From: Streptomyces sp. LHD-70
Lineage (GTDB): Bacteria > Actinomycetota > Actinomycetes > Streptomycetales > Streptomycetaceae
Direction: 5' to 3'
DNA length: 64,000 bases
NCBI RefSeq assembly: GCF_031157275.1
Contig: NZ_JAVIFW010000001.1
Location: forward strand, 124,001-188,000
Positions 1 to 64,000 of this stretch are shown one piece after another. The first letter of the stretch is position 1. Each line of letters starts with the position of its first letter. The notes under the pieces are model-generated. The model saw only the letters and a program-made list of their open reading frames with translations. It did not search any database and was not told the DNA's origin. A program made the translations under genes and the position numbers.

Positions 1-3000
1 CCGCCGAGGTGCCCGCCGAGGCAGCCGCCGAAGCGCCGAAGCGTGGCCGTCGCCGTGCCGCCCGTAAGGCGTCGTCGATCTTCTCCGAGCCGCGCGCCGG
101 TCGCGCCGCCGCCGAGCAGGAGGGCGAGGAGTCCGGCTCGCGCAAGCCGAAGCGGCCCTCGGTCGCCGTGTTCCAGCAGCCGGTGTTCACCGAGCCGATG
201 TTCCAGACGCCCGAGCGCGCCGCCGCCGCGGCTGCCGCCGAAGCGGCCGAGGAGGTCGTCGAGGCGCCCGCCCCGGTCGAGGAGGAGCCCGCCGCCGGTG
301 GCCGCCGTCGGCGCCGTCGCCGTGGCGAGCCCGCCGAGGTGACGCCGGCCGCCGAGCCGGTCGAGACGCCCGCCCAGCCCGCCGAGCCCGCCGCGCCCGC
401 CGCCGAGGAGGAGCCGGCCGAGGCCGAGGAGTCCGCCGAGGGCGACGAGGGCGACGAGCAGGGCGGCCGCCAGGGCCGTCGCCGCCGCCGCGGTGGCCGT
501 CGCCGTCGCCGCGGCGAGGCCCAGGAGCACGACGACGAGGCCGGAGAGGAAGGCGCCGAGGACGCCGCCGCCGAGCAGGCGGAGCAGGACGCCGAGGACA
601 CGGCCGAGCAGGCCGAGGAGGACGCCGAGGACGAGCGCGCGGAGCGCGAGTCCGGTGGCTCCTCCAGCAGCCGTCGCCGCCGTCGCCGTCGCCGTCGCGC
701 CGGTGACTCGGGCACGGACAGCGAGCCGGGCGACGGCGACCCGGAGCGTACGGTCGTCAAGGTCCGCGAGCCGCGGCCCAAGAAGGAGACCGAGCCGTCC
801 GACGAGGTGCAGTCCATCAAGGGCTCGACCCGTCTGGAGGCCAAGAAGCAGCGCCGCCGCGAGGGTCGCGAGCAGGGCCGCCGCCGTGTGCCGATCATCA
901 CCGAGGCCGAGTTCCTGGCCCGCCGCGAGGCGGTCAACCGGGAGATGATCGTCCGGCAGTACGGCGACCGCACCCAGATCGGTGTGCTCGAGGACAACAT
1001 CCTCGTCGAGCACTACGTCAACAAGGAGCAGTCGACCTCGTACGTCGGCAACGTCTACTTGGGCAAGGTGCAGAACGTCCTGCCGTCGATGGAGGCCGCC
1101 TTCATCGACATCGGCAAGGGCCGCAACGCCGTGCTCTACGCGGGCGAGGTCAACTTCGAGGCGCTCGGCATGGCCAACGGGCCGCGCCGCATCGAGACCG
1201 CCCTCAAGTCCGGCCAGTCCGTGCTCGTCCAGGTCACCAAGGACCCGATCGGCCACAAGGGCGCCCGCCTGACCAGCCAGGTCTCGCTGCCCGGCCGGTA
1301 CCTGGTGTACGTGCCCGAGGGCTCGATGACCGGCATCAGCCGCAAGCTGCCCGACACCGAGCGGGCGCGCCTGAAGACCATCCTCAAGAAGATCGTCCCC
1401 GAGGACGCGGGCGTCATCGTGCGCACCGCCGCCGAGGGCGCGAGCGAGGACGAGCTGCGCCGTGACGTCGAGCGTCTGCAGGCGCAGTGGGAAGAGATCC
1501 AGAAGAAGTCGAAGCAGGCCTCGACGAGCTCGCCGAGCCTCCTGTACGGCGAGCCGGACATGACCGTCCGCGTCGTCCGCGACATCTTCAACGAGGACTT
1601 CTCGAAGGTCGTCGTCAGCGGTGACGAGGCCTGGGAGACCATCCACGGATACGTCAACCACGTCGCGCCCGACCTCGCGGACCGGCTGCAGAGGTGGACC
1701 TCCGAGGTCGACGTCTTCGCCACGTACCGGATCGACGAGCAGCTCGCCAAGGCGCTCGACCGCAAGGTGTGGCTGCCGTCCGGCGGCTCCCTGGTGATCG
1801 ACAAGACCGAAGCCATGATCGTCGTCGACGTCAACACCGGTAAGTTCACCGGTCAGGGCGGCAACCTCGAAGAGACCGTGACCAGGAACAACCTGGAGGC
1901 GGCCGAGGAGATCGTGCGCCAGCTGCGCCTTCGCGACCTGGGCGGCATCGTCGTCGTCGACTTCATCGACATGGTCCTGGAGTCCAACCGGGACCTGGTG
2001 ATGCGGCGCCTGCTCGAATGCCTGGGCCGGGACCGTACGAAGCACCAGGTCGCCGAGGTGACCTCGCTCGGCCTCGTGCAGATGACCCGCAAGCGGGTCG
2101 GGCAGGGGCTCCTGGAGTCCTTCTCCGAGACCTGCGTGCACTGCAACGGCCGTGGCGTGATCGTGCACATGGAGCAGCCGACTTCCGCCGGTGGCGGCGG
2201 CAAGCGCGCCAAGAAGCGTGGCCGCAAGGACGGGCAGGAGCACGTCCACGAGGCGCCCGCCGCCGAGACCGAGACGGAGGCGGAGGTCGCCGCCGAGGTC
2301 GCGGCCCCGGAGAAGCTCGCCGAGCCTGAGTTCAAGCCCGACGAGGAGCTGTACAGCAGCGCCGCCGAGGCCGAGGAGGCCGCGTCCCGTGGCCGTTCGC
2401 GGCGCCGGGCCACGCGCAAGGCGACGGCACCGGCCGGTGCGCCGAAGTCGGCGGAGCAGCCCGAGCAGGCCGAGGCACCGTCCGCGAAGGGCGAGAAGGC
2501 CGCGAAGGCCGAGAAGCCGAAGAAGGGCGAGCGCAAGGCGGCCGAGGCCCAGGTCCAGGCCGAGCCCGCGCAGGCCGTGGAGGCGGCGGCTCCGGTCGCC
2601 GAGCCCGCTCCGGCCGCCGTCGAGGAGGCCGCACCGAAGGGCCGTACGCGGCGCCGGGCCACGCGGAAGGCGACGGCACCCGCCGGCTCGCCGAAGCCGG
2701 CCGAGGACGTGGCCGTGGTCGAGCCCGCGGTGGTCGAGCCCGTCGTGGTGGAGCCTGCCGTGGTCGAGGCCCCGGCAGCCCAGCCGGAGCCCGAGCAGGC
2801 CGAGGCCGCCGCTCCCGTCGAGGCCGCCCCCGCGCGGCCGCGGCGCCGTGCGGTGCGCAAGGTGTCGGCGCCGACCGCTTCGGCGGAGGCCGCCGTCCTG
2901 GTCGTCCCCGCGGAGCAGCCGGCCGAGCAGGCCGAGGCCGCGCCGACCGAGGACAAGGCGCAGGCCGAGCCCGCGCCGGAGCCCGAGGCGGAAGCCGCAC

Positions 3001-3221
3001 CGGCCAAGAAGGCGGCGAAGAAGACCACCGCCAAGAAGGCCGCGGCCAAGAAGGCACCCGCCAAGAAGGCCGCCGCGAAGAAGACGACCGCGAAGAAGAC
3101 CGCGGCCAAGAAGACGACGGCCAAGAAGACGGCCGCCAAGAAGACGGCGAAGAAGACCGCCGCGGCGGAGCAGCAGGCGCTGCCCTCCGTCTCGGCCGCC
3201 GCTTCGAACGACGAAGGCTGA
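1..3221 (+). CDS. rne: Ribonuclease E/G family protein (5' partial)
   Basis: Endoribonuclease of the RNase E/G family, acting in mRNA decay and stable RNA processing in the cytoplasm. The frame is open to the left edge, so the true start lies outside; residues here are numbered from the GTG at base 9. The N-terminal part is low-complexity, rich in Ala and Glu with Arg blocks such as GRRRRRRRGE. An S1-like RNA-binding region follows at about residues 322-400 (GVLEDNILVEHYV). The catalytic region holds the two metal-binding aspartates, D607 in MIVVDVNTGKF and D651 in GGIVVVDFIDM, and the zinc-link cysteines in CVHCNGRG near residue 708. The C-terminal tail ends in about 50 residues of AKKTAAKK-type repeats resembling linker histone tails. 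The catalytic core surrounded by disordered arms fits actinobacterial RNase E. Identification is firm; only the start is missing. Confidence 0.95.
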   Translation, partial: AEVPAEAAAEAPKRGRRRAARKASSIFSEPRAGRAAAEQEGEESGSRKPKRPSVAVFQQPVFTEPMFQTPERAAAAAAAEAAEEVVEAPAPVEEEPAAGGRRRRRRRGEPAEVTPAAEPVETPAQPAEPAAPAAEEEPAEAEESAEGDEGDEQGGRQGRRRRRGGRRRRRGEAQEHDDEAGEEGAEDAAAEQAEQDAEDTAEQAEEDAEDERAERESGGSSSSRRRRRRRRRAGDSGTDSEPGDGDPERTVVKVREPRPKKETEPSDEVQSIKGSTRLEAKKQRRREGREQGRRRVPIITEAEFLARREAVNREMIVRQYGDRTQIGVLEDNILVEHYVNKEQSTSYVGNVYLGKVQNVLPSMEAAFIDIGKGRNAVLYAGEVNFEALGMANGPRRIETALKSGQSVLVQVTKDPIGHKGARLTSQVSLPGRYLVYVPEGSMTGISRKLPDTERARLKTILKKIVPEDAGVIVRTAAEGASEDELRRDVERLQAQWEEIQKKSKQASTSSPSLLYGEPDMTVRVVRDIFNEDFSKVVVSGDEAWETIHGYVNHVAPDLADRLQRWTSEVDVFATYRIDEQLAKALDRKVWLPSGGSLVIDKTEAMIVVDVNTGKFTGQGGNLEETVTRNNLEAAEEIVRQLRLRDLGGIVVVDFIDMVLESNRDLVMRRLLECLGRDRTKHQVAEVTSLGLVQMTRKRVGQGLLESFSETCVHCNGRGVIVHMEQPTSAGGGGKRAKKRGRKDGQEHVHEAPAAETETEAEVAAEVAAPEKLAEPEFKPDEELYSSAAEAEEAASRGRSRRRATRKATAPAGAPKSAEQPEQAEAPSAKGEKAAKAEKPKKGERKAAEAQVQAEPAQAVEAAAPVAEPAPAAVEEAAPKGRTRRRATRKATAPAGSPKPAEDVAVVEPAVVEPVVVEPAVVEAPAAQPEPEQAEAAAPVEAAPARPRRRAVRKVSAPTASAEAAVLVVPAEQPAEQAEAAPTEDKAQAEPAPEPEAEAAPAKKAAKKTTAKKAAAKKAPAKKAAAKKTTAKKTAAKKTTAKKTAAKKTAKKTAAAEQQALPSVSAAASNDEG

Positions 3222-3258
3222 CCGGACGGCAGTACCGCCCGGCACCCGCCACGACGAC

Positions 3259-3290
3259 GCCCCCGCACCCGGTGAACCCGGGGCGGGGGC
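3259..3290 (+). terminator. Hairpin terminator after rne
   Basis: GCCCCCGC (3259-3266) pairs with GCGGGGGC (3283-3290), with an inner CCCGG/CCGGG extension and a tgaa loop. It lies 38 bases after the rne stop. There is no T-run, as is common for terminators in this GC range. Confidence 0.7.
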
Positions 3291-3312
3291 GCCGCCTTGT
3301 CCGGACCAGTAC

Positions 3313-3361
3313 CCGGGCCCGTTCCCGTACCTGTTCCCGGGCCCGTTCCCGGAACCGGAAC
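3313..3361. repeat. Short GGGCCCGTTCCCG repeats
   Basis: Imperfect tandem copies of gggcccgttcccg sit between rne and the phospholipase D-like gene. No gene is evident here; the rest of 3291-3516 shows only a few AT-richer bases (about 3370-3450) that may hold the next gene's promoter. Confidence 0.5.
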
Positions 3362-3516
3362 CACCGGCTCATTTTCGGCACGGCAACCCTCTACAACCGA
3401 CCGGACACTGTGTGTAAGACTCAAGAGTCACGGAGTCACACATATGAGCCCACGGTCAGGTGTTCGGGAGCGGTGCCAGGGTGGGGCGCGTGACCGGGGC
3501 AGGGGAGGGGATCGTC

Positions 3517-4713
3517 GTGCCCGCGCGCCCGAGAGTCGTGCCCGTCCGCCCGAGAGCCGGGGCGCGACGCCTCGCCGTACTCGCCACCGTGCTCTCCGCG
3601 GCAGCGGCCCAACTGGCGGGCGCGGCAGGCGCGGCGGGCGCCTCCGCGGCCGAGCCGCAGGCCCTGGCGGAAGGCCCGGTCTTCAACGACCCGCTGGGTG
3701 GCACGGCCGAGCAGTACGCGATACGCACGCGGCTCGTGCAGCTCACCGACTCCGCCCTGCCCGGCTCCACGATCAAGGTGGCCGTCTACCACGTGTGGGA
3801 GACCACGATCGTCAACGCCCTGCTGCGTGCCCAGGCCCGTGGCGTGCACATTCAGGTGCTGCTCGACGAGACCAGCGTCAGCGACAACCCGACGAACCCC
3901 TCGTACGCCACCTTGAAGGCCGCGCTCGGCACGGACCGTACGAAACCGTCGTTCGCGCTGCTCTGCCCGGCCGGGAAGTCATGCCTCGGCGATCCGAAGT
4001 TCGGGAAGTCGATCATGCACAACAAGTTCTGGCTGTTCTCGGCGGTCGCGGGCGGGCGGGACGTGGTCGTGCAGACGACGACCAACTCGACGCCGTCGGC
4101 CAACACCAAGTTCTTCAACGACGCGCTGCAACTGCCGGACAACCCGAGGCTGTACGCCGCGTACTCCTCCTACTTCGCCGACATGACCGGCAAGAACTGG
4201 CGCGGCTGGCGCTACCGCACGGTGACCGAGGGGCCCTACAAGACGTACTACTTCCCGAGAGCGGGCACGACGACCGAGACCGACACCGTCCACAACGTCC
4301 TCTCCAACATCACCTGCACGTACCGGGACTCCGCCGGCGTCACCCAGCGCACCAAGGTCCGCGTCGCCGTCTTCAAGCTGACCCGGCAGGTCATCGCCGA
4401 CAAGCTGGTGGCTCTGAGGAAGGCGGGCTGCTCGGTGTATGTGACGTACGCGCAGACCGACAGCGCCGCGAGCCAGGGCGGTACGAAGGGCACCTGGGAG
4501 GCGCTGCACACCTCCGGCGGCCCTTCCCTGCGCTGCTACAACGACGACCGGGACCCGCAGAACCCCGGCGAGCCGCTCGTCACGCCGTACATCGTGCACA
4601 ACAAGTACCTGCTCATCGACGGGATGTACGTCGGCAAGCGGAACAAGGTCTCCTTCACCGGCTCCGGCAACCACACGGCGCCGGCGCTGCGGGAGAACGA
4701 CGAGGCGTGGTGA
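3517..4713 (+). CDS. Secreted phospholipase D-like protein, 3' end frameshifted
   Basis: Likely an exported member of the phospholipase D superfamily. GTG at 3517 is preferred because AGGGGAGGGG lies six bases upstream; GTG 3490 and ATG 3460 are alternatives. A basic stretch (RPRAGARR) and a hydrophobic Ala/Leu segment at about residues 12-45 form a signal peptide. Two HKD-type motifs are visible: HNKFWLFS, with Ser where the canonical motif has Asp, and HNKYLLIDG, which is complete. The frame ends abruptly at TGA 4711-4713 just after NDEAW, while the adjacent frame carries the expected family continuation VKVDDDSVHDAYRAHF down to a stop at 4859. One missing G in the run at 4709-4710 would explain this. 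The gene is therefore a recent pseudogene, a sequencing error, or (less likely) a programmed -1 frameshift. Substrate unknown. Confidence 0.8.
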   Translation: MPARPRVVPVRPRAGARRLAVLATVLSAAAAQLAGAAGAAGASAAEPQALAEGPVFNDPLGGTAEQYAIRTRLVQLTDSALPGSTIKVAVYHVWETTIVNALLRAQARGVHIQVLLDETSVSDNPTNPSYATLKAALGTDRTKPSFALLCPAGKSCLGDPKFGKSIMHNKFWLFSAVAGGRDVVVQTTTNSTPSANTKFFNDALQLPDNPRLYAAYSSYFADMTGKNWRGWRYRTVTEGPYKTYYFPRAGTTTETDTVHNVLSNITCTYRDSAGVTQRTKVRVAVFKLTRQVIADKLVALRKAGCSVYVTYAQTDSAASQGGTKGTWEALHTSGGPSLRCYNDDRDPQNPGEPLVTPYIVHNKYLLIDGMYVGKRNKVSFTGSGNHTAPALRENDEAW

Positions 4714-4859
4714 AGGTCGACGACGACTCCGTGCACGACGCGTACCGGGCGCACTTCAACCGGCTGCGTGCCGTCGCCTGGCCGGGCAGCGCCGACTCCA
4801 CCGACCTGTGCAAGGGCGTGCAGCCGCTGCCGCAGGACGGTGAGCGGCGGTTCGCGTGA
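4710..4859 (+). pseudogene. Out-of-frame C-terminal remnant of the PLD-like gene
   Basis: Reading from GTG 4710 in the frame one base back gives VKVDDDSVHDAYRAHFNRLR and about 30 more residues ending in GERRFA and TGA. It continues the upstream protein exactly where that protein is cut, and the Trp-Val-Lys-Val-Asp-Asp-Asp context is usual near the C-terminus of HKD-family secreted proteins. It has no ribosome binding site of its own. Confidence 0.75.
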
Positions 4860-4879
4860 GAGGGTGTCAAGGGGCCGGT

Positions 4880-4908
4880 TTGACCCTTCCGGGTGGGCCC
4901 CGTAACCT
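4880..4908 (+). promoter_or_regulatory. Promoter of rplU-rpmA
   Basis: TTGACC (4880-4885), a 17-base spacer and TAACCT (4903-4908) form a near-consensus vegetative-sigma promoter. A start near 4915 would leave a GC-rich 5' leader of about 155 bases before rplU, long enough to hold a regulatory RNA structure. None was identified with confidence. Confidence 0.75.
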
Positions 4909-5071
4909 TGACCGTCGGCGTGTCCATAGGCGCGCCGCACCCCTGTAAACCTTTCTCCTCCTGGATCTCTGTCCGGGAGCCCCTCGCGCCTCGTGCCGGG
5001 GGAGGCCGATCGTCTTCGCGAGCGGCTGGACTGCGGGGGTCCCGTTTCGAGTCGTAGAGAGTGAGATCCGC

Positions 5072-5392
5072 GTGTACGCCATCGTGCGCAGCGGTGGCCG
5101 CCAGCACAAGGTTGCTGTCGGTGACATCGTTGAGGTTGACAAGATTTCCACTGCCAATGTTGGCGACACGGTCGAGCTCTCGACCCTGCTGCTCGTCGAC
5201 GGCGAGGCTGTGACCAGCGACCCGTGGGTTCTGGCCGGCATCAAGGTCCAGGCCGAGGTCGTGGACCACCACAAGGGCGCGAAGATCGACATCCTTCGCT
5301 ACAAGAACAAGACCGGCTACCGCCGTCGTCAGGGCCACCGCCAGCAGTACACGGCGATCAAGGTCACTGAGATCCCCACGGCTGCGAAGTAA
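5072..5392 (+). CDS. rplU: 50S ribosomal protein L21
   Basis: Structural protein of the large ribosomal subunit that binds 23S rRNA. The 106-residue product has the family start [18 protein letters not shown] and the typical C-terminal [16 protein letters not shown]. It starts at GTG 5072 after GTGAG. It is followed 14 bases later by rpmA in the usual L21-L27 operon, which is driven by the promoter at 4880. Identification is certain. Confidence 0.98.
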
Positions 5393-5406
5393 GGGACTGA
5401 GGAGAG

Positions 5407-5661
5407 ATGGCACACAAGAAGGGCGCATCGTCCACTCGGAACGGTCGCGATTCCAATGCTCAGCGGCTCGGCGTGAAGCGCTTCGGCGGTCAGGTCGTCA
5501 ACGCCGGTGAGATCCTGGTCCGCCAGCGCGGCACCCACTTCCACCCGGGCAACGGCGTGGGCCGCGGCAAGGACGACACCCTGTTCGCGCTCGACGCGGG
5601 CTCGGTGGAGTTCGGTACGCACCGTGGCCGCAAGGTCGTGAACATCGTTCCGGTCGCCTGA
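5407..5661 (+). CDS. rpmA: 50S ribosomal protein L27
   Basis: Large-subunit protein whose N-terminus reaches the peptidyl transferase centre. The 84-residue product starts [20 protein letters not shown], so it has the short form without a cleavable N-terminal extension. GAGGAGAG lies just before the ATG. Second gene of the rplU-rpmA operon; a strong terminator follows at 5699. Confidence 0.98.
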
Positions 5662-5698
5662 ACCAAGGCACCGTAGAGCGAGTTCTCTCGCGGTTTTT

Positions 5699-5756
5699 CC
5701 GAGGGCGGACCTCACTTTCCGTACGGCTTTCGTACGGGAAGCGGGTCCGCCCTCGG
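5699..5756 (+). terminator. Terminator of rplU-rpmA
   Basis: A perfect 13-bp outer stem (CCGAGGGCGGACC, 5699-5711, with 5744-5756) encloses an inner hairpin around a CGTACG pair. The large stem lies 38 bases after the rpmA stop and separates the ribosomal operon from obgE. Confidence 0.85.
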
Positions 5757-5848
5757 CGTGTTACTAGATAGACAGACCCGGACAGACGGACAGACAGGCC
5801 CGTCAGCTGGGCAGTACCCCCGCAGCACCCCCCTGGAGGCACCGAACC

Positions 5849-7288
5849 ATGACCACCTTCGTGGACCGCGTCGAGCTGCACATCGCCGCGGGTAACGGAG
5901 GTCACGGCTGTGCCTCCGTACACCGGGAGAAGTTCAAGCCGCTCGGCGGCCCCGACGGCGGCAACGGCGGGCGGGGCGGCGACATCACGCTCGTCGTCGA
6001 CCAGTCCGTGACCACCCTGCTCGACTACCACCACAGCCCGCACCGCAAGGCCACCAACGGCAAGCCCGGCGAGGGCGGCAACCGCTCCGGCAAGGACGGC
6101 CAGGACCTGGTCCTGCCTGTGCCGGACGGCACCGTGATCCTCGACAAGCAGGGCAACGTCCTCGCGGACCTCGTCGGCCAGGGCACCTCGTACGTCGCCG
6201 CGCAGGGCGGCCGGGGCGGGCTCGGCAACGCGGCCCTCGCCTCGGCCCGGCGCAAGGCGCCCGGCTTCGCGCTGCTCGGTGAGCCCGGCCGGACCGGTGA
6301 CATCGTCCTCGAGCTGAAGACCGTCGCGGACGTGGCGCTCGTCGGCTACCCGAGTGCCGGCAAGTCCTCGCTGATCTCCGTGCTGTCCGCCGCGAAGCCG
6401 AAGATCGCGGACTACCCGTTCACGACGCTCGTGCCCAACCTCGGTGTGGTGACGGCCGGTTCGACCGTCTACACCATCGCGGACGTGCCCGGACTCATCC
6501 CCGGCGCCAGCCAGGGCAAGGGCCTCGGCCTGGAGTTCCTGCGGCACGTCGAGCGCTGCTCGGTCCTCGTGCACGTCCTCGACACGGCCACGCTGGAGTC
6601 CGAGCGCGACCCGGTCTCCGACCTGGACGTCATCGAGGCGGAGCTGAAGGAGTACGGCGCGGGCCTGGAGAACCGTCCCCGTCTCGTCGTCCTCAACAAG
6701 ATCGACGTGCCCGACGGCAAGGACCTCGCCGAGATGGTCCGGCCCGACCTGGAGGAGCGCGGCTACCGCGTCTTCGAGGTGTCCGCCGTCGCGCACACCG
6801 GGCTGAAGGAACTGTCGTTCGCGCTCGCCGAGTTGGTCGGCGCCGCGCGTGCCGCCAAGCCGAAGGAGGAGGCGACCCGGATCGTCATCCGCCCGCAGGC
6901 CGTGGACGACAGCGGCTTCAGCGTCGTACAGGAGGAGGACGGTCTCTTCCGGGTGCGGGGCGAGAAGCCGGAGCGCTGGGTGCGGCAGACCGACTTCAAC
7001 AACGACGAGGCCGTGGGCTACCTCGCCGATCGCCTCGAACGCCTCGGTGTCGAGGCCGAGTTGATGAAGGCGGGCGCGCGCACCGGTGACGGGGTCGCGA
7101 TCGGGTCCGAGGAGGACGCCGTCGTCTTCGACTGGGAGCCGACGATGGCCTCCGGCGCGGAGATGCTCGGCCGTCGTGGCGAGGACCACCGCTTCGAGGC
7201 GCCGCGTCCGGCCGCGATCCGCCGCCGCGACAAGCAGGCCGAGCGGGACGAGGCGGACGAGGAGTTCGACGAGTTCAAGCCGTTCTAG
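5849..7288 (+). CDS. obgE: Obg family GTPase
   Basis: Large essential GTPase that binds the 50S subunit and links ribosome assembly to growth; in Streptomyces it is also tied to the onset of differentiation (family knowledge). The 479-residue protein has the glycine-rich Obg domain (residues 1-160, with [13 protein letters not shown]), then the G domain with Walker [10 protein letters not shown] near residue 165, DVPGL for G3 and NKID for G4, and a C-terminal OCT domain (about residues 340-430) with an acidic tail. The gene sits directly behind rplU-rpmA, the classic order, but has its own spacing of about 190 bases and a terminator before it. Confidence 0.97.
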
Positions 7289-7302
7289 TCCCTTGAGTAC
7301 GT

Positions 7303-7341
7303 AAGAGGGCGGCACCGGAGTTGTTCCGGTGCCGCCCTCTT
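7303..7341. terminator. Bidirectional terminator between obgE and the convergent gene
   Basis: A perfect 17-bp stem (AAGAGGGCGGCACCGGA, 7303-7319, with 7325-7341) has a five-base loop. Its symmetry between convergent genes suits termination in both directions. Confidence 0.85.
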
Positions 7342-7394
7342 GGCGTGCCGTAGGTCGTCGTTCAGCGCACTCGGCGCGTGGGCACGACGAAGGT

Positions 7395-9467
7395 CTACGC
7401 GGAGACCTCTTCTGCGTCCGCGTCCTCCTCCGCCGCCACGTCGTCCGTCGTCGTGCGCTGGGCCGGGATCTCCGAGACCAGGCGGGCCTCCGCGCGGGTG
7501 CGGCGGGCGTCGGACTCGGCGCACAGGGCGCGGATCGCGGCGTTGAAGCGGTCGATGGACGGCGGGTCCGACGGGCCGAGCAGGTGCTCCTTGAGCTCGG
7601 CGCGGGACTCGGCGTACGGGTCCTGCTCCGGCCGGCGGACCGACTCCATGAGCGCGGGCACACCGTCCGCCTCGGGGGAGAGGATCGTGGCCGCGCGGAC
7701 CGTCGGGAAGCCCGAGCGGAACTCCGCCTCGGACAGGCCCGAGGTGTTGGCGACCGCGTACGGCTTCTCGCTGCTCAGCCAGTCCGAGACCACCGAGGAG
7801 ACATCGCTGATCAGCACGTCGGCCTGGTTGAAGCAGGAGAAGATCGCCGGGCGGGCCGTGGTGATGATCTGGTGCTCCCACTCGGGGAACGAGCCCCAGT
7901 ACGCCGCCTCCCAGGCCGCCGTCGCCGCGACCACGGCCGCCTCGCGGTCCTCGGCGGGCGCCGTCTGCAGCATCATGCGCTCCATCTCATCGGTTCCGGT
8001 ACGGAACGACGACGAGGTCAGCGCGTCCAACTCGGCGGTGCGCAGGGCGAGTTCGCGGTCGGCCTCGGGGCCGGGGCGGGCACCGGCGCGCTGGGCGTTG
8101 GCCTCCTGGACCATCGCCTTGATGCGCTCGTTGGCGGCGCCGGCGCGCGGGTCCTGCGAGCCCGTCATGGGGTGCGGCTTGTAGAGGAGCCGGACCTTCG
8201 GGTCGGCGAGCAGCTCGCGGACGATGTTCTCACCGGCGAGGACCACCGAGGTGTTGCCGGGGTTGCCGTCCCAGCCCTCCCACGTGGGGGCGTAGAGGAC
8301 GGTGGTGAACTCGCCGGTGGGGGCGCCCGCGTACGGGCGGATGGGGGAGAGCTGCGGGCGGCCGACCTCCACGACGTCCTTGTCGTCGACGCCGATGTCC
8401 GCGAGCTGGTAGCGGTCGCGGGCGGCCGGCCCGGCGACCCAGACCTCGTCGTAGGCCTTCGCGTACGGGTTGCAGGAGGAGAGCTTGTCGCTCTCGCCGT
8501 GGTTGATGAACGCGTGCTTCAGCGTGGGGATGCGCAGGACCTGCGAGGTCTTCGCGGCGTTCGCCGGGTGCAGCATCATCTTCAGCGTCGAGTCCTCCAG
8601 GGCGAACATGTTCGCGACCTTGGGGACGCACAGGATCGGCACGTCGGTGGCGTCGATCTTCTGCACCATGAAGCGCTCACGCAGCACGATCAGCGGCTTG
8701 CCGTCGACCTTGGCGAGCGTGGAGAGCCACATGTTCGCCTGGTACGCGGAGGTGGTGCCGCCGGAGAAGTACATGGCGACGGTCGGCTTGTACGCGTCGA
8801 GCCAGGCGGAGAGCCACTCCATGACCTTGGCGTCGTCCACGGCGCGCTTCTTCGGCAGCATCCAGGTGGCCAGGTACACGGTGCCGCCGGCCATCAGGGC
8901 GAGCGAGACGCCGACGCCGATCGCGCCCGCGTACACGGTCTTGGTGAGCGCCGAGACCATCAGGCCGACCGTCGCGGGGGCCGAGAAGACGAGCAGGCGG
9001 TGGGCCTGGCGGCGGGCCAGGATGCGCGGCGGGGCGGCGCTCAGGTGCAGCGTCGACGCGTCGATGTTGCGCGTGACGATCGGCAGCTGGCGGCTGCGCC
9101 GGACCAGTACGGCCAGGGCCTGGCAGACGAAGTGCGCCAGGTAGAAGGCGAGCAGCGCGATGGTGAGCGGCGCCTGCTCGGCGAGCGGGTTGATGCCGGG
9201 CAGCCGGAGCAGGCCGACCACGATCAGCATGTCGCGAAGGAGCTGGCGCACCGTGACGTCGAACCGGATCTTGCCGAGCAGGGCGAGCAGACCCGGACGC
9301 TTGTACTGCAGATAGGTGTCGAGGGCCAGACCGCCGGCGCTCGCGACGATGAAGACGGGCAGATTCGGCAGCAGAGCGCTGGCGAGTTGCGCCGTGAAGA
9401 GCGCGAACATCGTGAACAGCGTGAGCAGCTGCACGACGCGGCGGGGGGCGAGTCCGGCGGAGGGCAC
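7395..9467 (-). CDS. CDP-glycerol glycerophosphotransferase family membrane protein
   Basis: Probable glycerophosphotransferase that adds poly-alcohol-phosphate units to a cell-wall teichoic-acid-like polymer at the inner face of the membrane (family inference). GTG at 9467 is preferred because AGGAG lies eight bases upstream; in-frame ATG 9566 and TTG 9596 would add up to 43 residues. Several hydrophobic segments fill the first 200 residues, for example VVQLLTLFTMFALF and APLTIALLAFYLAHF. The soluble half carries Glyphos_transf-type blocks: AYDEVWVAGPAARDRY, VLYAPTWEGWDG, LLYKPHPMTG and LISDVSSVVSDWL. The C-terminus is acidic. It stands alone, convergent with obgE and divergent from proB. 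The exact polymer is not deducible. Confidence 0.85.
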   Translation of the reverse strand: MPSAGLAPRRVVQLLTLFTMFALFTAQLASALLPNLPVFIVASAGGLALDTYLQYKRPGLLALLGKIRFDVTVRQLLRDMLIVVGLLRLPGINPLAEQAPLTIALLAFYLAHFVCQALAVLVRRSRQLPIVTRNIDASTLHLSAAPPRILARRQAHRLLVFSAPATVGLMVSALTKTVYAGAIGVGVSLALMAGGTVYLATWMLPKKRAVDDAKVMEWLSAWLDAYKPTVAMYFSGGTTSAYQANMWLSTLAKVDGKPLIVLRERFMVQKIDATDVPILCVPKVANMFALEDSTLKMMLHPANAAKTSQVLRIPTLKHAFINHGESDKLSSCNPYAKAYDEVWVAGPAARDRYQLADIGVDDKDVVEVGRPQLSPIRPYAGAPTGEFTTVLYAPTWEGWDGNPGNTSVVLAGENIVRELLADPKVRLLYKPHPMTGSQDPRAGAANERIKAMVQEANAQRAGARPGPEADRELALRTAELDALTSSSFRTGTDEMERMMLQTAPAEDREAAVVAATAAWEAAYWGSFPEWEHQIITTARPAIFSCFNQADVLISDVSSVVSDWLSSEKPYAVANTSGLSEAEFRSGFPTVRAATILSPEADGVPALMESVRRPEQDPYAESRAELKEHLLGPSDPPSIDRFNAAIRALCAESDARRTRAEARLVSEIPAQRTTTDDVAAEEDADAEEVSA

Positions 9468-9816
9468 GGGCTGGGCTCCTGGCAAAGTTCGGATGGGGGG
9501 ATGCGGCAAAAACGGCCCGTGGGGGAGGGCCGCGTGAGGAAGGCTGACCCCTGACCGTATGACCATCCGTGCTGCCCGGGCAATCTTCCGTGACAACTAT
9601 CACCGGATACCGGGGCAAAGCGACCGAACCCCGAGCCGCCGCCCACCGTCCGGCCGGAACCCCCGCTTCCGCCCGCGCCGACCACGGGTCGGAATGCGCA
9701 GGCGGCCCTCGCCCCGTCTCACGTAGATTGCGGGAGCAGGGATCGTCACCGGCCGTGGGCAGTGGTTTCGGCACTGGCCGTCGAACGTCGCCGGTAGGGC
9801 AGCAGGGGAACGCAGG
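9468..9816. other. Divergent intergenic region before proB
   Basis: About 350 bases between two divergent start codons. It may include extra N-terminal codons of the minus-strand gene if that gene starts at 9566 or 9596. The stretch at 9590-9620 (tgacaactatcaccgg) is AT-richer than its surroundings, and a TAGATT hexamer at 9724-9729 could be a -10 for proB without a convincing -35. No other feature seen. Confidence 0.4.
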
Positions 9817-10947
9817 GTGTCAGGCGTAGCAAGGAAGAGTGTGGCCGAGGCCCGTCGCATCGTGGTGAAGGTGGGCTCCTCGTCGCTCACCACCGCGTCC
9901 GGCGGTCTGGACGCGGACCGGGTGGACGCCCTCGTCGACGTCCTCGCCAAGTCCCGCAGCGGCGGTGAGAAGGAGATCGTCCTGGTCTCCTCGGGTGCCA
10001 TCGCCGCCGGGCTCGCCCCGCTCGGCCTGCGCCGCCGACCGCGCGACCTCGCCCGGCAGCAGGCCGCGGCCAGCGTCGGCCAGGGTTTGCTCGTCGCCCG
10101 CTACACCGCCTCGTTCGCGCGCTACGGCGTACGCGTCGGCCAGGTCCTGCTCACCAGCGACGACATGGCCCGCCGCGCCCACCACCGCAACGCCTCGCGC
10201 ACCCTCGACCAGCTCCTCGCCATGGGCGCGCTGCCGGTCGTCAACGAGAACGACACGGTGGCGACGGACGAGATCCGCTTCGGCGACAACGACCGCCTCG
10301 CCGCCCTCGTCGCCCACCTGGTCCGCGCGGACCTGCTCGTCCTGCTGTCCGACGTGGACGGTCTGTACGACGGGGACCCGGCCAGGCCCGAGAGCTCGCG
10401 GATAGCGGAGGTGCGCGGGCCGGACGACATCGCGCACGTCCAGATCGGCAGCACGGGCAAGGCGGGCGTCGGCACCGGCGGCATGGTCACCAAGGTCGAG
10501 GCGGCCCGGATCGCGGCCGCCGCCGGCATCCCCGTCGTCCTCACCTCCGCGGTGCACGCGGCCGACGCGCTCGCCGGGCGCGCCACCGGCACCCACTTCC
10601 ACAGCACGGGCCGCCGCTCCGCCGACCGCCTGCTCTGGCTGCAGCACGCCTCGACCCCGCAGGGCGCGCTCACCCTCGACGACGGTGCGGTGCGGGCGGT
10701 CACCGAGCGGCGTACGTCACTGCTGCCCGCCGGGATCCAGGCCGTCGAGGGCGAGTTCAGCGCGGGCGACCCGGTCGAGCTGCGGGACGCCGAGGGCCGC
10801 GCCGTCGCCCGCGGCCTGGTCAACTTCGACGCCAAGGAGATCCCCCAGCTCATCGGCCGCTCCACCCGCGAGCTGGCCAAGGAGCTCGGTCCGGCGTACG
10901 AGCGGGAGGTCGTCCACCGGGACGACCTGGTACTCCTGCACGAGTGA
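9817..10947 (+). CDS. proB: Glutamate 5-kinase
   Basis: First enzyme of proline synthesis: it phosphorylates glutamate with ATP to glutamyl-5-phosphate in the cytosol. The 376-residue protein has an amino-acid kinase domain (residues 8-260, with VVKVGSSSLTT, LVSSGAIAAGL and VNENDTVATDEIRFGDND) and a C-terminal PUA domain (about 280-370). It starts at GTG 9817 behind a purine-rich AGGGGAACGCAGG. proA, the next enzyme, lies 880 bases downstream behind a small unknown gene, so the two are near each other but not tightly coupled. Confidence 0.97.
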   Translation: MSGVARKSVAEARRIVVKVGSSSLTTASGGLDADRVDALVDVLAKSRSGGEKEIVLVSSGAIAAGLAPLGLRRRPRDLARQQAAASVGQGLLVARYTASFARYGVRVGQVLLTSDDMARRAHHRNASRTLDQLLAMGALPVVNENDTVATDEIRFGDNDRLAALVAHLVRADLLVLLSDVDGLYDGDPARPESSRIAEVRGPDDIAHVQIGSTGKAGVGTGGMVTKVEAARIAAAAGIPVVLTSAVHAADALAGRATGTHFHSTGRRSADRLLWLQHASTPQGALTLDDGAVRAVTERRTSLLPAGIQAVEGEFSAGDPVELRDAEGRAVARGLVNFDAKEIPQLIGRSTRELAKELGPAYEREVVHRDDLVLLHE

Positions 10948-10963
10948 GCGCCCGCGCGCAGGT

Positions 10964-11003
10964 TCCCTCCGTCCCTGCGTCCCTGCGTCCCTCCGTCCCT
11001 GGG
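10964..11003. repeat. Five tandem 8-bp repeats (TCCCTSCG)
   Basis: Five back-to-back copies of tccctgcg/tccctccg follow the proB stop. The rest of 10948-11233 shows a GTACG-rich patch around 11037-11060 and no gene. Confidence 0.6.
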
Positions 11004-11233
11004 CCCGTCTCCCCGGTCCTTGCGGGCCCTGGGTCCCGTACGTGCCGTACGCGCGGTACGCACAGTTCGCGCGCTGATCCGGCCGAAATGGCGCCCTCTG
11101 GGCGGGGACCTTCCGTAAAAACGCCACGCGAAGCGTCCCGGCCTGTTCAACTTTGCTGTGGGGCAATTGTTTGCGGGGCAGTGAGGCGGGCGGGGCAGGT
11201 CCGCACGACGAAGGCAGAGCAGGAGGCCGCCAG

Positions 11234-11722
11234 GTGAGACGAGCGCGCCCTGGGGCGGCGTCCCGAGGCGGGGAGCGGGCCCTGACCAGCGTCAGGACGG
11301 GCGACCGCCCCGCGGACCCGGTCGAGCGGACCGAGCCGACGACTCAGCGGGCGGAGCAGGAGCGGCCGGCGTCCGCCGACGAGCCACGCCTGTGGCACGT
11401 GACCCTGAGCGTCTCGGGCCCCGCGACCCCGCTCCCGGACATCAGGCGGGCCCTCGAACAGCTGGCCCACGACCACCCCTTCCTGCTGACCAGCCGGTAC
11501 GCGAACGACCACGCCGAGATCCGGTACTGGGAAGAGGCCCGCGACCTGCACGACGCCGCCGCGGTCGCCCTGCGCCTCTGGGGCGAGCACCGGCAGAGTG
11601 CGCAGCTGCCGCCGTGGGAGATCGTCGGCCTGGAGGTCATCGACCGGGACACGTACCACCAACGCATCGCGGAGGGGTACGGTCCGCCGCCCGCGGCCCC
11701 GGTGGGCGTCCACCCCTTCTGA
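11234..11722 (+). CDS. Conserved hypothetical protein between proB and proA
   Basis: A 162-residue protein of unknown function. GTG 11234 is chosen because a perfect AGGAGG sits seven bases upstream; the same frame extends further back without a better site. The first 60 residues are basic and Pro/Glu-rich, probably disordered. The folded part (about residues 65-150) contains RLWHVTLSVSGPATPLPDI, HDHPFLLTSRYANDHAEIRY, LWGEHRQ and WEIVGLEVIDRDTYHQRI. It has no signal peptide or membrane segment. Its place between proB and proA on the same strand suggests coordinated expression, but no link to proline is visible. Confidence 0.8.
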   Translation: MRRARPGAASRGGERALTSVRTGDRPADPVERTEPTTQRAEQERPASADEPRLWHVTLSVSGPATPLPDIRRALEQLAHDHPFLLTSRYANDHAEIRYWEEARDLHDAAAVALRLWGEHRQSAQLPPWEIVGLEVIDRDTYHQRIAEGYGPPPAAPVGVHPF

Positions 11723-11815
11723 CGCCTTGGTGAGAGGGGCACGGCACGGCTCACGGCAGGTTCCGGCCACGTCTCGGAGTGCGGGACACCGTCTGGACGC
11801 CGCGAGCGCCCCCGT

Positions 11816-11828
11816 TACGCTGCGGGCA
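11816..11828 (+). promoter_or_regulatory. Leaderless -10 element of proA
   Basis: TACGCT (11816-11821) is followed by six bases and then the proA ATG. This is the spacing expected if transcription starts at the A of the start codon. No ribosome binding site lies in between. Confidence 0.55.
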
Positions 11829-13111
11829 TGACCTCGCTCTCCCCGTATGCCGACATGTCCCCGGTCGCCCAGGCCGCCTACCGCGCCCGCGCCGCGGCCG
11901 CCGACATCGCGCCGCTGCCACGGGCCGCCAAGGACGACGCGCTGCTGGCCATCGCGGACGCCCTCGAAGTGCGGACCAAGGAGATCGTCGAGGCCAACGC
12001 CGAGGACATCGCCAAGGCCCGCGCCGCCGGCACCAGCGAGTCGATCGTCGACCGCCTCACCCTCACCCCGGAGCGCGTCCGCGCCATCGCCTCCGACGTA
12101 CGGGACGTGGTGGCCCTGCCCGACCCGGTCGGCGAAGTCGTGCGCGGCTCGACCCTGCCCAACGGCATCGACCTGCGCCAGGTCCGCGTCCCCCTCGGCG
12201 TCGTCGGGATCATCTACGAGGCCCGCCCCAACGTCACCGTCGACGCCGCCGCCCTCTGCCTCAAGTCCGGCAACGCGGTGCTGCTCCGCGGCTCGTCCTC
12301 CGCGTACCACTCCAACACCGCGCTCGTCCGCGTCCTGCGCGACGCCGTCGGCGGCGCGGGTCTGCCGGCCGACGCCGTGCAGCTCGTACCGGGTGAATCC
12401 CGGGACTCCGTACGGGAGTTGATGCGCGCCCGCGGCCTCGTCGACGTGCTCATCCCGCGCGGCGGCGCCTCCCTCATCAAGACCGTCGTCGAGGAGTCCA
12501 CGGTCCCCGTCATCGAGACCGGCACCGGCAACTGCCACGTCTACGTGGACGCCCACGCCGACCTCGACATGGCCGTCGACATCCTGATCAACTCCAAGGC
12601 GCAGCGCCCCAGCGTCTGCAACGCCGCCGAGACCCTCCTCGTCCACCAGGACATCGCCGACGCCTTCGTGCCGCGCGCCCTCGACGCGCTCGCCGAGGCC
12701 GGCGTCACTGTGCACGCCGACGAGCGAGTCCTTGAGCACGCGGAGAAGTCCAACGCCACCGTCGTGCCCGCGACGCCCGAGGACTGGGAGGCCGAGTACC
12801 TCTCGTACGACATCGCCGCCGCCGTCGTCGACTCCCTCGACAAGGCCGTCGAGCACATCCGGCTCTGGACCTCCGGGCACACCGAGGCCATCGTCACCAC
12901 CTCGCAGCAGGCCGCCCGCCGCTTCACCCAGCTGGTCGACTCCACCACGGTCGCCGTGAACGCCTCGACGCGGTTCACCGACGGCGGCCAGTTCGGCTTC
13001 GGCGCCGAGATCGGCATCTCCACGCAGAAGCTGCACGCCCGCGGCCCGATGGGCCTGCCCGAGCTGACCTCGACGAAGTACATCGTCACCGGCGACGGCC
13101 ACACCCGCTGA
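11828..13111 (+). CDS. proA: Gamma-glutamyl phosphate reductase
   Basis: Second enzyme of proline synthesis: NADPH-dependent reduction of glutamyl-5-phosphate to the semialdehyde. The 427-residue product spans the whole family length, with an aldehyde-dehydrogenase-like fold. Visible blocks are [39 protein letters not shown], the catalytic cysteine in [15 protein letters not shown] and [19 protein letters not shown] near the end. There is no Shine-Dalgarno sequence. A -10 hexamer six bases upstream suggests a leaderless transcript of its own rather than read-through from proB. Confidence 0.97.
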
Positions 13112-13178
13112 GCCGTACGGCGTACGCGTACGAAGCGGCGAATTCCCTTACGCCCTGCCCAAATTGACCCCCCAGGTC

Positions 13179-13193
13179 TACTCTGGACCCGTG
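13179..13193 (+). promoter_or_regulatory. Leaderless -10 element of the first VVFDE-motif gene
   Basis: TACTCT (13179-13184), six bases, then GTG 13191. The layout is identical to those before proA and before the next gene at 14017. Confidence 0.5.
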
Positions 13194-13901
13194 CCGGAGG
13201 ACGTGGGGGGCACGCCGTCTTCGGACGGCCGGGAGCCCGACGACGACCGCGACCACGGACGTGCGGACGACGAGTTCGCCGCCGTGGTCTTCGACGAGGA
13301 CTTCGTCCGCTCCGCCGCCTTCCACGAGCCCAGCGCCGTCGAGCGCCTGCTCGCCGCGGCCGAGGCGCGGGCCGAGGCCGAACACCGCCGCCGCGGCCGC
13401 ACCCGCCGCGAACACGACCCGGACGATCCGGACGACCCGGACGACCCGGACGGCCCGTACGACGACGACCGGGACGAGTACGAGCGTCTCGCCTTCGGAG
13501 ACGGGTACGCGGACGAATTCGGTCACGATCCGGAGGGGGACGATCCGTACGCCCCCTATGGGCATGCCCGCCGGCGGGGGCGGCGCGGGCACGCCGGGTG
13601 CGCCGAGCACGGGATCACCGGGTTCTGCGCGGACTGCGACGCGGACGGTTTCTTTGCCGGGCGCCGCGCTCCGGGCCGCTGGCACCGGCCCGTCGCCTGG
13701 GTGCTCGCCCTCGTCATGGGCATCGGCATGGTCGCTCTCGCCTTCACCGCCGTCTACCGCGGCAACGCGTCCCCCCGCCAGGACCCGGTTCCGTCGCCCG
13801 CCACGAGCGGCGTCGACAGCAGCCCCTCCATGCCGGTCGGCCCGTCCGTCCCGGCCGATCGCTCCGCGCCCGCCCTGCCGGTGCAGCCGCGGATGCCCTG
13901 A
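13191..13901 (+). CDS. Single-pass membrane protein with N-terminal VVFDE-x-FVR motif
   Basis: A 236-residue protein of unknown function. GTG 13191 is chosen from the -10 hexamer six bases upstream; an in-frame ATT/GTG region further up lacks support. Near residues 26-50 it has FAAVVFDEDFVRSAAFHE followed by PSAVERLL, closely matched in the next gene. After an acidic Asp/Pro stretch comes a cysteine/histidine patch (GCAEHGITGFCADCDADG) that could bind a metal, then one membrane segment (VAWVLALVMGIGMVALAFTA, about residues 163-183) and a short Ser/Pro-rich outer tail. The likely topology is cytosolic N-terminus. It may form a functional pair with the neighbour at 14017. Confidence 0.8.
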   Translation: MPEDVGGTPSSDGREPDDDRDHGRADDEFAAVVFDEDFVRSAAFHEPSAVERLLAAAEARAEAEHRRRGRTRREHDPDDPDDPDDPDGPYDDDRDEYERLAFGDGYADEFGHDPEGDDPYAPYGHARRRGRRGHAGCAEHGITGFCADCDADGFFAGRRAPGRWHRPVAWVLALVMGIGMVALAFTAVYRGNASPRQDPVPSPATSGVDSSPSMPVGPSVPADRSAPALPVQPRMP

Positions 13902-14004
13902 CGTGCGTCTCGGCGTACGCCCTGCGTAAGCCCATGCCGGTAAGTTCTCTGGCCCTGCCGGAAGTTGACGCGTACCAGCGCGTTTACCCGAGGCGCCGGA
14001 GACC

Positions 14005-14019
14005 TACCCTGAAAGTATG
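14005..14019 (+). promoter_or_regulatory. Leaderless -10 element of the second VVFDE-motif gene
   Basis: TACCCT (14005-14010), six bases, then ATG 14017, with no ribosome binding site in between. Confidence 0.55.
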
Positions 14020-15114
14020 GCCGGGCCTGGAGACCCACCTGAGGGCACACCCGAAGGCACACCAGAAGGCGTCCCCGGTGGAGGCGAGGAAGAGTACCGA
14101 TCCGTCGTCTTCGACGAGTCGTTCGTACGCGCTGCCCGCCTCCAGGAGTTCTCCGCGCGCGAGCGCGTCGGCGAGCACGCGCCCGCCGTGCGCCGCCGCC
14201 CCGCCGCTGCCGCCACCGGATCCGGCTCGCTGTCCCGGCAGGCGCTGATCCTCGTCCTGCTGATCGCGGTCGCCTTCGCCACGGCGATCTTCATGGGCGT
14301 ACGCAACCCGGCCCCGCCCCCTCGCCACCGGCCCGCCGACCCGCTGCGGACGACCGTCGTCCCCCTCGCGCCGCGCGGGCCCGTGCCCGGCGCGCAGGAC
14401 GTCTCCGAGCTGCTGTCCCGCAGTCCCGCCAAGCAGTTCAAGGCCGGGGCCGCCGGGATCGGGTTGCCCGCGGAGCAGCGCACCGAGCACTTCTCCGACA
14501 GCCAGGTCCTCACCGCCCTGACCACAGCCAAGGACTACCTCGTGGCGTCCTCCCTCGACCCCGACGCGCTCACCGGGGGCGAGGTGCGCTCCGTGCGGAT
14601 CCTGCTCGACCCGGACCAGCTGGACCAGTTCGACCGCAGCTTCGAGAGGCCCGCCGCCGACGGCCGCCATGCCGCCACCGGCTGGCTCGTCCGGTTCGAC
14701 CCGGCCCGCACCGAGCTGGCCGACCCGCGCGTCCGCGTCCAGGGCCGGATGCGCGCCACCGAGGTGAACTCCGAGCTCATCGACGTGACCTCCGAGCACA
14801 CCTTCGTCTACGCCGTACGGCCCGTGGGCGGGGACGACGAGCGGGCCAGCCTCTTCACCGTCCGCCGCGAACTGCACTTCCGCTTCGACCGCGAGGACCT
14901 CCAGCGCCAGCGCACCGAACTGCTCGCCTCGCACGTCCAGGCCGGGCCGCTCTCCTGCTCCACCGGTTCGGCCGACCGGCTGCGGCCCCTGCACGCCGGA
15001 GAGACGGCGAAGCCGGGCGGCCCCGCGGGCACCGATCCGTACGCGAGCGGGGCGCAGGACGCGGCGCTGTGCGGGACGCTGGCGGGGTCGGCTCAGCCTT
15101 CGCCGCGTCCGTAA
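14017..15114 (+). CDS. Membrane-anchored protein with VVFDE-x-FVR motif and large outer domain
   Basis: A 365-residue protein of unknown function. The N-terminus has YRSVVFDESFVRAARLQEF then SARERV (about residues 26-50), paralogous to the motif in the preceding gene. One membrane segment follows (ALILVLLIAVAFATAIFMGV, about residues 75-95), then about 260 residues predicted outside the membrane, including KQFKAGAAGIGLPAEQRTEH, a region with ILLDPDQLDQFDRSFERP and ATGWLVRFDP, and two late cysteines in CSTGSAD and ALCGTL that could form a disulfide. The stop codon lies inside the first unit of a 16-bp tandem repeat. It is transcribed from its own leaderless-type element. An M48 protease gene converges on it from the other side. 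Confidence 0.8.
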   Translation: MAGPGDPPEGTPEGTPEGVPGGGEEEYRSVVFDESFVRAARLQEFSARERVGEHAPAVRRRPAAAATGSGSLSRQALILVLLIAVAFATAIFMGVRNPAPPPRHRPADPLRTTVVPLAPRGPVPGAQDVSELLSRSPAKQFKAGAAGIGLPAEQRTEHFSDSQVLTALTTAKDYLVASSLDPDALTGGEVRSVRILLDPDQLDQFDRSFERPAADGRHAATGWLVRFDPARTELADPRVRVQGRMRATEVNSELIDVTSEHTFVYAVRPVGGDDERASLFTVRRELHFRFDREDLQRQRTELLASHVQAGPLSCSTGSADRLRPLHAGETAKPGGPAGTDPYASGAQDAALCGTLAGSAQPSPRP

Positions 15115-15201
15115 GCAGGTAGGTCCGTAAGCAGGTAAGTCCGTAAGCAGGTAAGTCCGTAAGCAGGTAGGTCCGTAGGCAGGCAGGTCCGTACGCGTGC
15201 G
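15106..15201. repeat. 16-bp tandem repeat between convergent genes
   Basis: Five 16-bp units of the form GGTCCGTAAGCAGGTA start at 15106, 15122, 15138, 15154 and 15170, and a decayed sixth starts at 15186. The first unit contains the stop codon (15112-15114) of the plus-strand gene. Confidence 0.85.
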
Positions 15202-15215
15202 GGCGGTGCCTCGGG

Positions 15216-16331
15216 TCAGCGGGTGTCGTCGCCGTCGGGGCCGTCGTGCCCCTGGCGGTCGTCCCGGTCGTCCTCGCCGCTGGGCGCGCCGCTCGTACCG
15301 GAGCCCGCCGCCGTGAACTTGTCCCGCAGCTTGCCGCCCAGGTCGCCCGCGCCGCCCGCGATGTCCGAGACCAGCTTCATCAGCGGGTCCTTGGACGTAC
15401 GGACATCGCTGGCGTAGCTCGACGCGGACTGGCGGAAGGAGTCGGAGACCGAGGTGTCCTTGTCCTCGTCACGCCTCGGGTAGTGGCCGTCCATGATCCG
15501 CTGGTAGTCACGGGACTCGGACCAGAGCTTCAGCTCGGCCGCGCGGACCGTGGTGAAGGGGTGCGAGCGGGGCAGGACGTTCAGGATCTTCAGGACCGAG
15601 TCGCGCAGGTCGCCGCCCGCTTCGTACTCCTCGGCCTGGGCCAGGAACGCGTCCACGTTCATCTCGTGCAGGTGGTTGCCGCCCGCGATCTTCATCAGGC
15701 CGCGCATGGATGCCTGCAGGTCCTGGCCGACGAGCAGGCCCGCGCGGTCCGCGGACAGCTCCGACTTGCGGAACCACTCGCGCAGCGCCGTCACGATCGC
15801 CATGATCGCGACGTTGCCCAGCGGGATCCACGCCACCTTCAGAGCGAGGTTGGTGAGGAACAGCAGGATCGTGCGGTACACCGAGTGGCCGGAGAGGGCG
15901 TGCCCCACCTCGTGACCGACGACGGCGCGCATCTCCTCCTCGTCGAGCAGCTCCACCAGGCCGGTCGTGACGACGATGATCGGCTCGTCCAGACCGATGC
16001 ACATCGCGTTCGGCTTGGGGTCCTGCGTGACGTACATCGGCGGGACCTTCTCCAGGTCCAGGATGTAACAGGCGTCGCGCAGCATGGTGTTGAGGTGCGT
16101 GAACTGGGCGTCGCTCACCCGCACCGAGTCCGACAGGAACAGCAGCCGCAGGCTGCGCTCCGGCAGCAGGCCGCTGAGCGCCTTGAAGACGGTGTCGAAA
16201 CCGCTGAGCCGGCGCAGGGCCACCAGCGCCGAACGGTCCGCCGGGTGTTCGTACGCCCGCGAGGAGATCCCGGGGAAGCGTCGGCGCTGCCGGCCCGGGA
16301 GGTTCTCGTGGCGTCCGGAGTTCTCGGTCAT
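15216..16331 (-). CDS. M48 family zinc metalloprotease, membrane associated
   Basis: HtpX-like peptidase that probably degrades or processes membrane proteins. The ATG at 16331 gives 371 residues. The zinc signature HEVGHALSGHSVYRT lies near residue 140, and the third ligand is in SELSADRAGLLVGQD. Hydrophobic stretches at about residues 150-185 (ILLFLTNLALKVAWIPLGNV) could cross the membrane, which would place the active site at the cytosolic face. The upstream part NAMCIGLDEPIIVVTTGLVE is typical of the family. The last 60 residues are disordered, rich in Gly/Asp/Arg. It converges on the VVFDE-motif pair and diverges from a tiny membrane protein gene at 16477. Confidence 0.9.
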   Translation of the reverse strand: MTENSGRHENLPGRQRRRFPGISSRAYEHPADRSALVALRRLSGFDTVFKALSGLLPERSLRLLFLSDSVRVSDAQFTHLNTMLRDACYILDLEKVPPMYVTQDPKPNAMCIGLDEPIIVVTTGLVELLDEEEMRAVVGHEVGHALSGHSVYRTILLFLTNLALKVAWIPLGNVAIMAIVTALREWFRKSELSADRAGLLVGQDLQASMRGLMKIAGGNHLHEMNVDAFLAQAEEYEAGGDLRDSVLKILNVLPRSHPFTTVRAAELKLWSESRDYQRIMDGHYPRRDEDKDTSVSDSFRQSASSYASDVRTSKDPLMKLVSDIAGGAGDLGGKLRDKFTAAGSGTSGAPSGEDDRDDRQGHDGPDGDDTR

Positions 16332-16476
16332 GTGGCCCCCAATTTTTCTGCGGCTGGTCCCGCCCCCCAAGAACGTCCAGCCTATGCGCTTCGGTTCCGC
16401 CGCGACGGGGTCACATCGATCCGTTTTTCCCGCGCGGGCTACGGTGGCTTGGCAGCACACCGAAGGAGTACGAGTC

Positions 16477-16674
16477 ATGGAGTACGGCCACAGTGCCCTG
16501 CTGGCCGCCGCCGAGTTCGCCGAGCTCGCCGCGAAGGACCAGGGGCCGGGCAACACCCTGCGGATCGTCCTCGTCGCCTCCCTCGTCGGCGCCGTCCTGC
16601 TCGCCTGGCTGCTGCTCCGCGGCTACCGCAGGGACGCGGACGACGACCGCGAGGACCCGCACGACGACGCCTGA
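16477..16674 (+). CDS. Small single-pass membrane protein (65 aa)
   Basis: The ATG at 16477 lies behind GAAGGAGT. The product starts MEYGHSALLAAAEFAELA, has one membrane segment (LRIVLVASLVGAVLLAWLLL, about residues 29-48) and ends in a charged tail rich in Asp/Arg. No family recognised. It is divergent from the M48 protease gene and lies upstream of another tiny membrane protein and nadD on the same strand. Good ribosome binding site, start and length make it a likely real gene. Confidence 0.75.
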   Translation: MEYGHSALLAAAEFAELAAKDQGPGNTLRIVLVASLVGAVLLAWLLLRGYRRDADDDREDPHDDA

Positions 16675-16776
16675 GCCGACCTTCGCGAGCCCGGTTGCAA
16701 CGGCCCTGAGTCGACCCGCGCGAGCCCGTGCGACGACCCTGAGCCGACCCGCGCGAGCCCGTGCGACGACCCTGAG
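16671..16776. repeat. Three tandem 33-35 bp repeats
   Basis: Units start at 16671, 16706 and 16739. The second and third differ at one position, and the first is diverged and two bases longer. The unit contains cgacccgcgcgagcccgtgc. It overlaps the stop of the small gene at 16477. Confidence 0.75.
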
Positions 16777-16888
16777 GTGGGCCCGGAACGTCCGCCGGGG
16801 CGGAGTCGGCGTGAGCGCCCGCGAGGTGCCCGCATACGATGTGCGGGAAGTCTCAAGCCCGCTCCCACCCGGATAGGTCCTGCCGACG

Positions 16889-17053
16889 ATGAGCCTCCAC
16901 ACCACCACCGCCCAGCTGGTCACCCTCGCCTCCGGCGGCGGTGAGCACGTAGACGAGCACGCGAGCATCAGCCCTTACGTCACCGGTATCGGTGCGTTCG
17001 TCGGTCTGATGCTGCTCCTCTGGATCACCACCCGCTTCAACCGCGACCGCTGA
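16889..17053 (+). CDS. Small membrane protein (54 aa)
   Basis: The ATG at 16889 opens a 54-codon frame: an N-terminal MSLHTTTAQLVTLASGGGEH, then SPYVTGIGAFVGLMLLLWIT as a membrane segment and a basic end (RFNRDR). The Shine-Dalgarno is weak (ATAGGTCCTGCCGACG). It is followed 54 bases later by nadD. Function unknown; codon use and size fit a conserved small Streptomyces membrane protein. Confidence 0.7.
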   Translation: MSLHTTTAQLVTLASGGGEHVDEHASISPYVTGIGAFVGLMLLLWITTRFNRDR

Positions 17054-17107
17054 TCCGCACACCGCCGCCGACGGGCCACTTGCCCAAGGCCGGTAGGGTC
17101 TGCACGC

Positions 17108-17734
17108 ATGGGAGAGCAGGACATGCCTACCGGCCCGTCGATCTCGGGCAAGCGCCGTCTCGGCGTCATGGGCGGAACGTTTGACCCGATCCACCACGGG
17201 CACTTGGTGGCCGCCAGCGAGGTGGCCGCTCAGTTCCACCTGGACGAGGTCGTGTTCGTGCCGACCGGGCAGCCGTGGCAGAAGAGCCACAAGGTCGTCT
17301 CCCCGGCCGAGGACCGCTACCTCATGACGGTCATCGCGACTGCGGAGAACCCGCAGTTCTCGGTCAGCCGCATCGACATCGACCGCGCCGGACCGACGTA
17401 CACGATCGACACTCTGCGCGATCTGCGCGCGCTCAACCCCGAGACGGATCTGTTCTTCATCACCGGTGCCGACGCACTCGGCCAGATCCTCACCTGGCGG
17501 GACGCGGAGGAACTCTTCTCCCTCGCGCACTTCATCGGCTGCACCCGGCCGGGCCACCACCTGTCGGACGACGGTCTTCCGGAAGGCGGGGTCTCGCTGG
17601 TCGAGGTGCCCGCCCTCGCGATCTCCTCGACGGACTGCCGTGTGCGGGTCGCCAAGGGGGACCCGGTCTGGTATCTGGTGCCGGACGGCGTGGTGCGCTA
17701 CATCGACAAGCGCGAGCTGTACCGCGGCGAGTGA
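17108..17734 (+). CDS. nadD: Nicotinate-nucleotide adenylyltransferase
   Basis: Transfers AMP from ATP to nicotinic acid mononucleotide in NAD synthesis. The 208-residue protein has the nucleotidyltransferase signature [12 protein letters not shown] (about residues 22-33) and the C-terminal [10 protein letters not shown] motif with its Ser/Thr-x-x-Arg. ATG 17108 is used; ATG 17126 would drop six residues and still keep the core. It is followed 16 bases later by the LytR-like gene, then rsfS, the usual actinobacterial order. Confidence 0.96.
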
Positions 17735-17750
17735 GCCGAGAGGGGCACCG

Positions 17751-19529
17751 GTGAACGACCGACAGTACGAGCCTTACGACCCGTACGCAGAGGGCCGCTA
17801 CGAGATCGTCGGCTACGACGAGTACGGGCAGCCGGTGTACCAGCAGGTTCCCCCGCAGCAGCAACCCCAGCAGCCCCCGCAGCAGCCCCCGGGCTACGAG
17901 CCGTACGGGAACCAGCAGCAGCCCCAGGGCTACGGCTACGACCCGTACGCCGAGCAGCCCGGATACGACAATCGCGGCTACGACACCACGGCCTACGGCA
18001 ACACCGCCTACGACAACGGCGGCCACGGCCAGGGCGGATACGGCGATCCGGGGTACGGCGGCCCTGCGTACGGCCAGGGCCGCGACACCGCGTACGACCC
18101 GTACGGGCAGGCGGCCGGCACCGGACAGCAGCAGCGTGTCGACGAGCAGACCGCGTGGGTGCCCCAGCAGCCGCACCCCGGGCAGCCGCACCCCGAGCAG
18201 CAGCGCCCTCAGCCGCAGCCGCAGACCCCTCCGCAGCGGAACCAGCCCCCGGCGCCCGGGCTGTCACGCGCGGAGGACGAGTACCGCACCGAGCAGTTCC
18301 AGTTCGTCGAGGAGCCGGACGACGAGTCCGAGGACGTCATCGACTGGCTGAAGTTCACCGAGTCCCGCACGGAGCGCCGCGAAGAGGCCAAGCGCCGCGG
18401 CCGCAACCGCCTGATCGCCCTCGTCGTCGTGCTCGTGCTCGCGCTGACCGGAGGCGTCGGCTACCTCTGGCACGCGGGCAAGCTGCCCGGACTGTCCGGT
18501 TCGGAGGGCGGCGGCGCCGCGGCGAGTGGGCCCCAGAAGCGCGACGTGATCGTGCTCCACCTGCACAACACCAAGAAGCGCGGCACGTCCACCGCCCTGC
18601 TCGTCGACAACACCACCACCGGGCAGGGCTCCACCGTGCTGCTGCCCAACTCGCTCTCCGTGACCGACGAGGACGGCGCCGCCACGACCCTAGGCAAGTC
18701 CGTCGACGAGGACGGCGCCGGCGGCACCCGTGAGGCCATCGACTCGCTCCTCGGCACCCGCATCGAGGGCACCTGGCGCCTCGACACCCCGTACCTCAAC
18801 AACCTCGTCGAACTCGTCGGCAACATCGAGATCGACACCGATGCGAACGTGCCGGACCCCGAGGCGAAGAAGAAGGGCGAGGCGCCGCTCGTCAAGAAGG
18901 GCGAGAAGCAGACCCTGAGCGGCCCGATGGCCGTCGCGTACGCCACCTACAGGGCACCGGGCGAGAGCGAGACGGCGCAGCTGCAGCGGTTCGGCGCGGT
19001 GATGCACGGCGTCCTGCGGAAGATCTCCAGCGACCCGGACGCCGCCACCACCACCGTCAAAACCCTCACCCAGATCCTCGATCCGTCTCTCAAGGAGAAC
19101 GATCTGGGCGCCTCGCTCGCGAAGCTCGCCGAGCACGCGAAAACCGGCGCTTATAAGACGTCGGTTCTGCCCGTGCAGCAGGACGGCACCCTCACCGAGC
19201 AGGCCACGCGGGCCGTGGTCAAGGACGTGCTCGGCGGCAAGGTCAAGAGCCCCGACCAGGGCGACGCGGTGCGCATCAGCGTCTCCGGCGCCGCCCAGTC
19301 GGTGCAGAGCGCCCGCGTCGACCTCGTCAACGGCGGCTGGGCCGTGGTCCGGGGCAGCGCACGGGCGGGCACGGCGTCGCAGGTCACGTACGCCGATGCC
19401 GCCCAGAAGGCGGAGGCGGAGGAGGTCGCCAAGACCCTCGACCTGCCGAGCAGCGCCGTCAGGAAGGGCAAGGTCGCCGCGAACGCCGACGTCGGAGTCG
19501 TCCTCGGCGCCGACTATCGGGCGGGCTGA
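17751..19529 (+). CDS. LytR-CpsA-Psr-like membrane protein with LytR C-terminal domain
   Basis: Probably related to the LCP phosphotransferases that attach polymers to peptidoglycan. GTG 17751 follows nadD by 16 bases, with GAGAGGGG as ribosome binding site. The first 190 of 592 residues are a Tyr/Gly/Gln/Pro-rich cytosolic arm (repeats like YDPYAEQPGYD). A membrane segment follows at about residues 222-240 (LIALVVVLVLALTGGVGYLW). The outer region has an LCP-like block (DVIVLHLHNTKKRGTSTALL, YLNNLVELVGNIEIDTDANV), but I do not find the Arg/Asp residues usual in LCP active sites. The end (SSAVRKGKVAANADVGVVLG) matches LytR_C. It may be catalytically inactive or a binding protein. A strong terminator follows. 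Confidence 0.8.
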   Translation: MNDRQYEPYDPYAEGRYEIVGYDEYGQPVYQQVPPQQQPQQPPQQPPGYEPYGNQQQPQGYGYDPYAEQPGYDNRGYDTTAYGNTAYDNGGHGQGGYGDPGYGGPAYGQGRDTAYDPYGQAAGTGQQQRVDEQTAWVPQQPHPGQPHPEQQRPQPQPQTPPQRNQPPAPGLSRAEDEYRTEQFQFVEEPDDESEDVIDWLKFTESRTERREEAKRRGRNRLIALVVVLVLALTGGVGYLWHAGKLPGLSGSEGGGAAASGPQKRDVIVLHLHNTKKRGTSTALLVDNTTTGQGSTVLLPNSLSVTDEDGAATTLGKSVDEDGAGGTREAIDSLLGTRIEGTWRLDTPYLNNLVELVGNIEIDTDANVPDPEAKKKGEAPLVKKGEKQTLSGPMAVAYATYRAPGESETAQLQRFGAVMHGVLRKISSDPDAATTTVKTLTQILDPSLKENDLGASLAKLAEHAKTGAYKTSVLPVQQDGTLTEQATRAVVKDVLGGKVKSPDQGDAVRISVSGAAQSVQSARVDLVNGGWAVVRGSARAGTASQVTYADAAQKAEAEEVAKTLDLPSSAVRKGKVAANADVGVVLGADYRAG

Positions 19530-19556
19530 GCCGCCCGCAGCGGCGCCCCGTACCGC

Positions 19557-19598
19557 CTCGGGCCCCGGCCGCACGCGCGTGTGCAGCCGGGGCCCGAG
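19557..19598 (+). terminator. Terminator after the LytR-like gene
   Basis: A perfect 13-bp stem, CTCGGGCCCCGGC (19557-19569) with 19586-19598, encloses a CGCAC/GTGC inner pair and is followed by taattgtt. It implies a separate promoter for rsfS within 19599-19670, where I see no clear consensus. Confidence 0.8.
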
Positions 19599-19670
19599 TA
19601 ATTGTTGGAGGTGCTGTCCGTGGTCCGTGAGACCCTTGACGGGTACTGACCGCCTAAAGAAAGCCTCGTA

Positions 19671-20111
19671 GTGACCGCGACGGACCGCTCCATCGAGCTC
19701 ATCAACGTTGCCGCACAGGCGGCCGCCGACAAGCTCGCGCACGACATCATCGCCTACGACGTCAGCGACGTCCTCTCCATCACGGACGCCTTCCTGCTGG
19801 CCTCCGCGCCCAACGACCGCCAAGTCAAGTCGATCGTCGACGAGATCGAGGAGAAGCTCAACAAGGAGCTCGGCGCCAAGCCCGTGCGCCGCGAGGGCGA
19901 CCGCGACGCCCGCTGGATCCTCCTCGACTACGTGGACATCGTGGTGCACGTCCAGCACAGCGAGGAGCGCGTCTTCTACGCCCTCGAGCGCCTGTGGAAG
20001 GACTGCCCCGAGCTCGACCTGCCCGAGGACGCCAAGGCCACCCGAGGCAAGGGCGCCAAGCACGCCGAGCAGCAGGAGGCGGACGCCGACAGCGCCGGAG
20101 ACCTCCGGTGA
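19671..20111 (+). CDS. rsfS: Ribosomal silencing factor RsfS
   Basis: Binds ribosomal protein L14 and blocks subunit joining when nutrients are short. The 146-residue product has ALDVSDVLSI-like sequence IAYDVSDVLSITDAFLLAS, NDRQVKSIVDEIEEKL and DARWILLDYVDIVVHVQHSE, all typical. It starts at GTG 19671. The stop TGA overlaps the GTG of the next gene (GTGA), so the two are translationally coupled. Confidence 0.96.
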   Translation: MTATDRSIELINVAAQAAADKLAHDIIAYDVSDVLSITDAFLLASAPNDRQVKSIVDEIEEKLNKELGAKPVRREGDRDARWILLDYVDIVVHVQHSEERVFYALERLWKDCPELDLPEDAKATRGKGAKHAEQQEADADSAGDLR

Positions 20112-20779
20112 GCTCCAAGAGCTCGTTCCTGAACGCCTCCGGCGGCCGCGGCCGCCGCCTCGTCCTGTGGCGGCACGGCCAGACGGCCTGGAACCTGGAG
20201 CGCCGCTTCCAGGGCAGCACGGACATCGAGCTGACCGACGAGGGCGTGGCCCAGGCCCGCCGCTCGGCCCGGCTGCTCGCCTCCCTGAAGCCGGACGCCA
20301 TCGTCGCGTCTGACCTCAAGCGCGCCGCCGCCACCGCGACCGAACTGGCCGCCCTGACCGGCCTCGACGTCGCGCACGACGACGCCCTGCGGGAGACCTA
20401 CGCCGGCCACTGGCAGGGCCTCACGCACGACGAGATCATCGCGCAGTACGGCGAGCAGTACGCCGCGTGGAAGCGCGGCGAGCCCGTGCGCAGGGGCGGC
20501 GGCGAGCTGGAGACCGAGGTCGCCGAGCGGGCCGCGCCCGTCGTCCTCGGGCACGCGGACAAGCTGCCCGACGGCGGCACGCTCGTCGTGGTCAGCCACG
20601 GCGGCACGATCCGCACCACGATCGGCAGGCTCCTCGGCCTCGATCCGCACCACTGGGAGGGCCTCGGCGGCCTCTCCAACTGCTGCTGGTCGGTGCTCGG
20701 TGAGGGCGCCCGCGGCTGGCGGCTGCTCGAGCACAACGCGGGCACACTGCCGGAACCGGTCCTCGGCGACGACGACTGA
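20108..20779 (+). CDS. Histidine phosphatase family protein (phosphoglycerate mutase-like)
   Basis: A 223-residue member of the branch-1 histidine phosphatase superfamily. The catalytic LVLWRHGQTAWNLERRFQG sits at about residues 18-36, with DLKRAAATATELA, the proton-donor region ALRETYAGHWQGLTHDEI and the second histidine in VVVSHGGTIRTTI. Its start overlaps the rsfS stop by four bases, and the pair is widely conserved. The substrate is not evident; a broad-specificity or phosphosugar phosphatase is more likely than glycolytic mutase. It is followed by a tRNA-Ala gene. Confidence 0.92.
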   Translation: MSSKSSFLNASGGRGRRLVLWRHGQTAWNLERRFQGSTDIELTDEGVAQARRSARLLASLKPDAIVASDLKRAAATATELAALTGLDVAHDDALRETYAGHWQGLTHDEIIAQYGEQYAAWKRGEPVRRGGGELETEVAERAAPVVLGHADKLPDGGTLVVVSHGGTIRTTIGRLLGLDPHHWEGLGGLSNCCWSVLGEGARGWRLLEHNAGTLPEPVLGDDD

Positions 20780-20873
20780 TCCCGCTGCCGGAGGCCAGGA
20801 ACCCGGATTTCACTTTCCGGCAGGTCGCAGGCTAAAGTTCTTCTTGTTCGCCCGCCGAGCGGGAAGAACACCA

Positions 20874-20946
<73 letters not shown>

Positions 20947-20956
20947 CAGTCACCAG

Positions 20957-20984
20957 AATCCCGTCCCCATCAGGGGGCGGGATT
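20957..20984. terminator. Terminator between tRNA-Ala copy 1 and the convergent regulator
   Basis: AATCCCG-t-CCCC (20957-20968), loop atca, GGGG-g-CGGGATT (20973-20984), then ttt. It contains the stop codon of the minus-strand regulator gene (20970-20972). Confidence 0.8.
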
Positions 20985-21869
20985 TCGCGTTGTACGCGGC
21001 CTTTCGCGACCCGTCCGACTCCGGTGTGCGCCCAGCGCGGCCGTGCGGGACCTGCTCTCCTCGTCGGCCGGGGTGTACGTCACGATCCGGCACTCGGGCA
21101 TGCCGTTGATCGACAGGGACACCGACGTCATGCGTATCTCGCCGACCTTTCTGTGCCGGAAGGTCTTCACGCGCGGGCCGGGCGTCACCACGTTCCCACT
21201 GCGCCACAGCTCCGCGAAGTACGGGCTCGCGGTGGACAGATCGCGCACGAAGTCCTCCCAGGCGGACTCGCCCACATGGGAGCCGTACGCCTGGCGCAAC
21301 TGGGCCACCATCATCGGGAGCTCCGTGTCCCGGAACACCACCGGGCACTCCGTCTCGTCGAGCGTGAACAGCGCCCACAGCGTGTTGTAGACACCCACCG
21401 AGCGGATCGCCGGGGTGTCGAAGAGGTCCAGATAGGCGGGGTTGGTGGCGAGGACGTCGTACCGCGCGTTGTAGACCACCGCAGGGTGGGGGTCCAGGGC
21501 GTCGAGGATGCCCTGGATCTCTGAGCCGACGCAGTCCGTGGCGGGGCCGCGCGGTGGGACGTACGCCACCTCCGCCAGTTGGTAGAGGTGCTCGCGCTCG
21601 GCCTCGTCCAGGCGGAGTGTGCGCGCCACGGCGTCCAGGACCTGCGGTGAGGCGTTGATGGGGCGGCCCTGCTCCAACCACGTGTACCAGGTCACGCCCA
21701 CGCCGGAGAGCTGGGCGACCTCCTCGCGGCGCAGGCCGGGGGTACGGCGGCGCAGGCCCGGTGGCATGCCCACGTCGGCGGGGGTCACCCGGGCCCGGCG
21801 GCTGCGCAGGAACGCGGCCAGCTCGGGCCTGCGGCCCCTGGCACCCACTGTCTCCGTCACGGTCGTCAC
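20970..21869 (-). CDS. Helix-turn-helix transcriptional regulator (MmyB-like)
   Basis: A 299-residue DNA-binding regulator. The N-terminal XRE-type HTH spans about residues 10-80 (PGLRRRTPGLRREEVAQLSG, VTWYTWLEQGRPINASPQV). The C-terminal part, with WNARYDVLA-like VVYNARYDVLATNPAYLDLF and ELWRSGNVVTPGPRVKTFRH, matches the PAS-like ligand-binding domain of the MmyB/MLTR family. GTG 21869 is used, and GTG 21860 is also possible with a better-spaced GGGGGA. It is divergent from an MFS exporter gene with about 100 bases between, the usual arrangement of a regulator controlling the transporter and itself. The inducer is unknown. Confidence 0.88.
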   Translation of the reverse strand: MTTVTETVGARGRRPELAAFLRSRRARVTPADVGMPPGLRRRTPGLRREEVAQLSGVGVTWYTWLEQGRPINASPQVLDAVARTLRLDEAEREHLYQLAEVAYVPPRGPATDCVGSEIQGILDALDPHPAVVYNARYDVLATNPAYLDLFDTPAIRSVGVYNTLWALFTLDETECPVVFRDTELPMMVAQLRQAYGSHVGESAWEDFVRDLSTASPYFAELWRSGNVVTPGPRVKTFRHRKVGEIRMTSVSLSINGMPECRIVTYTPADEESRSRTAALGAHRSRTGRERPRTTRNPAP

Positions 21870-21972
21870 ATCCCCCAGGGTCGATCGGATCGGGTGCTGT
21901 TGCCAGGTGGTGTCAGTACCCGTATCAGCGGGCTCTCGTGAGGCGCGGGCGTGGGCGGTCACGCTCGCTCCC
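21870..21972. promoter_or_regulatory. Divergent promoter region of regulator and MFS exporter
   Basis: About 100 bases between the two start codons hold the shared control region by position. A short gatcggatc near 21879 is the only repeat-like element noted, and no operator can be named. Confidence 0.35.
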
Positions 21973-23415
21973 ATGACGACAACCGCTGTGCCCAGTAAAG
22001 ACCTTGGCACTGACAACGCGACTCCCGTGCAGCCTCGCAGGCTCCTCGCCGTGGTGCTCGCCGCCCAGTTCATGGCACTTCTCGACGTCTTCATCGTGAA
22101 TGTCGCGGCGCCCAGCATCCGCGCCGGACTCGCCGCGTCCGGCGCGGGCCTGCAGCTCGTGGTGGCCGGCTACACCGTCTCGTACGCGGTGCTCCTGATC
22201 ACCGGCGCGCGGCTCGGGGACCGGTTCGGGAACCGCCGCGTCATGCTCCTGGGGCTCGCGTTCTTCACGGCCGCCTCGCTGGCCTGTGGACTCGCCCAGA
22301 ACACGGGCCAGTTGATCGCCTTCCGGCTCGGCCAGGGCGCTGGAGCGGCGGTGATGATTCCGCAGGTGCTCAGCCTGATCCAGCGGAACTTCACCGGCCA
22401 CGCGCGCGTGCGGGCCCTCGGCGCCTACGCGGCGGTCCTCGCCGTCGGCGCCGCGGCGGGACAGGTCGTCGGCGGGGTCCTGGTCGCGGCCGACCTCTTC
22501 GGCAGCGGCTGGCGGCCCGTGTTCCTCGTCAACGTCCCGATCGGCCTCGCCCTGCTCGCCGCAGGAGCCCGGGTGCTGCCCCGCGACACCCGCGCGCGGG
22601 CCGCCCGTGCCTTCGACCTGCCGGGCCTGCTGCTGCTCGCCGCGGCCGTCTCGCTGTTCACGGTCCCGCTCGTGCTCGGCCAGGAACAGGACTGGCCGCT
22701 GTGGTCCTGGCTCTCCCTCGCCTCAAGTGCCGTGTTTCTGGCCATATTCGTGGCGTACGAGCATCGCCTCTCCGCGCGGGGCGGGGCGCCGCTCATCGCA
22801 CCGCGCGTGCTGCGGATTCCCGGGATCGGTGCGGCCGCCGTCCGGATCCTGCTCGTCATGGCGGTGAACGCGGGCTTCCTGTTCGTCCTGACCCTGCACT
22901 TCCAGGCAGGTCTCGGACACAGTGCGCTCCGGACGGGGCTCACGTTCGCGCCGACGGCCCTGGTGTTCGGCGTGGTCGGATTGACCTGGGCGCGCTGGCC
23001 GCGCCCGCTCCAACGGGCCCTGGTCCCGGCCGGGTTCACCGTGGCCGCGGTGTCCGGTGCGGCGGTCGGCCTGCTGCTGCGCGACGGCTCCTCCGGAGGT
23101 CCGTGGCTGTACGTGGCGTTCGCGGCCGTCGGCCTGGGCCTCGCGCTGGGCTACAGCCCGTCCCTGACCGGTGCCCTTGCCGGCGTACGCCAGGAGGACG
23201 CGGCGGATGCCAGCGGGCTGCTCGCGACCGTCACACAACTCGGTCAGCTCGTCGGCGTGGCCATGTTCGGCAGCCTCTTCCTCGGGCGCCTAGCGGACAC
23301 GGCGGCCGTCCCGGCCGGGCAGCGCTCCGCCGACGCCCTTCTGGTGTGCTGCCTGGCACTTGCGGTGACGGCCGTCCTGGGCGCCGTGTCCGGACCGGTA
23401 CGCACGCGTCGCTGA
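21973..23415 (+). CDS. MFS transporter, DHA2-type drug exporter
   Basis: A 480-residue proton-driven exporter of the major facilitator superfamily, probably with 14 membrane segments. ATG 21973 is followed by a short hydrophilic leader and the first helix (LLAVVLAAQFMALLDVFIVN). Motif A is GARLGDRFGNRRVML, and motif C-like sequence GAAAGQVVGGVLVAADLF precedes FLVNVPIGLALL. The 14-helix pattern and the N-terminal LDVFIVNVAAPSI are typical of EmrB/QacA-like transporters. Substrate unknown; the divergent HTH regulator suggests induction by a small molecule. Confidence 0.92.
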   Translation: MTTTAVPSKDLGTDNATPVQPRRLLAVVLAAQFMALLDVFIVNVAAPSIRAGLAASGAGLQLVVAGYTVSYAVLLITGARLGDRFGNRRVMLLGLAFFTAASLACGLAQNTGQLIAFRLGQGAGAAVMIPQVLSLIQRNFTGHARVRALGAYAAVLAVGAAAGQVVGGVLVAADLFGSGWRPVFLVNVPIGLALLAAGARVLPRDTRARAARAFDLPGLLLLAAAVSLFTVPLVLGQEQDWPLWSWLSLASSAVFLAIFVAYEHRLSARGGAPLIAPRVLRIPGIGAAAVRILLVMAVNAGFLFVLTLHFQAGLGHSALRTGLTFAPTALVFGVVGLTWARWPRPLQRALVPAGFTVAAVSGAAVGLLLRDGSSGGPWLYVAFAAVGLGLALGYSPSLTGALAGVRQEDAADASGLLATVTQLGQLVGVAMFGSLFLGRLADTAAVPAGQRSADALLVCCLALAVTAVLGAVSGPVRTRR

Positions 23416-23503
23416 CCCATCTGGCGGTCCGTGGCAGAATCGGCCGGGCCGGAAGGGGGGCTGCACAACCGGCGAAGGGCGCCCGACGGGAGGGAGAAGC
23501 GCG

Positions 23504-23737
23504 ATGCCTGCGAGCATCCTCGAGGAGGTCAACGACCTGCTCGACGTGGCCGAGGCGCAGGGCTACGACTGGCTGCCGGAGTACGCGCTCCGTTTCACCT
23601 GCCCCCCGTGCGATTGCCCCGCGATCCGCACCTCTCTCAACTGCCCGTCCTGCGGTTCCGCCCACGTCGCCCAGGTCCTCGGCGACAACGGCGGGATCTC
23701 CTACGTGTGCACGGCCTGCGGCCACAGCTGGAGCTGA
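23504..23737 (+). CDS. Small zinc-ribbon-like protein (77 aa)
   Basis: The ATG at 23504 is preceded by GGGAGGGAGAAG. The N-terminal half is helical (MPASILEEVNDLLDVAEAQG). The C-terminal half has four cysteine pairs or near-pairs: CPPCDCP, CPSCGSA and CTACGHSW, a zinc-ribbon pattern. It is three bases from the next small cysteine-rich gene, so the two are co-transcribed. No specific function recognised; nucleic-acid or protein binding is plausible. Confidence 0.8.
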   Translation: MPASILEEVNDLLDVAEAQGYDWLPEYALRFTCPPCDCPAIRTSLNCPSCGSAHVAQVLGDNGGISYVCTACGHSWS

Positions 23738-23740
23738 TCG

Positions 23741-23974
23741 ATGGGTGCACACAGGCGGAAGTGCGACTGGTGTGGCAGTGGTACGCCGATCGTCCGCGAC
23801 ATGGAGCCGGTCAACTCCGAGTACCAGTACTGGTGCGAGGAATGCGCGCGGGCGCTGATCATAAAAGGCGACCCCATCGAGACGTACCGCGAGCTCGAGG
23901 GCGAGCCGATCTACGGCAGGCTCCTGGACGAGCACTGCACGCTCAAGCGCTTCTACTCGTTCGCGACGGCCTGA
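23741..23974 (+). CDS. Small cysteine-rich protein (77 aa)
   Basis: The ATG at 23741 follows the previous stop by three bases. The product has CDWCGSG (residues 8-14) and YWCEECARALI (about 31-41), which together could hold one zinc ion, then ETYRELEGEPIYGRLLDEHC and an aromatic end KRFYSFATA. Its last 22 bases overlap the 3' end of the convergent mannosyltransferase gene. Function unknown. Confidence 0.8.
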   Translation: MGAHRRKCDWCGSGTPIVRDMEPVNSEYQYWCEECARALIIKGDPIETYRELEGEPIYGRLLDEHCTLKRFYSFATA

Positions 23975-25338
23975 GCCCTGCCGGCCTGAGGCTGCCTCGG
24001 CACGGGCACGCGCGCGTGGTGCCGGTTTTCGCGCAGTCGCCGGGCGGCCACGGCGAGGAACGCGAGACCGGCCAGCGTGTAGCCCGCGGAGAGCATGAAC
24101 TGCCAGGCGTTCTGGTCGAGTTCGGGGCGTGACGTGGCACTCCCTCCGGCGTGCGGCACCCACCACAGCGCGAACGAGAAGAACAGCACCGCCATCCCGG
24201 CCGTCCCTGCCCTGAACCACGCACCGCGCGTACGCCTTGCCTCGGCACCGAGCAGAATCAGTACGGGCACGATCCACACCCAGTGGTGCGACCACGAGAT
24301 CGGGCTGATCAGCAACGCGGTCACCGCGCAGCAGGTGACCGCCCAGGCGTCGCGCGCGCGAAGCAGCGAAACGACCGCCACGGTGAGCCCGGCCACGGCG
24401 ACGAGAGCCGCCACCACTGTGTAGGCGGCGCCCGGGTCGGCGGTGTGCAGCAGCCGCGCCAGAACACCGCGCAAGGACTGGTTCGCCGTGTCCTCGGCCT
24501 GGCCCGGACGGCTCGCGGCGAACACCATCTCCGTCCAGAACCGCTTCGAGTCGTACGGCAGGACCAGCCAGGACGCCGCGGTGACGGCGAGGAACGTGAC
24601 CGTGGCGAGCACCGAGCGGCGCAGCCACGGGTTCCACCACTGCTGCCCGGCACGCGCGAGGCGCACCGCCTGCACGAGTCCCGCGAGCGCCAGCATGACG
24701 GCGAACAGCGCGGGGGTGAGCTTGATCGCGGCCGCGATGCCGATGCCGATCCCGGCCCAGCGGTTGCCGGGGCGGCGGGTCAGGTCCCACAGCACGAGCA
24801 CGGCGAGGAGCAGGTTGATCTGCCCGTACCGCAGGGTCGTCCAGACCGGCTCGCACCACACGAGGAGCGCGGCCACCCACAGCGCGACCACGAGCCGCTG
24901 CGAGCGCCGCTCGACGCCGACCAGGCGCAGCGACAGGTGGACGACGGCCAGGACGAGCACCAGGTTGAAGCCGGTCGCGAAGGTGCGCATCTCCGGGACG
25001 CCGAGCAGCGTCAGCGGTGTGAACAGCAGGGCGGCGAACGGCGGGTACGTCGTCGGCAGCTTGTGGATGGTCGCTTCCAGGGCGTAGAGATCGCCGCCGT
25101 TGCGGACGGTCCAGCCCTCGGCGCGGTAGACCATCACATCGAGGAGCGTGACGCCGGCGAGGCGCTGGGCGACCCAGAAGGCGCTGAACGACGCCAGGCA
25201 GACCAGGAGGGCGATCAGGAGCCGACGCCGGCCGGGGGCTGCCACGCCGCCGTCCGGCGGGGTCTGCGCATCGTGTCCGGCCCGGTCCTGCTCGAGCCTT
25301 TCGTCGGTGTTCGCGGCCGCTCGTCCCTGTGTGGTCAC
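23953..25338 (-). CDS. GT87-type alpha-mannosyltransferase, polytopic membrane protein
   Basis: Likely polyprenyl-phosphate-mannose-dependent mannosyltransferase (DUF2029/GT87), which adds mannose to a cell-envelope glycolipid or glycan outside the membrane. GTG 25338 gives 461 residues; the frame extends 16 codons further up. After a hydrophilic N-terminus the first helix is LLIALLVCLASFSAFWVAQR. The loop with DVMVYRAEGWTVRNGGDLYA then TYPPFAALLFTPLT is the family signature for the catalytic loop. About ten further helices follow, and the end is basic. The acceptor cannot be told. It lies between two tRNA-Ala copies, convergent with the two cysteine-rich genes. Confidence 0.87.
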   Translation of the reverse strand: MTTQGRAAANTDERLEQDRAGHDAQTPPDGGVAAPGRRRLLIALLVCLASFSAFWVAQRLAGVTLLDVMVYRAEGWTVRNGGDLYALEATIHKLPTTYPPFAALLFTPLTLLGVPEMRTFATGFNLVLVLAVVHLSLRLVGVERRSQRLVVALWVAALLVWCEPVWTTLRYGQINLLLAVLVLWDLTRRPGNRWAGIGIGIAAAIKLTPALFAVMLALAGLVQAVRLARAGQQWWNPWLRRSVLATVTFLAVTAASWLVLPYDSKRFWTEMVFAASRPGQAEDTANQSLRGVLARLLHTADPGAAYTVVAALVAVAGLTVAVVSLLRARDAWAVTCCAVTALLISPISWSHHWVWIVPVLILLGAEARRTRGAWFRAGTAGMAVLFFSFALWWVPHAGGSATSRPELDQNAWQFMLSAGYTLAGLAFLAVAARRLRENRHHARVPVPRQPQAGRAQAVANE

Positions 25339-25391
25339 GCGTGCTGACAGTACCGGGTGGGATGTCGTCGCCGGTGGGGCGGACAAACGAT

Positions 25392-25420
25392 TTGGAGGAG
25401 CGGCGGGGGACCGGTAATGT
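25392..25420 (+). promoter_or_regulatory. Promoter of tRNA-Ala copy 2
   Basis: TTGGAG (25392-25397), a 17-base spacer and TAATGT (25415-25420) lie about 42 bases before the tRNA. Confidence 0.6.
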
Positions 25421-25462
25421 TGTCGACGTCGCCGCGGGGAAAACCCGGGCGGTACACCGCAA

Positions 25463-25535
<73 letters not shown>

Positions 25536-25545
25536 CAGAAGTTGG

Positions 25546-25578
25546 AGAGCGGGTCGTCCGAATCGGACGACCCGCTCT
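25546..25578. terminator. Terminator after tRNA-Ala copy 2
   Basis: AGAGCGGGTCGTCCGA (25546-25561) pairs with 25563-25578 and is followed by tcttt. The stem is near perfect and lies between the tRNA and the convergent NuoF-like gene, so it can serve both. Confidence 0.85.
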
Positions 25579-25600
25579 TCTTTGTGTGTGCCTGCTTTGT

Positions 25601-27178
25601 TCAACTCCGGCCGCTGTCCAGGGCCTTGCGGCCGACTGGCCCGGGCAGTGCGGGGCGCGCCTCAGGGGCGCTCCGCTCCAGACGCAGGGCGAGCGCGGGA
25701 CAGCGCCGTACGGCCCGCTGGGCGCGTCCGCGCAGCTGCAGCGGCACCGAGGCGTCCGCGACCGCGGGGAAGCCGTCGGGGCCGAGCCTGATCAGCTCGG
25801 GCACGACGTCCGCGCAGAGGCCGTGCCCCTCGCAGAGGGTCCAGTCGACGGCGAGCCGCTCCCCGCTCGTCGCCCCCGGATCGGGCGCTCCGGCGGCGGT
25901 GGGCAACGGCAGCAGGCCTCTGGTACGACGGCCGCAGCCACCGCTCAGCACATGCGCTGCGACGTCGTCCGCGAACGCCGCCAGCGTCGACTCCACGAAG
26001 CTCGCCGTACCGTCCGGGTGCTTGCAGGCCCCACGCCCGCGGACCGCCGAGACCACTTCGCGCAGCGCTTCGAGGGCCGTGGGGCCGCCGTCCGTGAGGA
26101 GGTCGGCGAGGCCGCCTGCCGCGGCGGGCAGGCCGAGGCGGCAGGGGCCGCACTGGCCGGTGCTCTCCGCGGCCAGCCAGTTCGCCACCCGCAGAGCCTC
26201 GCCGAGCGGGCACGTCTCGGGGCCGATCGGCAGCACCGCGCCCGCGCCCAGGGCGCCGCCTATCGCCTCGAGGGCGGCGCGGGACACGATGGCGTCGCGT
26301 GCGGCTGTCGCGTCCAGCCAGCGGCCGTGATAGCCGCCCGTCAGCACGCCCTGGGGGAGCGGCGGGGCGCCGGCCAGCTGAAGGACGTACCGCAGCGGCA
26401 CGCCCGTGGGCACCTCGATGACCATGGGGCGGGCCACCGAGCCGGAGAGGGTCAGCAGGACGGTGCCGGGTTCGTCGCGCAGGCCGGTGTTGCGGTAGCG
26501 GGCCGGTCCGATCCGTGCGGCGACGGCGAGTTGGGCGAACGTCTCCGCGTTGGACAGCAGCGTGGGCGCGCCACCGACACCGGTGTCGGATGCGCGGACC
26601 TTGCGCCCCGGCGGCAGTGCGGGGCCGCCCTCAGCGGAGCGCACCAGGGCGGACGCCTCGCCGGTCACCATGCGGTGCGGGTTTCGCTGGACACGCGCGC
26701 GTAGTGCCGCGTTTCGCCGGTTGGTGAGGCCTCTTTCGGCGAGGGCCGCTGTCATCGCCGCCTCGGTCGAGTCGCGCGTGACACCGATCACCAGGGTCCG
26801 TGCGCCCAGTGCCTCGGCGGCAAGGAGCGCGCCGTCGAGGACGAGGTGCGGCGCGCGGTTGAGGAGCACGGTGTCCTTGCGGCAGGCGGGCTCGTCCTCG
26901 CTTCCGTTGACCACCACGACCGGGCGGATGCCACGGCCGATCGCCGTGCGGGCGACGGCCCGCAGCTTTCTCGCGAAGGGAAAACCGGCGCCGCCGCGGC
27001 CGCGCAGCAGTACCTCGTCGGCCAGCGCGGCGAGCCGCTCACCGGCCACCGGCTCCAGCGGACCGTGCACCTTGAGGTGCAGGGCCAGGTCGAGCCGCTC
27101 GACCAGGTCGAAGCCCGAGGTGAGTTGGGGGAGGCCGACGACACGCACTTCGGGGACGTCGGGGAGCGGAGCGTTCAA
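25601..27178 (-). CDS. NuoF-like flavin/Fe-S protein fused to a ferredoxin domain
   Basis: Probable soluble electron-transfer protein, 525 residues. TTG 27178 is chosen because AGGAGG lies six bases upstream; an open frame continues further up but overlaps the preceding gene. The FMN/NADH-binding part has RGRGGAGFPFARKL (about residues 56-69) and VVVNGSEDEPACRKDTVLL. An SLBB-type region follows (PTGVPLRYVLQLAGAPPLPQ). The Fe-S motif reads ESTGQCGPCRLG then GACKHPDG. The usual ESCGxCxPCR has its first Cys replaced by Thr, so a standard 4Fe-4S cluster would lack one ligand. The last 90 residues form a small ferredoxin (CEGHGLC, later CPAL). Its partner is probably the heme-type membrane protein just upstream. 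The electron acceptor is unknown. Confidence 0.82.
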   Translation of the reverse strand: MNAPLPDVPEVRVVGLPQLTSGFDLVERLDLALHLKVHGPLEPVAGERLAALADEVLLRGRGGAGFPFARKLRAVARTAIGRGIRPVVVVNGSEDEPACRKDTVLLNRAPHLVLDGALLAAEALGARTLVIGVTRDSTEAAMTAALAERGLTNRRNAALRARVQRNPHRMVTGEASALVRSAEGGPALPPGRKVRASDTGVGGAPTLLSNAETFAQLAVAARIGPARYRNTGLRDEPGTVLLTLSGSVARPMVIEVPTGVPLRYVLQLAGAPPLPQGVLTGGYHGRWLDATAARDAIVSRAALEAIGGALGAGAVLPIGPETCPLGEALRVANWLAAESTGQCGPCRLGLPAAAGGLADLLTDGGPTALEALREVVSAVRGRGACKHPDGTASFVESTLAAFADDVAAHVLSGGCGRRTRGLLPLPTAAGAPDPGATSGERLAVDWTLCEGHGLCADVVPELIRLGPDGFPAVADASVPLQLRGRAQRAVRRCPALALRLERSAPEARPALPGPVGRKALDSGRS

Positions 27179-27221
27179 GGACGGCCTCCTGGAGAGGTAC
27201 GGCTCCCTGGAGAGCGGGATT

Positions 27222-28541
27222 TCAAGGACAGCCTCCTGTGGAGCCGGATGCGCTCCAGGGCTCACCGGACGTGGGCTGCCCGTAGAGCCTGTGCTGTTGC
27301 GCGGGGACGTGAGGGGAAGGGCGGGCGCTGTCGGGTTCCTCGCTCCCCGCAAAGGGGCGAGGCGTGACCGTCGGCGTCTCACCGGAGTCGTACGGGTCGT
27401 ACGCGCGCGGTGTGTACGCGGGCGGCTCCTGGCCCGTGTACACCGGCTCCTGGCCCGTGTGCGGGGCGCGCGTCGGCCGGGGTGGCAGTGGGGCGGGCTG
27501 GTGGGCGTAGGGCGCGGACAGGGCGCGGTAGGCGGCCGTCATGTCGGTCCTTGCCGCCGGTCCGACGGACGGCCAGGGTGGGGCTTCGCCGAGCGGGGGA
27601 GCGGGCGGCGCGTAGCGGTGTTCGGGGGCGGGCGCATCGAAGCGGTGCTCCTGCCCGTAGGGAGCGAAATCGTGCTCCTGTCCGCGCGGTGGCGTGTGCG
27701 GTGCCCAGTCGGGTCGGGTGGGGATGTCGGTGGCCGTCTGCGGCGTGGTCGAGGTGGGCTCCATTCCGGGCAGTGGGGTCTGCCTGCGGGGCGGCTGCCG
27801 GTGGGCGGATCGGCGGCCGCGCGGTGCCTGATCGAGCAGTTCCAGGAGGCGGCGGGCCACCTGGCGCTTGATCGGCGGTGGTGCGGAGCGCAGGGCCAGG
27901 GCACCGCCGACGGCGACCAGGCACAGGCAGTACAGGGCGACGACCCAGCCACTGGGCTCTCGGCCCGCGTACAGGCCGTGCACCAGCGCCGCGCACCAGG
28001 CCGGGTAGGCCAGGGTGTGCAGCGCGCGCCAGCGGCCGGCGACCCGGGCGGGGGAGGCGAAGGCGCTGCGCAGGGCGCCCGTGACGCCGGTGACCACCAT
28101 GAGCAGCCCGGCCAGGGCGCCCAGGCCGATCAGCACGCCCGTGCCGCTCGGGCCGAGCGAGAACGGCACCAGAGCGCCGACGAGCGACACGTGGTCGAGG
28201 ACCACCTTCACCGTGCCGTGCAGCAGCAGGAAGCCGATAGCGGCGATCGCCGTGGCCCGGTGCACTGCCTGGGCGAGCAGTCTGTGGCGGGTGCTGAGGA
28301 AGATCCGGTCGGAGGCGACCAGGCCCCAGACGATCGAGCAGGTCAGGGCGACGAGGGCGAGCACCCCTGTGGTGAAGTCGAGGGCGCCCCGCAGCCCGTC
28401 GCCTCCGGTGAGGACGACGAGGGGGATCAGGAGGAGCAGCGCGGCGATCAGACCGCCGCGAGCGGTGCGGCTCAACTCCGGTGCGGGACCGGAGCGTTGA
28501 TGTGGATCTCGAACGTGCACGGAAGTTTGTGGAGGGTTCAT
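27222..28541 (-). CDS. Ferric-reductase-like/b-type heme transmembrane protein
   Basis: A 439-residue membrane protein. About six helices lie in the first 230 residues, including GGLIAALLLLIPLVVLTGG and a histidine-bearing pair: HRATAIAAIGFLLLHGTVKV and WRALHTLAYPAWCAALVHGL. These histidines suit b-type heme binding, as in ferric-reductase-like domains. The last 200 residues are Pro/Thr-rich and probably disordered. The stop (27222-27224) sits only 44 bases before the NuoF-like TTG start, with a duplicated AGGAGG element between, so the two genes form one operon and probably one electron-transfer chain from NADH to the membrane. Heme and direction of flow are inferred, not shown. Confidence 0.8.
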   Translation of the reverse strand: MNPPQTSVHVRDPHQRSGPAPELSRTARGGLIAALLLLIPLVVLTGGDGLRGALDFTTGVLALVALTCSIVWGLVASDRIFLSTRHRLLAQAVHRATAIAAIGFLLLHGTVKVVLDHVSLVGALVPFSLGPSGTGVLIGLGALAGLLMVVTGVTGALRSAFASPARVAGRWRALHTLAYPAWCAALVHGLYAGREPSGWVVALYCLCLVAVGGALALRSAPPPIKRQVARRLLELLDQAPRGRRSAHRQPPRRQTPLPGMEPTSTTPQTATDIPTRPDWAPHTPPRGQEHDFAPYGQEHRFDAPAPEHRYAPPAPPLGEAPPWPSVGPAARTDMTAAYRALSAPYAHQPAPLPPRPTRAPHTGQEPVYTGQEPPAYTPRAYDPYDSGETPTVTPRPFAGSEEPDSARPSPHVPAQQHRLYGQPTSGEPWSASGSTGGCP

Positions 28542-28770
28542 GGGGTCACTCCGAATGGTTCGGCAAAGCGCGTCCCGGGCCGCATGCTAAGTGGCTCCAT
28601 ACCGGCCAGTAAGGGGTTTGAGTTATTGCGTTGTTATCCAGTGGCGATCGGTCTGTTGTGTTGCCCCGATAGGCGCCGGTACGCCGAGTAACCCTTGGGC
28701 TGAAACCCGGAAGGAAATCCGGAACTCGGGCGGTCCTGGAAGCTCGGTGCGACCCCCGTGGGCGCTGCGG

Positions 28771-28896
28771 TACCCTGACGCCATGCGTGCCGTACGCCTT
28801 CTGCTTAGCGAGCCGCGCTGATCAGTACCGACCACGGCCTTCCAGCGAAGGCGGTCGGAGTCAGCGCGGCGTCCCCTCCTGTGTGAGGGGATTTTT
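28771..28896 (+). promoter_or_regulatory. Candidate leucine attenuator of leuS
   Basis: -10 TACCCT (28771-28776) precedes a leader peptide. A 10-bp stem (GCCGCGCTGA, 28812-28821, with 28861-28870) overlaps the peptide's end and encloses an inner hairpin (CCGACC 28828-28833 with GGTCGG 28853-28858; GCCTT with AAGGC). A terminator hairpin follows at once: CCCCTC (28873-28878), GAGGGG (28885-28890), then five Ts. A ribosome stalled on the Leu codons would cover the first stem arm. A further hairpin, CGGCTG/CAGCCG, lies just before leuS. Confidence 0.75.
28783..28821 (+). CDS. Leader peptide MRAVRLLLSEPR upstream of leuS
   Basis: A 12-codon frame, ATG six bases after a -10 hexamer (leaderless layout), with three successive leucine codons CTT-CTG-CTT. 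CTT is rare in this GC-rich genome, which would make translation sensitive to charged tRNA-Leu supply. It ends inside the first arm of the attenuator stem. The peptide itself probably has no function once made. Confidence 0.7.
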   Translation: MRAVRLLLSEPR

Positions 28897-28959
28897 CATT
28901 TCGGCTGTACGTCGCAGCCGAAAACGCCGGCAGAGACGATCGATGGAGCCTTAAGGATC

Positions 28960-31839
28960 ATGAGCGAGACGAATTCTGCTGCCGAAGTGGCAGCACCGCA
29001 CCGCTACACGGCCACCCTGGCCGCGAACATCGAGGCACGCTGGCAGGACTTCTGGGACGAGAACGGCACCTATGAGGCGCCGAATCCGAGCGGAGACATG
29101 GCCGGTGACCCGTCGCTCGCCGGCCGGCCCAAGAAGTTCATCATGGACATGTTCCCGTACCCCTCCGGCGCGGGCCTGCACGTCGGCCACCCGCTGGGAT
29201 ACATCGCGACCGACGCCTTCGCGCGCTTCCAGCGCATGACCGGGCACAACGTCCTGCACACCCTGGGCTTCGACGCCTTCGGCCTGCCCGCCGAGCAGTA
29301 CGCCGTGCAGACGGGCACCCACCCCCGGGTCTCCACCGAGGCCAACATCGTCAACATGAAGGCGCAGCTGCGCCGCCTGGGCCTGGGCCACGACAAGCGC
29401 CGCTCCTTCGCGACGATCGACCCGGACTACTACAAGTGGACCCAGTGGATCTTCGTCCAGATCTTCAACTCCTGGTACGACAAGGACGCGAAGAAGGCCC
29501 GGCCGATCACTGAGCTGGTCGCCCAGTTCGAGAGCGGCGAGCGCCCTGTGCCCGCCGACGAAACCGGCACCACGCGCGCGTGGTCCGAGCTGAGCCCGGC
29601 CGACCGCGCCGAGGTCCTGGGCCACTACCGCCTGGCGTACGCCTCCGACGCCCCCGTCAACTGGTGCCCCGGCCTGGGCACCGTACTGGCGAACGAAGAG
29701 GTCACCGCCGACGGCCGCTCCGAGCGCGGCAACTTCCCGGTCTTCAAGTCCAAGCTGCGCCAGTGGAACATGCGCATCACCGCCTACGCGGACCGCCTGA
29801 TCGACGACCTGGACGGCGTGGACTGGCCCGAGGCGATCAAGCTGCAGCAGCGCAACTGGATCGGCCGCTCCGAGGGCGCCCGCGTCGACTTCCCGATCGA
29901 CGGCGAGCGCATCACGGTCTTCACGACCCGCCCGGACACCCTGTTCGGCGCCACTTACATGGTCCTGGCGCCCGAGCACCCGCTGGTCGAGAAGTTCACC
30001 CCGAACGCCTGGCCCGAGGGCACGCACGACGTCTGGACCGGCGGCCACGCGACGCCCGCCGAGGCCGTCGCCGCGTACCGCAAGCAGGCCGCGACCAAGT
30101 CCGACGTCGAGCGCCAGGCCGAGGCCAAGGACAAGACCGGCGTCTTCATCGGCGCGTACGCGACCAACCCGGTCAACGGCGAGCAGGTCCCGGTCTTCAT
30201 CGCCGACTACGTCCTGATGGGGTACGGCACCGGCGCGATCATGGCCGTCCCCGCGGGTGACCAGCGCGACTTCGAGTTCGCGCGGGCCTTCGAGCTGCCG
30301 ATCCACTGCATCGTCGAGCCGACCGACGGCCGCGGCACGGACACCTCCACCTGGGAGGACGCCTTCGGCTCGTACGACGCGAAGATCATCAACTCGTCGA
30401 ACGACGACATCTCCCTGGACGGCCTGGGCGTCGCCGAGGCCAAGGCGCGCATCACCGAGTGGATGGAGCGGCGGAGCGTCGGCGAGGGCACCGTCAACTT
30501 CCGGCTGCGTGACTGGCTGTTCAGCCGCCAGCGCTACTGGGGCGAGCCCTTCCCGATCGTCTACGACGAGGACGGCATCGCGCACTCGCTGCCCGAGTCG
30601 ATGCTGCCCCTGGAGCTGCCGGAGGTCGAGGACTACTCCCCGCGCACCTTCGACCCGGACGACGCGGACACCTCCCCGGAGACCCCGCTGTCGCGCAACG
30701 AGGACTGGGTCAACGTCCAGCTGGACCTGGGCGACGGCGTCAAGACGTACCGCCGCGAGACCAACACCATGCCCAACTGGGCCGGTTCTTGCTGGTACGA
30801 GCTGCGCTACCTGGACCCGCACAACGACGACAAGCTGGTCGACCCGGAAATCGAGCGCTATTGGATGGGCCCGCGTGAGGGCCAGCCGCACGGCGGCGTC
30901 GACCTGTACGTGGGCGGCCAGGAGCACGCCGTACTGCACCTGCTGTACGCGCGTTTCTGGTCCAAGGTGCTGTTCGACCTGGGCTGCATCGCGTCCTCCG
31001 AGCCGTTCCACAAGCTGTACAACCAGGGCATGATCCAGGCGTACGTCTACCGCGACAGCCGTGGCTTCCCGGTGCCGGCCGACGAGGTCGAGGAGCGCGA
31101 CGGCAAGTACTTCTTCGAGGGCGAGCCGGTCAAGCGCGAGCTGGGCAAGATGGGCAAGTCCCTGAAGAACGCGGTCACTCCGGACGAGATCTGCGCCGAG
31201 TACGGTGCGGACACCCTGCGCCTCTACGAGATGGCGATGGGCCCCCTGGACGTCTCCCGGCCGTGGGACACGCGCGCGGTGGTGGGCCAGTTCCGGCTGC
31301 TGCAGCGGCTGTGGCGCAACGTCGTCGACGAGGCGACCGGCGCGGTCACCGTGTCCGACGCCGAGCCCGACGAGGACACGCTGCGCGCCCTGCACAAGGC
31401 GATCGACGGCGTCCGCCAGGACCTGGACGGCATGCGGTTCAACACCGCCATCGCCAAGATCACCGAGCTGAACAACCACCTGACCAAGTCAGGTGGCCCG
31501 GTGCAGCGTTCGGTCGCCGAGCGTCTGGTGCTGCTGATCGCGCCGCTGGCCCCGCACATCGGCGAGGAGCTGTGGCGCAAGCTGGGCCACGACTCGTCGG
31601 TCGTCCACGAGGAGTTCCCGGTCGCCGACCCGGCGTACGTCGTCGACGAGGCCGTGACCTGCGTCGTGCAGATCAAGGGCAAGGTCAAGGCGCGCCTGGA
31701 GGTGTCCCCGTCGATCTCGGACGAGGAGCTGGAGAAGGCGGCCCTGGCCGACGAGAAGGTGGTGGCGGCGCTGGCCGGCGCGGGCATCCGCAAGGTGATC
31801 GTGCGGGCGCCGAAGCTGGTCAACATCGTTCCGGCCTGA
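28960..31839 (+). CDS. leuS: Leucyl-tRNA synthetase
   Basis: Class I synthetase that charges tRNA-Leu and edits mischarged products. The full-length 959-residue protein has the HIGH-type motif in [19 protein letters not shown] (about residues 65-83), the CP1 editing domain (about 250-430, with [20 protein letters not shown]) and the KMSKS-type motif as [15 protein letters not shown] near residue 730. The anticodon-binding and C-terminal domains are present. It lies behind a leucine-rich leader peptide and attenuator. Codon use is strongly biased, as for a highly expressed gene. Confidence 0.98.
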
Positions 31840-31892
31840 TGCGTCACCTGCCGAGCGTCGGTGCCTGACGCGGTGGCAGGGATGTCCCCTAC

Positions 31893-31929
31893 GGGCAGGT
31901 TGGGGGTTCGAAGGAACCCTCGGCCTGCC
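31893..31929 (+). terminator. Hairpin after leuS
   Basis: GGGCAGG (31893-31899) with CCTGCC (31924-31929), inner GGGTTC with GAACCC. It lies between leuS and the next gene. Confidence 0.6.
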
Positions 31930-31981
31930 TGTCTGCGTTTACCGTGGAAGAGACCGTCGTCAAGACCCCCGGAGGCCCGTC

Positions 31982-32824
31982 ATGGGTGAAGCGATCGCCG
32001 TACTGGCGGTGCTTTTCGCGCTCTTCGTGGTGCTGGGGGTGTTCGTCACGATCAAGGTCGCGAAGGCCGCCGCGCGCGGAGTGGACCGAACCATCGAGCA
32101 GGCCCGCCGCACGGTCGAGGACACCACCCTGAAGGCGAAGACGTACGCCCAGCCCGGCCCCGTGGGCGAGCTGGCGCGGCTGCGCGTGCAACTGCGGTCG
32201 ACGATGAAGGCCACCCAGGAGGCCCTCGGCAGCGGCGCCCAGGAGGATGCCTCGCTGCAGGAGGCGCTGCGTCTCTTCGACCGCCTGAGCGCGCATGGGC
32301 ACGAGCTGGACCGTGAGCTGAAGCGCCTGGAGCGCGACCCGGACAAGGCCCGCCTCGCACAGCGGCTGCCCGACCTCAAGGAGCGTACGGACCAGATCAC
32401 TCAGGCCGCGGACTCTCTGCGCTGGGCCGCCCACGACCGCGCCCGCAACTTCGCCGACGGCGACCTGGCGGAGCTGGGGCGGCAGATCGACATGGAGTCC
32501 GGCGCGCTGCGGCACTGGACCCCGGCCGGGCCGGCCGAGACGGGTTCGGAGGGGGACGTGGAGGGGAAGGCGGCTGCTCCTTCGCGGCCGGCCGCTCCTT
32601 CGTGGCCCGAGCCGACGCTCGTCGACGGCCCTGCGGCGCCCACGGAGCAGACGTGGCCCGATGGGCGGTCGGAGCGGTCGGAGCGGTCGGAGCGGTCGGA
32701 GCGGTCGGATCGTTCGGATCGCTCTGCGGCGGATGCCGAGCGTGGGCCTGAGGCGATCGAGCCGAGCAGACCGGCGCCCACATACCCGTGGCAGAAGGAC
32801 GTGAAGCCGGAGAGCACGACCTGA
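31982..32824 (+). CDS. Membrane-anchored coiled-coil protein, unknown function
   Basis: A 280-residue protein. One N-terminal membrane segment (AVLAVLFALFVVLGVFVTI, residues 6-24) is followed by a long charged helical region (residues 25-175, with VDRTIEQARRTVEDTTLKAK, ELDRELKRLERDPDKARLAQ) likely to form coiled coil, and a disordered Pro/Ala tail. Near residues 230-242 the tail has SER/SDR triplets encoded by a 9-bp tandem repeat. The ATG at 31982 follows GGAGGCCCGTC. No family recognised; it probably sits at the membrane with the coil in the cytosol. Confidence 0.8.
   Translation: MGEAIAVLAVLFALFVVLGVFVTIKVAKAAARGVDRTIEQARRTVEDTTLKAKTYAQPGPVGELARLRVQLRSTMKATQEALGSGAQEDASLQEALRLFDRLSAHGHELDRELKRLERDPDKARLAQRLPDLKERTDQITQAADSLRWAAHDRARNFADGDLAELGRQIDMESGALRHWTPAGPAETGSEGDVEGKAAAPSRPAAPSWPEPTLVDGPAAPTEQTWPDGRSERSERSERSERSDRSDRSAADAERGPEAIEPSRPAPTYPWQKDVKPESTT
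32667..32707. repeat. 9-bp in-frame tandem repeat (CGGTCGGAG)
   Basis: About four perfect and one variant copies of a 9-bp unit encode Ser-Glu-Arg/Ser-Asp-Arg triplets inside the coiled-coil protein gene. Being a multiple of three, copy number can change without breaking the frame. Confidence 0.7.
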
Positions 32825-33096
32825 AGTGGTCTACGTGAGGCGGTTTGCGTGAGGCGGTTTACCTGAAGAGATCTACCTGAAGCGGATCGCGTGAGCCCGT
32901 TTATGGGCGGCGGACTTGAGCAGGATCCCGGGCGGGCGTTCTGAGCTGGGTTTTCGCGAACCCGGAGAACGGTCAGGCACGTCTCGGGATACGGACAGGC
33001 ACAGTTTGGCGACTGTGCCGCACCGCAGGTGCGCCTGCTGATCCACCCTGATGACCACCCGCAGGCCCCGGGCTGCCGGACGCGGGGCCAGACAGG

Positions 33097-33112
33097 TAAT
33101 CTCCAGCTCATG
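33097..33112 (+). promoter_or_regulatory. Leaderless -10 element of the DegV gene
   Basis: TAATCT (33097-33102), seven bases, then ATG 33110. The 285 bases upstream (32825-33096) hold short degenerate repeats of gcgtgaggcggttt around 32835-32895 and no gene. Confidence 0.5.
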
Positions 33113-33955
33113 TCCCGCCATGTCGCGATCGTCACGGATTCAACGGCCTACCTGCCGCAGCGGGCGATGGAGCGGCACAGCATCACCGCGGTCCCGCTGA
33201 CCGTGGTCCTGGGCGCCCAGGCGCTGGAAGAGGGCACCGAGATCTCGGCCCGCTCGCTCGCCACCGCACTGCAGAAGCGCCAGCCGGTGACCACCTCCCG
33301 GCCGAGCCCCGAGCTGTTCGCCGAGACCTACCGTCGCGTTGCCGAATCGGGAGCGACGGGCATCGTGTCGCTCCACCTCTCGGCGGAGTTCTCCGGTACG
33401 TACGACGCGGCGGTGCTTGCGGCCAAGGACGCCCCCGTTCCCGTACGCGTGGTGGACACCGGCATGGTCGCGATGGCCCTCGGGTTCTGCGCGCTGTCCG
33501 CAGCGGAGGCGGTCGACGCCGGCGGTACGGCGGACGACGCGGTGGCCGCGGCCGAGAAGCGCGCGGCCTCCACCTCCGCCTACTTCTACGTCGACACGTT
33601 GGACTACCTGCGCCGCGGCGGCCGGATCGGGGCCGCACAGGCGCTCCTCGGCTCGGCGCTCGCGGTCAAGCCGCTGCTCCAACTGGACAACGGGCGGATC
33701 GAGTTGCTGGAGAAGGTGCGCACCGCCTCCAAGGCCATCGCCCGGCTCGAGGAGATCGTGACGGAGCGGGCCGGTGTCAGCGAGGTGGACATCGCAGTGC
33801 ACCACCTGGCGTCGCCGGAGCGCGCGAGCGCACTCGCGGACCGCCTCAGGGAGCGGGTGCCGGGGCTGGCCGAGCTGCATGTCAGCGAGGTGGGCGCGGT
33901 GATCGGGGCGCACACGGGGCCGGGGCTGCTGGGGGCGGTTGTCTCGCCGCGGTAG
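33110..33955 (+). CDS. DegV family fatty-acid-binding protein
   Basis: DegV/FakB-type protein that binds a fatty acid in its cleft, usually as substrate carrier for a fatty acid kinase (family knowledge). The 281-residue product has the N-terminal VTDSTAYLPQ, TTSRPSPELFAE, the GTYDAA-type turn in SAEFSGTYDAAVLAAKD, and YVDTLDYLRRGGRIGAAQAL. It starts at ATG 33110 from a likely leaderless transcript. No FakA-like kinase is nearby, so its partner would be elsewhere. Confidence 0.93.
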   Translation: MSRHVAIVTDSTAYLPQRAMERHSITAVPLTVVLGAQALEEGTEISARSLATALQKRQPVTTSRPSPELFAETYRRVAESGATGIVSLHLSAEFSGTYDAAVLAAKDAPVPVRVVDTGMVAMALGFCALSAAEAVDAGGTADDAVAAAEKRAASTSAYFYVDTLDYLRRGGRIGAAQALLGSALAVKPLLQLDNGRIELLEKVRTASKAIARLEEIVTERAGVSEVDIAVHHLASPERASALADRLRERVPGLAELHVSEVGAVIGAHTGPGLLGAVVSPR

Positions 33956-34009
33956 GGCTGTCATGCCGGGCGCCGCTGTCGGTACTTGTGACTCGTGTGG
34001 GTGACGGAG

Positions 34010-34036
34010 TTATCCACAACTCCCGGGTAATCCACA
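34010..34036. promoter_or_regulatory. Two DnaA-box-like sequences upstream of comEA
   Basis: TTATCCACA at 34010-34018 matches the canonical DnaA box, and TAATCCACA at 34028-34036 differs by one base. Both are in direct orientation, 18 bases apart, 60-75 bases before comEA. Confidence 0.45.
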
Positions 34037-34087
34037 GGAATTGACCAAGATCAGCAAGTTCGTTCGGACCTGCATAGCGTCGCGGGC

Positions 34088-35515
34088 ATGACTCTTCGAT
34101 CGCCTCGCGCTCCTCGCTCCTCCGGTTCCCCGCGCCGCTCCTTCACCGCCGCTGCGACGAGCGGCCCGGGCCGTGGCCCGTCGTCGGACGGCCGGATGCG
34201 GCATCGTCCTGCGGTGCGCCGCGGCCGGGCTCCCTACCGAACGAGCGGCGTACGGGCGGGGGTTCGGCACCGGCGTGCTGCGGCCGAGCACGTACGGATG
34301 CGTGCGCAGGTGCTGTTCGACCCGGGCGGAGGGGGTGACCGTACGGCTCCGTCTTTTCTGTTGTCCTCTCCGTCTTCCCCGTCTTCCCCGTCTCCTCGGT
34401 CTTCTCGGGCTTCTTCTCGGCAGTCGTCTCTGCCGTCGTCCCTTCCGGCCTCTCTGCCGTCCGAGCTGCGGCCTGTCCCGCCGGGCGGGTTGCGGGCGGC
34501 GATCGTTGAGGATCAGGCGGATGCGGCGGATGCGGCGGATGCGGCTGGAGGTGCGGGCAGGCGTGGGCCGAGGACGCGCGTGGAGGAGGCGCGGGGTGGA
34601 CCGGATCAGCCGGAGCCGGGTGGACCGGATCAGCCGGACGGGCCAGTTCCGTCGGGCGGGCTGGTTCAGCCGGACTGGCCGGAGGCTGAGTCGGATGCCC
34701 GGGAGCAGCCCCGGCGAGAGCGTCTGCGGCTCGCCGTGCGTGAACGTCTGCCGCTGTGGCTGCAGTTGAGGTGTGGCGTCGAACGCCGGAGTCTGATCGC
34801 CCTTGCCGTGGTGCTGGTGGTCGCAGTCGGTTTTGCCGTGCACCACTTCTGGTCCGGCGAGCCGCGATCGGTACGCGCACCGGAGGCGGTGGGCGAGGCG
34901 ACGGTGCCCGCCCCGTCGCCGGGTGCGTCCGTGACGGAGCCCGGGGCGGTCGGGGCGGTCGGAGCAGGGGGACAGGAGACCGCAGGTGCCGCAGGTGCCA
35001 CAGGTGGGCCGGGAGCCTCCGGAGGCCGGATCGTCGTGGATGTCAGCGGCAAGGTGCGCAGCCCGGGGATCCACCGCTTGCCGGCGGGCGCCAGGGTCGC
35101 CGACGCGCTGAAGGCCGCCGGCGGGGTACGCCGGGGAGTGGACGTCGCCGGTCTCAACCGGGCGCGGCTCCTGATGGACGGCGAACAGGTCGTCGTCGGT
35201 GTGCCGGCGGCACCCGGCGCGGCTGGGGGAGGGGGATCGGCATCCACCGGAGCCACGTCATCGGGCTCCTCGGGCTCGGGCAGCGGGGCCGCAGGTGCCG
35301 GTCCTGGGGCAGGGGCGGGAACAGCTCCGGTCAGCCTCAACACGGCCACGGTCGAACAGCTGGACACGCTTCCGGGAGTGGGCCCGGTGCTGGCCCAGCA
35401 CATCGTCGATTACCGCACTCAGCACGGCGGCTTCCGCTCCATCGACGAACTCCGTGAGGTGAACGGCATCGGCGAGCGACGCTTCGCGGACCTGAAGAAC
35501 GCCGTACGGCCATGA
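34088..35515 (+). CDS. comEA: ComEA-like DNA-binding membrane protein
   Basis: Competence-type DNA receptor: membrane anchored, with an outer helix-hairpin-helix domain. Of 475 residues, the first 230 are basic and low-complexity (Ser/Pro and Ala/Asp repeats), then one membrane segment (SLIALAVVLVVAVGFAVHHF). An SLBB domain follows (VVDVSGKVRSPGIHRLPAGA) and after a Gly/Ser linker the C-terminal HhH pair (NTATVEQLDTLPGVGPVLAQ, IDELREVNGIGERRFADLKN). ATG 34088 lies seven bases after TAGCGT, a leaderless layout. The stop overlaps the comEC ATG (ATGA). Streptomyces is not known as naturally competent, so the role may be another DNA-handling process. Confidence 0.92.
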   Translation: MTLRSPRAPRSSGSPRRSFTAAATSGPGRGPSSDGRMRHRPAVRRGRAPYRTSGVRAGVRHRRAAAEHVRMRAQVLFDPGGGGDRTAPSFLLSSPSSPSSPSPRSSRASSRQSSLPSSLPASLPSELRPVPPGGLRAAIVEDQADAADAADAAGGAGRRGPRTRVEEARGGPDQPEPGGPDQPDGPVPSGGLVQPDWPEAESDAREQPRRERLRLAVRERLPLWLQLRCGVERRSLIALAVVLVVAVGFAVHHFWSGEPRSVRAPEAVGEATVPAPSPGASVTEPGAVGAVGAGGQETAGAAGATGGPGASGGRIVVDVSGKVRSPGIHRLPAGARVADALKAAGGVRRGVDVAGLNRARLLMDGEQVVVGVPAAPGAAGGGGSASTGATSSGSSGSGSGAAGAGPGAGAGTAPVSLNTATVEQLDTLPGVGPVLAQHIVDYRTQHGGFRSIDELREVNGIGERRFADLKNAVRP

Positions 35516-38259
35516 TTCGCGCGGCAGTTCGCGCCGCGTCCGAGCCCAACGGGGAGCAGGAGGCGGTGCGCGGCAGCGAGCCCCGCCAGGTGGATGCGAC
35601 AGGCCGCCGGGTGCAGGCCTCGGGGCGACGGCCGGAAGGCCCGGCGGACCTGCGTCTCGTCCCGCCTGCGCTGGCGGCATGGGCGGCGGCGGGAGTGGCG
35701 CTCGGTGACTCCGGCGGGTGGACGGTCCTGGCGCTCACGCTGTGTGCGGTGACGGCGGTGGGCGTGCTGTGCGCGGAAGTGCTCAGGGTGCGGCGGCCGA
35801 GGCGCTCACCCCGGTCGGGGAGCGGGCGGCGGCGTTCGGACACCGCGCGGGCGTCGGGTGCGATGGGGCCGGGGCGGTCCGGTCTGATCCGGCCGGGGCC
35901 GTCCGGTGTGATGCGGTCGGGCCGCGTCGCCGTGGCCATGACGCTCCTCTGCGCCGCCGCGGCCCTCGGCTCGACCGCGCTGCACACCGCAGACCTGTAT
36001 CGCGGTCCCGTCCCCGCGCTGGCGCGCGAATACGCCCACGCCACGGTCGAGTTGGAGGTGACGGCGGATCCACGCCCGATCCGGGCGCGCGCGGCGGGTG
36101 CCAGGACTCTGCCGCCTGGTACGGCGGTCGAGGCAGACGTCATCGAGGTCACCACGTCGGCCGGGCAGGTCACGGAGACCCGTACGCCGGTCCTGCTCCT
36201 CGCCCGAGAGGCCGACGCAGGGCGAGCGGGGAAGGGGGAGGTCGACGCGGAGCAGGAGGAGAAGGGCGTACGCGAGAGCTCCCCCTGGCGTGCCCTCCTG
36301 CCCTCCACGAGGCTGCGTGTGGACGCCCGGCTCGCGCCGCCGATGCGGGACGGGGACCGGATCGCGGCGGTCGTACGGGTGCCGGGCGGCCAGGCGCCGC
36401 GAGCCGTCCAGGGGCCGAGTGCCCTGCAGCGCACCGCCGGAAAGCTGCGGGCGGGGCTGCGGGCGGCGACCGAAGGCCTCACGCCGGACGCCCGCGCCCT
36501 GCTGCCGGGCCTGGTCGTCGGGGACACCGGACGCGTCACCGAGGAGTTGGACGAGGCCTTCCGGGCCACCGATCTCACCCATCTCCTCGCGGTGTCGGGG
36601 AGCAACCTGACCATCGTCCTCATCCTGCTCACCGGCCCACCCGGCCGAGCGATGAGGGCGGAGCGTGGGGGGCTGGCGCCACGCCTGGGCATCTCGCTCA
36701 GAGGCACGGCTCTGCTCGGCGGAGCGCTCACGCTGGCGTTCGTCGTGGTGTGCAGACCCGATCCGAGCGTGCTGCGAGCAGCGGCCTGCGGGTTCATCGT
36801 GCTGGTCGCCGTCGGCACGGGGCGCCGCCGCTCGCTGATCCCGGCCCTCGCGGCAGCCGTACTGCTCCTGGTGCTCTACGACCCGTGGCTGGCGCGGAGT
36901 TACGGCTTCGTGTTGTCGGTGCTCGCCACCGGCGCGCTGCTGACGCTGGCGCCACGGTGGGGTGCCGCACTACGGCGCAGACGGGTTCCGGGCAGGGTGG
37001 CCGATGCGCTGGCCGCGGCGCTCGCGGCGCAGGCAGTCTGCGCGCCCGTCGTGGCTGTGCTGGCGGCTCGCGTCAGCCTGGTGGCGGTGCCGTGCAATCT
37101 GCTCGCCGAGCTGGCGGTGGCGCCGGCGACCGTGCTCGGATTCGCCGCGCTCGCCCTGGCACCGGTCTCGCTGCCGCTCGCCAAAGGACTGTGCTGGGTG
37201 GCTAGTTGGCCGGTGGAGTGGATCGCCGAAGTGGCGAGGAGGGGTGCGGCGCTGCCGGGGGCGGGTGTCGACTGGCCCGGCGGGTGGCGCGGCGGGGCGT
37301 TGCTCGCGGGGGTCACGGTGTGCGCGGTGGTGCTGGCCGGTCGGCTGGCACGGGGGTCGGGGCGGAGGGTGCTCGGGCATCCGGCGACGGTCGGGGTGTT
37401 CGCTCTGCTGTTCCTGCTCGCCGTGGTCCGTCCGGCGCCGCTCACCCGGGTGATCTCGGGCTGGCCGCCGTCGGGTTGGAGGCTGGTGATGTGCGACGTG
37501 GGGCAGGGCGATGCCACGGTGCTGGCGACCGGGCCGGGGGAGGCGGTCCTGGTCGACGCGGGGCCGGACCCCGCCCTTGTGGACAGGTGCCTGAGCGCAC
37601 TCGGCGTGACGCGAATCCCGTTGGTGCTGCTCACGCACTTCCACGCGGACCATGTGACGGGCCTGCCGGGGGCACTCCGCGGACGGGAGGTGGGGCTGAT
37701 CCAGACGACACCGCTCGAAGTGCCGCAGGAGCGGGCGGAGTTCGTGAAGGCGGAGGCCGCCGCGCGGGACGTTCCGGTGGTGCGGGCGGTGGCGGGTGAG
37801 CGTCGTCGTGCGGGGCCGTTGCGCTGGAGGGTGGTGTGGCCGCCGATCGGCCCGGGTCCGCGTCCCGAGCCCGAGGGGCCCAACGACGCGAGTGTGACGC
37901 TGCTCGTGGAGGTGGCCGGTCTGAAGCTGCTGCTGCCCGGTGACCTGGAACCGCCCGCCCAGCAGGCCCTGTTGCGCACCCTGCCGCGACTGCCGCCGGT
38001 AGACGTGCTGAAGGTCGCCCACCACGGCTCGGCCTACCAGGACCCGGAGTTGATGCGCCGGCTCGACCCGCGCCTGGCCCTGATCTCGGCAGGCAGGGAC
38101 AACGGGTACGGGCATCCGGCACCCGGCACGCTCGCCGCACTGAGATCGAGGGGCGCGCTCGTACTCCGTACCGACGTGCATGGCTCGGTCGCCGTGACGG
38201 GCACCGGCCCCGATCTAAGGGCCACGCCGTCGAAGGAGGACGGCAGGCCGGGACATTGA
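35512..38259 (+). CDS. comEC: ComEC/Rec2-like DNA uptake channel with MBL-fold domain
   Basis: A 915-residue polytopic membrane protein expected to form the channel for single-stranded DNA. The N-terminal part has two helices and an OB-like outer domain (about residues 150-290). The competence domain includes HLLAVSGSNLTIVLILLTG and about eight more helices. The C-terminal metallo-beta-lactamase-like domain has DVGQGDATVLATGPGEAVLV, the metal motif HFHADHVTG and AHHGSAYQDPELMRRL, so it keeps the residues thought to make a nuclease. It overlaps comEA by four bases. Confidence 0.94.
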   Translation: MIRAAVRAASEPNGEQEAVRGSEPRQVDATGRRVQASGRRPEGPADLRLVPPALAAWAAAGVALGDSGGWTVLALTLCAVTAVGVLCAEVLRVRRPRRSPRSGSGRRRSDTARASGAMGPGRSGLIRPGPSGVMRSGRVAVAMTLLCAAAALGSTALHTADLYRGPVPALAREYAHATVELEVTADPRPIRARAAGARTLPPGTAVEADVIEVTTSAGQVTETRTPVLLLAREADAGRAGKGEVDAEQEEKGVRESSPWRALLPSTRLRVDARLAPPMRDGDRIAAVVRVPGGQAPRAVQGPSALQRTAGKLRAGLRAATEGLTPDARALLPGLVVGDTGRVTEELDEAFRATDLTHLLAVSGSNLTIVLILLTGPPGRAMRAERGGLAPRLGISLRGTALLGGALTLAFVVVCRPDPSVLRAAACGFIVLVAVGTGRRRSLIPALAAAVLLLVLYDPWLARSYGFVLSVLATGALLTLAPRWGAALRRRRVPGRVADALAAALAAQAVCAPVVAVLAARVSLVAVPCNLLAELAVAPATVLGFAALALAPVSLPLAKGLCWVASWPVEWIAEVARRGAALPGAGVDWPGGWRGGALLAGVTVCAVVLAGRLARGSGRRVLGHPATVGVFALLFLLAVVRPAPLTRVISGWPPSGWRLVMCDVGQGDATVLATGPGEAVLVDAGPDPALVDRCLSALGVTRIPLVLLTHFHADHVTGLPGALRGREVGLIQTTPLEVPQERAEFVKAEAAARDVPVVRAVAGERRRAGPLRWRVVWPPIGPGPRPEPEGPNDASVTLLVEVAGLKLLLPGDLEPPAQQALLRTLPRLPPVDVLKVAHHGSAYQDPELMRRLDPRLALISAGRDNGYGHPAPGTLAALRSRGALVLRTDVHGSVAVTGTGPDLRATPSKEDGRPGH

Positions 38260-38582
38260 AGGAGAACTGCCCGACTGAACCGAACGGGCGCCCGACTGAA
38301 CGGGAGTGTGTGGTGAGGGATGAGGCCGTGTTGCCCCGAAAGCCGCAGTAATGGTCGAATGGACCTTCGATGGGGGGAGTTATCCAGCCCTACGGAACGA
38401 TCGCGCGCTCGACCGCCCCGAACGGTCACCGTGTGATCACCATGAGTCCGCGGGCTCGCGATACGTGTGCCGCGTCGAAGCCCGCGCAGGCCGTCTGCAG
38501 GACGTCGTACGGCACCCATCGCACGTCAACCGGTGCGTCCGCTCCGCACCGCAGGTCCATAGCGCAATCAGAGCTGCTGTCC
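38260..38582. other. Intergenic region between comEC and the YceI gene
   Basis: About 320 bases without a credible gene. A weak hairpin GCCCG (38269-38273)/CGGGC (38285-38289), repeated in part by a second gcccgactgaac copy, may end comEC transcription. A ttatcc near 38382 is only a partial DnaA-box match. The YceI start has no strong ribosome binding site. Confidence 0.4.
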
Positions 38583-39488
38583 ATGTTCGGCCGCTGGCTG
38601 GAGAACCGTAAGAACCGGGCGAGCGGCGGTGGTTCCGCGGGTTCCGCGTCGTGGTTGCCGGTGCCGCCCAGCGGGGGGATGGTCAGCTGCCGGGTCCTCG
38701 ACCCGGTCGACGAGCCGTTGCGGCAGGCGGAGTTCACGATCTCGGACGCGCAGGGCAGGAAGGTCGTGGCGGGAGGGGCGGACCCGTACGGCTCGTTCGT
38801 GGCGACGGTGCCCGCGGGGGAGTACCGCATCGCGGTGTCGGCCGAGGTGTATACGCCGTACCGCGGCAGCGCGACCGTGACCGAGGGCCGGCACGCGGCG
38901 ATCGGCGACCTGACGCTGCAGCTCGCGGCACCGGCGCCGCTGCCGCAGCCCGGCGAGTGGGAGATGGAGCCCAGGCACTCCTCGATCGCGTTCACGGCCC
39001 GGCACATCGGACTGGCGCGCATCCACGGCCGGTTCAACAACTTCGCGGGTGCGATACGGATAGCGGAGCGCATGGAGCAGTCCGCCATGCACATCGTGAT
39101 CGACACGGCCTCCATCGACACGGCCTCCATCGACACGAACGCCAAGATGCGTGACGACCATCTGCGGTCCGGCGACTTCCTGGACGTCGCGCAGTTCCCG
39201 ACGCTGGAGTTCTACAGCGACCGCTTCGTGCACCGCGGCGGCAACCGTTGGGCCGTGACGGGCGCGCTCACGCTGCACGGGGTGACGCGCACGGTCACAC
39301 TCGACACCGAGTACCTGGGCACCGGCAGCGGCATGGAGGGCGAGACCCGCGCCGCCTGCCGCGCCACGACCGAGCTGCACCGCGACGACTTCACGGTGAG
39401 TTGGCAGACGATGCTGGCCAAGGGCATCGCGGTGGTCGGCCCGAGCATCAAGATCGACCTCGACGTGCAGAACGTCCCCCAGGGCTGA
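38583..39488 (+). CDS. YceI family protein with N-terminal carboxypeptidase-regulatory-like domain
   Basis: A 301-residue protein. Residues 30-120 form a beta domain with GGMVSCRVLDPVDEPLRQAE and YRIAVSAEVYTPYRGSATV, like carboxypeptidase regulatory domains. Residues 125-298 are a YceI lipocalin-like barrel (WEMEPRHSSIAFTARHIGLA, MRDDHLRSGDFLDVAQFPTL, VTGALTLHGVTRTVTL) that in relatives binds an isoprenoid or amide lipid. It has no signal peptide, so it may be cytosolic. The sequence IDTASIDTASIDTN shows a 15-bp in-frame duplication. The upstream frame is open but without a better start. Confidence 0.88.
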   Translation: MFGRWLENRKNRASGGGSAGSASWLPVPPSGGMVSCRVLDPVDEPLRQAEFTISDAQGRKVVAGGADPYGSFVATVPAGEYRIAVSAEVYTPYRGSATVTEGRHAAIGDLTLQLAAPAPLPQPGEWEMEPRHSSIAFTARHIGLARIHGRFNNFAGAIRIAERMEQSAMHIVIDTASIDTASIDTNAKMRDDHLRSGDFLDVAQFPTLEFYSDRFVHRGGNRWAVTGALTLHGVTRTVTLDTEYLGTGSGMEGETRAACRATTELHRDDFTVSWQTMLAKGIAVVGPSIKIDLDVQNVPQG

Positions 39489-39557
39489 GCCGCTCCGGTC
39501 CGGCCGGTCCGCAGGGGCGGGAACGGGGCACGGCGGCGGACCAGGACAATGTTGCTC

Positions 39558-39803
39558 GTGAGCGATGTGAGACATGTGCTGGTCCTGCCCGACCGTGACG
39601 CCGCCGAGGAAGCGGCCGAGGCGCTGGCCGAACGCTTCCCGGTCACCAAGGAGCCCCAGCTCGTACGGGACGCCCTGGCCGGTGAGGACGATGCCGAGGA
39701 CGCACAGTGGCTGCTGGTCCTGGAGGACACCCGGGAGCGCCTGGACCCGGCGGCGCTGGACGAGTTCGCGGCCGAGTGGGAGGGCTGGCGCGAAGAGCCC
39801 TAG
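39558..39803 (+). CDS. Small hypothetical protein (81 aa)
   Basis: GTG 39558 is chosen over ATG 39549 because GACAAT ends seven bases before it, the same arrangement as upstream of hemW. The acidic product starts MSDVRHVLVLPDRDAAEEAA and contains LAERFPVTKEPQLVRDALAG, QWLLVLEDTRERLDPAALDE and a Trp-rich end (EWEGWREEP). No known domain. A compact alpha/beta fold is likely. Function unknown. Confidence 0.75.
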   Translation: MSDVRHVLVLPDRDAAEEAAEALAERFPVTKEPQLVRDALAGEDDAEDAQWLLVLEDTRERLDPAALDEFAAEWEGWREEP

Positions 39804-39829
39804 GCCGGGTGACCACCAACCGGATCCGG

Positions 39830-40040
39830 CTCGACCCGCCCTGGCCCGGCCCGACCCGGCCCGATCCGCCCAGCCCGGCCCGACCCGACCCGGCCCGATC
39901 CGCCCAGCCCAGCCCAGCCCGACCCGGCCCAGCCCAGCCCAGCCCGACCCGACCCGATCCGCCCAGCCAGACCCGGCCCGACCCGACCCGACCCGAACGC
40001 CCCCCCTCCGCCCAGCCCGGCCCGACCCGAAGCAACGCCC
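39830..40040. repeat. Pentanucleotide repeat tract (CCCGR/CCCAG)
   Basis: About 210 bases with a 5-base period, units cccga, cccgg, cccag and ccgat. A longer pattern ggcccgatccgcccagcc returns three times. The period is not a multiple of three, so it is not coding. It fills most of the gap (39804-40150) before the serine hydrolase gene; nothing else is seen there. Confidence 0.8.
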
Positions 40041-40150
40041 AAGCCGCCCTCCTCCCCCCCCCGACGGGAGTCGCAGGGGCGGGCGGCGGCCAAGGGGAAT
40101 CGAGCCGGGTTGGCCTGGGCGGGTCCGCGACGCCGACTCGGTCACCCTGT

Positions 40151-41293
40151 CTACGGAGTCGGCTCGGCCGGGAGAGCTGCCGCGTCGCCCGCTCCGGCCT
40201 GCCCGCCGCCGAACACCTCCCCGACCAGCCGCTGCGTCGCCTGGTGGAACGCCGCCGCCATGGACAGTGCGGCGTCGTCGACGTAGTTCAGCGCGGCGGT
40301 CAGGGTCTTGCTGCCGTCGGGCGTGCTGTACATCAGCGCCGCGTGGCCCGCCATGCCGCCGTTGTGGGTGATGACGGTGGCGCCGTTGTCGCCCGCGCTC
40401 TGCACGAACACCCCCAGTCCGTAGCCGACTTTGGGATGCGGCTTGCACATCTCGGCCAGGAGCGGGGGAGGCAGGAGCCTGCCGCCCATCAGCGCGGAGA
40501 TGAACGTGTGGAGGTCCCGGGTCGTGGAGATCATGTCGCCGCCGGTGGAGATCCAGGAGGGGTTCTGGCGGGTGACGTCGACCGTCTGCTCCCGGCCGCC
40601 GTCCTCGTACCGGTAGTAGGCGTGGATGTGCGGTTCGGGGATCTCCGGGTCGGTCTCCGGCATCAGGGTGTCCGACATCCCGAGCGGCCCCAGGATCAGC
40701 CGCTGCATCTCCGCGGCGAGCGAGCGGCCGGTGACCTTCTCGATCAGCAGCCTGGCCAGTACGTAGTTGGTGTTGGAGTAGCTCCAGTCCGTTCCCGGCT
40801 CGAACCGTGCCGGCTTGGACAGCGCCAGCCGTACCAGCTCTTCCGGCCGGTAGGTCTTGAACCGGTCGTCCACCCACTCCTGGCCCGCGGTCGTGGCGGG
40901 GATGCCCGGCGCGACCGTCCCGTCGTCGTAGTACTCGCCGGTGAAGTTGAACACCCCGCTGGTGTGCTGCAGGAGCATCCGCACCGTGATCCGCGGGTCG
41001 AGGCCGAACTCGGGCAGATGGTCGGCCACTTGGGCGTCCAGCTCGATCGAGCCCTCGGACACCAGTTGCAGCACCACGGTCGCGGTGAAGGTCTTGGTGT
41101 TGCTGCCGATCCGGACGTGCCCGTCGGCCGAGGGCTTCGCGGTCTCGCCCAGCTTGCGCACCCCGGCGCTGCCGACCCACTCGCCTTGCTCGTCGTGCAC
41201 GCGCATCGTCACCCCGGTGAAACCGGACTCGGCCATGTCCTCGATGACCTTCTGCAGCTCCGGGCGGTCCTGGTCGGTAAGGGAGTTCGACAT
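40151..41293 (-). CDS. Serine hydrolase, beta-lactamase/D-alanyl-D-alanine carboxypeptidase family
   Basis: A 380-residue member of the class C beta-lactamase-like (S12-type) serine hydrolases. ATG 41293 has AAGGAG nine bases upstream. The catalytic S-x-x-K is S64-NT-K67, the Y-x-N motif is in DWSYSNTNYVL, and HNGGMAGHAAL supplies the third motif. No signal peptide is visible, so a cytosolic esterase or peptidase is as likely as a cell-wall enzyme. It lies downstream of a DUF4097-like gene on the same strand, about 60 bases apart, probably one operon under the divergent regulator at 42257. Confidence 0.88.
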   Translation of the reverse strand: MSNSLTDQDRPELQKVIEDMAESGFTGVTMRVHDEQGEWVGSAGVRKLGETAKPSADGHVRIGSNTKTFTATVVLQLVSEGSIELDAQVADHLPEFGLDPRITVRMLLQHTSGVFNFTGEYYDDGTVAPGIPATTAGQEWVDDRFKTYRPEELVRLALSKPARFEPGTDWSYSNTNYVLARLLIEKVTGRSLAAEMQRLILGPLGMSDTLMPETDPEIPEPHIHAYYRYEDGGREQTVDVTRQNPSWISTGGDMISTTRDLHTFISALMGGRLLPPPLLAEMCKPHPKVGYGLGVFVQSAGDNGATVITHNGGMAGHAALMYSTPDGSKTLTAALNYVDDAALSMAAAFHQATQRLVGEVFGGGQAGAGDAAALPAEPTP

Positions 41294-41356
41294 GGTGGTG
41301 TGCTCCTTCGGAACGGTGACGGGACTCAACTGACGGGACAGGATCGCCGCGGACTC

Positions 41357-42028
41357 TCAGAGGCTGCGGGCGCTGATGTCGCCGTGGGCGGTGGTCGCGT
41401 GGATGGTCAGGGCGGCGTCGGCGCCGTCGGCGTTCTTGAGCGCGTTGTGGATGCGGCCGTAGGAAGTGCCGGCGTCCAGGGAGGCGGAGACTCCGCGGGC
41501 GGCGCCGACCGAGATCTCGCCGGACTCGGTGCGCAGCGTGACCGCGCCGAGTACGGCCTCGGTGATGTGGAGGTCGCCCTTCTGGGTGCTGATCTGTGCG
41601 GGGCCGCCGAGGCGGCCGACCGAGATGTCGCCGGACTGGAGGGTCAGGCGGGCACTCGCGGCCTCGTCGAGCTTGACCGAGCCCTGGGCGCTCTCGAGGG
41701 AGACGTCGCCGAGCCGTCCGACGCCCCGGAACTCGGCGGCCGCCGCCGTCGCTTCGACGCGGGAGCCGCTGGGCAGTTGGACGGTCACCTCGATGGACCC
41801 GGAAGCGCCGAAGATCTGGTTCTTCGCCTCGGGGGCCTTGATCCGCAGGACGCCGTCGCCGTAGGTGACCTCGGTCTGCTCCGCCGCCTTCACGTCGCGG
41901 CTCTTGGCGGCGTTGGCGGGGAGCACCTCGACCGCGGTGTCGGTCCGGTCGGCGGCGATGAACTGGATGCGGCCGACGGGGATGTCGAGGACGGCGGCCA
42001 CGGGGGCGGGGGTGTCGAACTTCTGCAT
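41357..42028 (-). CDS. DUF4097-like beta-strand repeat protein
   Basis: A 223-residue protein built of short beta repeats, with AAEFRGVGRLGDVSLESAQG, VKLDEAASARLTLQSGDISV and ITEAVLGAVTLRTESGEISV as typical rungs of a right-handed beta solenoid. It begins MQKFDTPAPVAAVLDIPVGR, with no signal peptide or membrane segment. Biochemical role unknown for this family. It is the first gene after the divergent control region and is likely co-transcribed with the serine hydrolase. Confidence 0.85.
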   Translation of the reverse strand: MQKFDTPAPVAAVLDIPVGRIQFIAADRTDTAVEVLPANAAKSRDVKAAEQTEVTYGDGVLRIKAPEAKNQIFGASGSIEVTVQLPSGSRVEATAAAAEFRGVGRLGDVSLESAQGSVKLDEAASARLTLQSGDISVGRLGGPAQISTQKGDLHITEAVLGAVTLRTESGEISVGAARGVSASLDAGTSYGRIHNALKNADGADAALTIHATTAHGDISARSL

Positions 42029-42256
42029 CGTAGTTTCCTTCGCTCGCTGTTTCCGATGATGGAAAAGCTACGTTGCATTTATGGATGCGGCAATCAGCTC
42101 GTTGCGCAAAATCGCAGTCATTGCAGGCAGTTGCGCTGTAATCGTTGCAATGGTTTTGGAATCTAATGCAACAACCGCGACTCGCGTCGTTGCAATGAAT
42201 TGAAAGTGAACGCTAATCTGGAGGCTCCACGGATCCGGATCACGAAGGAGACCGCG
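42029..42256. promoter_or_regulatory. AT-rich divergent control region with GTTGCA-type repeats
   Basis: GTTGCATT 42072, GTTGCGCAA 42101, GTTGCAAT 42144, ATGCAAC 42166 and GTTGCAAT 42189 repeat one core on both strands. GTTGCA (42144-42149) and TGCAAC (42167-42172) make an inverted pair. The region is clearly AT-richer than the rest of the window. It is the probable operator of the regulator at 42257. Confidence 0.6.
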
Positions 42257-42991
42257 ATGCCAGGAGGCAGGCTCACGCAGCAGGAACGCCGGCAGATCGC
42301 CCTGGGGCTGGCCGACGGGCTCGCCTACGCGGAGATCGGCAGGCGTCTCGACCGTCCGACCTCGACGGTCACGCGTGAGGTGATGCGCAACGGCGGCCCG
42401 ACCGCCTACCGCGCCGACCTCGCCCACCGCGCCACCGAACACCGCGCGCACCGCCGCAGAAAGGCCGCCCCCCGGGACCCGGACACGCGCCCGCAGGCGC
42501 ACGGGCGCGATGCCGAAGCGGTACGCGAGTACGAGGAGACGTTCACCACCGTCTTCATGCAGTCGGGCCTGCCCAGGATGACGGCCAGGGTGCTGGCCTG
42601 CCTCTACACCACCGACGCCGGCAGCCTCACCGCCTCCGAGCTCGCGGGGCGCCTGCAGATCAGCCCGGCATCCGTCTCGAAGGCGGTCACGTTCCTTGAA
42701 AGCCAGGGCCTCATCCGCCGGGAACGCGACGAACGCCGCCGCGAACGCTACGTCGTCGACGACGACGTCATGTACCAGTCCACGATGGCCAGTGCCCGTG
42801 CCGCCGCCCACCTCGGCGAGGTGGCCCGGCAGGGCGTCGGCATCCTCGGCCCCGACACCCCGGCCGCCGCCCGCCTGGAGAACATCGCCCGCTTCATCGA
42901 CTTCGTCTCCGAGAGCATCTCCCGCGCCGCTGACCAGGCCCGCGAGATCCTCCACACGAAACCCGAAACGACTTCGGACACCACTGCCTGA
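42257..42991 (+). CDS. Transcriptional regulator: IS30-like HTH plus MarR/GbsR-type domain
   Basis: A 244-residue DNA-binding protein. ATG 42257 follows GAAGGAG. The N-terminal segment (residues 5-45: LTQQERRQIALGLADGLAYA, EIGRRLDRPTSTVTREVMRN) resembles the HTH of IS30-type transposases. After a basic linker, residues 95-215 form a winged-helix MarR/GbsR-like domain (LTASELAGRLQISPASVSKA, FLESQGLIRRERDERRRERY). There is no transposase catalytic domain. Divergent from the DUF4097/serine hydrolase pair and likely its repressor. Confidence 0.85.
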   Translation: MPGGRLTQQERRQIALGLADGLAYAEIGRRLDRPTSTVTREVMRNGGPTAYRADLAHRATEHRAHRRRKAAPRDPDTRPQAHGRDAEAVREYEETFTTVFMQSGLPRMTARVLACLYTTDAGSLTASELAGRLQISPASVSKAVTFLESQGLIRRERDERRRERYVVDDDVMYQSTMASARAAAHLGEVARQGVGILGPDTPAAARLENIARFIDFVSESISRAADQAREILHTKPETTSDTTA

Positions 42992-43072
42992 GCCGCCTTC
43001 AGGTCATGGCGTCCACCCCCGGCGGGGCCGCTCGTCCGGCGTTGTCAGTGGCGCGTGGGATCCTTGACCGCG

Positions 43073-44056
43073 ATGGCCACGAAACCCGCAAACGACAATC
43101 CGCTCGCCCCCGTCACGATCGCCGTGGGCCAGGAGGACCTGCTGCTCGACCGCGCCGTGCAGCAGGTGGTGGCCGCCGCCCGGGCCGCCGACTCCGACAC
43201 GGACGTGCGTGACCTCGCGCCCGACCAGCTCCAGCCGGGCACGCTCGCCGAGTTGACCAGCCCGTCGCTGTTCGCCGAGCGCAAGGTCGTGGTCGTACGC
43301 AATGCGCAGGACCTCTCGGCGGACACGATCAAGGACGTGAAGGCGTACTTCGGGGCGCCGGTCGAGGAGATCACCCTCGTCCTGCTGCACGCCGGAGCGG
43401 CGAAGGGCAAGGGCCTCCTCGACGCCGCGCGCAAGGCGGGCGCCCGCGAGGTGGCCTGCCCCAAGATGACGAAGCCGGCGGACCGACTCGCGTTCGTACG
43501 GGCCGAGTTCCGGACGCTCGGCCGGTCCGCGACGCCGGAGGCGTGCCAGGCCCTGGTGGACGCGATCGGCAGCGATCTGCGGGAGCTGGCCTCCGCGGTG
43601 ACGCAGCTGACGGCGGACGTCGAGGGGACGATCGACGAGGCGGTGGTCGGCCGGTACTACACAGGCCGGGCCGAGGCCTCCAGCTTCACCGTCGCCGACC
43701 GGGCCGTGGAGGGCAGGGCGGCCGAGGCGCTCGAAGCGCTGCGCTGGTCCCTCGCGACCGGGGTCGCGCCCGTGCTGATCACCAGTGCGCTGGCCCAAGG
43801 GGTGCGCGCCATCGGCAAGTTGTCCTCCGCGCGCGGCGGCCGTCCCGCGGACCTGGCCCGTGAACTCGGTATGCCGCCCTGGAAGATCGACCGCGTGCGG
43901 CAGCAGATGCGCGGCTGGACGCCGGACGGCGTCGCGGTGGCGCTGCAGGCGGTCGCGGAGGCGGACGCGGGGGTGAAGGGGGGCGGGGACGATCCGGAGT
44001 ACGCGCTGGAGAAGGCGGTCGTCACGATTGCTCGGGCGGCGCGGTCGCGGCGCTGA
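43073..44056 (+). CDS. holA: DNA polymerase III delta subunit
   Basis: Clamp-loader subunit that opens the beta sliding clamp. The 327-residue product starts MATKPANDNPLAPVTIAVGQ at ATG 43073; GTG 43055 is in frame but unsupported. The HolA fold is visible through EDLLLDRAVQQVV, the clamp-binding area ELTSPSLFAERKVVVVRNAQ, and the C-terminal helical domain (ALRWSLATGVAPVLITSALA, RELGMPPWKIDRVRQQMRGW). The rpsT gene converges from the other side, a common neighbour. Confidence 0.94.
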   Translation: MATKPANDNPLAPVTIAVGQEDLLLDRAVQQVVAAARAADSDTDVRDLAPDQLQPGTLAELTSPSLFAERKVVVVRNAQDLSADTIKDVKAYFGAPVEEITLVLLHAGAAKGKGLLDAARKAGAREVACPKMTKPADRLAFVRAEFRTLGRSATPEACQALVDAIGSDLRELASAVTQLTADVEGTIDEAVVGRYYTGRAEASSFTVADRAVEGRAAEALEALRWSLATGVAPVLITSALAQGVRAIGKLSSARGGRPADLARELGMPPWKIDRVRQQMRGWTPDGVAVALQAVAEADAGVKGGGDDPEYALEKAVVTIARAARSRR

Positions 44057-44130
44057 GGCGGGGGTTTGTGTGTGGGGGCTGAAAGGTGAAGCTGTGGGGC
44101 GGGCTGAAGGTGAAGCCAAGAACCCAAAAA

Positions 44131-44167
44131 CCCCGCCAACCGCCCTGGGGAAGGGCGATCAACGGGG
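44131..44167 (+). terminator. Terminator after holA
   Basis: CCCCG (44131-44135) with CGGGG (44163-44167), an internal loop, then CGCCC with GGGCG (44141-44145, 44153-44157). A run of five As precedes it, which gives a T-run on the opposite strand, so it can also act on rpsT transcripts. Confidence 0.7.
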
Positions 44168-44185
44168 TCTCCGGTTGAAGCTTCT

Positions 44186-44227
44186 GGATCCGCACCCGCG
44201 TGGCGAACGCAGGCCGCGTGCGGATCC
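44186..44227 (-). terminator. Terminator after rpsT
   Basis: A perfect 10-bp stem, GGATCCGCAC (44186-44195) with GTGCGGATCC (44218-44227), lies 66 bases past the rpsT stop. Confidence 0.65.
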
Positions 44228-44292
44228 GGGGTGCCGGGCGGGAGCGGATGAGAGGGCCCGCTCGGGGTCCGTCCCGGCGATCAAATCAAGTG

Positions 44293-44559
44293 TCAGCCCT
44301 GGAGGGCGGCGACCTTGGTGGCAAGCGCCGACTTCTTGTTGGCGGCGTTGTTCTTGTGGAGGACGCCCTTCGAGACGGCCTTGTCCAGCTTGCGGTTGGC
44401 GTCGCGCAGGGCCGCAGTGGCCTTCTCGACGTCACCCGCGGCGGCAGCCTCACGGGTCTTACGGATCGCGGTCTTGAGCGAGGACTTGACGGCCTTGTTG
44501 CGCAGGCGCGCCTTCTCGTTCGTCTTGTTCCGCTTGATCTGGGACTTGATGTTCGCCAC
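44293..44559 (-). CDS. rpsT: 30S ribosomal protein S20
   Basis: Small-subunit protein that binds 16S rRNA. The 88-residue basic product starts [20 protein letters not shown] and continues [17 protein letters not shown], all family typical. It starts at GTG 44559 with AAAAGG upstream. It stands alone between convergent holA and divergent lepA, as usual in actinobacteria. Confidence 0.97.
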
Positions 44560-44832
44560 GAAAGAGCCTTTTCAGGTTCGATGATTCTTACGGCGGCCAC
44601 CCGGCGACAGCCACACCCGCAAGCCGAAGACCGCGGGCAGGACGAGCCAGGAGACCGAGGGAGTGCCTCACACGCTGAGAGGGCACGCGAGACACAGCTG
44701 ACCAGGCTACCAGCGCCCCTCCCGGCGGCCCAAACCGAGCCTTCTTCGCCGCTCATGGGACGATGGAGGCTACGTAACGATCCGACCCGTGGCTGCAGAG
44801 AGCTGCAGACGTCTCAAGAATCAGGACCCTGC

Positions 44833-46698
44833 GTGCCCGCGACCCCTACGAATGTGCCTCAGCCGAGCCGTACCGACCCGGCGTTGATCCGCAATTTCTG
44901 CATCATCGCGCACATCGACCACGGCAAGTCCACGCTCGCCGACCGGATGCTCCAGCTGACCGGTGTGGTCGAGCAGCGGCAGATGCGCGCTCAGTACCTC
45001 GACCGGATGGACATCGAGCGCGAGCGCGGCATCACCATCAAGTCCCAGGCGGTCCGCCTGCCCTGGGCGCCCACCGAGGGTGAGGGTCAGGACAAGACCC
45101 ACATCCTCAACATGATCGACACTCCCGGCCACGTGGACTTCACCTACGAGGTCTCGCGCTCGCTCGCCGCCTGTGAGGGGACGATCCTCCTCGTCGACGC
45201 GGCCCAGGGCATCGAGGCGCAGACCCTCGCCAACCTCTACCTGGCGATGGAGAACGACCTCAAGATCATCCCGGTGCTCAACAAGATCGACCTGCCGGCC
45301 GCGCAGCCGGAGAAGTTCGCCGAGGAGCTCGCGAACCTGGTCGGCTGCGAGCCCGACGACGTCCTGAAGGTGTCCGCCAAGACCGGCCTCGGCGTCGAGG
45401 CGCTGCTCGACCGCGTGGTCAACGACGTCCCGGCCCCGGTCGGCGTCCAGGACGCCCCCGCCCGCGCGATGATCTTCGACTCGGTCTACGACTCGTACCG
45501 CGGTGTGGTCACGTACGTCAGGGTCATCGACGGCCAGCTCAACAAGCGTGAGCGGATCCGGATGATGTCCACCGGCGCCACCCACGAGCTGCTCGAGATC
45601 GGCACGAACTCCCCGGAGATGCTGCCCGCCGACGGCCTCGCGGTCGGTGAGGTGGGCTACCTGATCACCGGTGTGAAGGACGTCCGCCAGTCCAAGGTCG
45701 GTGACACGATCACCACCCTGCACAAGGGCGCCACCGAGGCGCTCGGCGGGTACAAGGACCCGAAGCCGATGGTGTTCTCGGGGCTCTACCCGCTGGACGG
45801 CTCGGAGTACCCGGACCTGCGCGAGGCCCTCGACAAGCTGCAGCTCAACGACGCCGCCCTCGTCTACGAGCCGGAGACCTCGGCCGCGCTCGGCTTCGGC
45901 TTCCGCGTCGGCTTCCTCGGCCTGCTGCACCTGGACGTGATCCGGGAGCGCCTGGAGCGCGAGTTCGGCCTCGACCTGATCGCCACCGCCCCCAACGTGG
46001 TCTACCGCGTGATCATGGAGGACGGCGTCGAGCACACGGTCACCAACCCGAGCGAGTTCCCCGAGGGCAAGATCGACCAGGTCTTCGAGCCGGTCGTACG
46101 CGCCACGATCCTCGCGCCGTCCGAGTTCATCGGCTCGATCATGGAGCTGTGCCAGAACCGGCGCGGTGTGCTGCTCGGCATGGACTACCTCTCCGAGGAC
46201 CGCGTCGAGATCCGCTACACCCTGCCGCTCGCGGAGATCGTCTTCGACTTCTTCGACCAGCTGAAGTCCAAGACCCGTGGCTACGCCTCCCTGGACTACG
46301 AGCCCACCGGCGAGCAGTCCGCGCAGCTCGTCAAGGTCGACATCCTGCTGCACGGCGACAAGGTCGACGCCTTCTCCGCCGTGACGCACAAGGACCAGGC
46401 GTACGCGTACGGAGTGCGGCTCGTCGCCAAGCTGCGGGAGCTCATCCCGAGGCAGGCGTTCGAGGTGCCCGTGCAGGCCGCCATCGGTTCGCGGGTCATC
46501 GCCCGCGAGACCATCCGCGCCATCCGCAAGGACGTCCTCGCCAAGTGCTACGGCGGTGACATCTCCCGTAAGCGGAAGCTGCTCGAGAAGCAGAAGGAAG
46601 GCAAGAAGCGGATGAAGATGGTCGGCTCCGTCGAGGTGCCGCAGGAGGCCTTCATCGCCGTGCTCTCCAGCGACGAGGGCCCGTCGAAGAAGAAGTAG
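44833..46698 (+). CDS. lepA: Elongation factor 4 (LepA)
   Basis: Ribosome-binding GTPase that affects initiation and can back-translocate stalled ribosomes. GTG 44833 gives 621 residues with [20 protein letters not shown] (G1, about residues 19-38), the DTPGHVDF G3 motif and NKIDLP G4. EF-G-like domains II, III and V follow, and the LepA-specific C-terminal domain ends [19 protein letters not shown]. The upstream open frame is not needed. A terminator follows at 46754. Confidence 0.97.
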
Positions 46699-46753
46699 GC
46701 CGGAAGGAACCCGGAAGCAGCCCGGAAGCGGAATCTCCGGGGAGGCTGGGCAC

Positions 46754-46784
46754 AGGCCCGTCGCGCGGCTCGCGCGGCGGGCCT
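46754..46784 (+). terminator. Terminator after lepA
   Basis: AGGCCCG (46754-46760) with CGGGCCT (46778-46784), inner CGCGCG/CGCGCG, then ttg. Confidence 0.75.
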
Positions 46785-46987
46785 TTGTCATGCGCGTGAG
46801 TCTCGCCCCGTCACCCCCGTGCGCCCTGCCGCGTTCTGTTGAAAGTGAGAGGTCGTAGCCCCTTACGTGGCGGGCGCGGGCGCTCTACTCTGATCACTGC
46901 TCGAAGGTTACTCGCTAGTTAAACAACCGCCCCCCAAGCAGACGCACGCCAACAGACGCAAGCACTGTCGCGGGCCCGGAGGATGTC

Positions 46988-48874
<1,887 letters not shown>

Positions 48875-48878
48875 GCAC

Positions 48879-48941
48879 GCGCGGCCCTGAGGGGTGCGAG
48901 AGCGGGCGCGGCCCTGAGGAGTGCGAGAGCGGGCGCGGCCC
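48879..48941. repeat. 27-bp tandem repeat after the acyl-CoA ligase gene
   Basis: Two 27-bp units (48879-48905, 48906-48932) differ at one base and are followed by nine bases of a third. The unit contains gcgcggccctgagg. Confidence 0.75.
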
Positions 48942-48967
48942 ACGGATGCGATCCGGGGGCCGCGCCC
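48931..48967 (+). terminator. Terminator after the acyl-CoA ligase gene
   Basis: An 11-bp stem, GGGCGCGGCCC (48931-48941) with GGGCCGCGCCC (48957-48967). Its left arm is part of the adjacent 27-bp repeat. Confidence 0.7.
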
Positions 48968-49172
48968 ACGCGTGTCGGCGGCGTTTTCCGGAATGATCTC
49001 CTCCGCGCTGTGCCACTCCGTCCGGAATTGATCGTTTCGGAGCGCGGGCATAGCACGGTTTGCGCTCTTGGCGGCCTAGTTCGGTAACTCGGTGCTTATG
49101 AGCGGGCTCTGTCTGTCACTCTGGCGTGGCCGCCTGAGGCAGCACACCGTCCGACCCGCTCAGGAGCTGCAC

Positions 49173-51290
49173 GTGGGGTTCATTCCAATGCAGCGGGAGA
49201 CCGGCTCGTCTGCGCCGGAGTCCCGCCCGTCGCCTCCGCATGTCCCACGGGAGGCCCATCCCTGCGCGCGCACCACCCTGACCGGCAACTCCCTCGCCCC
49301 CGCCGCCGCCCGCCGCTTCGTCCGCTCCGCCCTCGCCGACTGGGCGGAGCCCGCCGTACGCGCCGACCCGGCGGAACACGCCCCTCCGCCCGCCGTCGAC
49401 GGGATCACCGAGCGCCTCGTCGACGACGCCGTGGTCCTCGTCAGCGAACTCGTCACCAACGCCGTGGTGCACGCCGGGACCGACGTCGAGGTGCTCTGCC
49501 GCCTGGAGTACGCGGAGGAGAACGACGAGGGTGAGGGCGCCTCCCTGCTCGTCGAGGTCACCGACCACCACCCGGCCCGCCCCGTGCACGGCGCGAGCAC
49601 CGACCGCACCGCGGACGGGTCCGAGTACGGCCGCGGCCTCCACCTCGTCGCCTCCCTCTCCGAGTCCTGGGGCATCACGTACCGCACCGGCAGCAAGACC
49701 GTGTGGGCGCGGCTGCCCGTGGACGGCGTCGACGTGGCGAGGGAGCTGGAGGTGTACGCGGGGGAGCAGGCAACCGAGCGCGGGCTCCGCGCCGCCGAAC
49801 TCCTCGCCCACGACCGCGCCCGCGACCTGGACCACACCCACGACCACGACCGTGACCCGGATCACCCCCGCGACCCTGGCGACCCCGACTCCGACCGCGC
49901 CCGCGACCCCGGCGCCTGGGGCCACCGCGACGCCGTCACCTTCCTCGCCGAGGCCTCCGACCTGCTCGCCGGGCAGCTCGACGAGGACCTGGTCGCCGCC
50001 CTCGCCGGGCAGCTGCTCGTCCCGCACATCGCCGACTGGTGCGCGGTCTGGCTCGACGACGAGGGCGACCGGCGCACCGCGCCCCCGGCCTCCGCACCCC
50101 GCCTCGCCCGCGTCTGGCACCGCAGCGAGAACCGCATCGAGGAGCTGCACCGCGTCCTGGAGAAGGAGCCGCCGCACCTGCACGGACCGCCGCACTCCGG
50201 CCCCGTCACCGTGCCCTGGCCCGCCGAAGGGCTCGTCGAGAGCACCGGCACGGCCCTCGCCCACCGCCTGGTCGCAGGCGGCCGTGCCCTCGGCACACTG
50301 CTCGTCGGCCGGGCCGGACAGCAGCGCTTCCCCGACGAAGTGACCGGTCTGCTGCAGGACTTCAGCCGCCGCGTCGCCCTCGCTGTGGGCGCCGCCCGGC
50401 AGTACACCCGGCAGGCCACCATCAGCCGCGTCCTGCAGCGCGGCCTGCTGCCCAGCTCCGTCGCCGAGGTCCCGGGGCTCCAGACCGCGCTCGTCTACGA
50501 ACCCCGCGACAAGGGCCTCGCGGGCGGGGATTTCTACGACGTGTTCCCCGCGGGCGACGGCCGCTGGTGCTTCGCCCTCGGCGACGTCTGCGGCAACGGC
50601 CCCGAGGCCGCCGTCGTCACCGGCCTCGCCCGCCCCTGGCTGCGGCTGCTCGCCCGCGAGGGGTACAGCGTCGGGGACGTCCTCACCCGCCTCAACCAGG
50701 CCCTGCTCGACGACGCCATGGAAGCCGCCGAGGCCGCCGCCCGCGCCGTCGCCGCCGCCGGACTGCCCGGCATGGGCGGCCTGCCGGGCACCCCGCCCGC
50801 CTCCGGCGCGATCCACGGCACGCACGGCTCGCCGCACACTGCCCTGCCGCACACCGGCCACCCCGACACCGCCTCGCCCAGCCGCTTCCTCTCCGTCCTG
50901 TACGGCGAGCTCGTCCCCACCGGCGACGGCGTGCGCTGCACCGTGGCCTGCGCCGGCCACCCGCTCCCGCTGGTCCTCGACCCCGAGGGCCGCGTCCGTG
51001 CCGTCGCCGAACCGCAGGTGATCCTCGGCGTCCTTGACGACGCGACGTACACCGGCGAGACCTTCCTGCTGCGCCGCGGCGAGACGCTGCTCCTCGTCAC
51101 CGACGGCGTCACCGAACGCCGGGACGGGCCCAGCCAGTTCGACGACGGCGACGGGCTCGCGGACGCCCTCGCCACCTGCACCGGCCTCAGCGCCCTGCAC
51201 GTCGCGGAACGGATCCGGCACCTCGTGCACGAGTTCTCCGCCGAGCCGCCGGACGACGACCTCGCGCTGCTCGTCCTCCAGGCGCAGTGA
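49173..51290 (+). CDS. SpoIIE-type PP2C phosphatase with anti-sigma-kinase-like and GAF domains
   Basis: A 705-residue signalling protein. GTG 49173 has CAGGAG six bases upstream; ATG 49092 and 49098 are alternatives. Residues 35-185 form an RsbW-like ATPase domain (LVSELVTNAVVHAGTDVEVL, EYGRGLHLVASLSESW). After a His/Asp/Arg-rich linker comes a GAF-like domain (about 256-405). A SpoIIE phosphatase follows (430-705) with GGDFYDVFPAGDGRWCFALG, GDVCGNGPEAAVVTG and LLLVTDGVTERRDG carrying the metal aspartates. Such proteins act on anti-anti-sigma factors in the cytosol, and fusing kinase-like and phosphatase domains lets one protein do both. No cognate sigma or anti-anti-sigma gene is nearby. 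Confidence 0.9.
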   Translation: MGFIPMQRETGSSAPESRPSPPHVPREAHPCARTTLTGNSLAPAAARRFVRSALADWAEPAVRADPAEHAPPPAVDGITERLVDDAVVLVSELVTNAVVHAGTDVEVLCRLEYAEENDEGEGASLLVEVTDHHPARPVHGASTDRTADGSEYGRGLHLVASLSESWGITYRTGSKTVWARLPVDGVDVARELEVYAGEQATERGLRAAELLAHDRARDLDHTHDHDRDPDHPRDPGDPDSDRARDPGAWGHRDAVTFLAEASDLLAGQLDEDLVAALAGQLLVPHIADWCAVWLDDEGDRRTAPPASAPRLARVWHRSENRIEELHRVLEKEPPHLHGPPHSGPVTVPWPAEGLVESTGTALAHRLVAGGRALGTLLVGRAGQQRFPDEVTGLLQDFSRRVALAVGAARQYTRQATISRVLQRGLLPSSVAEVPGLQTALVYEPRDKGLAGGDFYDVFPAGDGRWCFALGDVCGNGPEAAVVTGLARPWLRLLAREGYSVGDVLTRLNQALLDDAMEAAEAAARAVAAAGLPGMGGLPGTPPASGAIHGTHGSPHTALPHTGHPDTASPSRFLSVLYGELVPTGDGVRCTVACAGHPLPLVLDPEGRVRAVAEPQVILGVLDDATYTGETFLLRRGETLLLVTDGVTERRDGPSQFDDGDGLADALATCTGLSALHVAERIRHLVHEFSAEPPDDDLALLVLQAQ

Positions 51291-51304
51291 GCCCCGGTCG
51301 GGAG

Positions 51305-51313
51305 TTATCCACA
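51305..51313. promoter_or_regulatory. DnaA-box-like TTATCCACA upstream of hemW
   Basis: A perfect nine-base DnaA box lies 41 bases before the hemW start. GACAAT (51342-51347) ends seven bases before the ATG and probably serves as the -10 of a leaderless transcript. Confidence 0.4.
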
Positions 51314-51354
51314 GGCGGACCGGCTTCCGGCGGCGGTACGGGACAATGGACCCC

Positions 51355-52587
51355 ATGCCCTCCGTACTCCCCGATGGTGAGCCCGTGCCCTTCGACGGGG
51401 CGCTGCCCGCGCACGCCCTGGCCGAGGCGGCAGCCCGCCCCCTCGGGTTCTATCTGCACGTCCCGTACTGCGCGACCCGCTGCGGGTACTGCGACTTCAA
51501 CACCTACACCGCGAGCGAGCTGCGCGGTCCCGAGGGCGCCCTGGCCTCGCGGGACAACTACGCGGACCACCTGATCGAGGAGATCCGCCTCGCCCGCAAG
51601 GTCCTCGGCGACGACCCGCGCGCGGTCCGCACGGTCTTCGTCGGCGGCGGCACGCCCACGCTCCTGCCCGCGGCCGATCTCGTCCGGGTCCTCGGCGCAC
51701 TGCGCGCGGAGTTCGGTCTCGCCCCCGACGCCGAGGTCACGACCGAGGCCAACCCGGAATCCGTCGACCCGGCGTACCTCACGGAGCTGCGCGAGGGCGG
51801 GTTCAACCGGGTCTCGTTCGGCATGCAGAGCGCCCGGCAGCACGTCCTGAAGGTCCTCGACCGCACGCACACCCCGGGCCGCCCCGAGGCCTGCGTCGCC
51901 GAGGCCCGCGCGGCCGGCTTCGAGCACGTCAACCTCGACCTGATCTACGGCACGCCCGGCGAGTCCGACGACGACTGGCGGGCCTCCCTCGAAGCCGCGA
52001 TCGGCGCCGGCCCCGACCATGTCTCGGCGTACGCCCTGATCGTCGAGGAGGGCACCCAGCTGGCCCGCCGCATCCGCCGCGGCGAGGTCCCGATGACCGA
52101 CGACGACGTGCACGCCGACCGCTACCTGATCGCCGACTCACTGCTCGCCGAGGCGGGATTCTCCTGGTACGAGGTGTCCAACTGGGCCACCACGGACGCC
52201 GCCCGCTGCCTGCACAACGAGCTGTACTGGCGCGGCGCGGACTGGTGGGGCGCGGGACCGGGCGCGCACTCGCACGTCGGGGGCGTGCGGTGGTGGAACG
52301 TCAAGCATCCGGGCGCGTATGCGCAGGCGCTGGTGGCCGGGGGTTCGCCGGGGGCCGGTCGGGAGCTGCTGTCCTCGGAGGACCGGCGGGTCGAGCGGGT
52401 GCTGCTCGAACTCCGGCTGCGGGAGGGGGCTCCGCTGTCCCTGCTCCGTCCGGACGGTCTCGCTGCCTCGCGGCGGGCGCTGGGGGACGGGCTCCTGGAG
52501 CAGGCTCCGTACGGGGCGGGGCAGGCCGTGCTCACCCTGCGGGGGCGGCTGCTGGCGGACGGGGTGGTGCGGGACCTGGTCGACTGA
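51355..52587 (+). CDS. hemW: Radical SAM heme chaperone HemW
   Basis: A 410-residue radical SAM protein related to oxygen-independent coproporphyrinogen oxidase but acting in heme handling. The cluster motif is C39-ATR-C43-GY-C46 in YLHVPYCATRCGYCDFNTYT. Other blocks are VFVGGGTPTLLPA, EANPESVDPAYL, RVSFGMQSARQHVLKVLDRT and NLDLIYGTPGESDDDW. I do not see the extra N-terminal motif of true HemN, and the length fits HemW. ATG 51355 is used; ATG 51346 would add three residues. Confidence 0.93.
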   Translation: MPSVLPDGEPVPFDGALPAHALAEAAARPLGFYLHVPYCATRCGYCDFNTYTASELRGPEGALASRDNYADHLIEEIRLARKVLGDDPRAVRTVFVGGGTPTLLPAADLVRVLGALRAEFGLAPDAEVTTEANPESVDPAYLTELREGGFNRVSFGMQSARQHVLKVLDRTHTPGRPEACVAEARAAGFEHVNLDLIYGTPGESDDDWRASLEAAIGAGPDHVSAYALIVEEGTQLARRIRRGEVPMTDDDVHADRYLIADSLLAEAGFSWYEVSNWATTDAARCLHNELYWRGADWWGAGPGAHSHVGGVRWWNVKHPGAYAQALVAGGSPGAGRELLSSEDRRVERVLLELRLREGAPLSLLRPDGLAASRRALGDGLLEQAPYGAGQAVLTLRGRLLADGVVRDLVD

Positions 52588-52597
52588 CGGCTGGATT

Positions 52598-52766
52598 CTT
52601 TCCCCTACCCGCCCCTTCCCGTACTGGGGCTCCGCCCCAGACCCCGCTCCTCAAACGCCGGAGGGGCTGAATTATCAGCCCTCCGGCGTTTGAGGAGCGG
52701 GGTCTGGGGGCTGGCCCCCGTGGCTGTCCGCAGGACTTTCGGGGAGGGGCGGGTAGGGGAGAAGAA
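52598..52766. repeat. Nested palindromic repeat element A
   Basis: A perfect 27-bp inverted repeat (52639-52665 with 52679-52705) around CTCCTCAAACGCCGGAGG lies inside a second 15-bp inverted repeat, CCCCTACCCGCCCCT (52602-52616) with 52745-52759. Further short GGGGC/GCCCC stems sit between. It lies between convergent hemW and the DUF3097-like gene, and a related copy is at 58728-58857. It may act as a bidirectional terminator as well as a repeat. Confidence 0.9.
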
Positions 52767-52777
52767 TGACTCCGCCC

Positions 52778-53647
52778 CTACTCCACCGGCACCGTCACGA
52801 AATCGATCAACTCCTCCACCCGCCCCAGGAGTTCAGGCTCCAGATCCCGGTACGACGAGACCCGCCCCAGAATCGCCTGCCACACCGCCCCGGTGTTGGA
52901 CGACGGCCAGCCCAGGGCCTCGCAGACGCCCGTCTTCCAGTCCTGGCCCCGGGGCACGCGGGGCCACCCCGCGATGCCGAGCGCGGAGGGCTTCACGGCC
53001 TCCCAGATGTCGATGTACGGGTGGCCCACCACCAGCGCGTGCTCGCTGCTCACCGACGCCGCGATGCGGGACTCCTTCGAGCCGGGGACCAGGTGGTCGA
53101 CCAGGACCCCCAGGCGTGCGTCCGCGTCCGGGGCGAACTCGGCGACGATGGCGGGGAGGTCGTCGACACCCTCCAGGTACTCCACGACCACGCCCTCGAT
53201 CCGCAGGTCGTCGCCCCACACCTTCTCGACCAGCTCCGCGTCGTGCCGCCCCTCGACGTAGATCCGGCCGGCCCGCGCGACCCGGGCCCGAGCACCGGGG
53301 ACGGCGACCGAACCGGAGGCGGTACGGGTGGGACGTACCGGAGTCGACGCGGCAGGGCGGACCAGGGTCACCACCCGGCCCTCCAGGAGGAAGCCGCGCG
53401 GTTCGAGCGGGAAGACGCGGTGCTTGCCGAAGCGGTCCTCCAGCGTGACCGTGCCCGCCTCGCAGCCGATCACCGCACCGCAGAACCCGGTGGTGACCTC
53501 CTCGACGACCAGATCGCGTTCCGCCGCCACCTCCGGCACCGGCTTCGGCTTCTTCCACGGGGGCGTGAGATCGGGGCTGTACAAACGGCGCTGCGGGCCC
53601 GAAGGGCCCTCGTTGGAGGGGCGGTGGCGGGAGACGGGTGGGAGCAT
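52778..53647 (-). CDS. DUF3097-like protein with degenerate TOPRIM signature
   Basis: A 289-residue protein from ATG 53647. An N-terminal beta region (residues 45-97: [39 protein letters not shown]) is followed by a basic linker. Residues 128-200 carry [18 protein letters not shown] and, after [18 protein letters not shown], the strand [19 protein letters not shown]132, G133 and D184 sit where TOPRIM domains such as RNase M5 have their acidic residues, but the second Asp of the D-x-D is Leu. The C-terminal part includes [20 protein letters not shown]. Function unknown; nucleic-acid binding is an inference. No signal peptide. Confidence 0.8.
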
Positions 53648-53681
53648 TCGGCAGACGATAAGAGAAGCCGGGGTGGGGCGA

Positions 53682-54422
53682 CTACGACACGCCGAACAGC
53701 GCGGCCAGCGTGGCCCGTTGCTCACGGACAAACGCCGCGTTCACCACCGAACCGTGCCCCGGCACGTACACCGCGCCCTCCCCGCCCAGGTCCAGCAGCC
53801 GGTCCAGGGCGTGCGGCCACTGGGCGGGCATCGCGTCCGGGCCCGCCTGCGGGTCGCCGGACTCCTCGACCAGATCGCCGCAGAACACGATCTCCGGGGA
53901 GCCGCCCGAACCCGACACCAGGACCGCCAGATCGTGACCTGTGTGACCGGGGCCGACATTGGCGAGCAGCACCTGCACCCCGCCCAGGTCGAGCGTCCAC
54001 TCGCCGCACACCGGATGGTGCGGGCGGACCAGGAGATCGGCGGCCTCGCCCGCCGCGCGCGCGTCCAGGCCGTGCCGTACCGCGTCCGCGGCCAGCTCGT
54101 CGCGGCCGCGCGTCAGGACGCCGTCGACGCCGACCGCGCCGAACACCTCGACTCCGGAGAACGCGGCCGCGCCCAGGACATGGTCGAAGTGGGGGTGCGT
54201 GAGCGCGAGATGCGTCACACGCCTCCCGCCGAGGAGCGCCTCGGCCTGCCGGCGCAGCTCCGCGCCCTCCCGCAGCGACGACCCCGCGTCGACCAGGAGC
54301 GCCGCGTGCTCACCCGCGACCAGGCCCGCCGTGCAGTCCCAGCGGGGGAGGCGGCGGCGCGCCGCATACGGGGACAACCGCTCCCACTCGGACGCGTACG
54401 GCTCTTCCCAAGTCAACCGCAT
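53682..54422 (-). CDS. MBL-fold metallo-hydrolase
   Basis: A 246-residue metallo-beta-lactamase superfamily protein. The metal motif is [15 protein letters not shown] (about residues 73-87), with [16 protein letters not shown] before it, [18 protein letters not shown] carrying the next His, and a late [10 protein letters not shown]. No signal peptide is visible, so it is a cytosolic hydrolase rather than a secreted lactamase. Substrate unknown. Its start faces the hrcA control region, and it is followed 34 bases later by the DUF3097-like gene on the same strand. Confidence 0.9.
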
Positions 54423-54521
54423 ACGGAGACGCTAACCCCGCCCGCGCGGGGCTGCGCGGGCGCACCGCACCCACCCTTGCCGCGGGAGTACCCCACGGCC
54501 GTACACTGGGCCGGTGAAATG

Positions 54522-54549
54522 CTGGCACTCTGCTGTGTTGAGTGCCAAG
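54522..54549 (+). promoter_or_regulatory. CIRCE operator (HrcA-binding inverted repeat)
   Basis: CTGGCACTC (54522-54530), nine bases, GAGTGCCAAG (54540-54549): the CIRCE pattern TTAGCACTC-N9-GAGTGCTAA with one change in each core arm. A -10 TACACT at 54502-54507 places it just downstream of the transcription start, where HrcA would block transcription until heat stress. Confidence 0.92.
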
Positions 54550-54599
54550 CGGTCGGCGAGACGGACGCTGCGGGGACGAGGGCAGGGAGGTGTGTGCGC

Positions 54600-55616
54600 A
54601 TGCTGAGTGAACGCAGACTTGAGGTGCTGCGCGCCATCGTCCAGGACTACGTCGGCACCGAGGAGCCCGTCGGCTCCAAGGCGCTCACCGAGCGGCACAG
54701 CCTCGGCGTCTCCCCGGCCACCGTGCGCAACGACATGGCGGCCCTGGAGGAAGAGGGCTTCATCGCCCAGCCGCACACCAGCGCCGGGCGCATCCCCACC
54801 GACAAGGGGTACCGCCTCTTCGTCGACAAGCTCGCGGGCGTCAAGCCGCTCTCCGGTGCCGAGCGCCGCGCGATCCAGAACTTCCTCGACGGCGCCGTCG
54901 ACCTCGACGACGTCGTGGGCCGTACGGTCCGGCTGCTCGCGCAGCTGACCCGGCAGGTCGCCGTGGTGCAGTACCCGTCCCTGACGCGGTCCACGGTGCG
55001 CCATGTCGAGCTGCTCGCGCTCGCGCCCGCGCGGCTGATGCTGGTGGTGATCACCGACACCGGCCGGGTCGAGCAGCGGCACGTGGACTGCCCGGCACCG
55101 TTCGGCGAGACCGCGCTCGCGGATCTGCGGGCCCGGCTCAACAGCCGGGTCGCGGGGCGCCGTTTCTCCGACGTACCGCAGCTGGTGCAGGACCTGCCCG
55201 AGTCCTTCGAGACGGACGACCGCGGCACCGTCTCGACCGTTCTCGCGACCCTCCTCGAAACCCTCGTCGAGGAGACCGAGGAGCGGCTGATGATCGGCGG
55301 CACCGCCAATCTCACCCGCTTCGGGCACGATTTCCCGCTCGTGATCCGGCCGGTGCTCGAAGCCCTTGAGGAGCAGGTCGTGCTCCTCAAGCTGCTCGGC
55401 GAGGCCGAGGATTCGGGCATGACCGTACGCATCGGGCACGAGAACGCCCACGAGGGCCTCAACTCCACGTCCGTCGTCTCGGTCGGCTACGGTTCGGGCG
55501 GCGAAGCAGTCGCCAAGCTCGGCGTGGTCGGACCGACCCGCATGGACTACCCCGGAACGATGGGAGCAGTACGCGCAGTGGCACGTTACGTCGGACAGAT
55601 CCTGGCGGAGTCGTAA
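54600..55616 (+). CDS. hrcA: Heat-inducible transcriptional repressor HrcA
   Basis: Represses class I heat-shock genes by binding CIRCE and needs GroEL to stay active. The 338-residue protein begins [20 protein letters not shown] with a winged helix ([40 protein letters not shown]). The rest is the GAF-like dimerisation region ending [20 protein letters not shown] 54600 sits behind GGGAGGTGTGTGCGC. It lies directly behind a CIRCE element, so it regulates itself. dnaJ2 follows with no gap. Confidence 0.97.
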
Positions 55617-56753
55617 GTGGCCACGGACTACTACGCCACTCTTGGCGTGCGCCGCGACGCTTCCCAGGACGAGATCAAGAAGGCCTTCCGGAGGCTCGCC
55701 CGCGAGCTGCACCCGGACGTCAATCCCGATCCGAAGACGCAAGAGCGCTTCAAGGAGATCAACGCCGCCTACGAGGTGTTGTCGGACCCGCAGAAGAAGC
55801 AGGTCTACGACCTCGGCGGTGACCCCCTGTCGCAGAGCGGCGGCGGAGGCGCCGGCGGCTTCGGCCAGGGCGGGTTCGGGAACTTCTCGGACATCATGGA
55901 CGCGTTCTTCGGTACGGCGTCCCAGCGCGGCCCGCGCTCGCGCACCCGGCGCGGCCAGGACGCGATGATCCGGCTCGAGATCGAGCTGGACGAGGCGGCC
56001 TTCGGCACGACGAAGGACATCCAGGTCGACACGGCCGTCGTCTGTACGACGTGCTCAGGCGAGGGCGCCGCTCCCGGCACCTCGGCGCAGACCTGTGACA
56101 TGTGCCGCGGCCGCGGTGAGGTCTCGCAGGTCACCCGGTCCTTCCTGGGCCAGGTCATGACCTCGCGCCCCTGCCCGCAGTGCCAGGGCTTCGGCACCGT
56201 CGTCCCGACCCCGTGCCCCGAGTGCGCGGGCGACGGCCGGATCCGCTCCCGTCGCACCCTCACGGTCAAGATTCCGGCCGGTGTGGACAACGGCACGCGG
56301 ATCCAGCTCGCAGGCGAGGGCGAGGTCGGCCCCGGCGGCGGCCCCGCCGGTGACCTCTACGTCGAGATCCACGAACTCCCGCACCCGGTCTTCCAGCGCC
56401 GCGGCGACGACCTGCACTGCACGGTCACCATCCCGATGACGGCGGCGGCCCTCGGCACGAAGGTGCCGCTGGAGACGCTCGACGGCATGGAGGAGATCGA
56501 CATCCGGCCGGGCACGCAGTCCGGCCAGTCGGTCCCGCTGCACGGCCGCGGCATCACGCACCTGCGCGGCGGCGGCCGAGGCGACCTCATCGTGCACGTC
56601 GAGGTCACCACGCCGACCAAGCTGGACCCGGAGCAGGAGCGGATCCTGCGCGAGCTCGCCAAGGCCCGCGGCGAGGAACGGCCCACGGGCCAGTTCCAGC
56701 CGGGGCAGCAGGGGCTGTTCCATCGGTTGAAGGACGCGTTCAACGGGCGGTGA
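55617..56753 (+). CDS. dnaJ2: Chaperone DnaJ (second homologue)
   Basis: Co-chaperone of DnaK. The 378-residue protein has the J domain with HPD at residues 32-34 (RELHPDVNPD), a Gly/Phe-rich stretch (about 72-100), four zinc motifs CTTCSGEG, CDMCRGRG, CPQCQGFG and CPECAGDG (about 143-215), and the C-terminal substrate domains. It starts at GTG 55617 with no base between it and the hrcA stop, so the two are coupled and both are under CIRCE control. Its last 56 bases recur just downstream. Confidence 0.96.
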   Translation: MATDYYATLGVRRDASQDEIKKAFRRLARELHPDVNPDPKTQERFKEINAAYEVLSDPQKKQVYDLGGDPLSQSGGGGAGGFGQGGFGNFSDIMDAFFGTASQRGPRSRTRRGQDAMIRLEIELDEAAFGTTKDIQVDTAVVCTTCSGEGAAPGTSAQTCDMCRGRGEVSQVTRSFLGQVMTSRPCPQCQGFGTVVPTPCPECAGDGRIRSRRTLTVKIPAGVDNGTRIQLAGEGEVGPGGGPAGDLYVEIHELPHPVFQRRGDDLHCTVTIPMTAAALGTKVPLETLDGMEEIDIRPGTQSGQSVPLHGRGITHLRGGGRGDLIVHVEVTTPTKLDPEQERILRELAKARGEERPTGQFQPGQQGLFHRLKDAFNGR

Positions 56754-56863
56754 CGGCTGGGCCGGGGGTCCGGGGGTTGTCCCCCGGGCAGGCACAGTCA
56801 GCCGGGGCAGCAGGGGCTGTTCCATCGGTTGAAGGATGCGTTCAACGGGCGGTGACGGCTGGG
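56697..56863. repeat. Direct duplication of the dnaJ2 3' end
   Basis: Bases 56697-56761, which include the last 18 codons and stop of dnaJ2, recur at 56799-56863 with a single C-to-T change. The offset is 102 bases. The spacer holds a hairpin (CCGGGGG-ttgt-CCCCCGG, 56770-56787). Confidence 0.92.
56770..56787 (+). terminator. Hairpin after dnaJ2
   Basis: A perfect seven-bp stem CCGGGGG/CCCCCGG with loop ttgt lies 17 bases after the dnaJ2 stop, between the two copies of the duplication. Confidence 0.55.
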
Positions 56864-56911
56864 GCCGGGCCTGAATTCTGCGGGGTGCGGTGGACGTGAA
56901 AGCATGCGCTC

Positions 56912-57985
56912 ATGTCCACCGCACTGACCGATCTCAGCCCGTACCCGATCGTGCAGGCCCCCATGGCCGGTGGCGCATCCTGCCCTCCTCTCGCCGCGGC
57001 CGTCTCCGAAGCCGGCGGCCTCGGATTCCTGGCCGCCGGGTACAAGACCGCCGACGGCATGTACCAGGAGATCCAGCAGCTGCGCGGGCTCACCGACCGG
57101 CCCTTCGGCGTCAACCTGTTCATGCCGCAGCCCGACTACGCCGACCCGAGCGCGATCGCCGTCTACGCCCACCAGCTCACCGGCGAGTCCGCCTGGTACG
57201 ACGCCCCGCTCGGCGACCCGGACTCCGGGCGTGACGACGGCTACGAGGCCAAGCTGGCCATCCTCTTCGACGACCCCGTACCCCTCGTCTCCTTCACCTT
57301 CGGCTGCCCCACGCGGGACGTGCTCGAGGCCTTCGCGCGGGTCGGCACCACCACCGTCGTCACCGTCACCAGCGCCGAAGAGGCCCAGGCCGCGCAGTGG
57401 GCCGGCGCCGACGCGGTGTGCGTGCAGGGCGTCGAGGCCGGCGGCCACCAGGGCACGCACCGCGACGACCCCGAGCGCGACGGCAGCGGCGTCGGCCTGC
57501 TCGCGCTGATCGCCCAGGTGCGCGAGACCGTGCAGCTGCCGATCGTCGCGGCCGGCGGCCTGATGCGCGGCAGCCAGATCGCGGCCGTGCTCGCGGCCGG
57601 GGCGGAGGCGGCGCAGTTCGGCACCGCGTTCCTGGTCTGCCCCGAGTCGGGCGCGAACCCCCTGCACAAGCAGGCCATGACGAACCCCTTGTTCGTACGC
57701 ACGGAACTCACCCGCGCGTTCTCCGGTCGCCCGGCGCGTGGCCTCGTCAACCGCTTCCTGCGCGAGCACGGGCCGTACGCGCCCGCCGCGTACCCGCAGA
57801 TCCACTACCTCACCGGCGGCATCCGCAAGGCCGCGGCCAAGGCCGGGGACGCGCAGGCCATGAGCCTGTGGGCGGGCCAGGGCCACCGGCTGAGCCGGGA
57901 GCTGCCGGCCGGACAGCTGGTCGAGGTGCTCGCCGCCGAGCTGGACGCGGCGCGGGCGGCACTCACGCAGCGGGGCGCGCGATGA
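56912..57985 (+). CDS. Nitronate monooxygenase family protein
   Basis: FMN-dependent oxidoreductase of the 2-nitropropane dioxygenase/nitronate monooxygenase family (357 residues). Visible are the N-terminal PYPIVQAPMAGGASCPPLAA, GGLGFLAAGYKTADGM, VQGVEAGGHQGTHRDD and PIVAAGGLMRGSQIAAVLAA, which fit the FMN-binding barrel. The physiological substrate is unknown, and detoxification of nitronates is one option. Its stop overlaps the rsmE start (ATGA), so the pair is coupled. Confidence 0.92.
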   Translation: MSTALTDLSPYPIVQAPMAGGASCPPLAAAVSEAGGLGFLAAGYKTADGMYQEIQQLRGLTDRPFGVNLFMPQPDYADPSAIAVYAHQLTGESAWYDAPLGDPDSGRDDGYEAKLAILFDDPVPLVSFTFGCPTRDVLEAFARVGTTTVVTVTSAEEAQAAQWAGADAVCVQGVEAGGHQGTHRDDPERDGSGVGLLALIAQVRETVQLPIVAAGGLMRGSQIAAVLAAGAEAAQFGTAFLVCPESGANPLHKQAMTNPLFVRTELTRAFSGRPARGLVNRFLREHGPYAPAAYPQIHYLTGGIRKAAAKAGDAQAMSLWAGQGHRLSRELPAGQLVEVLAAELDAARAALTQRGAR

Positions 57986-58719
57986 CCGCGCCGGTCTTCG
58001 TGGTGGACGAAGTCCCCTCCGGCGGCGGCGAGTTCGTACTCGACGGGCCCGAGGGGCGGCACGCCGTGTCGGTACGGCGGCTGCGCGCGGGGGAGCGGGT
58101 GGTCCTCACGGACGGGCTCGGCCGCGGCGCCTCCGGTGTTGTGCTCGCCGCGGAGGGCAAGGACCGGCTCACGGTCGAGCTGACCGGGTCGCTGGTGGAC
58201 CCCGAGCCCGCGCCCCGCATCACCGTCGTACAGGCTCTGCCCAAGGGTGACCGGGGTGAGTTGGCCGTGGAGACCATGACGGAGACCGGCGTCGACGCGA
58301 TCGTGCCGTGGGCGGCGTCGCGGTGCATCACGCAGTGGCGCGGGGAGCGGGGGGTCAAGTCCCTTGCCAAGTGGCGGGCGACGGCCCGTGAGGCGGGCAA
58401 GCAGGCCCGCCGGATGCGGTTCCCCGAGGTCGCCGACCTCGCCTCGACGAAGGACGTCGCGGGGCTGCTCGCCGGGGCGGCGTTCGCGGCGGTTCTGCAC
58501 GAGGAGGGCAGCACGCCGCTGGCCTCGGCGCCTCTGCCCGCGACGGGCGACGTGGTCCTGGTCGTCGGGCCCGAAGGCGGCGTCTCCCCCGAGGAGTTGG
58601 ACGCCTTCGCCGCGTCCGGCGCGCAGCCGTACCGTCTGGGGCCGTCGGTCCTGCGGACTTCCACGGCGGGGACTGCTGCGGGGGCGTTGTTGTTGGGGCG
58701 GAGCGGGCGTTGGGGCTAG
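57982..58719 (+). CDS. rsmE: 16S rRNA m3U1498 methyltransferase RsmE
   Basis: SPOUT-fold methyltransferase that modifies U1498 of 16S rRNA. ATG 57982 overlaps the upstream stop by four bases. The 245-residue product has a PUA-like N-terminus (FVLDGPEGRHAVSVRRLRAG) and the knot region with ITVVQALPKGDRGELAVETM, VVLVVGPEGGVSPEELDAF and LGPSVLRTSTAGTAAGALLL, which carries the AdoMet-binding loops. Firm assignment. Confidence 0.95.
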   Translation: MTAPVFVVDEVPSGGGEFVLDGPEGRHAVSVRRLRAGERVVLTDGLGRGASGVVLAAEGKDRLTVELTGSLVDPEPAPRITVVQALPKGDRGELAVETMTETGVDAIVPWAASRCITQWRGERGVKSLAKWRATAREAGKQARRMRFPEVADLASTKDVAGLLAGAAFAAVLHEEGSTPLASAPLPATGDVVLVVGPEGGVSPEELDAFAASGAQPYRLGPSVLRTSTAGTAAGALLLGRSGRWG

Positions 58720-58727
58720 GGCTTGCC

Positions 58728-58857
58728 TTTTCCCCTACCCGCCCCTTCCCGGAAGTCCTGCGGACAGCTTCGGGGCTCCGCCCCGGACCCCGCTCCTCAA
58801 ACGCCGGAGGGGCTGAAAATTCAGCCCCTCCGGCGTTTGAGGAGCGGGGAGGGGAAA
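58728..58857. repeat. Palindromic repeat element B
   Basis: A perfect 30-bp inverted repeat (58788-58817 with 58820-58849, two-base loop) shares the core CTCCTCAAACGCCGGAGG with element A. The left flank CCCCTACCCGCCCCT (58732-58746) and agtcctgcggacag match the right flank of element A in inverted orientation, and the right flank is shortened. It lies between convergent rsmE and the gene ending at 58860. Confidence 0.9.
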
Positions 58858-58859
58858 AC

Positions 58860-59213
58860 TCAGCCCGCGCCCCGGAACGCCGCGTCGAACAGAACCCAGC
58901 CGTCCCGCTCGCCCACCCCCGGAAGCCACCCGGCCGCCCGTGCCGCATTCACCAACTGCCGTACGGCTCCCGGCTCCCGCAGGTTCAGAGCCTTGCTGTC
59001 GCTCTTCGCGACGCAGCCCGTGGCCATCAGGGCCTCGGACACGTACCGGCCCTCGCCCTCGCGGAACACCAGGCGCAACGGGACCTTCGAGCCCTCCGCG
59101 TACAGGCTGAGGACCTCCTCGCACGGGCCCGTGCGGGCGTGGCGGTGGCGGACCGACCAGAGGTGGACCGCGTCCTCCGTGGCCAGGCGGCGCAGGCGGT
59201 GGTTGTTCGGCAT
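58860..59213 (-). CDS. Conserved hypothetical protein (117 aa)
   Basis: Starts at ATG 59213 (MPNNHRLRRLATEDAVHLWS); an in-frame ATG at 59234 is seven codons up. Contains SVRHRHARTGPCEEVLSLYA, VPLRLVFREGEGRYVSEALM, ATGCVAKSDSKALNLREPG, VNAARAAGWLPGVGERDG and the end VLFDAAFRGAG. No signal peptide, membrane segment or known domain; a small alpha/beta protein is likely. It is divergent from the tricorn-type protease gene, and its stop abuts palindrome B. Confidence 0.75.
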   Translation of the reverse strand: MPNNHRLRRLATEDAVHLWSVRHRHARTGPCEEVLSLYAEGSKVPLRLVFREGEGRYVSEALMATGCVAKSDSKALNLREPGAVRQLVNAARAAGWLPGVGERDGWVLFDAAFRGAG

Positions 59214-59320
59214 CGGGTCACCGTAGGCCGACAAGCAGCCGTCCCGCAGGGGTTAATCGGTCACGACCGCGGCCTCCGGCCAAGTGATCCAAACTCCCCA
59301 CGGCCGGTACGTGACCTGCA

Positions 59321-59335
59321 TAGGCTGACCGAGTG
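59321..59335 (+). promoter_or_regulatory. Leaderless -10 element of the tricorn-type protease gene
   Basis: TAGGCT (59321-59326), six bases, then GTG 59333. The rest of the 98-base divergent gap shows no other motif. Confidence 0.5.
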
Positions 59336-62300
59336 ACGCAGCCTGCCTACCTCCGGTTCCCGCATATTCAGGGCGACTTGGTCGCCTTCATCGCTGAGGA
59401 CGACGTCTGGGTCGCGCCGCTCGACGGCGGTCGCGCTTGGCGTGTCAGCGCGGACAACATGCCGGTCGACCATCCGCGTATCTCGCCCGACGGCACCCGG
59501 GTCGCCTGGACCTCCACCCGGGACGGCGCCCCCGAGGTGCACGTCGCGCCGGTCGACGGCGGGCCCGCCAAGCGGCTTACGTACTGGGGGAGTTGGAAGA
59601 CCTCCGTGCGTGGCTGGACCCCGGACGGACACGTCCTCGCCGTCACCGCCGAGGGCCAGGCCTCGCTGCGCCGCAGCTGGGCGCGGGCCGTGCCGCTCGA
59701 CGGCGGGCCCGCGCGCACGCTGCCGCACGGGCCGGTCGGTGACCTCGCCTTCGGTCCCGGCGGCGAAGTGCTGCTGCAGAGCGTGACGATGGGCCGCGAG
59801 GCCGCGTACTGGAAGCGGTACCGGGGCGGCACGGCGGGGAAGTTGTGGATCGACCGGGCGGGAGAGGGCCAGTTCGTCCGCGTACTCGACGAGCTCGACG
59901 GGAACGTCGAGTATCCGCTGTGGGTCGGGGAGCGGATCGGGTTCCTGTCCGATCACGAAGGGGTCGGGGCCGTCTACTCCGCCCTGCCCGACGGCAGCGA
60001 TCTGCGCCGGCACACTCCGCTGGACGGCTTCTACGCGCGGCACGCCGCCACCGACGGGCACCGCGTCGTCTACTCCGCGGCCGGTGAACTCTGGCTCCTC
60101 GACAGTCTCGACGACCGCACGGCCGCCGCACCCCGCCGCCTCGACATCAGCCTCGGCGGGCAGCGCACCGACCTGCAGCCGCACCCCGTCCGCCCCGAGC
60201 GCCACCTCGGCTCCGCCGCCCCCGACCACACCGGCCGCGGCAGCGCCGTCTCCGTGCGCGGCGCCGTGCACTGGGTGACCCACCGCGACGGCCCCGCCCG
60301 CACCCTCACCGCCGAACCGGGCGTACGCGCACGCCTGCCCCGCACCTTCCGGGTGGAGGGCGAGGAGCATGTGGTCTGGGTGACGGACGCCGAGGGAGAC
60401 GACGCCCTTGAGTTCTCGCCCGCCACCGGCGTCGCACCCGGCGGGTCCGTACGGCGGGTCGCCGCAGGGCAGTTGGGCCGGGTGCTCTCGCTCGCCATGG
60501 CGCCCGACGGCAGCCGCGCCGCCGTCGCCTCGCACGACGGACGGATCCTGCTCGTGGAGCGCGCCTCCGGGGAGGTCAGGGAGGTCGACCGCAGCGAGCA
60601 CGGCGAGGCGTCCGGGCTCGTCTTCTCGCCCGACTCCGGCTGGCTCGCCTGGTCCCACGCCGGGCCCTCCCCGCTGCGCCAGCTCAAGCTGGCCAACACC
60701 GCCGACCTCACCGTCTCCGACGCGACCCCGCTGCGCTTCTGCGACTACGCGCCCGCGTTCACCCTCGACGGACGGCATCTCGCGTTCCTCTCCGAGCGCT
60801 CCTTCGACCCGGTCTACGACGTGCACGTCTTCGACCTGGCCTTCGTCGGCGCCTGCCGCCCGCACCTCATCACCCTCTCCGCGACGACGCCCTCGCCGTT
60901 CGGTCCGCAGCGGCACGGCCGGCCCTTCGAGAGCGCCGAGAAGTCCGGCGAGGTGCAGGGCGGCGACGACGCGCCCACCACGCGTATCGACCTCGACGGG
61001 CTCGCCGACCGGATCGTGCCCTTCCCCGTGGAGGCCGCCCGCTATTCCACGCTGCGCGCCGCCAAGGACGGCCTGCTCTGGCTGCGCCACCCGGTCCGCG
61101 GCGCGCTCGGCGCCAACCGCGCCGGGCTCGACGACCTGGGCCCGCAGACCGCGCTCGAACGGTACGACCTGGCCCAGCGCCGGATCGAGGAACTCCACCC
61201 CGACGCCGACCACTTCAGCGTCAGCGGCGACGGCAAGCGCGTCCTGCTGCGCAGCGGCGACCAGCTGAAGGTCGTCCCCAGCGACCGCCGCGCCCCCGCC
61301 GACGACGACGGCGACAGCCACATCACCGTCGACCTGTCCCGGATCCGCCAGAGCGTCGACCCCGTCGCCGAGTGGCGGCAGATGTTCGACGAGACCGGCC
61401 GCCTCATGCGCGACCACTTCTGGCGCGCGGACATGGGCGGCGTCGACTGGGAGGCCGTCCGCGCGCGCTACCGCCCCGTCGTCGACCGCCTCGCCACCCA
61501 CGACGACCTCGTCGACCTGCTCTACGAACTCCACGGCGAGCTCGGCACCTCGCACGCCTACGTCAGCGGACCCGGCGGGTACGGCGGCTCCGACACCCGG
61601 CAGGGACTGCTCGGGGCGGACATCTCCCGGCACGAGGACGGCAGTTGGCGCGTCGACCGCGTCCTCGCCTCCGAGACGTCCGACCCGCACGCCCGCTCTC
61701 CGCTCGCCGCACCCGGCGTCGCGGTGCGCCCGGGGGACGCGCTGCTCGCCGTCGACGGGCGGCCCGTCGACCCCGTCACCGGTCCGGGTCCGCTGCTCGT
61801 GGGCGCCGCGGGCCGGCCCGTCGAGCTGACCATCTCCCCGTCCGGCGGCGGCGATCCGCGGCACGCGGTGGTCGTGCCGATCGACGACGAGGAGCCGCTG
61901 CGGTATCACGCGTGGGTCGCGGACCGGCGGGCGTACGTGCACGAGCAGTCGCAGGGGCGGCTCGGCTATCTGCACGTACCCGACATGCAGGCGCCCGGCT
62001 GGGCCCAGATCCACCGCGACCTGCGGGTGGAGGTGGCCAAGGAGGGGCTGATCGTCGACGTACGCGAGAACCGCGGCGGGCACACCTCGCAGCTCGTCGT
62101 GGAGAAGCTGGCCCGCCGCATCGTCGGCTGGGACCTGCCGCGCGGGCAGGCGGCCTCCAGCTACCCCCTTGACGCGCCGCGCGGGCCCGTCGTCGCCGTC
62201 GCCAACGAGTTCTCCGGCTCCGACGGGGACATCGTCAACGCCGCGATCAAGGCCCTCGGCATCGGACCTGTGGTGGGTACGCGGACCTGGGGCGGCGTCG

Positions 62301-62548
62301 TCGGCATCGACAGCCGCTACCGCCTGGTCGACGGGACGCTTGTCACGCAGCCCAAGTACGCGATCTGGCTGGAGGGTTACGGGTGGTCGGTGGAGAACCA
62401 CGGCGTCGACCCGGACGTCGAGGTCGTCACGGCACCCCAGGACTACGCGTCCGGGCGCGACCCTCAGCTGGACGAGGCGGTGCGGATGGCGCTGGCCGCG
62501 CTGTCGGAGAACCCGGCGAAGCGGCCCCCGGAACTGCCGCCCCTGTAA
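59333..62548 (+). CDS. Tricorn-type S41 serine protease
   Basis: A large cytosolic protease (1071 residues) that probably trims peptides released by the proteasome. The N-terminal half is beta-propeller (repeats such as VDHPRISPDGTRVAWTSTRD and YAPAFTLDGRHLAFLSERSF). The C-terminal half has a PDZ domain (about 770-850) and the catalytic core. By motif, S740-H741 in GTSHAYVSG, S963 in NEFSGSDGDI and E1021 in SVENHGVDPD correspond to the active-site residues of archaeal tricorn protease. GTG 59333 lies six bases after a -10 hexamer, with no ribosome binding site. It stands alone. Confidence 0.92.
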   Translation: MTQPAYLRFPHIQGDLVAFIAEDDVWVAPLDGGRAWRVSADNMPVDHPRISPDGTRVAWTSTRDGAPEVHVAPVDGGPAKRLTYWGSWKTSVRGWTPDGHVLAVTAEGQASLRRSWARAVPLDGGPARTLPHGPVGDLAFGPGGEVLLQSVTMGREAAYWKRYRGGTAGKLWIDRAGEGQFVRVLDELDGNVEYPLWVGERIGFLSDHEGVGAVYSALPDGSDLRRHTPLDGFYARHAATDGHRVVYSAAGELWLLDSLDDRTAAAPRRLDISLGGQRTDLQPHPVRPERHLGSAAPDHTGRGSAVSVRGAVHWVTHRDGPARTLTAEPGVRARLPRTFRVEGEEHVVWVTDAEGDDALEFSPATGVAPGGSVRRVAAGQLGRVLSLAMAPDGSRAAVASHDGRILLVERASGEVREVDRSEHGEASGLVFSPDSGWLAWSHAGPSPLRQLKLANTADLTVSDATPLRFCDYAPAFTLDGRHLAFLSERSFDPVYDVHVFDLAFVGACRPHLITLSATTPSPFGPQRHGRPFESAEKSGEVQGGDDAPTTRIDLDGLADRIVPFPVEAARYSTLRAAKDGLLWLRHPVRGALGANRAGLDDLGPQTALERYDLAQRRIEELHPDADHFSVSGDGKRVLLRSGDQLKVVPSDRRAPADDDGDSHITVDLSRIRQSVDPVAEWRQMFDETGRLMRDHFWRADMGGVDWEAVRARYRPVVDRLATHDDLVDLLYELHGELGTSHAYVSGPGGYGGSDTRQGLLGADISRHEDGSWRVDRVLASETSDPHARSPLAAPGVAVRPGDALLAVDGRPVDPVTGPGPLLVGAAGRPVELTISPSGGGDPRHAVVVPIDDEEPLRYHAWVADRRAYVHEQSQGRLGYLHVPDMQAPGWAQIHRDLRVEVAKEGLIVDVRENRGGHTSQLVVEKLARRIVGWDLPRGQAASSYPLDAPRGPVVAVANEFSGSDGDIVNAAIKALGIGPVVGTRTWGGVVGIDSRYRLVDGTLVTQPKYAIWLEGYGWSVENHGVDPDVEVVTAPQDYASGRDPQLDEAVRMALAALSENPAKRPPELPPL

Positions 62549-62640
62549 CCCCCGGGGGCTCCGCCCCCGGACCCCCATCCCGGGGCGGAGCCCCGAAGCG
62601 CCGCAGGCCTCGGGAAGGGGCGGGGTGGGGAAAAGATCGC
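62549..62640. repeat. GC-rich palindromic element C
   Basis: CCGGGGG/CCCCCGG around ctccg (about 62551-62570), then CGGGGC-ggag-CCCCG and gggaaggggcgggg. The arms resemble the outer parts of elements A and B, but the CTCAAACGCC core is absent. It lies after the protease stop and may also act as a terminator. Confidence 0.65.
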
Positions 62641-62692
62641 CGGATACGATGCGCACGTACATGACCGAACGCGCACCGAGGAGGCCGACCCC

Positions 62693-63046
62693 ATGGCCGG
62701 TGAGGCAAACGCCGACTGCCTGTTCTGCAAGATCATCGCAGGCGAGGTGCCCGCAACCGTCGTACGCGAGACCGACACCACGTACGCCTTCCGCGACATC
62801 AACCCCCAGGCACCCACCCACGTCCTGGTCATCCCCAAGGTCCACTACCCGGACGCCGCCACCCTCGCAGCCGCCGAACCGCAGATCACCGCCGACCTGC
62901 TGCGCGAGGCCGGAGAGGTCGCCGCGGAGGAGAAGCTGGAGAGCTACCGGCTGGTGTTCAACACCGGCAGCGGCGCCGGCCAGACCGTGTTCCACGCGCA
63001 CGCCCACCTCCTCGGCGGCCGCGGCATGCAGTGGCCCCCCGGATAG
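62693..63046 (+). CDS. HIT family (histidine triad) nucleotide-binding protein
   Basis: Small nucleotide hydrolase/transferase of the HIT superfamily, probably HinT-like. The 117-residue product starts MAGEANADCLFCKIIAGEVP, with the triad H101-A-H103-A-H105-LLGG near the C-terminus and VLVIPKVHYPDAATLA in the middle. CLFCKI is typical of the zinc-binding subgroup, though the rest of the site is not evident. ATG 62693 lies behind GAGGAGGCCGACCCC. Confidence 0.93.
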   Translation: MAGEANADCLFCKIIAGEVPATVVRETDTTYAFRDINPQAPTHVLVIPKVHYPDAATLAAAEPQITADLLREAGEVAAEEKLESYRLVFNTGSGAGQTVFHAHAHLLGGRGMQWPPG

Positions 63047-63111
63047 CCGGAAGCCGGACAGCCGGAAGCCGGGCAGCCGGAAAGACCAGACCCAAGAACC
63101 GGTAACTCACC

Positions 63112-64000
63112 TTGTCCGTAAGAGAATTCGTCGTCCTCGGCACCGCCAGCCAGGTGCCGACGCGGCACCGCAACCACAACGGCTACCTGCTGCGCTGGGA
63201 CGGCCAGGGCATCCTCTTCGACCCCGGTGAGGGCACCCAGCGGCAGATGCTGCGCGCCGGAGTCGCCGCGCACGACATCGACCGGATCTGCGTCACGCAC
63301 TTCCACGGCGACCACTCGCTCGGCCTCGCCGGGGTGATCCAGCGCATCAACCTCGACCGCGTGCCGCACGAGGTCACCGCCCACTACCCGCGCTCAGGGC
63401 AGCACTTCTTCGACCGGCTCCGGTACGCCACCGCCTACCGCGAGACCGTCAAGCTGACCGAGGCCCCGGTCGCCGCCGACGGAGTGCTCGCCACCACGCC
63501 CGCGTACACCCTCGAAGCGCACCGGCTCTCGCACCCGGTGGAGTCCTTCGGGTACCGGCTCGTCGAGCCCGACGGGCGGCGGATGGTGCCCGCGCTGCTC
63601 GCCGAGCACGGCATCAAGGGGCCGGACGTGGGGCGGCTGCAGCGCGAGGGGGAGCTGCGCGGGGTGCGGATCGAGGACGTCAGCGAGGTGCGGCGCGGGC
63701 AGCGGTTCGCGTTCGTCATGGACACCCGCCTCTGCGACGGCGTGCACGCGCTCGCCGAGGGCTGCGACCTGCTCGTCATCGAGTCGACGTTCCTCGACGA
63801 GGACGAGCAACTCGCCCGCGATCACGGCCACTTGACGTCCGGGCAGGCCGCGGCGGCGGCCCGCGACGCGGGCGTACGGCACCTCGTCCTGACGCACTTC
63901 TCCCAGCGGTACGCGGACCCGCAGGAGTTCGCCCGGCAGGCCCGCGCCGCCGGGTTCACGGGGGAACTGACCGTGGCGGCCGACCTGTCGACCGTCCCCG
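63112..64000 (+). CDS. rnz: Ribonuclease Z (3' partial)
   Basis: tRNA 3'-processing endonuclease of the metallo-beta-lactamase fold. TTG 63112 is the only suitable start before the conserved [20 protein letters not shown]. The zinc motif is H63-F-H65-G-D67-H68 in [13 protein letters not shown], and later [56 protein letters not shown] and [10 protein letters not shown] supply the other ligands. There is no stop before the window end; 296 codons are present, close to the usual 300. It is 65 bases after the HIT gene, with short ccggaagccgg repeats in between. Confidence 0.94.

Follow-up and report, generated by a model that had tools for sequence, protein, structure and literature searches.

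Attenuation upstream of leuS in Streptomyces has been described before. In 2005, Seliverstov et al. predicted that leuS of S. avermitilis and S. coelicolor is preceded by classical attenuators, comprising antiterminator and terminator hairpins (PMC1262725), and leuL2, which encodes the peptide MRAVRLLLSEPR, was annotated upstream of leuS in S. lividans TK24 in 2021 (PMC8079986). RNA-seq in the latter study indicates that leuL2 is leaderless, and the reading frame is followed by a hairpin and a uridine stretch (PMC8079986). Actinobacterial branched-chain leaders more generally carry leader peptides and terminators, yet how they regulate has been puzzling since 1999–2005 (PMC1262725).

We analysed a 64,000-nucleotide stretch of DNA from Streptomyces sp. 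LHD-70 (hereafter the window) that carries leuS and its leader. Because the 2005 prediction and the 2021 annotation precede this work, the attenuation reading given here is right but not new, and the Streptomyces leuS attenuator itself is already published. A survey by Lopatovskaya et al. from 2010 may cover more species. We offer as new only a class-wide comparison, the geometry of a conserved stem (P1) relative to the terminator, and a leucine codon pattern, for all of which no earlier report was found in the open-licence literature. No measurement of the response of leuS to leucine was found in the literature examined, and the words leuS and leader peptide are absent from the main texts of four Term-seq papers (PMC6742748, PMC8780764, PMC8914203 and PMC8269248).

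Layout of the leuS leader

An original prediction, made from the window sequence alone, placed a 12-codon, leucine-containing frame six bases after a TACCCT motif. Both elements were recovered to the base (TACCCT at 28771–28776, ATG at 28783), and the frame is MRAVRLLLSEPR, encoded by ATG CGT GCC GTA CGC CTT CTG CTT AGC GAG CCG CGC TGA. A perfect 10-bp stem, directly followed by a terminator hairpin and five Ts, had also been proposed. The stem is indeed formed by GCCGCGCTGA (28812–28821) with TCAGCGCGGC (28861–28870), and the adjoining hairpin occupies 28871–28892 with the Ts at 28892–28896. The features of the region are as follows.

28771–28776, + strand: -10 promoter element TACCCT, 6 nt 5' of the leader ATG, which implies a leaderless leader transcript
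28783–28821, + strand: leader ORF, MRAVRLLLSEPR-TGA (leuL2 in S. lividans)
28798–28806, + strand: putative regulatory codons CTT CTG CTT (Leu-Leu-Leu), codons 6–8 of the leader; the last codon is CTT in 158/168 and CTC in 10/168 loci
28807–28811, + strand: 5-nt spacer from the last Leu codon to P1, exactly 5 nt in 166/168 parsed loci
28812–28821, + strand: 5' arm of P1, GCCGCGCTGA, overlapping the end of the leader ORF
28828–28833, + strand: 5' arm of P2, CCGACC, an inner helix atop P1 in Streptomyces and relatives, with both-side changes in 4/6 pairs
28853–28858, + strand: 3' arm of P2, GGTCGG
28861–28870, + strand: 3' arm of P1, TCAGCGCGGC, abutting the terminator; gap of 0–2 nt in 164/168 loci, and in 155/168 without gap limit or penalty
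28871–28892, + strand: intrinsic terminator stem-loop, GTCCCCTC-CTGTGT-GAGGGGAT, with a terminator-like score and both-side changes in 5/7 pairs
28892–28896, + strand: terminator U tract
28960–31839, + strand: leuS, leucyl-tRNA synthetase, with 70 Leu codons (2 CTC, 0 CTT)

The terminator hairpin has 8 pairs, the two lowest of which are weak, and there is no gap to P1 if those two are counted. It was scored as terminator-like, and three such sites (overlapping or separate) are found in 801 bases, versus 0.4 in shuffled sequences. The leader stop codon is 138 nt from leuS, with the terminator in between. The description of CTT as a rare codon is borne out: it accounts for 47 of the 1479 Leu codons across 30 further putative ORFs of the window and for none of the 70 in leuS.

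An Rfam scan of positions 28000–29400, up to an E-value of 5, returned two matches, none relevant and neither a T-box; the absence of a T-box match in this interval speaks against a T-box riboswitch. When the terminator core was used as a genome-wide motif, 8 exact matches were found in the same genome, including this site. Five others were inspected, and these carry no U tract and appear coding-like by eye (L088 and L089 were outside this inspection). Elsewhere in the window is a pair of tRNA-Ala genes that share the anticodon GGC, both on the + strand (20874–20947 and 25463–25536).

A second hairpin just before leuS had been suggested as well. It exists as a 10-bp stem, TTTCGGCTG...CAGCCGAAA, at 28899–28923, 3' of the terminator, and a stem of at least 9 bp arises in this stretch in 24 of 2000 simple shuffles. 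However, this hairpin is not conserved among the streptomycete rows, because 65 of 68 have no stem over 8 bp. Directly 5' of leuS, at window positions 28930–28949, are a GCAGA[GT] box (57/68 streptomycete rows) and a GAYYGATGGAGC box (60/68). In 43/68 streptomycete rows the second box extends to ATGGAGCTTTGA, a three-codon frame M-E-L; this extension is absent in the window.

Distribution, geometry and covariation

Conservation of the peptide and its Leu codons had been named as a check on the original prediction. A Leu leader is present in 75 of 80 LeuS loci chosen by protein similarity alone. The carriers include Streptomyces, Streptantibioticus, Kitasatospora, Micromonospora, Plantactinospora and an Actinophytocola MAG (L071), the last having the leader but a different terminator, together with three records whose names go no further than Actinobacteria or Actinomycetes bacterium (L028, L044 and L057). 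The five leaderless loci belong to Rhodococcus (L075), Nocardia (L078) and the MAGs L077, L079 and L080.

A covariance model built from an alignment of 74 distinct rows (A1; the duplicate L029 was dropped) matches 32 of 396 phylum genomes at E <= 0.001, and 149 of 393 sampled class genomes, in 51 of 122 genera, at E <= 0.01. The element is widespread in the class and departs from the classical scheme. For further comparison, 106 loci outside the genus were taken, made up of 103 of the 106 class-sample sites (G490, G508 and G538 were left out) and 3 from another class. LeuS homology is present at 102 of these 106, and those that were parsed span 20 families. Conservation of the GCC/GGC and CTT elements must be considered partly ascertained, because most of the diverse loci came via a mostly-Streptomyces model.

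The four matches without LeuS homology (L121, L224, L227 and L228) were excluded from the parse. The minus strand of L121 carries, at about 1696–1792, the Leu-rich leader MRTVLLLLSGRDETSF; a stem resembling P1 is present, but by eye there is no U-tract terminator. The next protein is not LeuS and looks like LeuC. Furthermore, in three loci of family f100 (L280, L284 and L288), whose genomes have no model match among those listed, the Leu run of the leuS leader ends in CTC CTC CTC and a GC hairpin without a U tract is present; the share of CTC and CTT (CTY) in their leuS genes is 0.30–0.34.

At many leader-bearing loci, the best LeuS segment is only 34–42% identical to the window LeuS, so that the leader is associated with two LeuS types that differ considerably. 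Loci with divergent LeuS include L113, L114, L116, L117, L137, L140, L141 and L144. Two histories could account for this arrangement: a leader that is ancestral to both LeuS clades, or replacement of the gene behind a retained leader.

A parser that accepts a P1 starting 3–8 nt past a Leu codon and ending -3 to 8 nt before a terminator read 168 of 183 upstream regions, of which 76 are near and 92 diverse. The 15 unparsed regions comprise the five without the element (L075 and L077–L080) and ten model matches with LeuS (L118, L120, L183, L189, L192, L209, L217, L225, L226 and L229). Within the 3–8 nt that the parser accepts, the distance from the last Leu codon to P1 is 5 nt in 166/168 loci. 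The gap between P1 and the terminator is 0 in 82, 1 in 50, 2 in 32 and another value in 4 of the 168. When the terminator was chosen on its own score, with no gap limit or penalty, the gap is 0 in 78, 1 in 45, 2 in 32 and 3–5 nt in 5, and the helix is under 7 bp in 8. A TANNNT box, the mark of a leaderless transcript, is located 6 or 7 nt 5' of the leader start in 162/168, a count made without a shuffle control. The last Leu codon is CTT in all 76 near rows.

The leader stop codon is inside the P1 arm in 130 loci, after it in 23 and before it in 15. Because the stop codon wanders while P1 stays, P1 is kept as RNA and not just as peptide code. Assuming a ribosome footprint that extends to 12 nt beyond the A site, a ribosome at the stop codon covers the whole P1 5' arm in 168/168 loci. 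With the same footprint, a ribosome at the first Leu codon leaves this arm wholly free in 156/168 (76/76 near and 80/92 far loci) and partly covers it in 12/92 far loci.

The original prediction could also be weighed by compensatory changes in the stems, and these are present. In A1, P1 is 98.2% paired, and one of its pairs is changed on both sides, from C-G to U-A in 7 rows (Micromonosporaceae by eye); P2 in this alignment has both-side changes in 4/6 pairs. In a second alignment of 102 diverse rows (A2, all 92 parsed diverse loci plus 10 of the 76 near rows), 96.5% of P1 cells are paired and 6/10 pairs are changed on both sides, amounting to 89 such cells. The P1 covariation score in A2 is 0.289, versus 0.158 in shuffles, and none of 500 shuffles reaches it. 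Partners slid out of register pair in at most 57% of A2 cells. The covariation of P1, the leader in 75 of 80 loci and the CTT codon in all near rows place the element well outside what chance would produce. The terminator helix has both-side changes in 5/7 pairs in A2, although for two of these just a single cell shows such a change. Its two lowest pairs are frequently broken in A2, which is loosely aligned at that point. Of the three P1 pairs closest to the terminator, two are invariant in A2, to which the Streptomyces origin of the model may contribute.

Leucine codons and the proposed mechanism

Under standard decoding rules, both CTT and CTC are read by tRNA-Leu(GAG). In the leuS genes of 65 of the 67 named streptomycete-like loci (L001–L067; L046 and L058 were too short), CTN codons ending in C or T number 139 of 4860 (3%), whereas the Val, Ala, Thr, Gly, Arg, Ser and Pro boxes of the same genes are 39–90% Y-ending. 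The CTY share is at or below 0.05 in 53 of these 65 genes, and the highest value is 0.38 (L059). Elsewhere in the Streptomyces sp. LHD-70 genome, 17 of 28 EF-Tu Leu codons are Y-ending, the CTY share is 0.41 in valS and 0.51 in ileS (both from longest frames), and a partial ilvB has 15 CTC and 17 CTG codons. Low shares (0.00–0.01) are also found in six leuS genes of Micromonospora and one of Plantactinospora.

There are leader-bearing exceptions to CTY avoidance, namely the families f4, f5 and f110 (0.29–0.31), f2 (0.37) and f105 (0.33) and the loci L071 (0.31) and L282 (0.24). Thirteen loci classed as leaderless by eye have shares of 0.04–0.68, with L289 at 0.04. A comparison of ten leader-bearing families with window-like LeuS, three of them at 0.29–0.31, against nine leaderless loci or families yields a Mann-Whitney p of 0.008, a value uncorrected for phylogeny and drawn from mixed units. 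The codon pattern of leuS and its leader fits the theory of selective tRNA charging (PMC1183508), and the avoidance of CTY in leuS would constitute a natural test of it. A search of the open-licence literature listed no paper whose title concerns leuS codon avoidance of this kind.

The original prediction had interpreted the region as ribosome-mediated attenuation. This interpretation is supported, two published studies concur with it (PMC1262725 and PMC8079986), and it is the best reading of the leuS leader. Two hallmarks of an attenuator are present, namely a leader with codons for the relevant amino acid, whose translation is putative, and an intrinsic terminator between leader and leuS. 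A third, a helix that depends on ribosome position, is represented by P1 through geometry only and under the assumed footprint. The leader, P1 and the terminator, together with their geometry, conservation and covariation, the codon pattern, and the lack of a strand-sharing antiterminator at a first-Leu stall (see below), are evident from the sequence; regulation by leucine, isoacceptor specificity and a steric step are inferences.

We give about an even chance to a specific form of this reading, wherein the leuS attenuator reads the charging of tRNA-Leu, chiefly of the CTT/CTC isoacceptor, and P1 formed behind a stalled ribosome sterically obstructs the abutting terminator. Transcription would start at the leader AUG, and the leaderless leader would be translated at once. 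With charged Leu-tRNA available, the ribosome would reach the stop codon and cover the whole P1 5' arm, such that P1 could not form. Without P1, the terminator hairpin would close and most transcripts would end at about 28894–28898. If Leu-tRNA is scarce, the ribosome would wait at the Leu codons, far enough upstream to leave P1 free. P1 would then form with its 3' arm 0–2 nt from the terminator and obstruct the last terminator pairs.

When a terminator stem closes, its base lies far inside the RNA exit channel. At leuS, this base would need single-stranded RNA upstream of it in the channel, which a flush GC-rich helix would deny, and polymerase would then read through into leuS. The putRNA provides a precedent for RNA at the exit channel that hinders terminator folding (PMC9378689). 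Apart from P1, no conserved helix differs according to whether the ribosome has stalled or finished. Since leuS expression should go up under a shortage of Leu-tRNA, P1 is expected to act against the terminator. P1 shares no base with the terminator, and so its position is the simplest remaining way of opposing it. If this is correct, a terminator hairpin can be under the control of a helix with which it has no base pair in common, and searches for competing folds would miss such cases.

The same layout is found in ilvB leaders across the class (L230, from the same genome, and L233–L249). The ilvB leader of the same genome (MRTRILVLGKRVG) and 16 of 20 sampled ilvB regions parse as a run of branched-chain amino acid codons, a spacer of 2–7 nt, P1 and a terminator, whereas the ilvB parser reads 1 of 210 dinucleotide shuffles. 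In 15 of these 17, P1 directly abuts the terminator or overlaps it by one base (gap 0 or -1), and the gap is 5 in the other two. The ilvB leader of this genome exhibits little sequestration of the terminator 5' arm at an Ile stall (0.06). Replacement of the LVVI codons in the M. tuberculosis ilvB1 leader abolished induction, and its authors describe mutually exclusive folds (PMC13236596). Codon mutations in the S. coelicolor ilvB leader were reportedly without effect (Craster 1999, as cited in PMC1262725). We tentatively suggest, with rather less than even confidence, an actinobacterial form of attenuation common to leuS and ilvB, in which there is no shared base and the terminator is blocked by abutting RNA in the exit channel; leuS would be tuned to tRNA-Leu(GAG), whose codons are dominant in the leader and purged from leuS. 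A covarying hairpin that sits at a fixed distance from the Leu codons and directly abuts the terminator, at leuS as in many ilvB leaders, would offer one concrete explanation of the branched-chain leader puzzle.

Alternative explanations and known systems

A classical attenuator would employ an antiterminator that uses the 5' arm of the terminator, and the original prediction had remarked that none was evident. We folded transcripts truncated shortly after the terminator 5' arm, masking the part under the ribosome, and used trp leaders as controls. Sequestration of the arm is 0.62 at a Trp stall and 0.00 at the stop codon for E. coli trp, and 0.87 and 0.45, respectively, for the trpE leader of the same genome as the window. 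This test, which detects both trp antiterminators, yields a mean sequestration of 0.00–0.01 at the first-Leu stall of the leuS leaders, with 0 of 168 loci above 0.5; the earlier remark thus holds at this stall in all 168 parsed loci. At the last-Leu stall, sequestration is 11–21% (8/168 above 0.5). With the ribosome at the stop codon it is 29–36% (29/168 above 0.5, with the window at 0.50), which has the wrong sign for termination there. Because none of the 168 loci sequesters more than half of the arm at the first-Leu stall, the antiterminator that the classical model requires under starvation is not seen. Folds of the whole leader at equilibrium leave the terminator stable in nearly all ribosome states, but they are uninformative on this point because E. 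coli trp behaves likewise.

It is nevertheless conceivable, albeit quite unlikely, that a strand-sharing antiterminator exists and is missed by the energy models; the 'antiterminator' meant in the 2005 paper, whose authors name the leuS attenuator classical, with antiterminator and terminator hairpins (PMC1262725), may itself be P1. There are weak conserved alternatives as well; for example, the P1 3' arm could form all pairs with the terminator loop in 63 of 74 rows. However, that pairing is broken in the Micromonosporaceae rows (A1, by eye), and for the P1 3' arm to be available, the ribosome would have to sit at the stop codon and cover the 5' arm, which is again the wrong sign.

We regard as unlikely that P1 is mainly a pause hairpin, like the trp 1:2 or his pause hairpins, which would synchronise the two machines by holding polymerase about 11–12 nt downstream until arrival of the ribosome, while readthrough comes from something else. 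The consensus pause site is U-3 G-2 Y-1 G+1, and a TG[CT]G motif that resembles it is found in the terminator hairpin of 75/76 near loci, 12 nt past P1 in the window. This motif is kept in only 52/92 diverse loci, however, and a pause by itself would not make a switch. P1 may act in pausing as well as in the steric step. It is very unlikely that the terminator is a constitutive brake with fixed readthrough and that the Leu leader is non-regulatory or acts via reinitiation at leuS. Regulation of leuS by leucine was not found in the literature examined, and ribosome reinitiation at leaders has been proposed in general terms (PMC4833913), but the Leu codons, their constant 5-nt spacing from P1 and the -10 box beside the start codon are retained as the stop codon shifts position. 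The 138 nt from this stop codon to leuS, with the terminator between them, also argue against this reading. Control that is translational or Rho-dependent, exerted for instance through the GAYYGATGGAGC box that is conserved before leuS in 60/68 streptomycete rows, seems highly improbable, given that the intrinsic terminator with its U tract is conserved and covarying and that the box is absent in Micromonospora loci (by eye).

The proposed steric obstruction of the terminator by P1 in a ribosome-mediated attenuator can be compared with known systems. The leuS attenuator of Seliverstov et al. is alike in gene, genus, leader ORF and terminator, and is almost certainly the same element (PMC1262725). 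That paper treats it in two species and calls it classical with an antiterminator, whereas here the element is traced across the class and has no strand-sharing antiterminator at the first-Leu stall. S. lividans leuL2 has the identical peptide, is leaderless and precedes a hairpin and a U run in front of leuS (PMC8079986); in the available text it is an annotation only, without P1-terminator geometry or cross-species comparison. The M. tuberculosis ilvB1 leader is likewise an actinobacterial branched-chain leader with an intrinsic terminator, and related ilvB leaders are flush as at leuS. However, it serves a different gene, its own sequence is outside the parsed ilvB set, and its authors describe mutually exclusive folds (PMC13236596).

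The nascent RNA hairpins of HK022 putRNA oppose formation of a terminator hairpin at the RNA exit channel, as proposed for P1, but putRNA binds polymerase and acts far downstream, whereas P1 would act once and flush with the terminator (PMC9378689). Attenuators of the trp type (E. coli trp and the trpE leader of this genome) have leader codons, ribosome position, hairpins and an intrinsic terminator in common with leuS, but their antiterminator shares a strand with the terminator, which is not so at leuS. Finally, the LEU element of leuA is a pseudoknot in which the leader codons pair with the Shine-Dalgarno region of the gene, whereas the leader described here precedes leuS and is followed by an intrinsic terminator.
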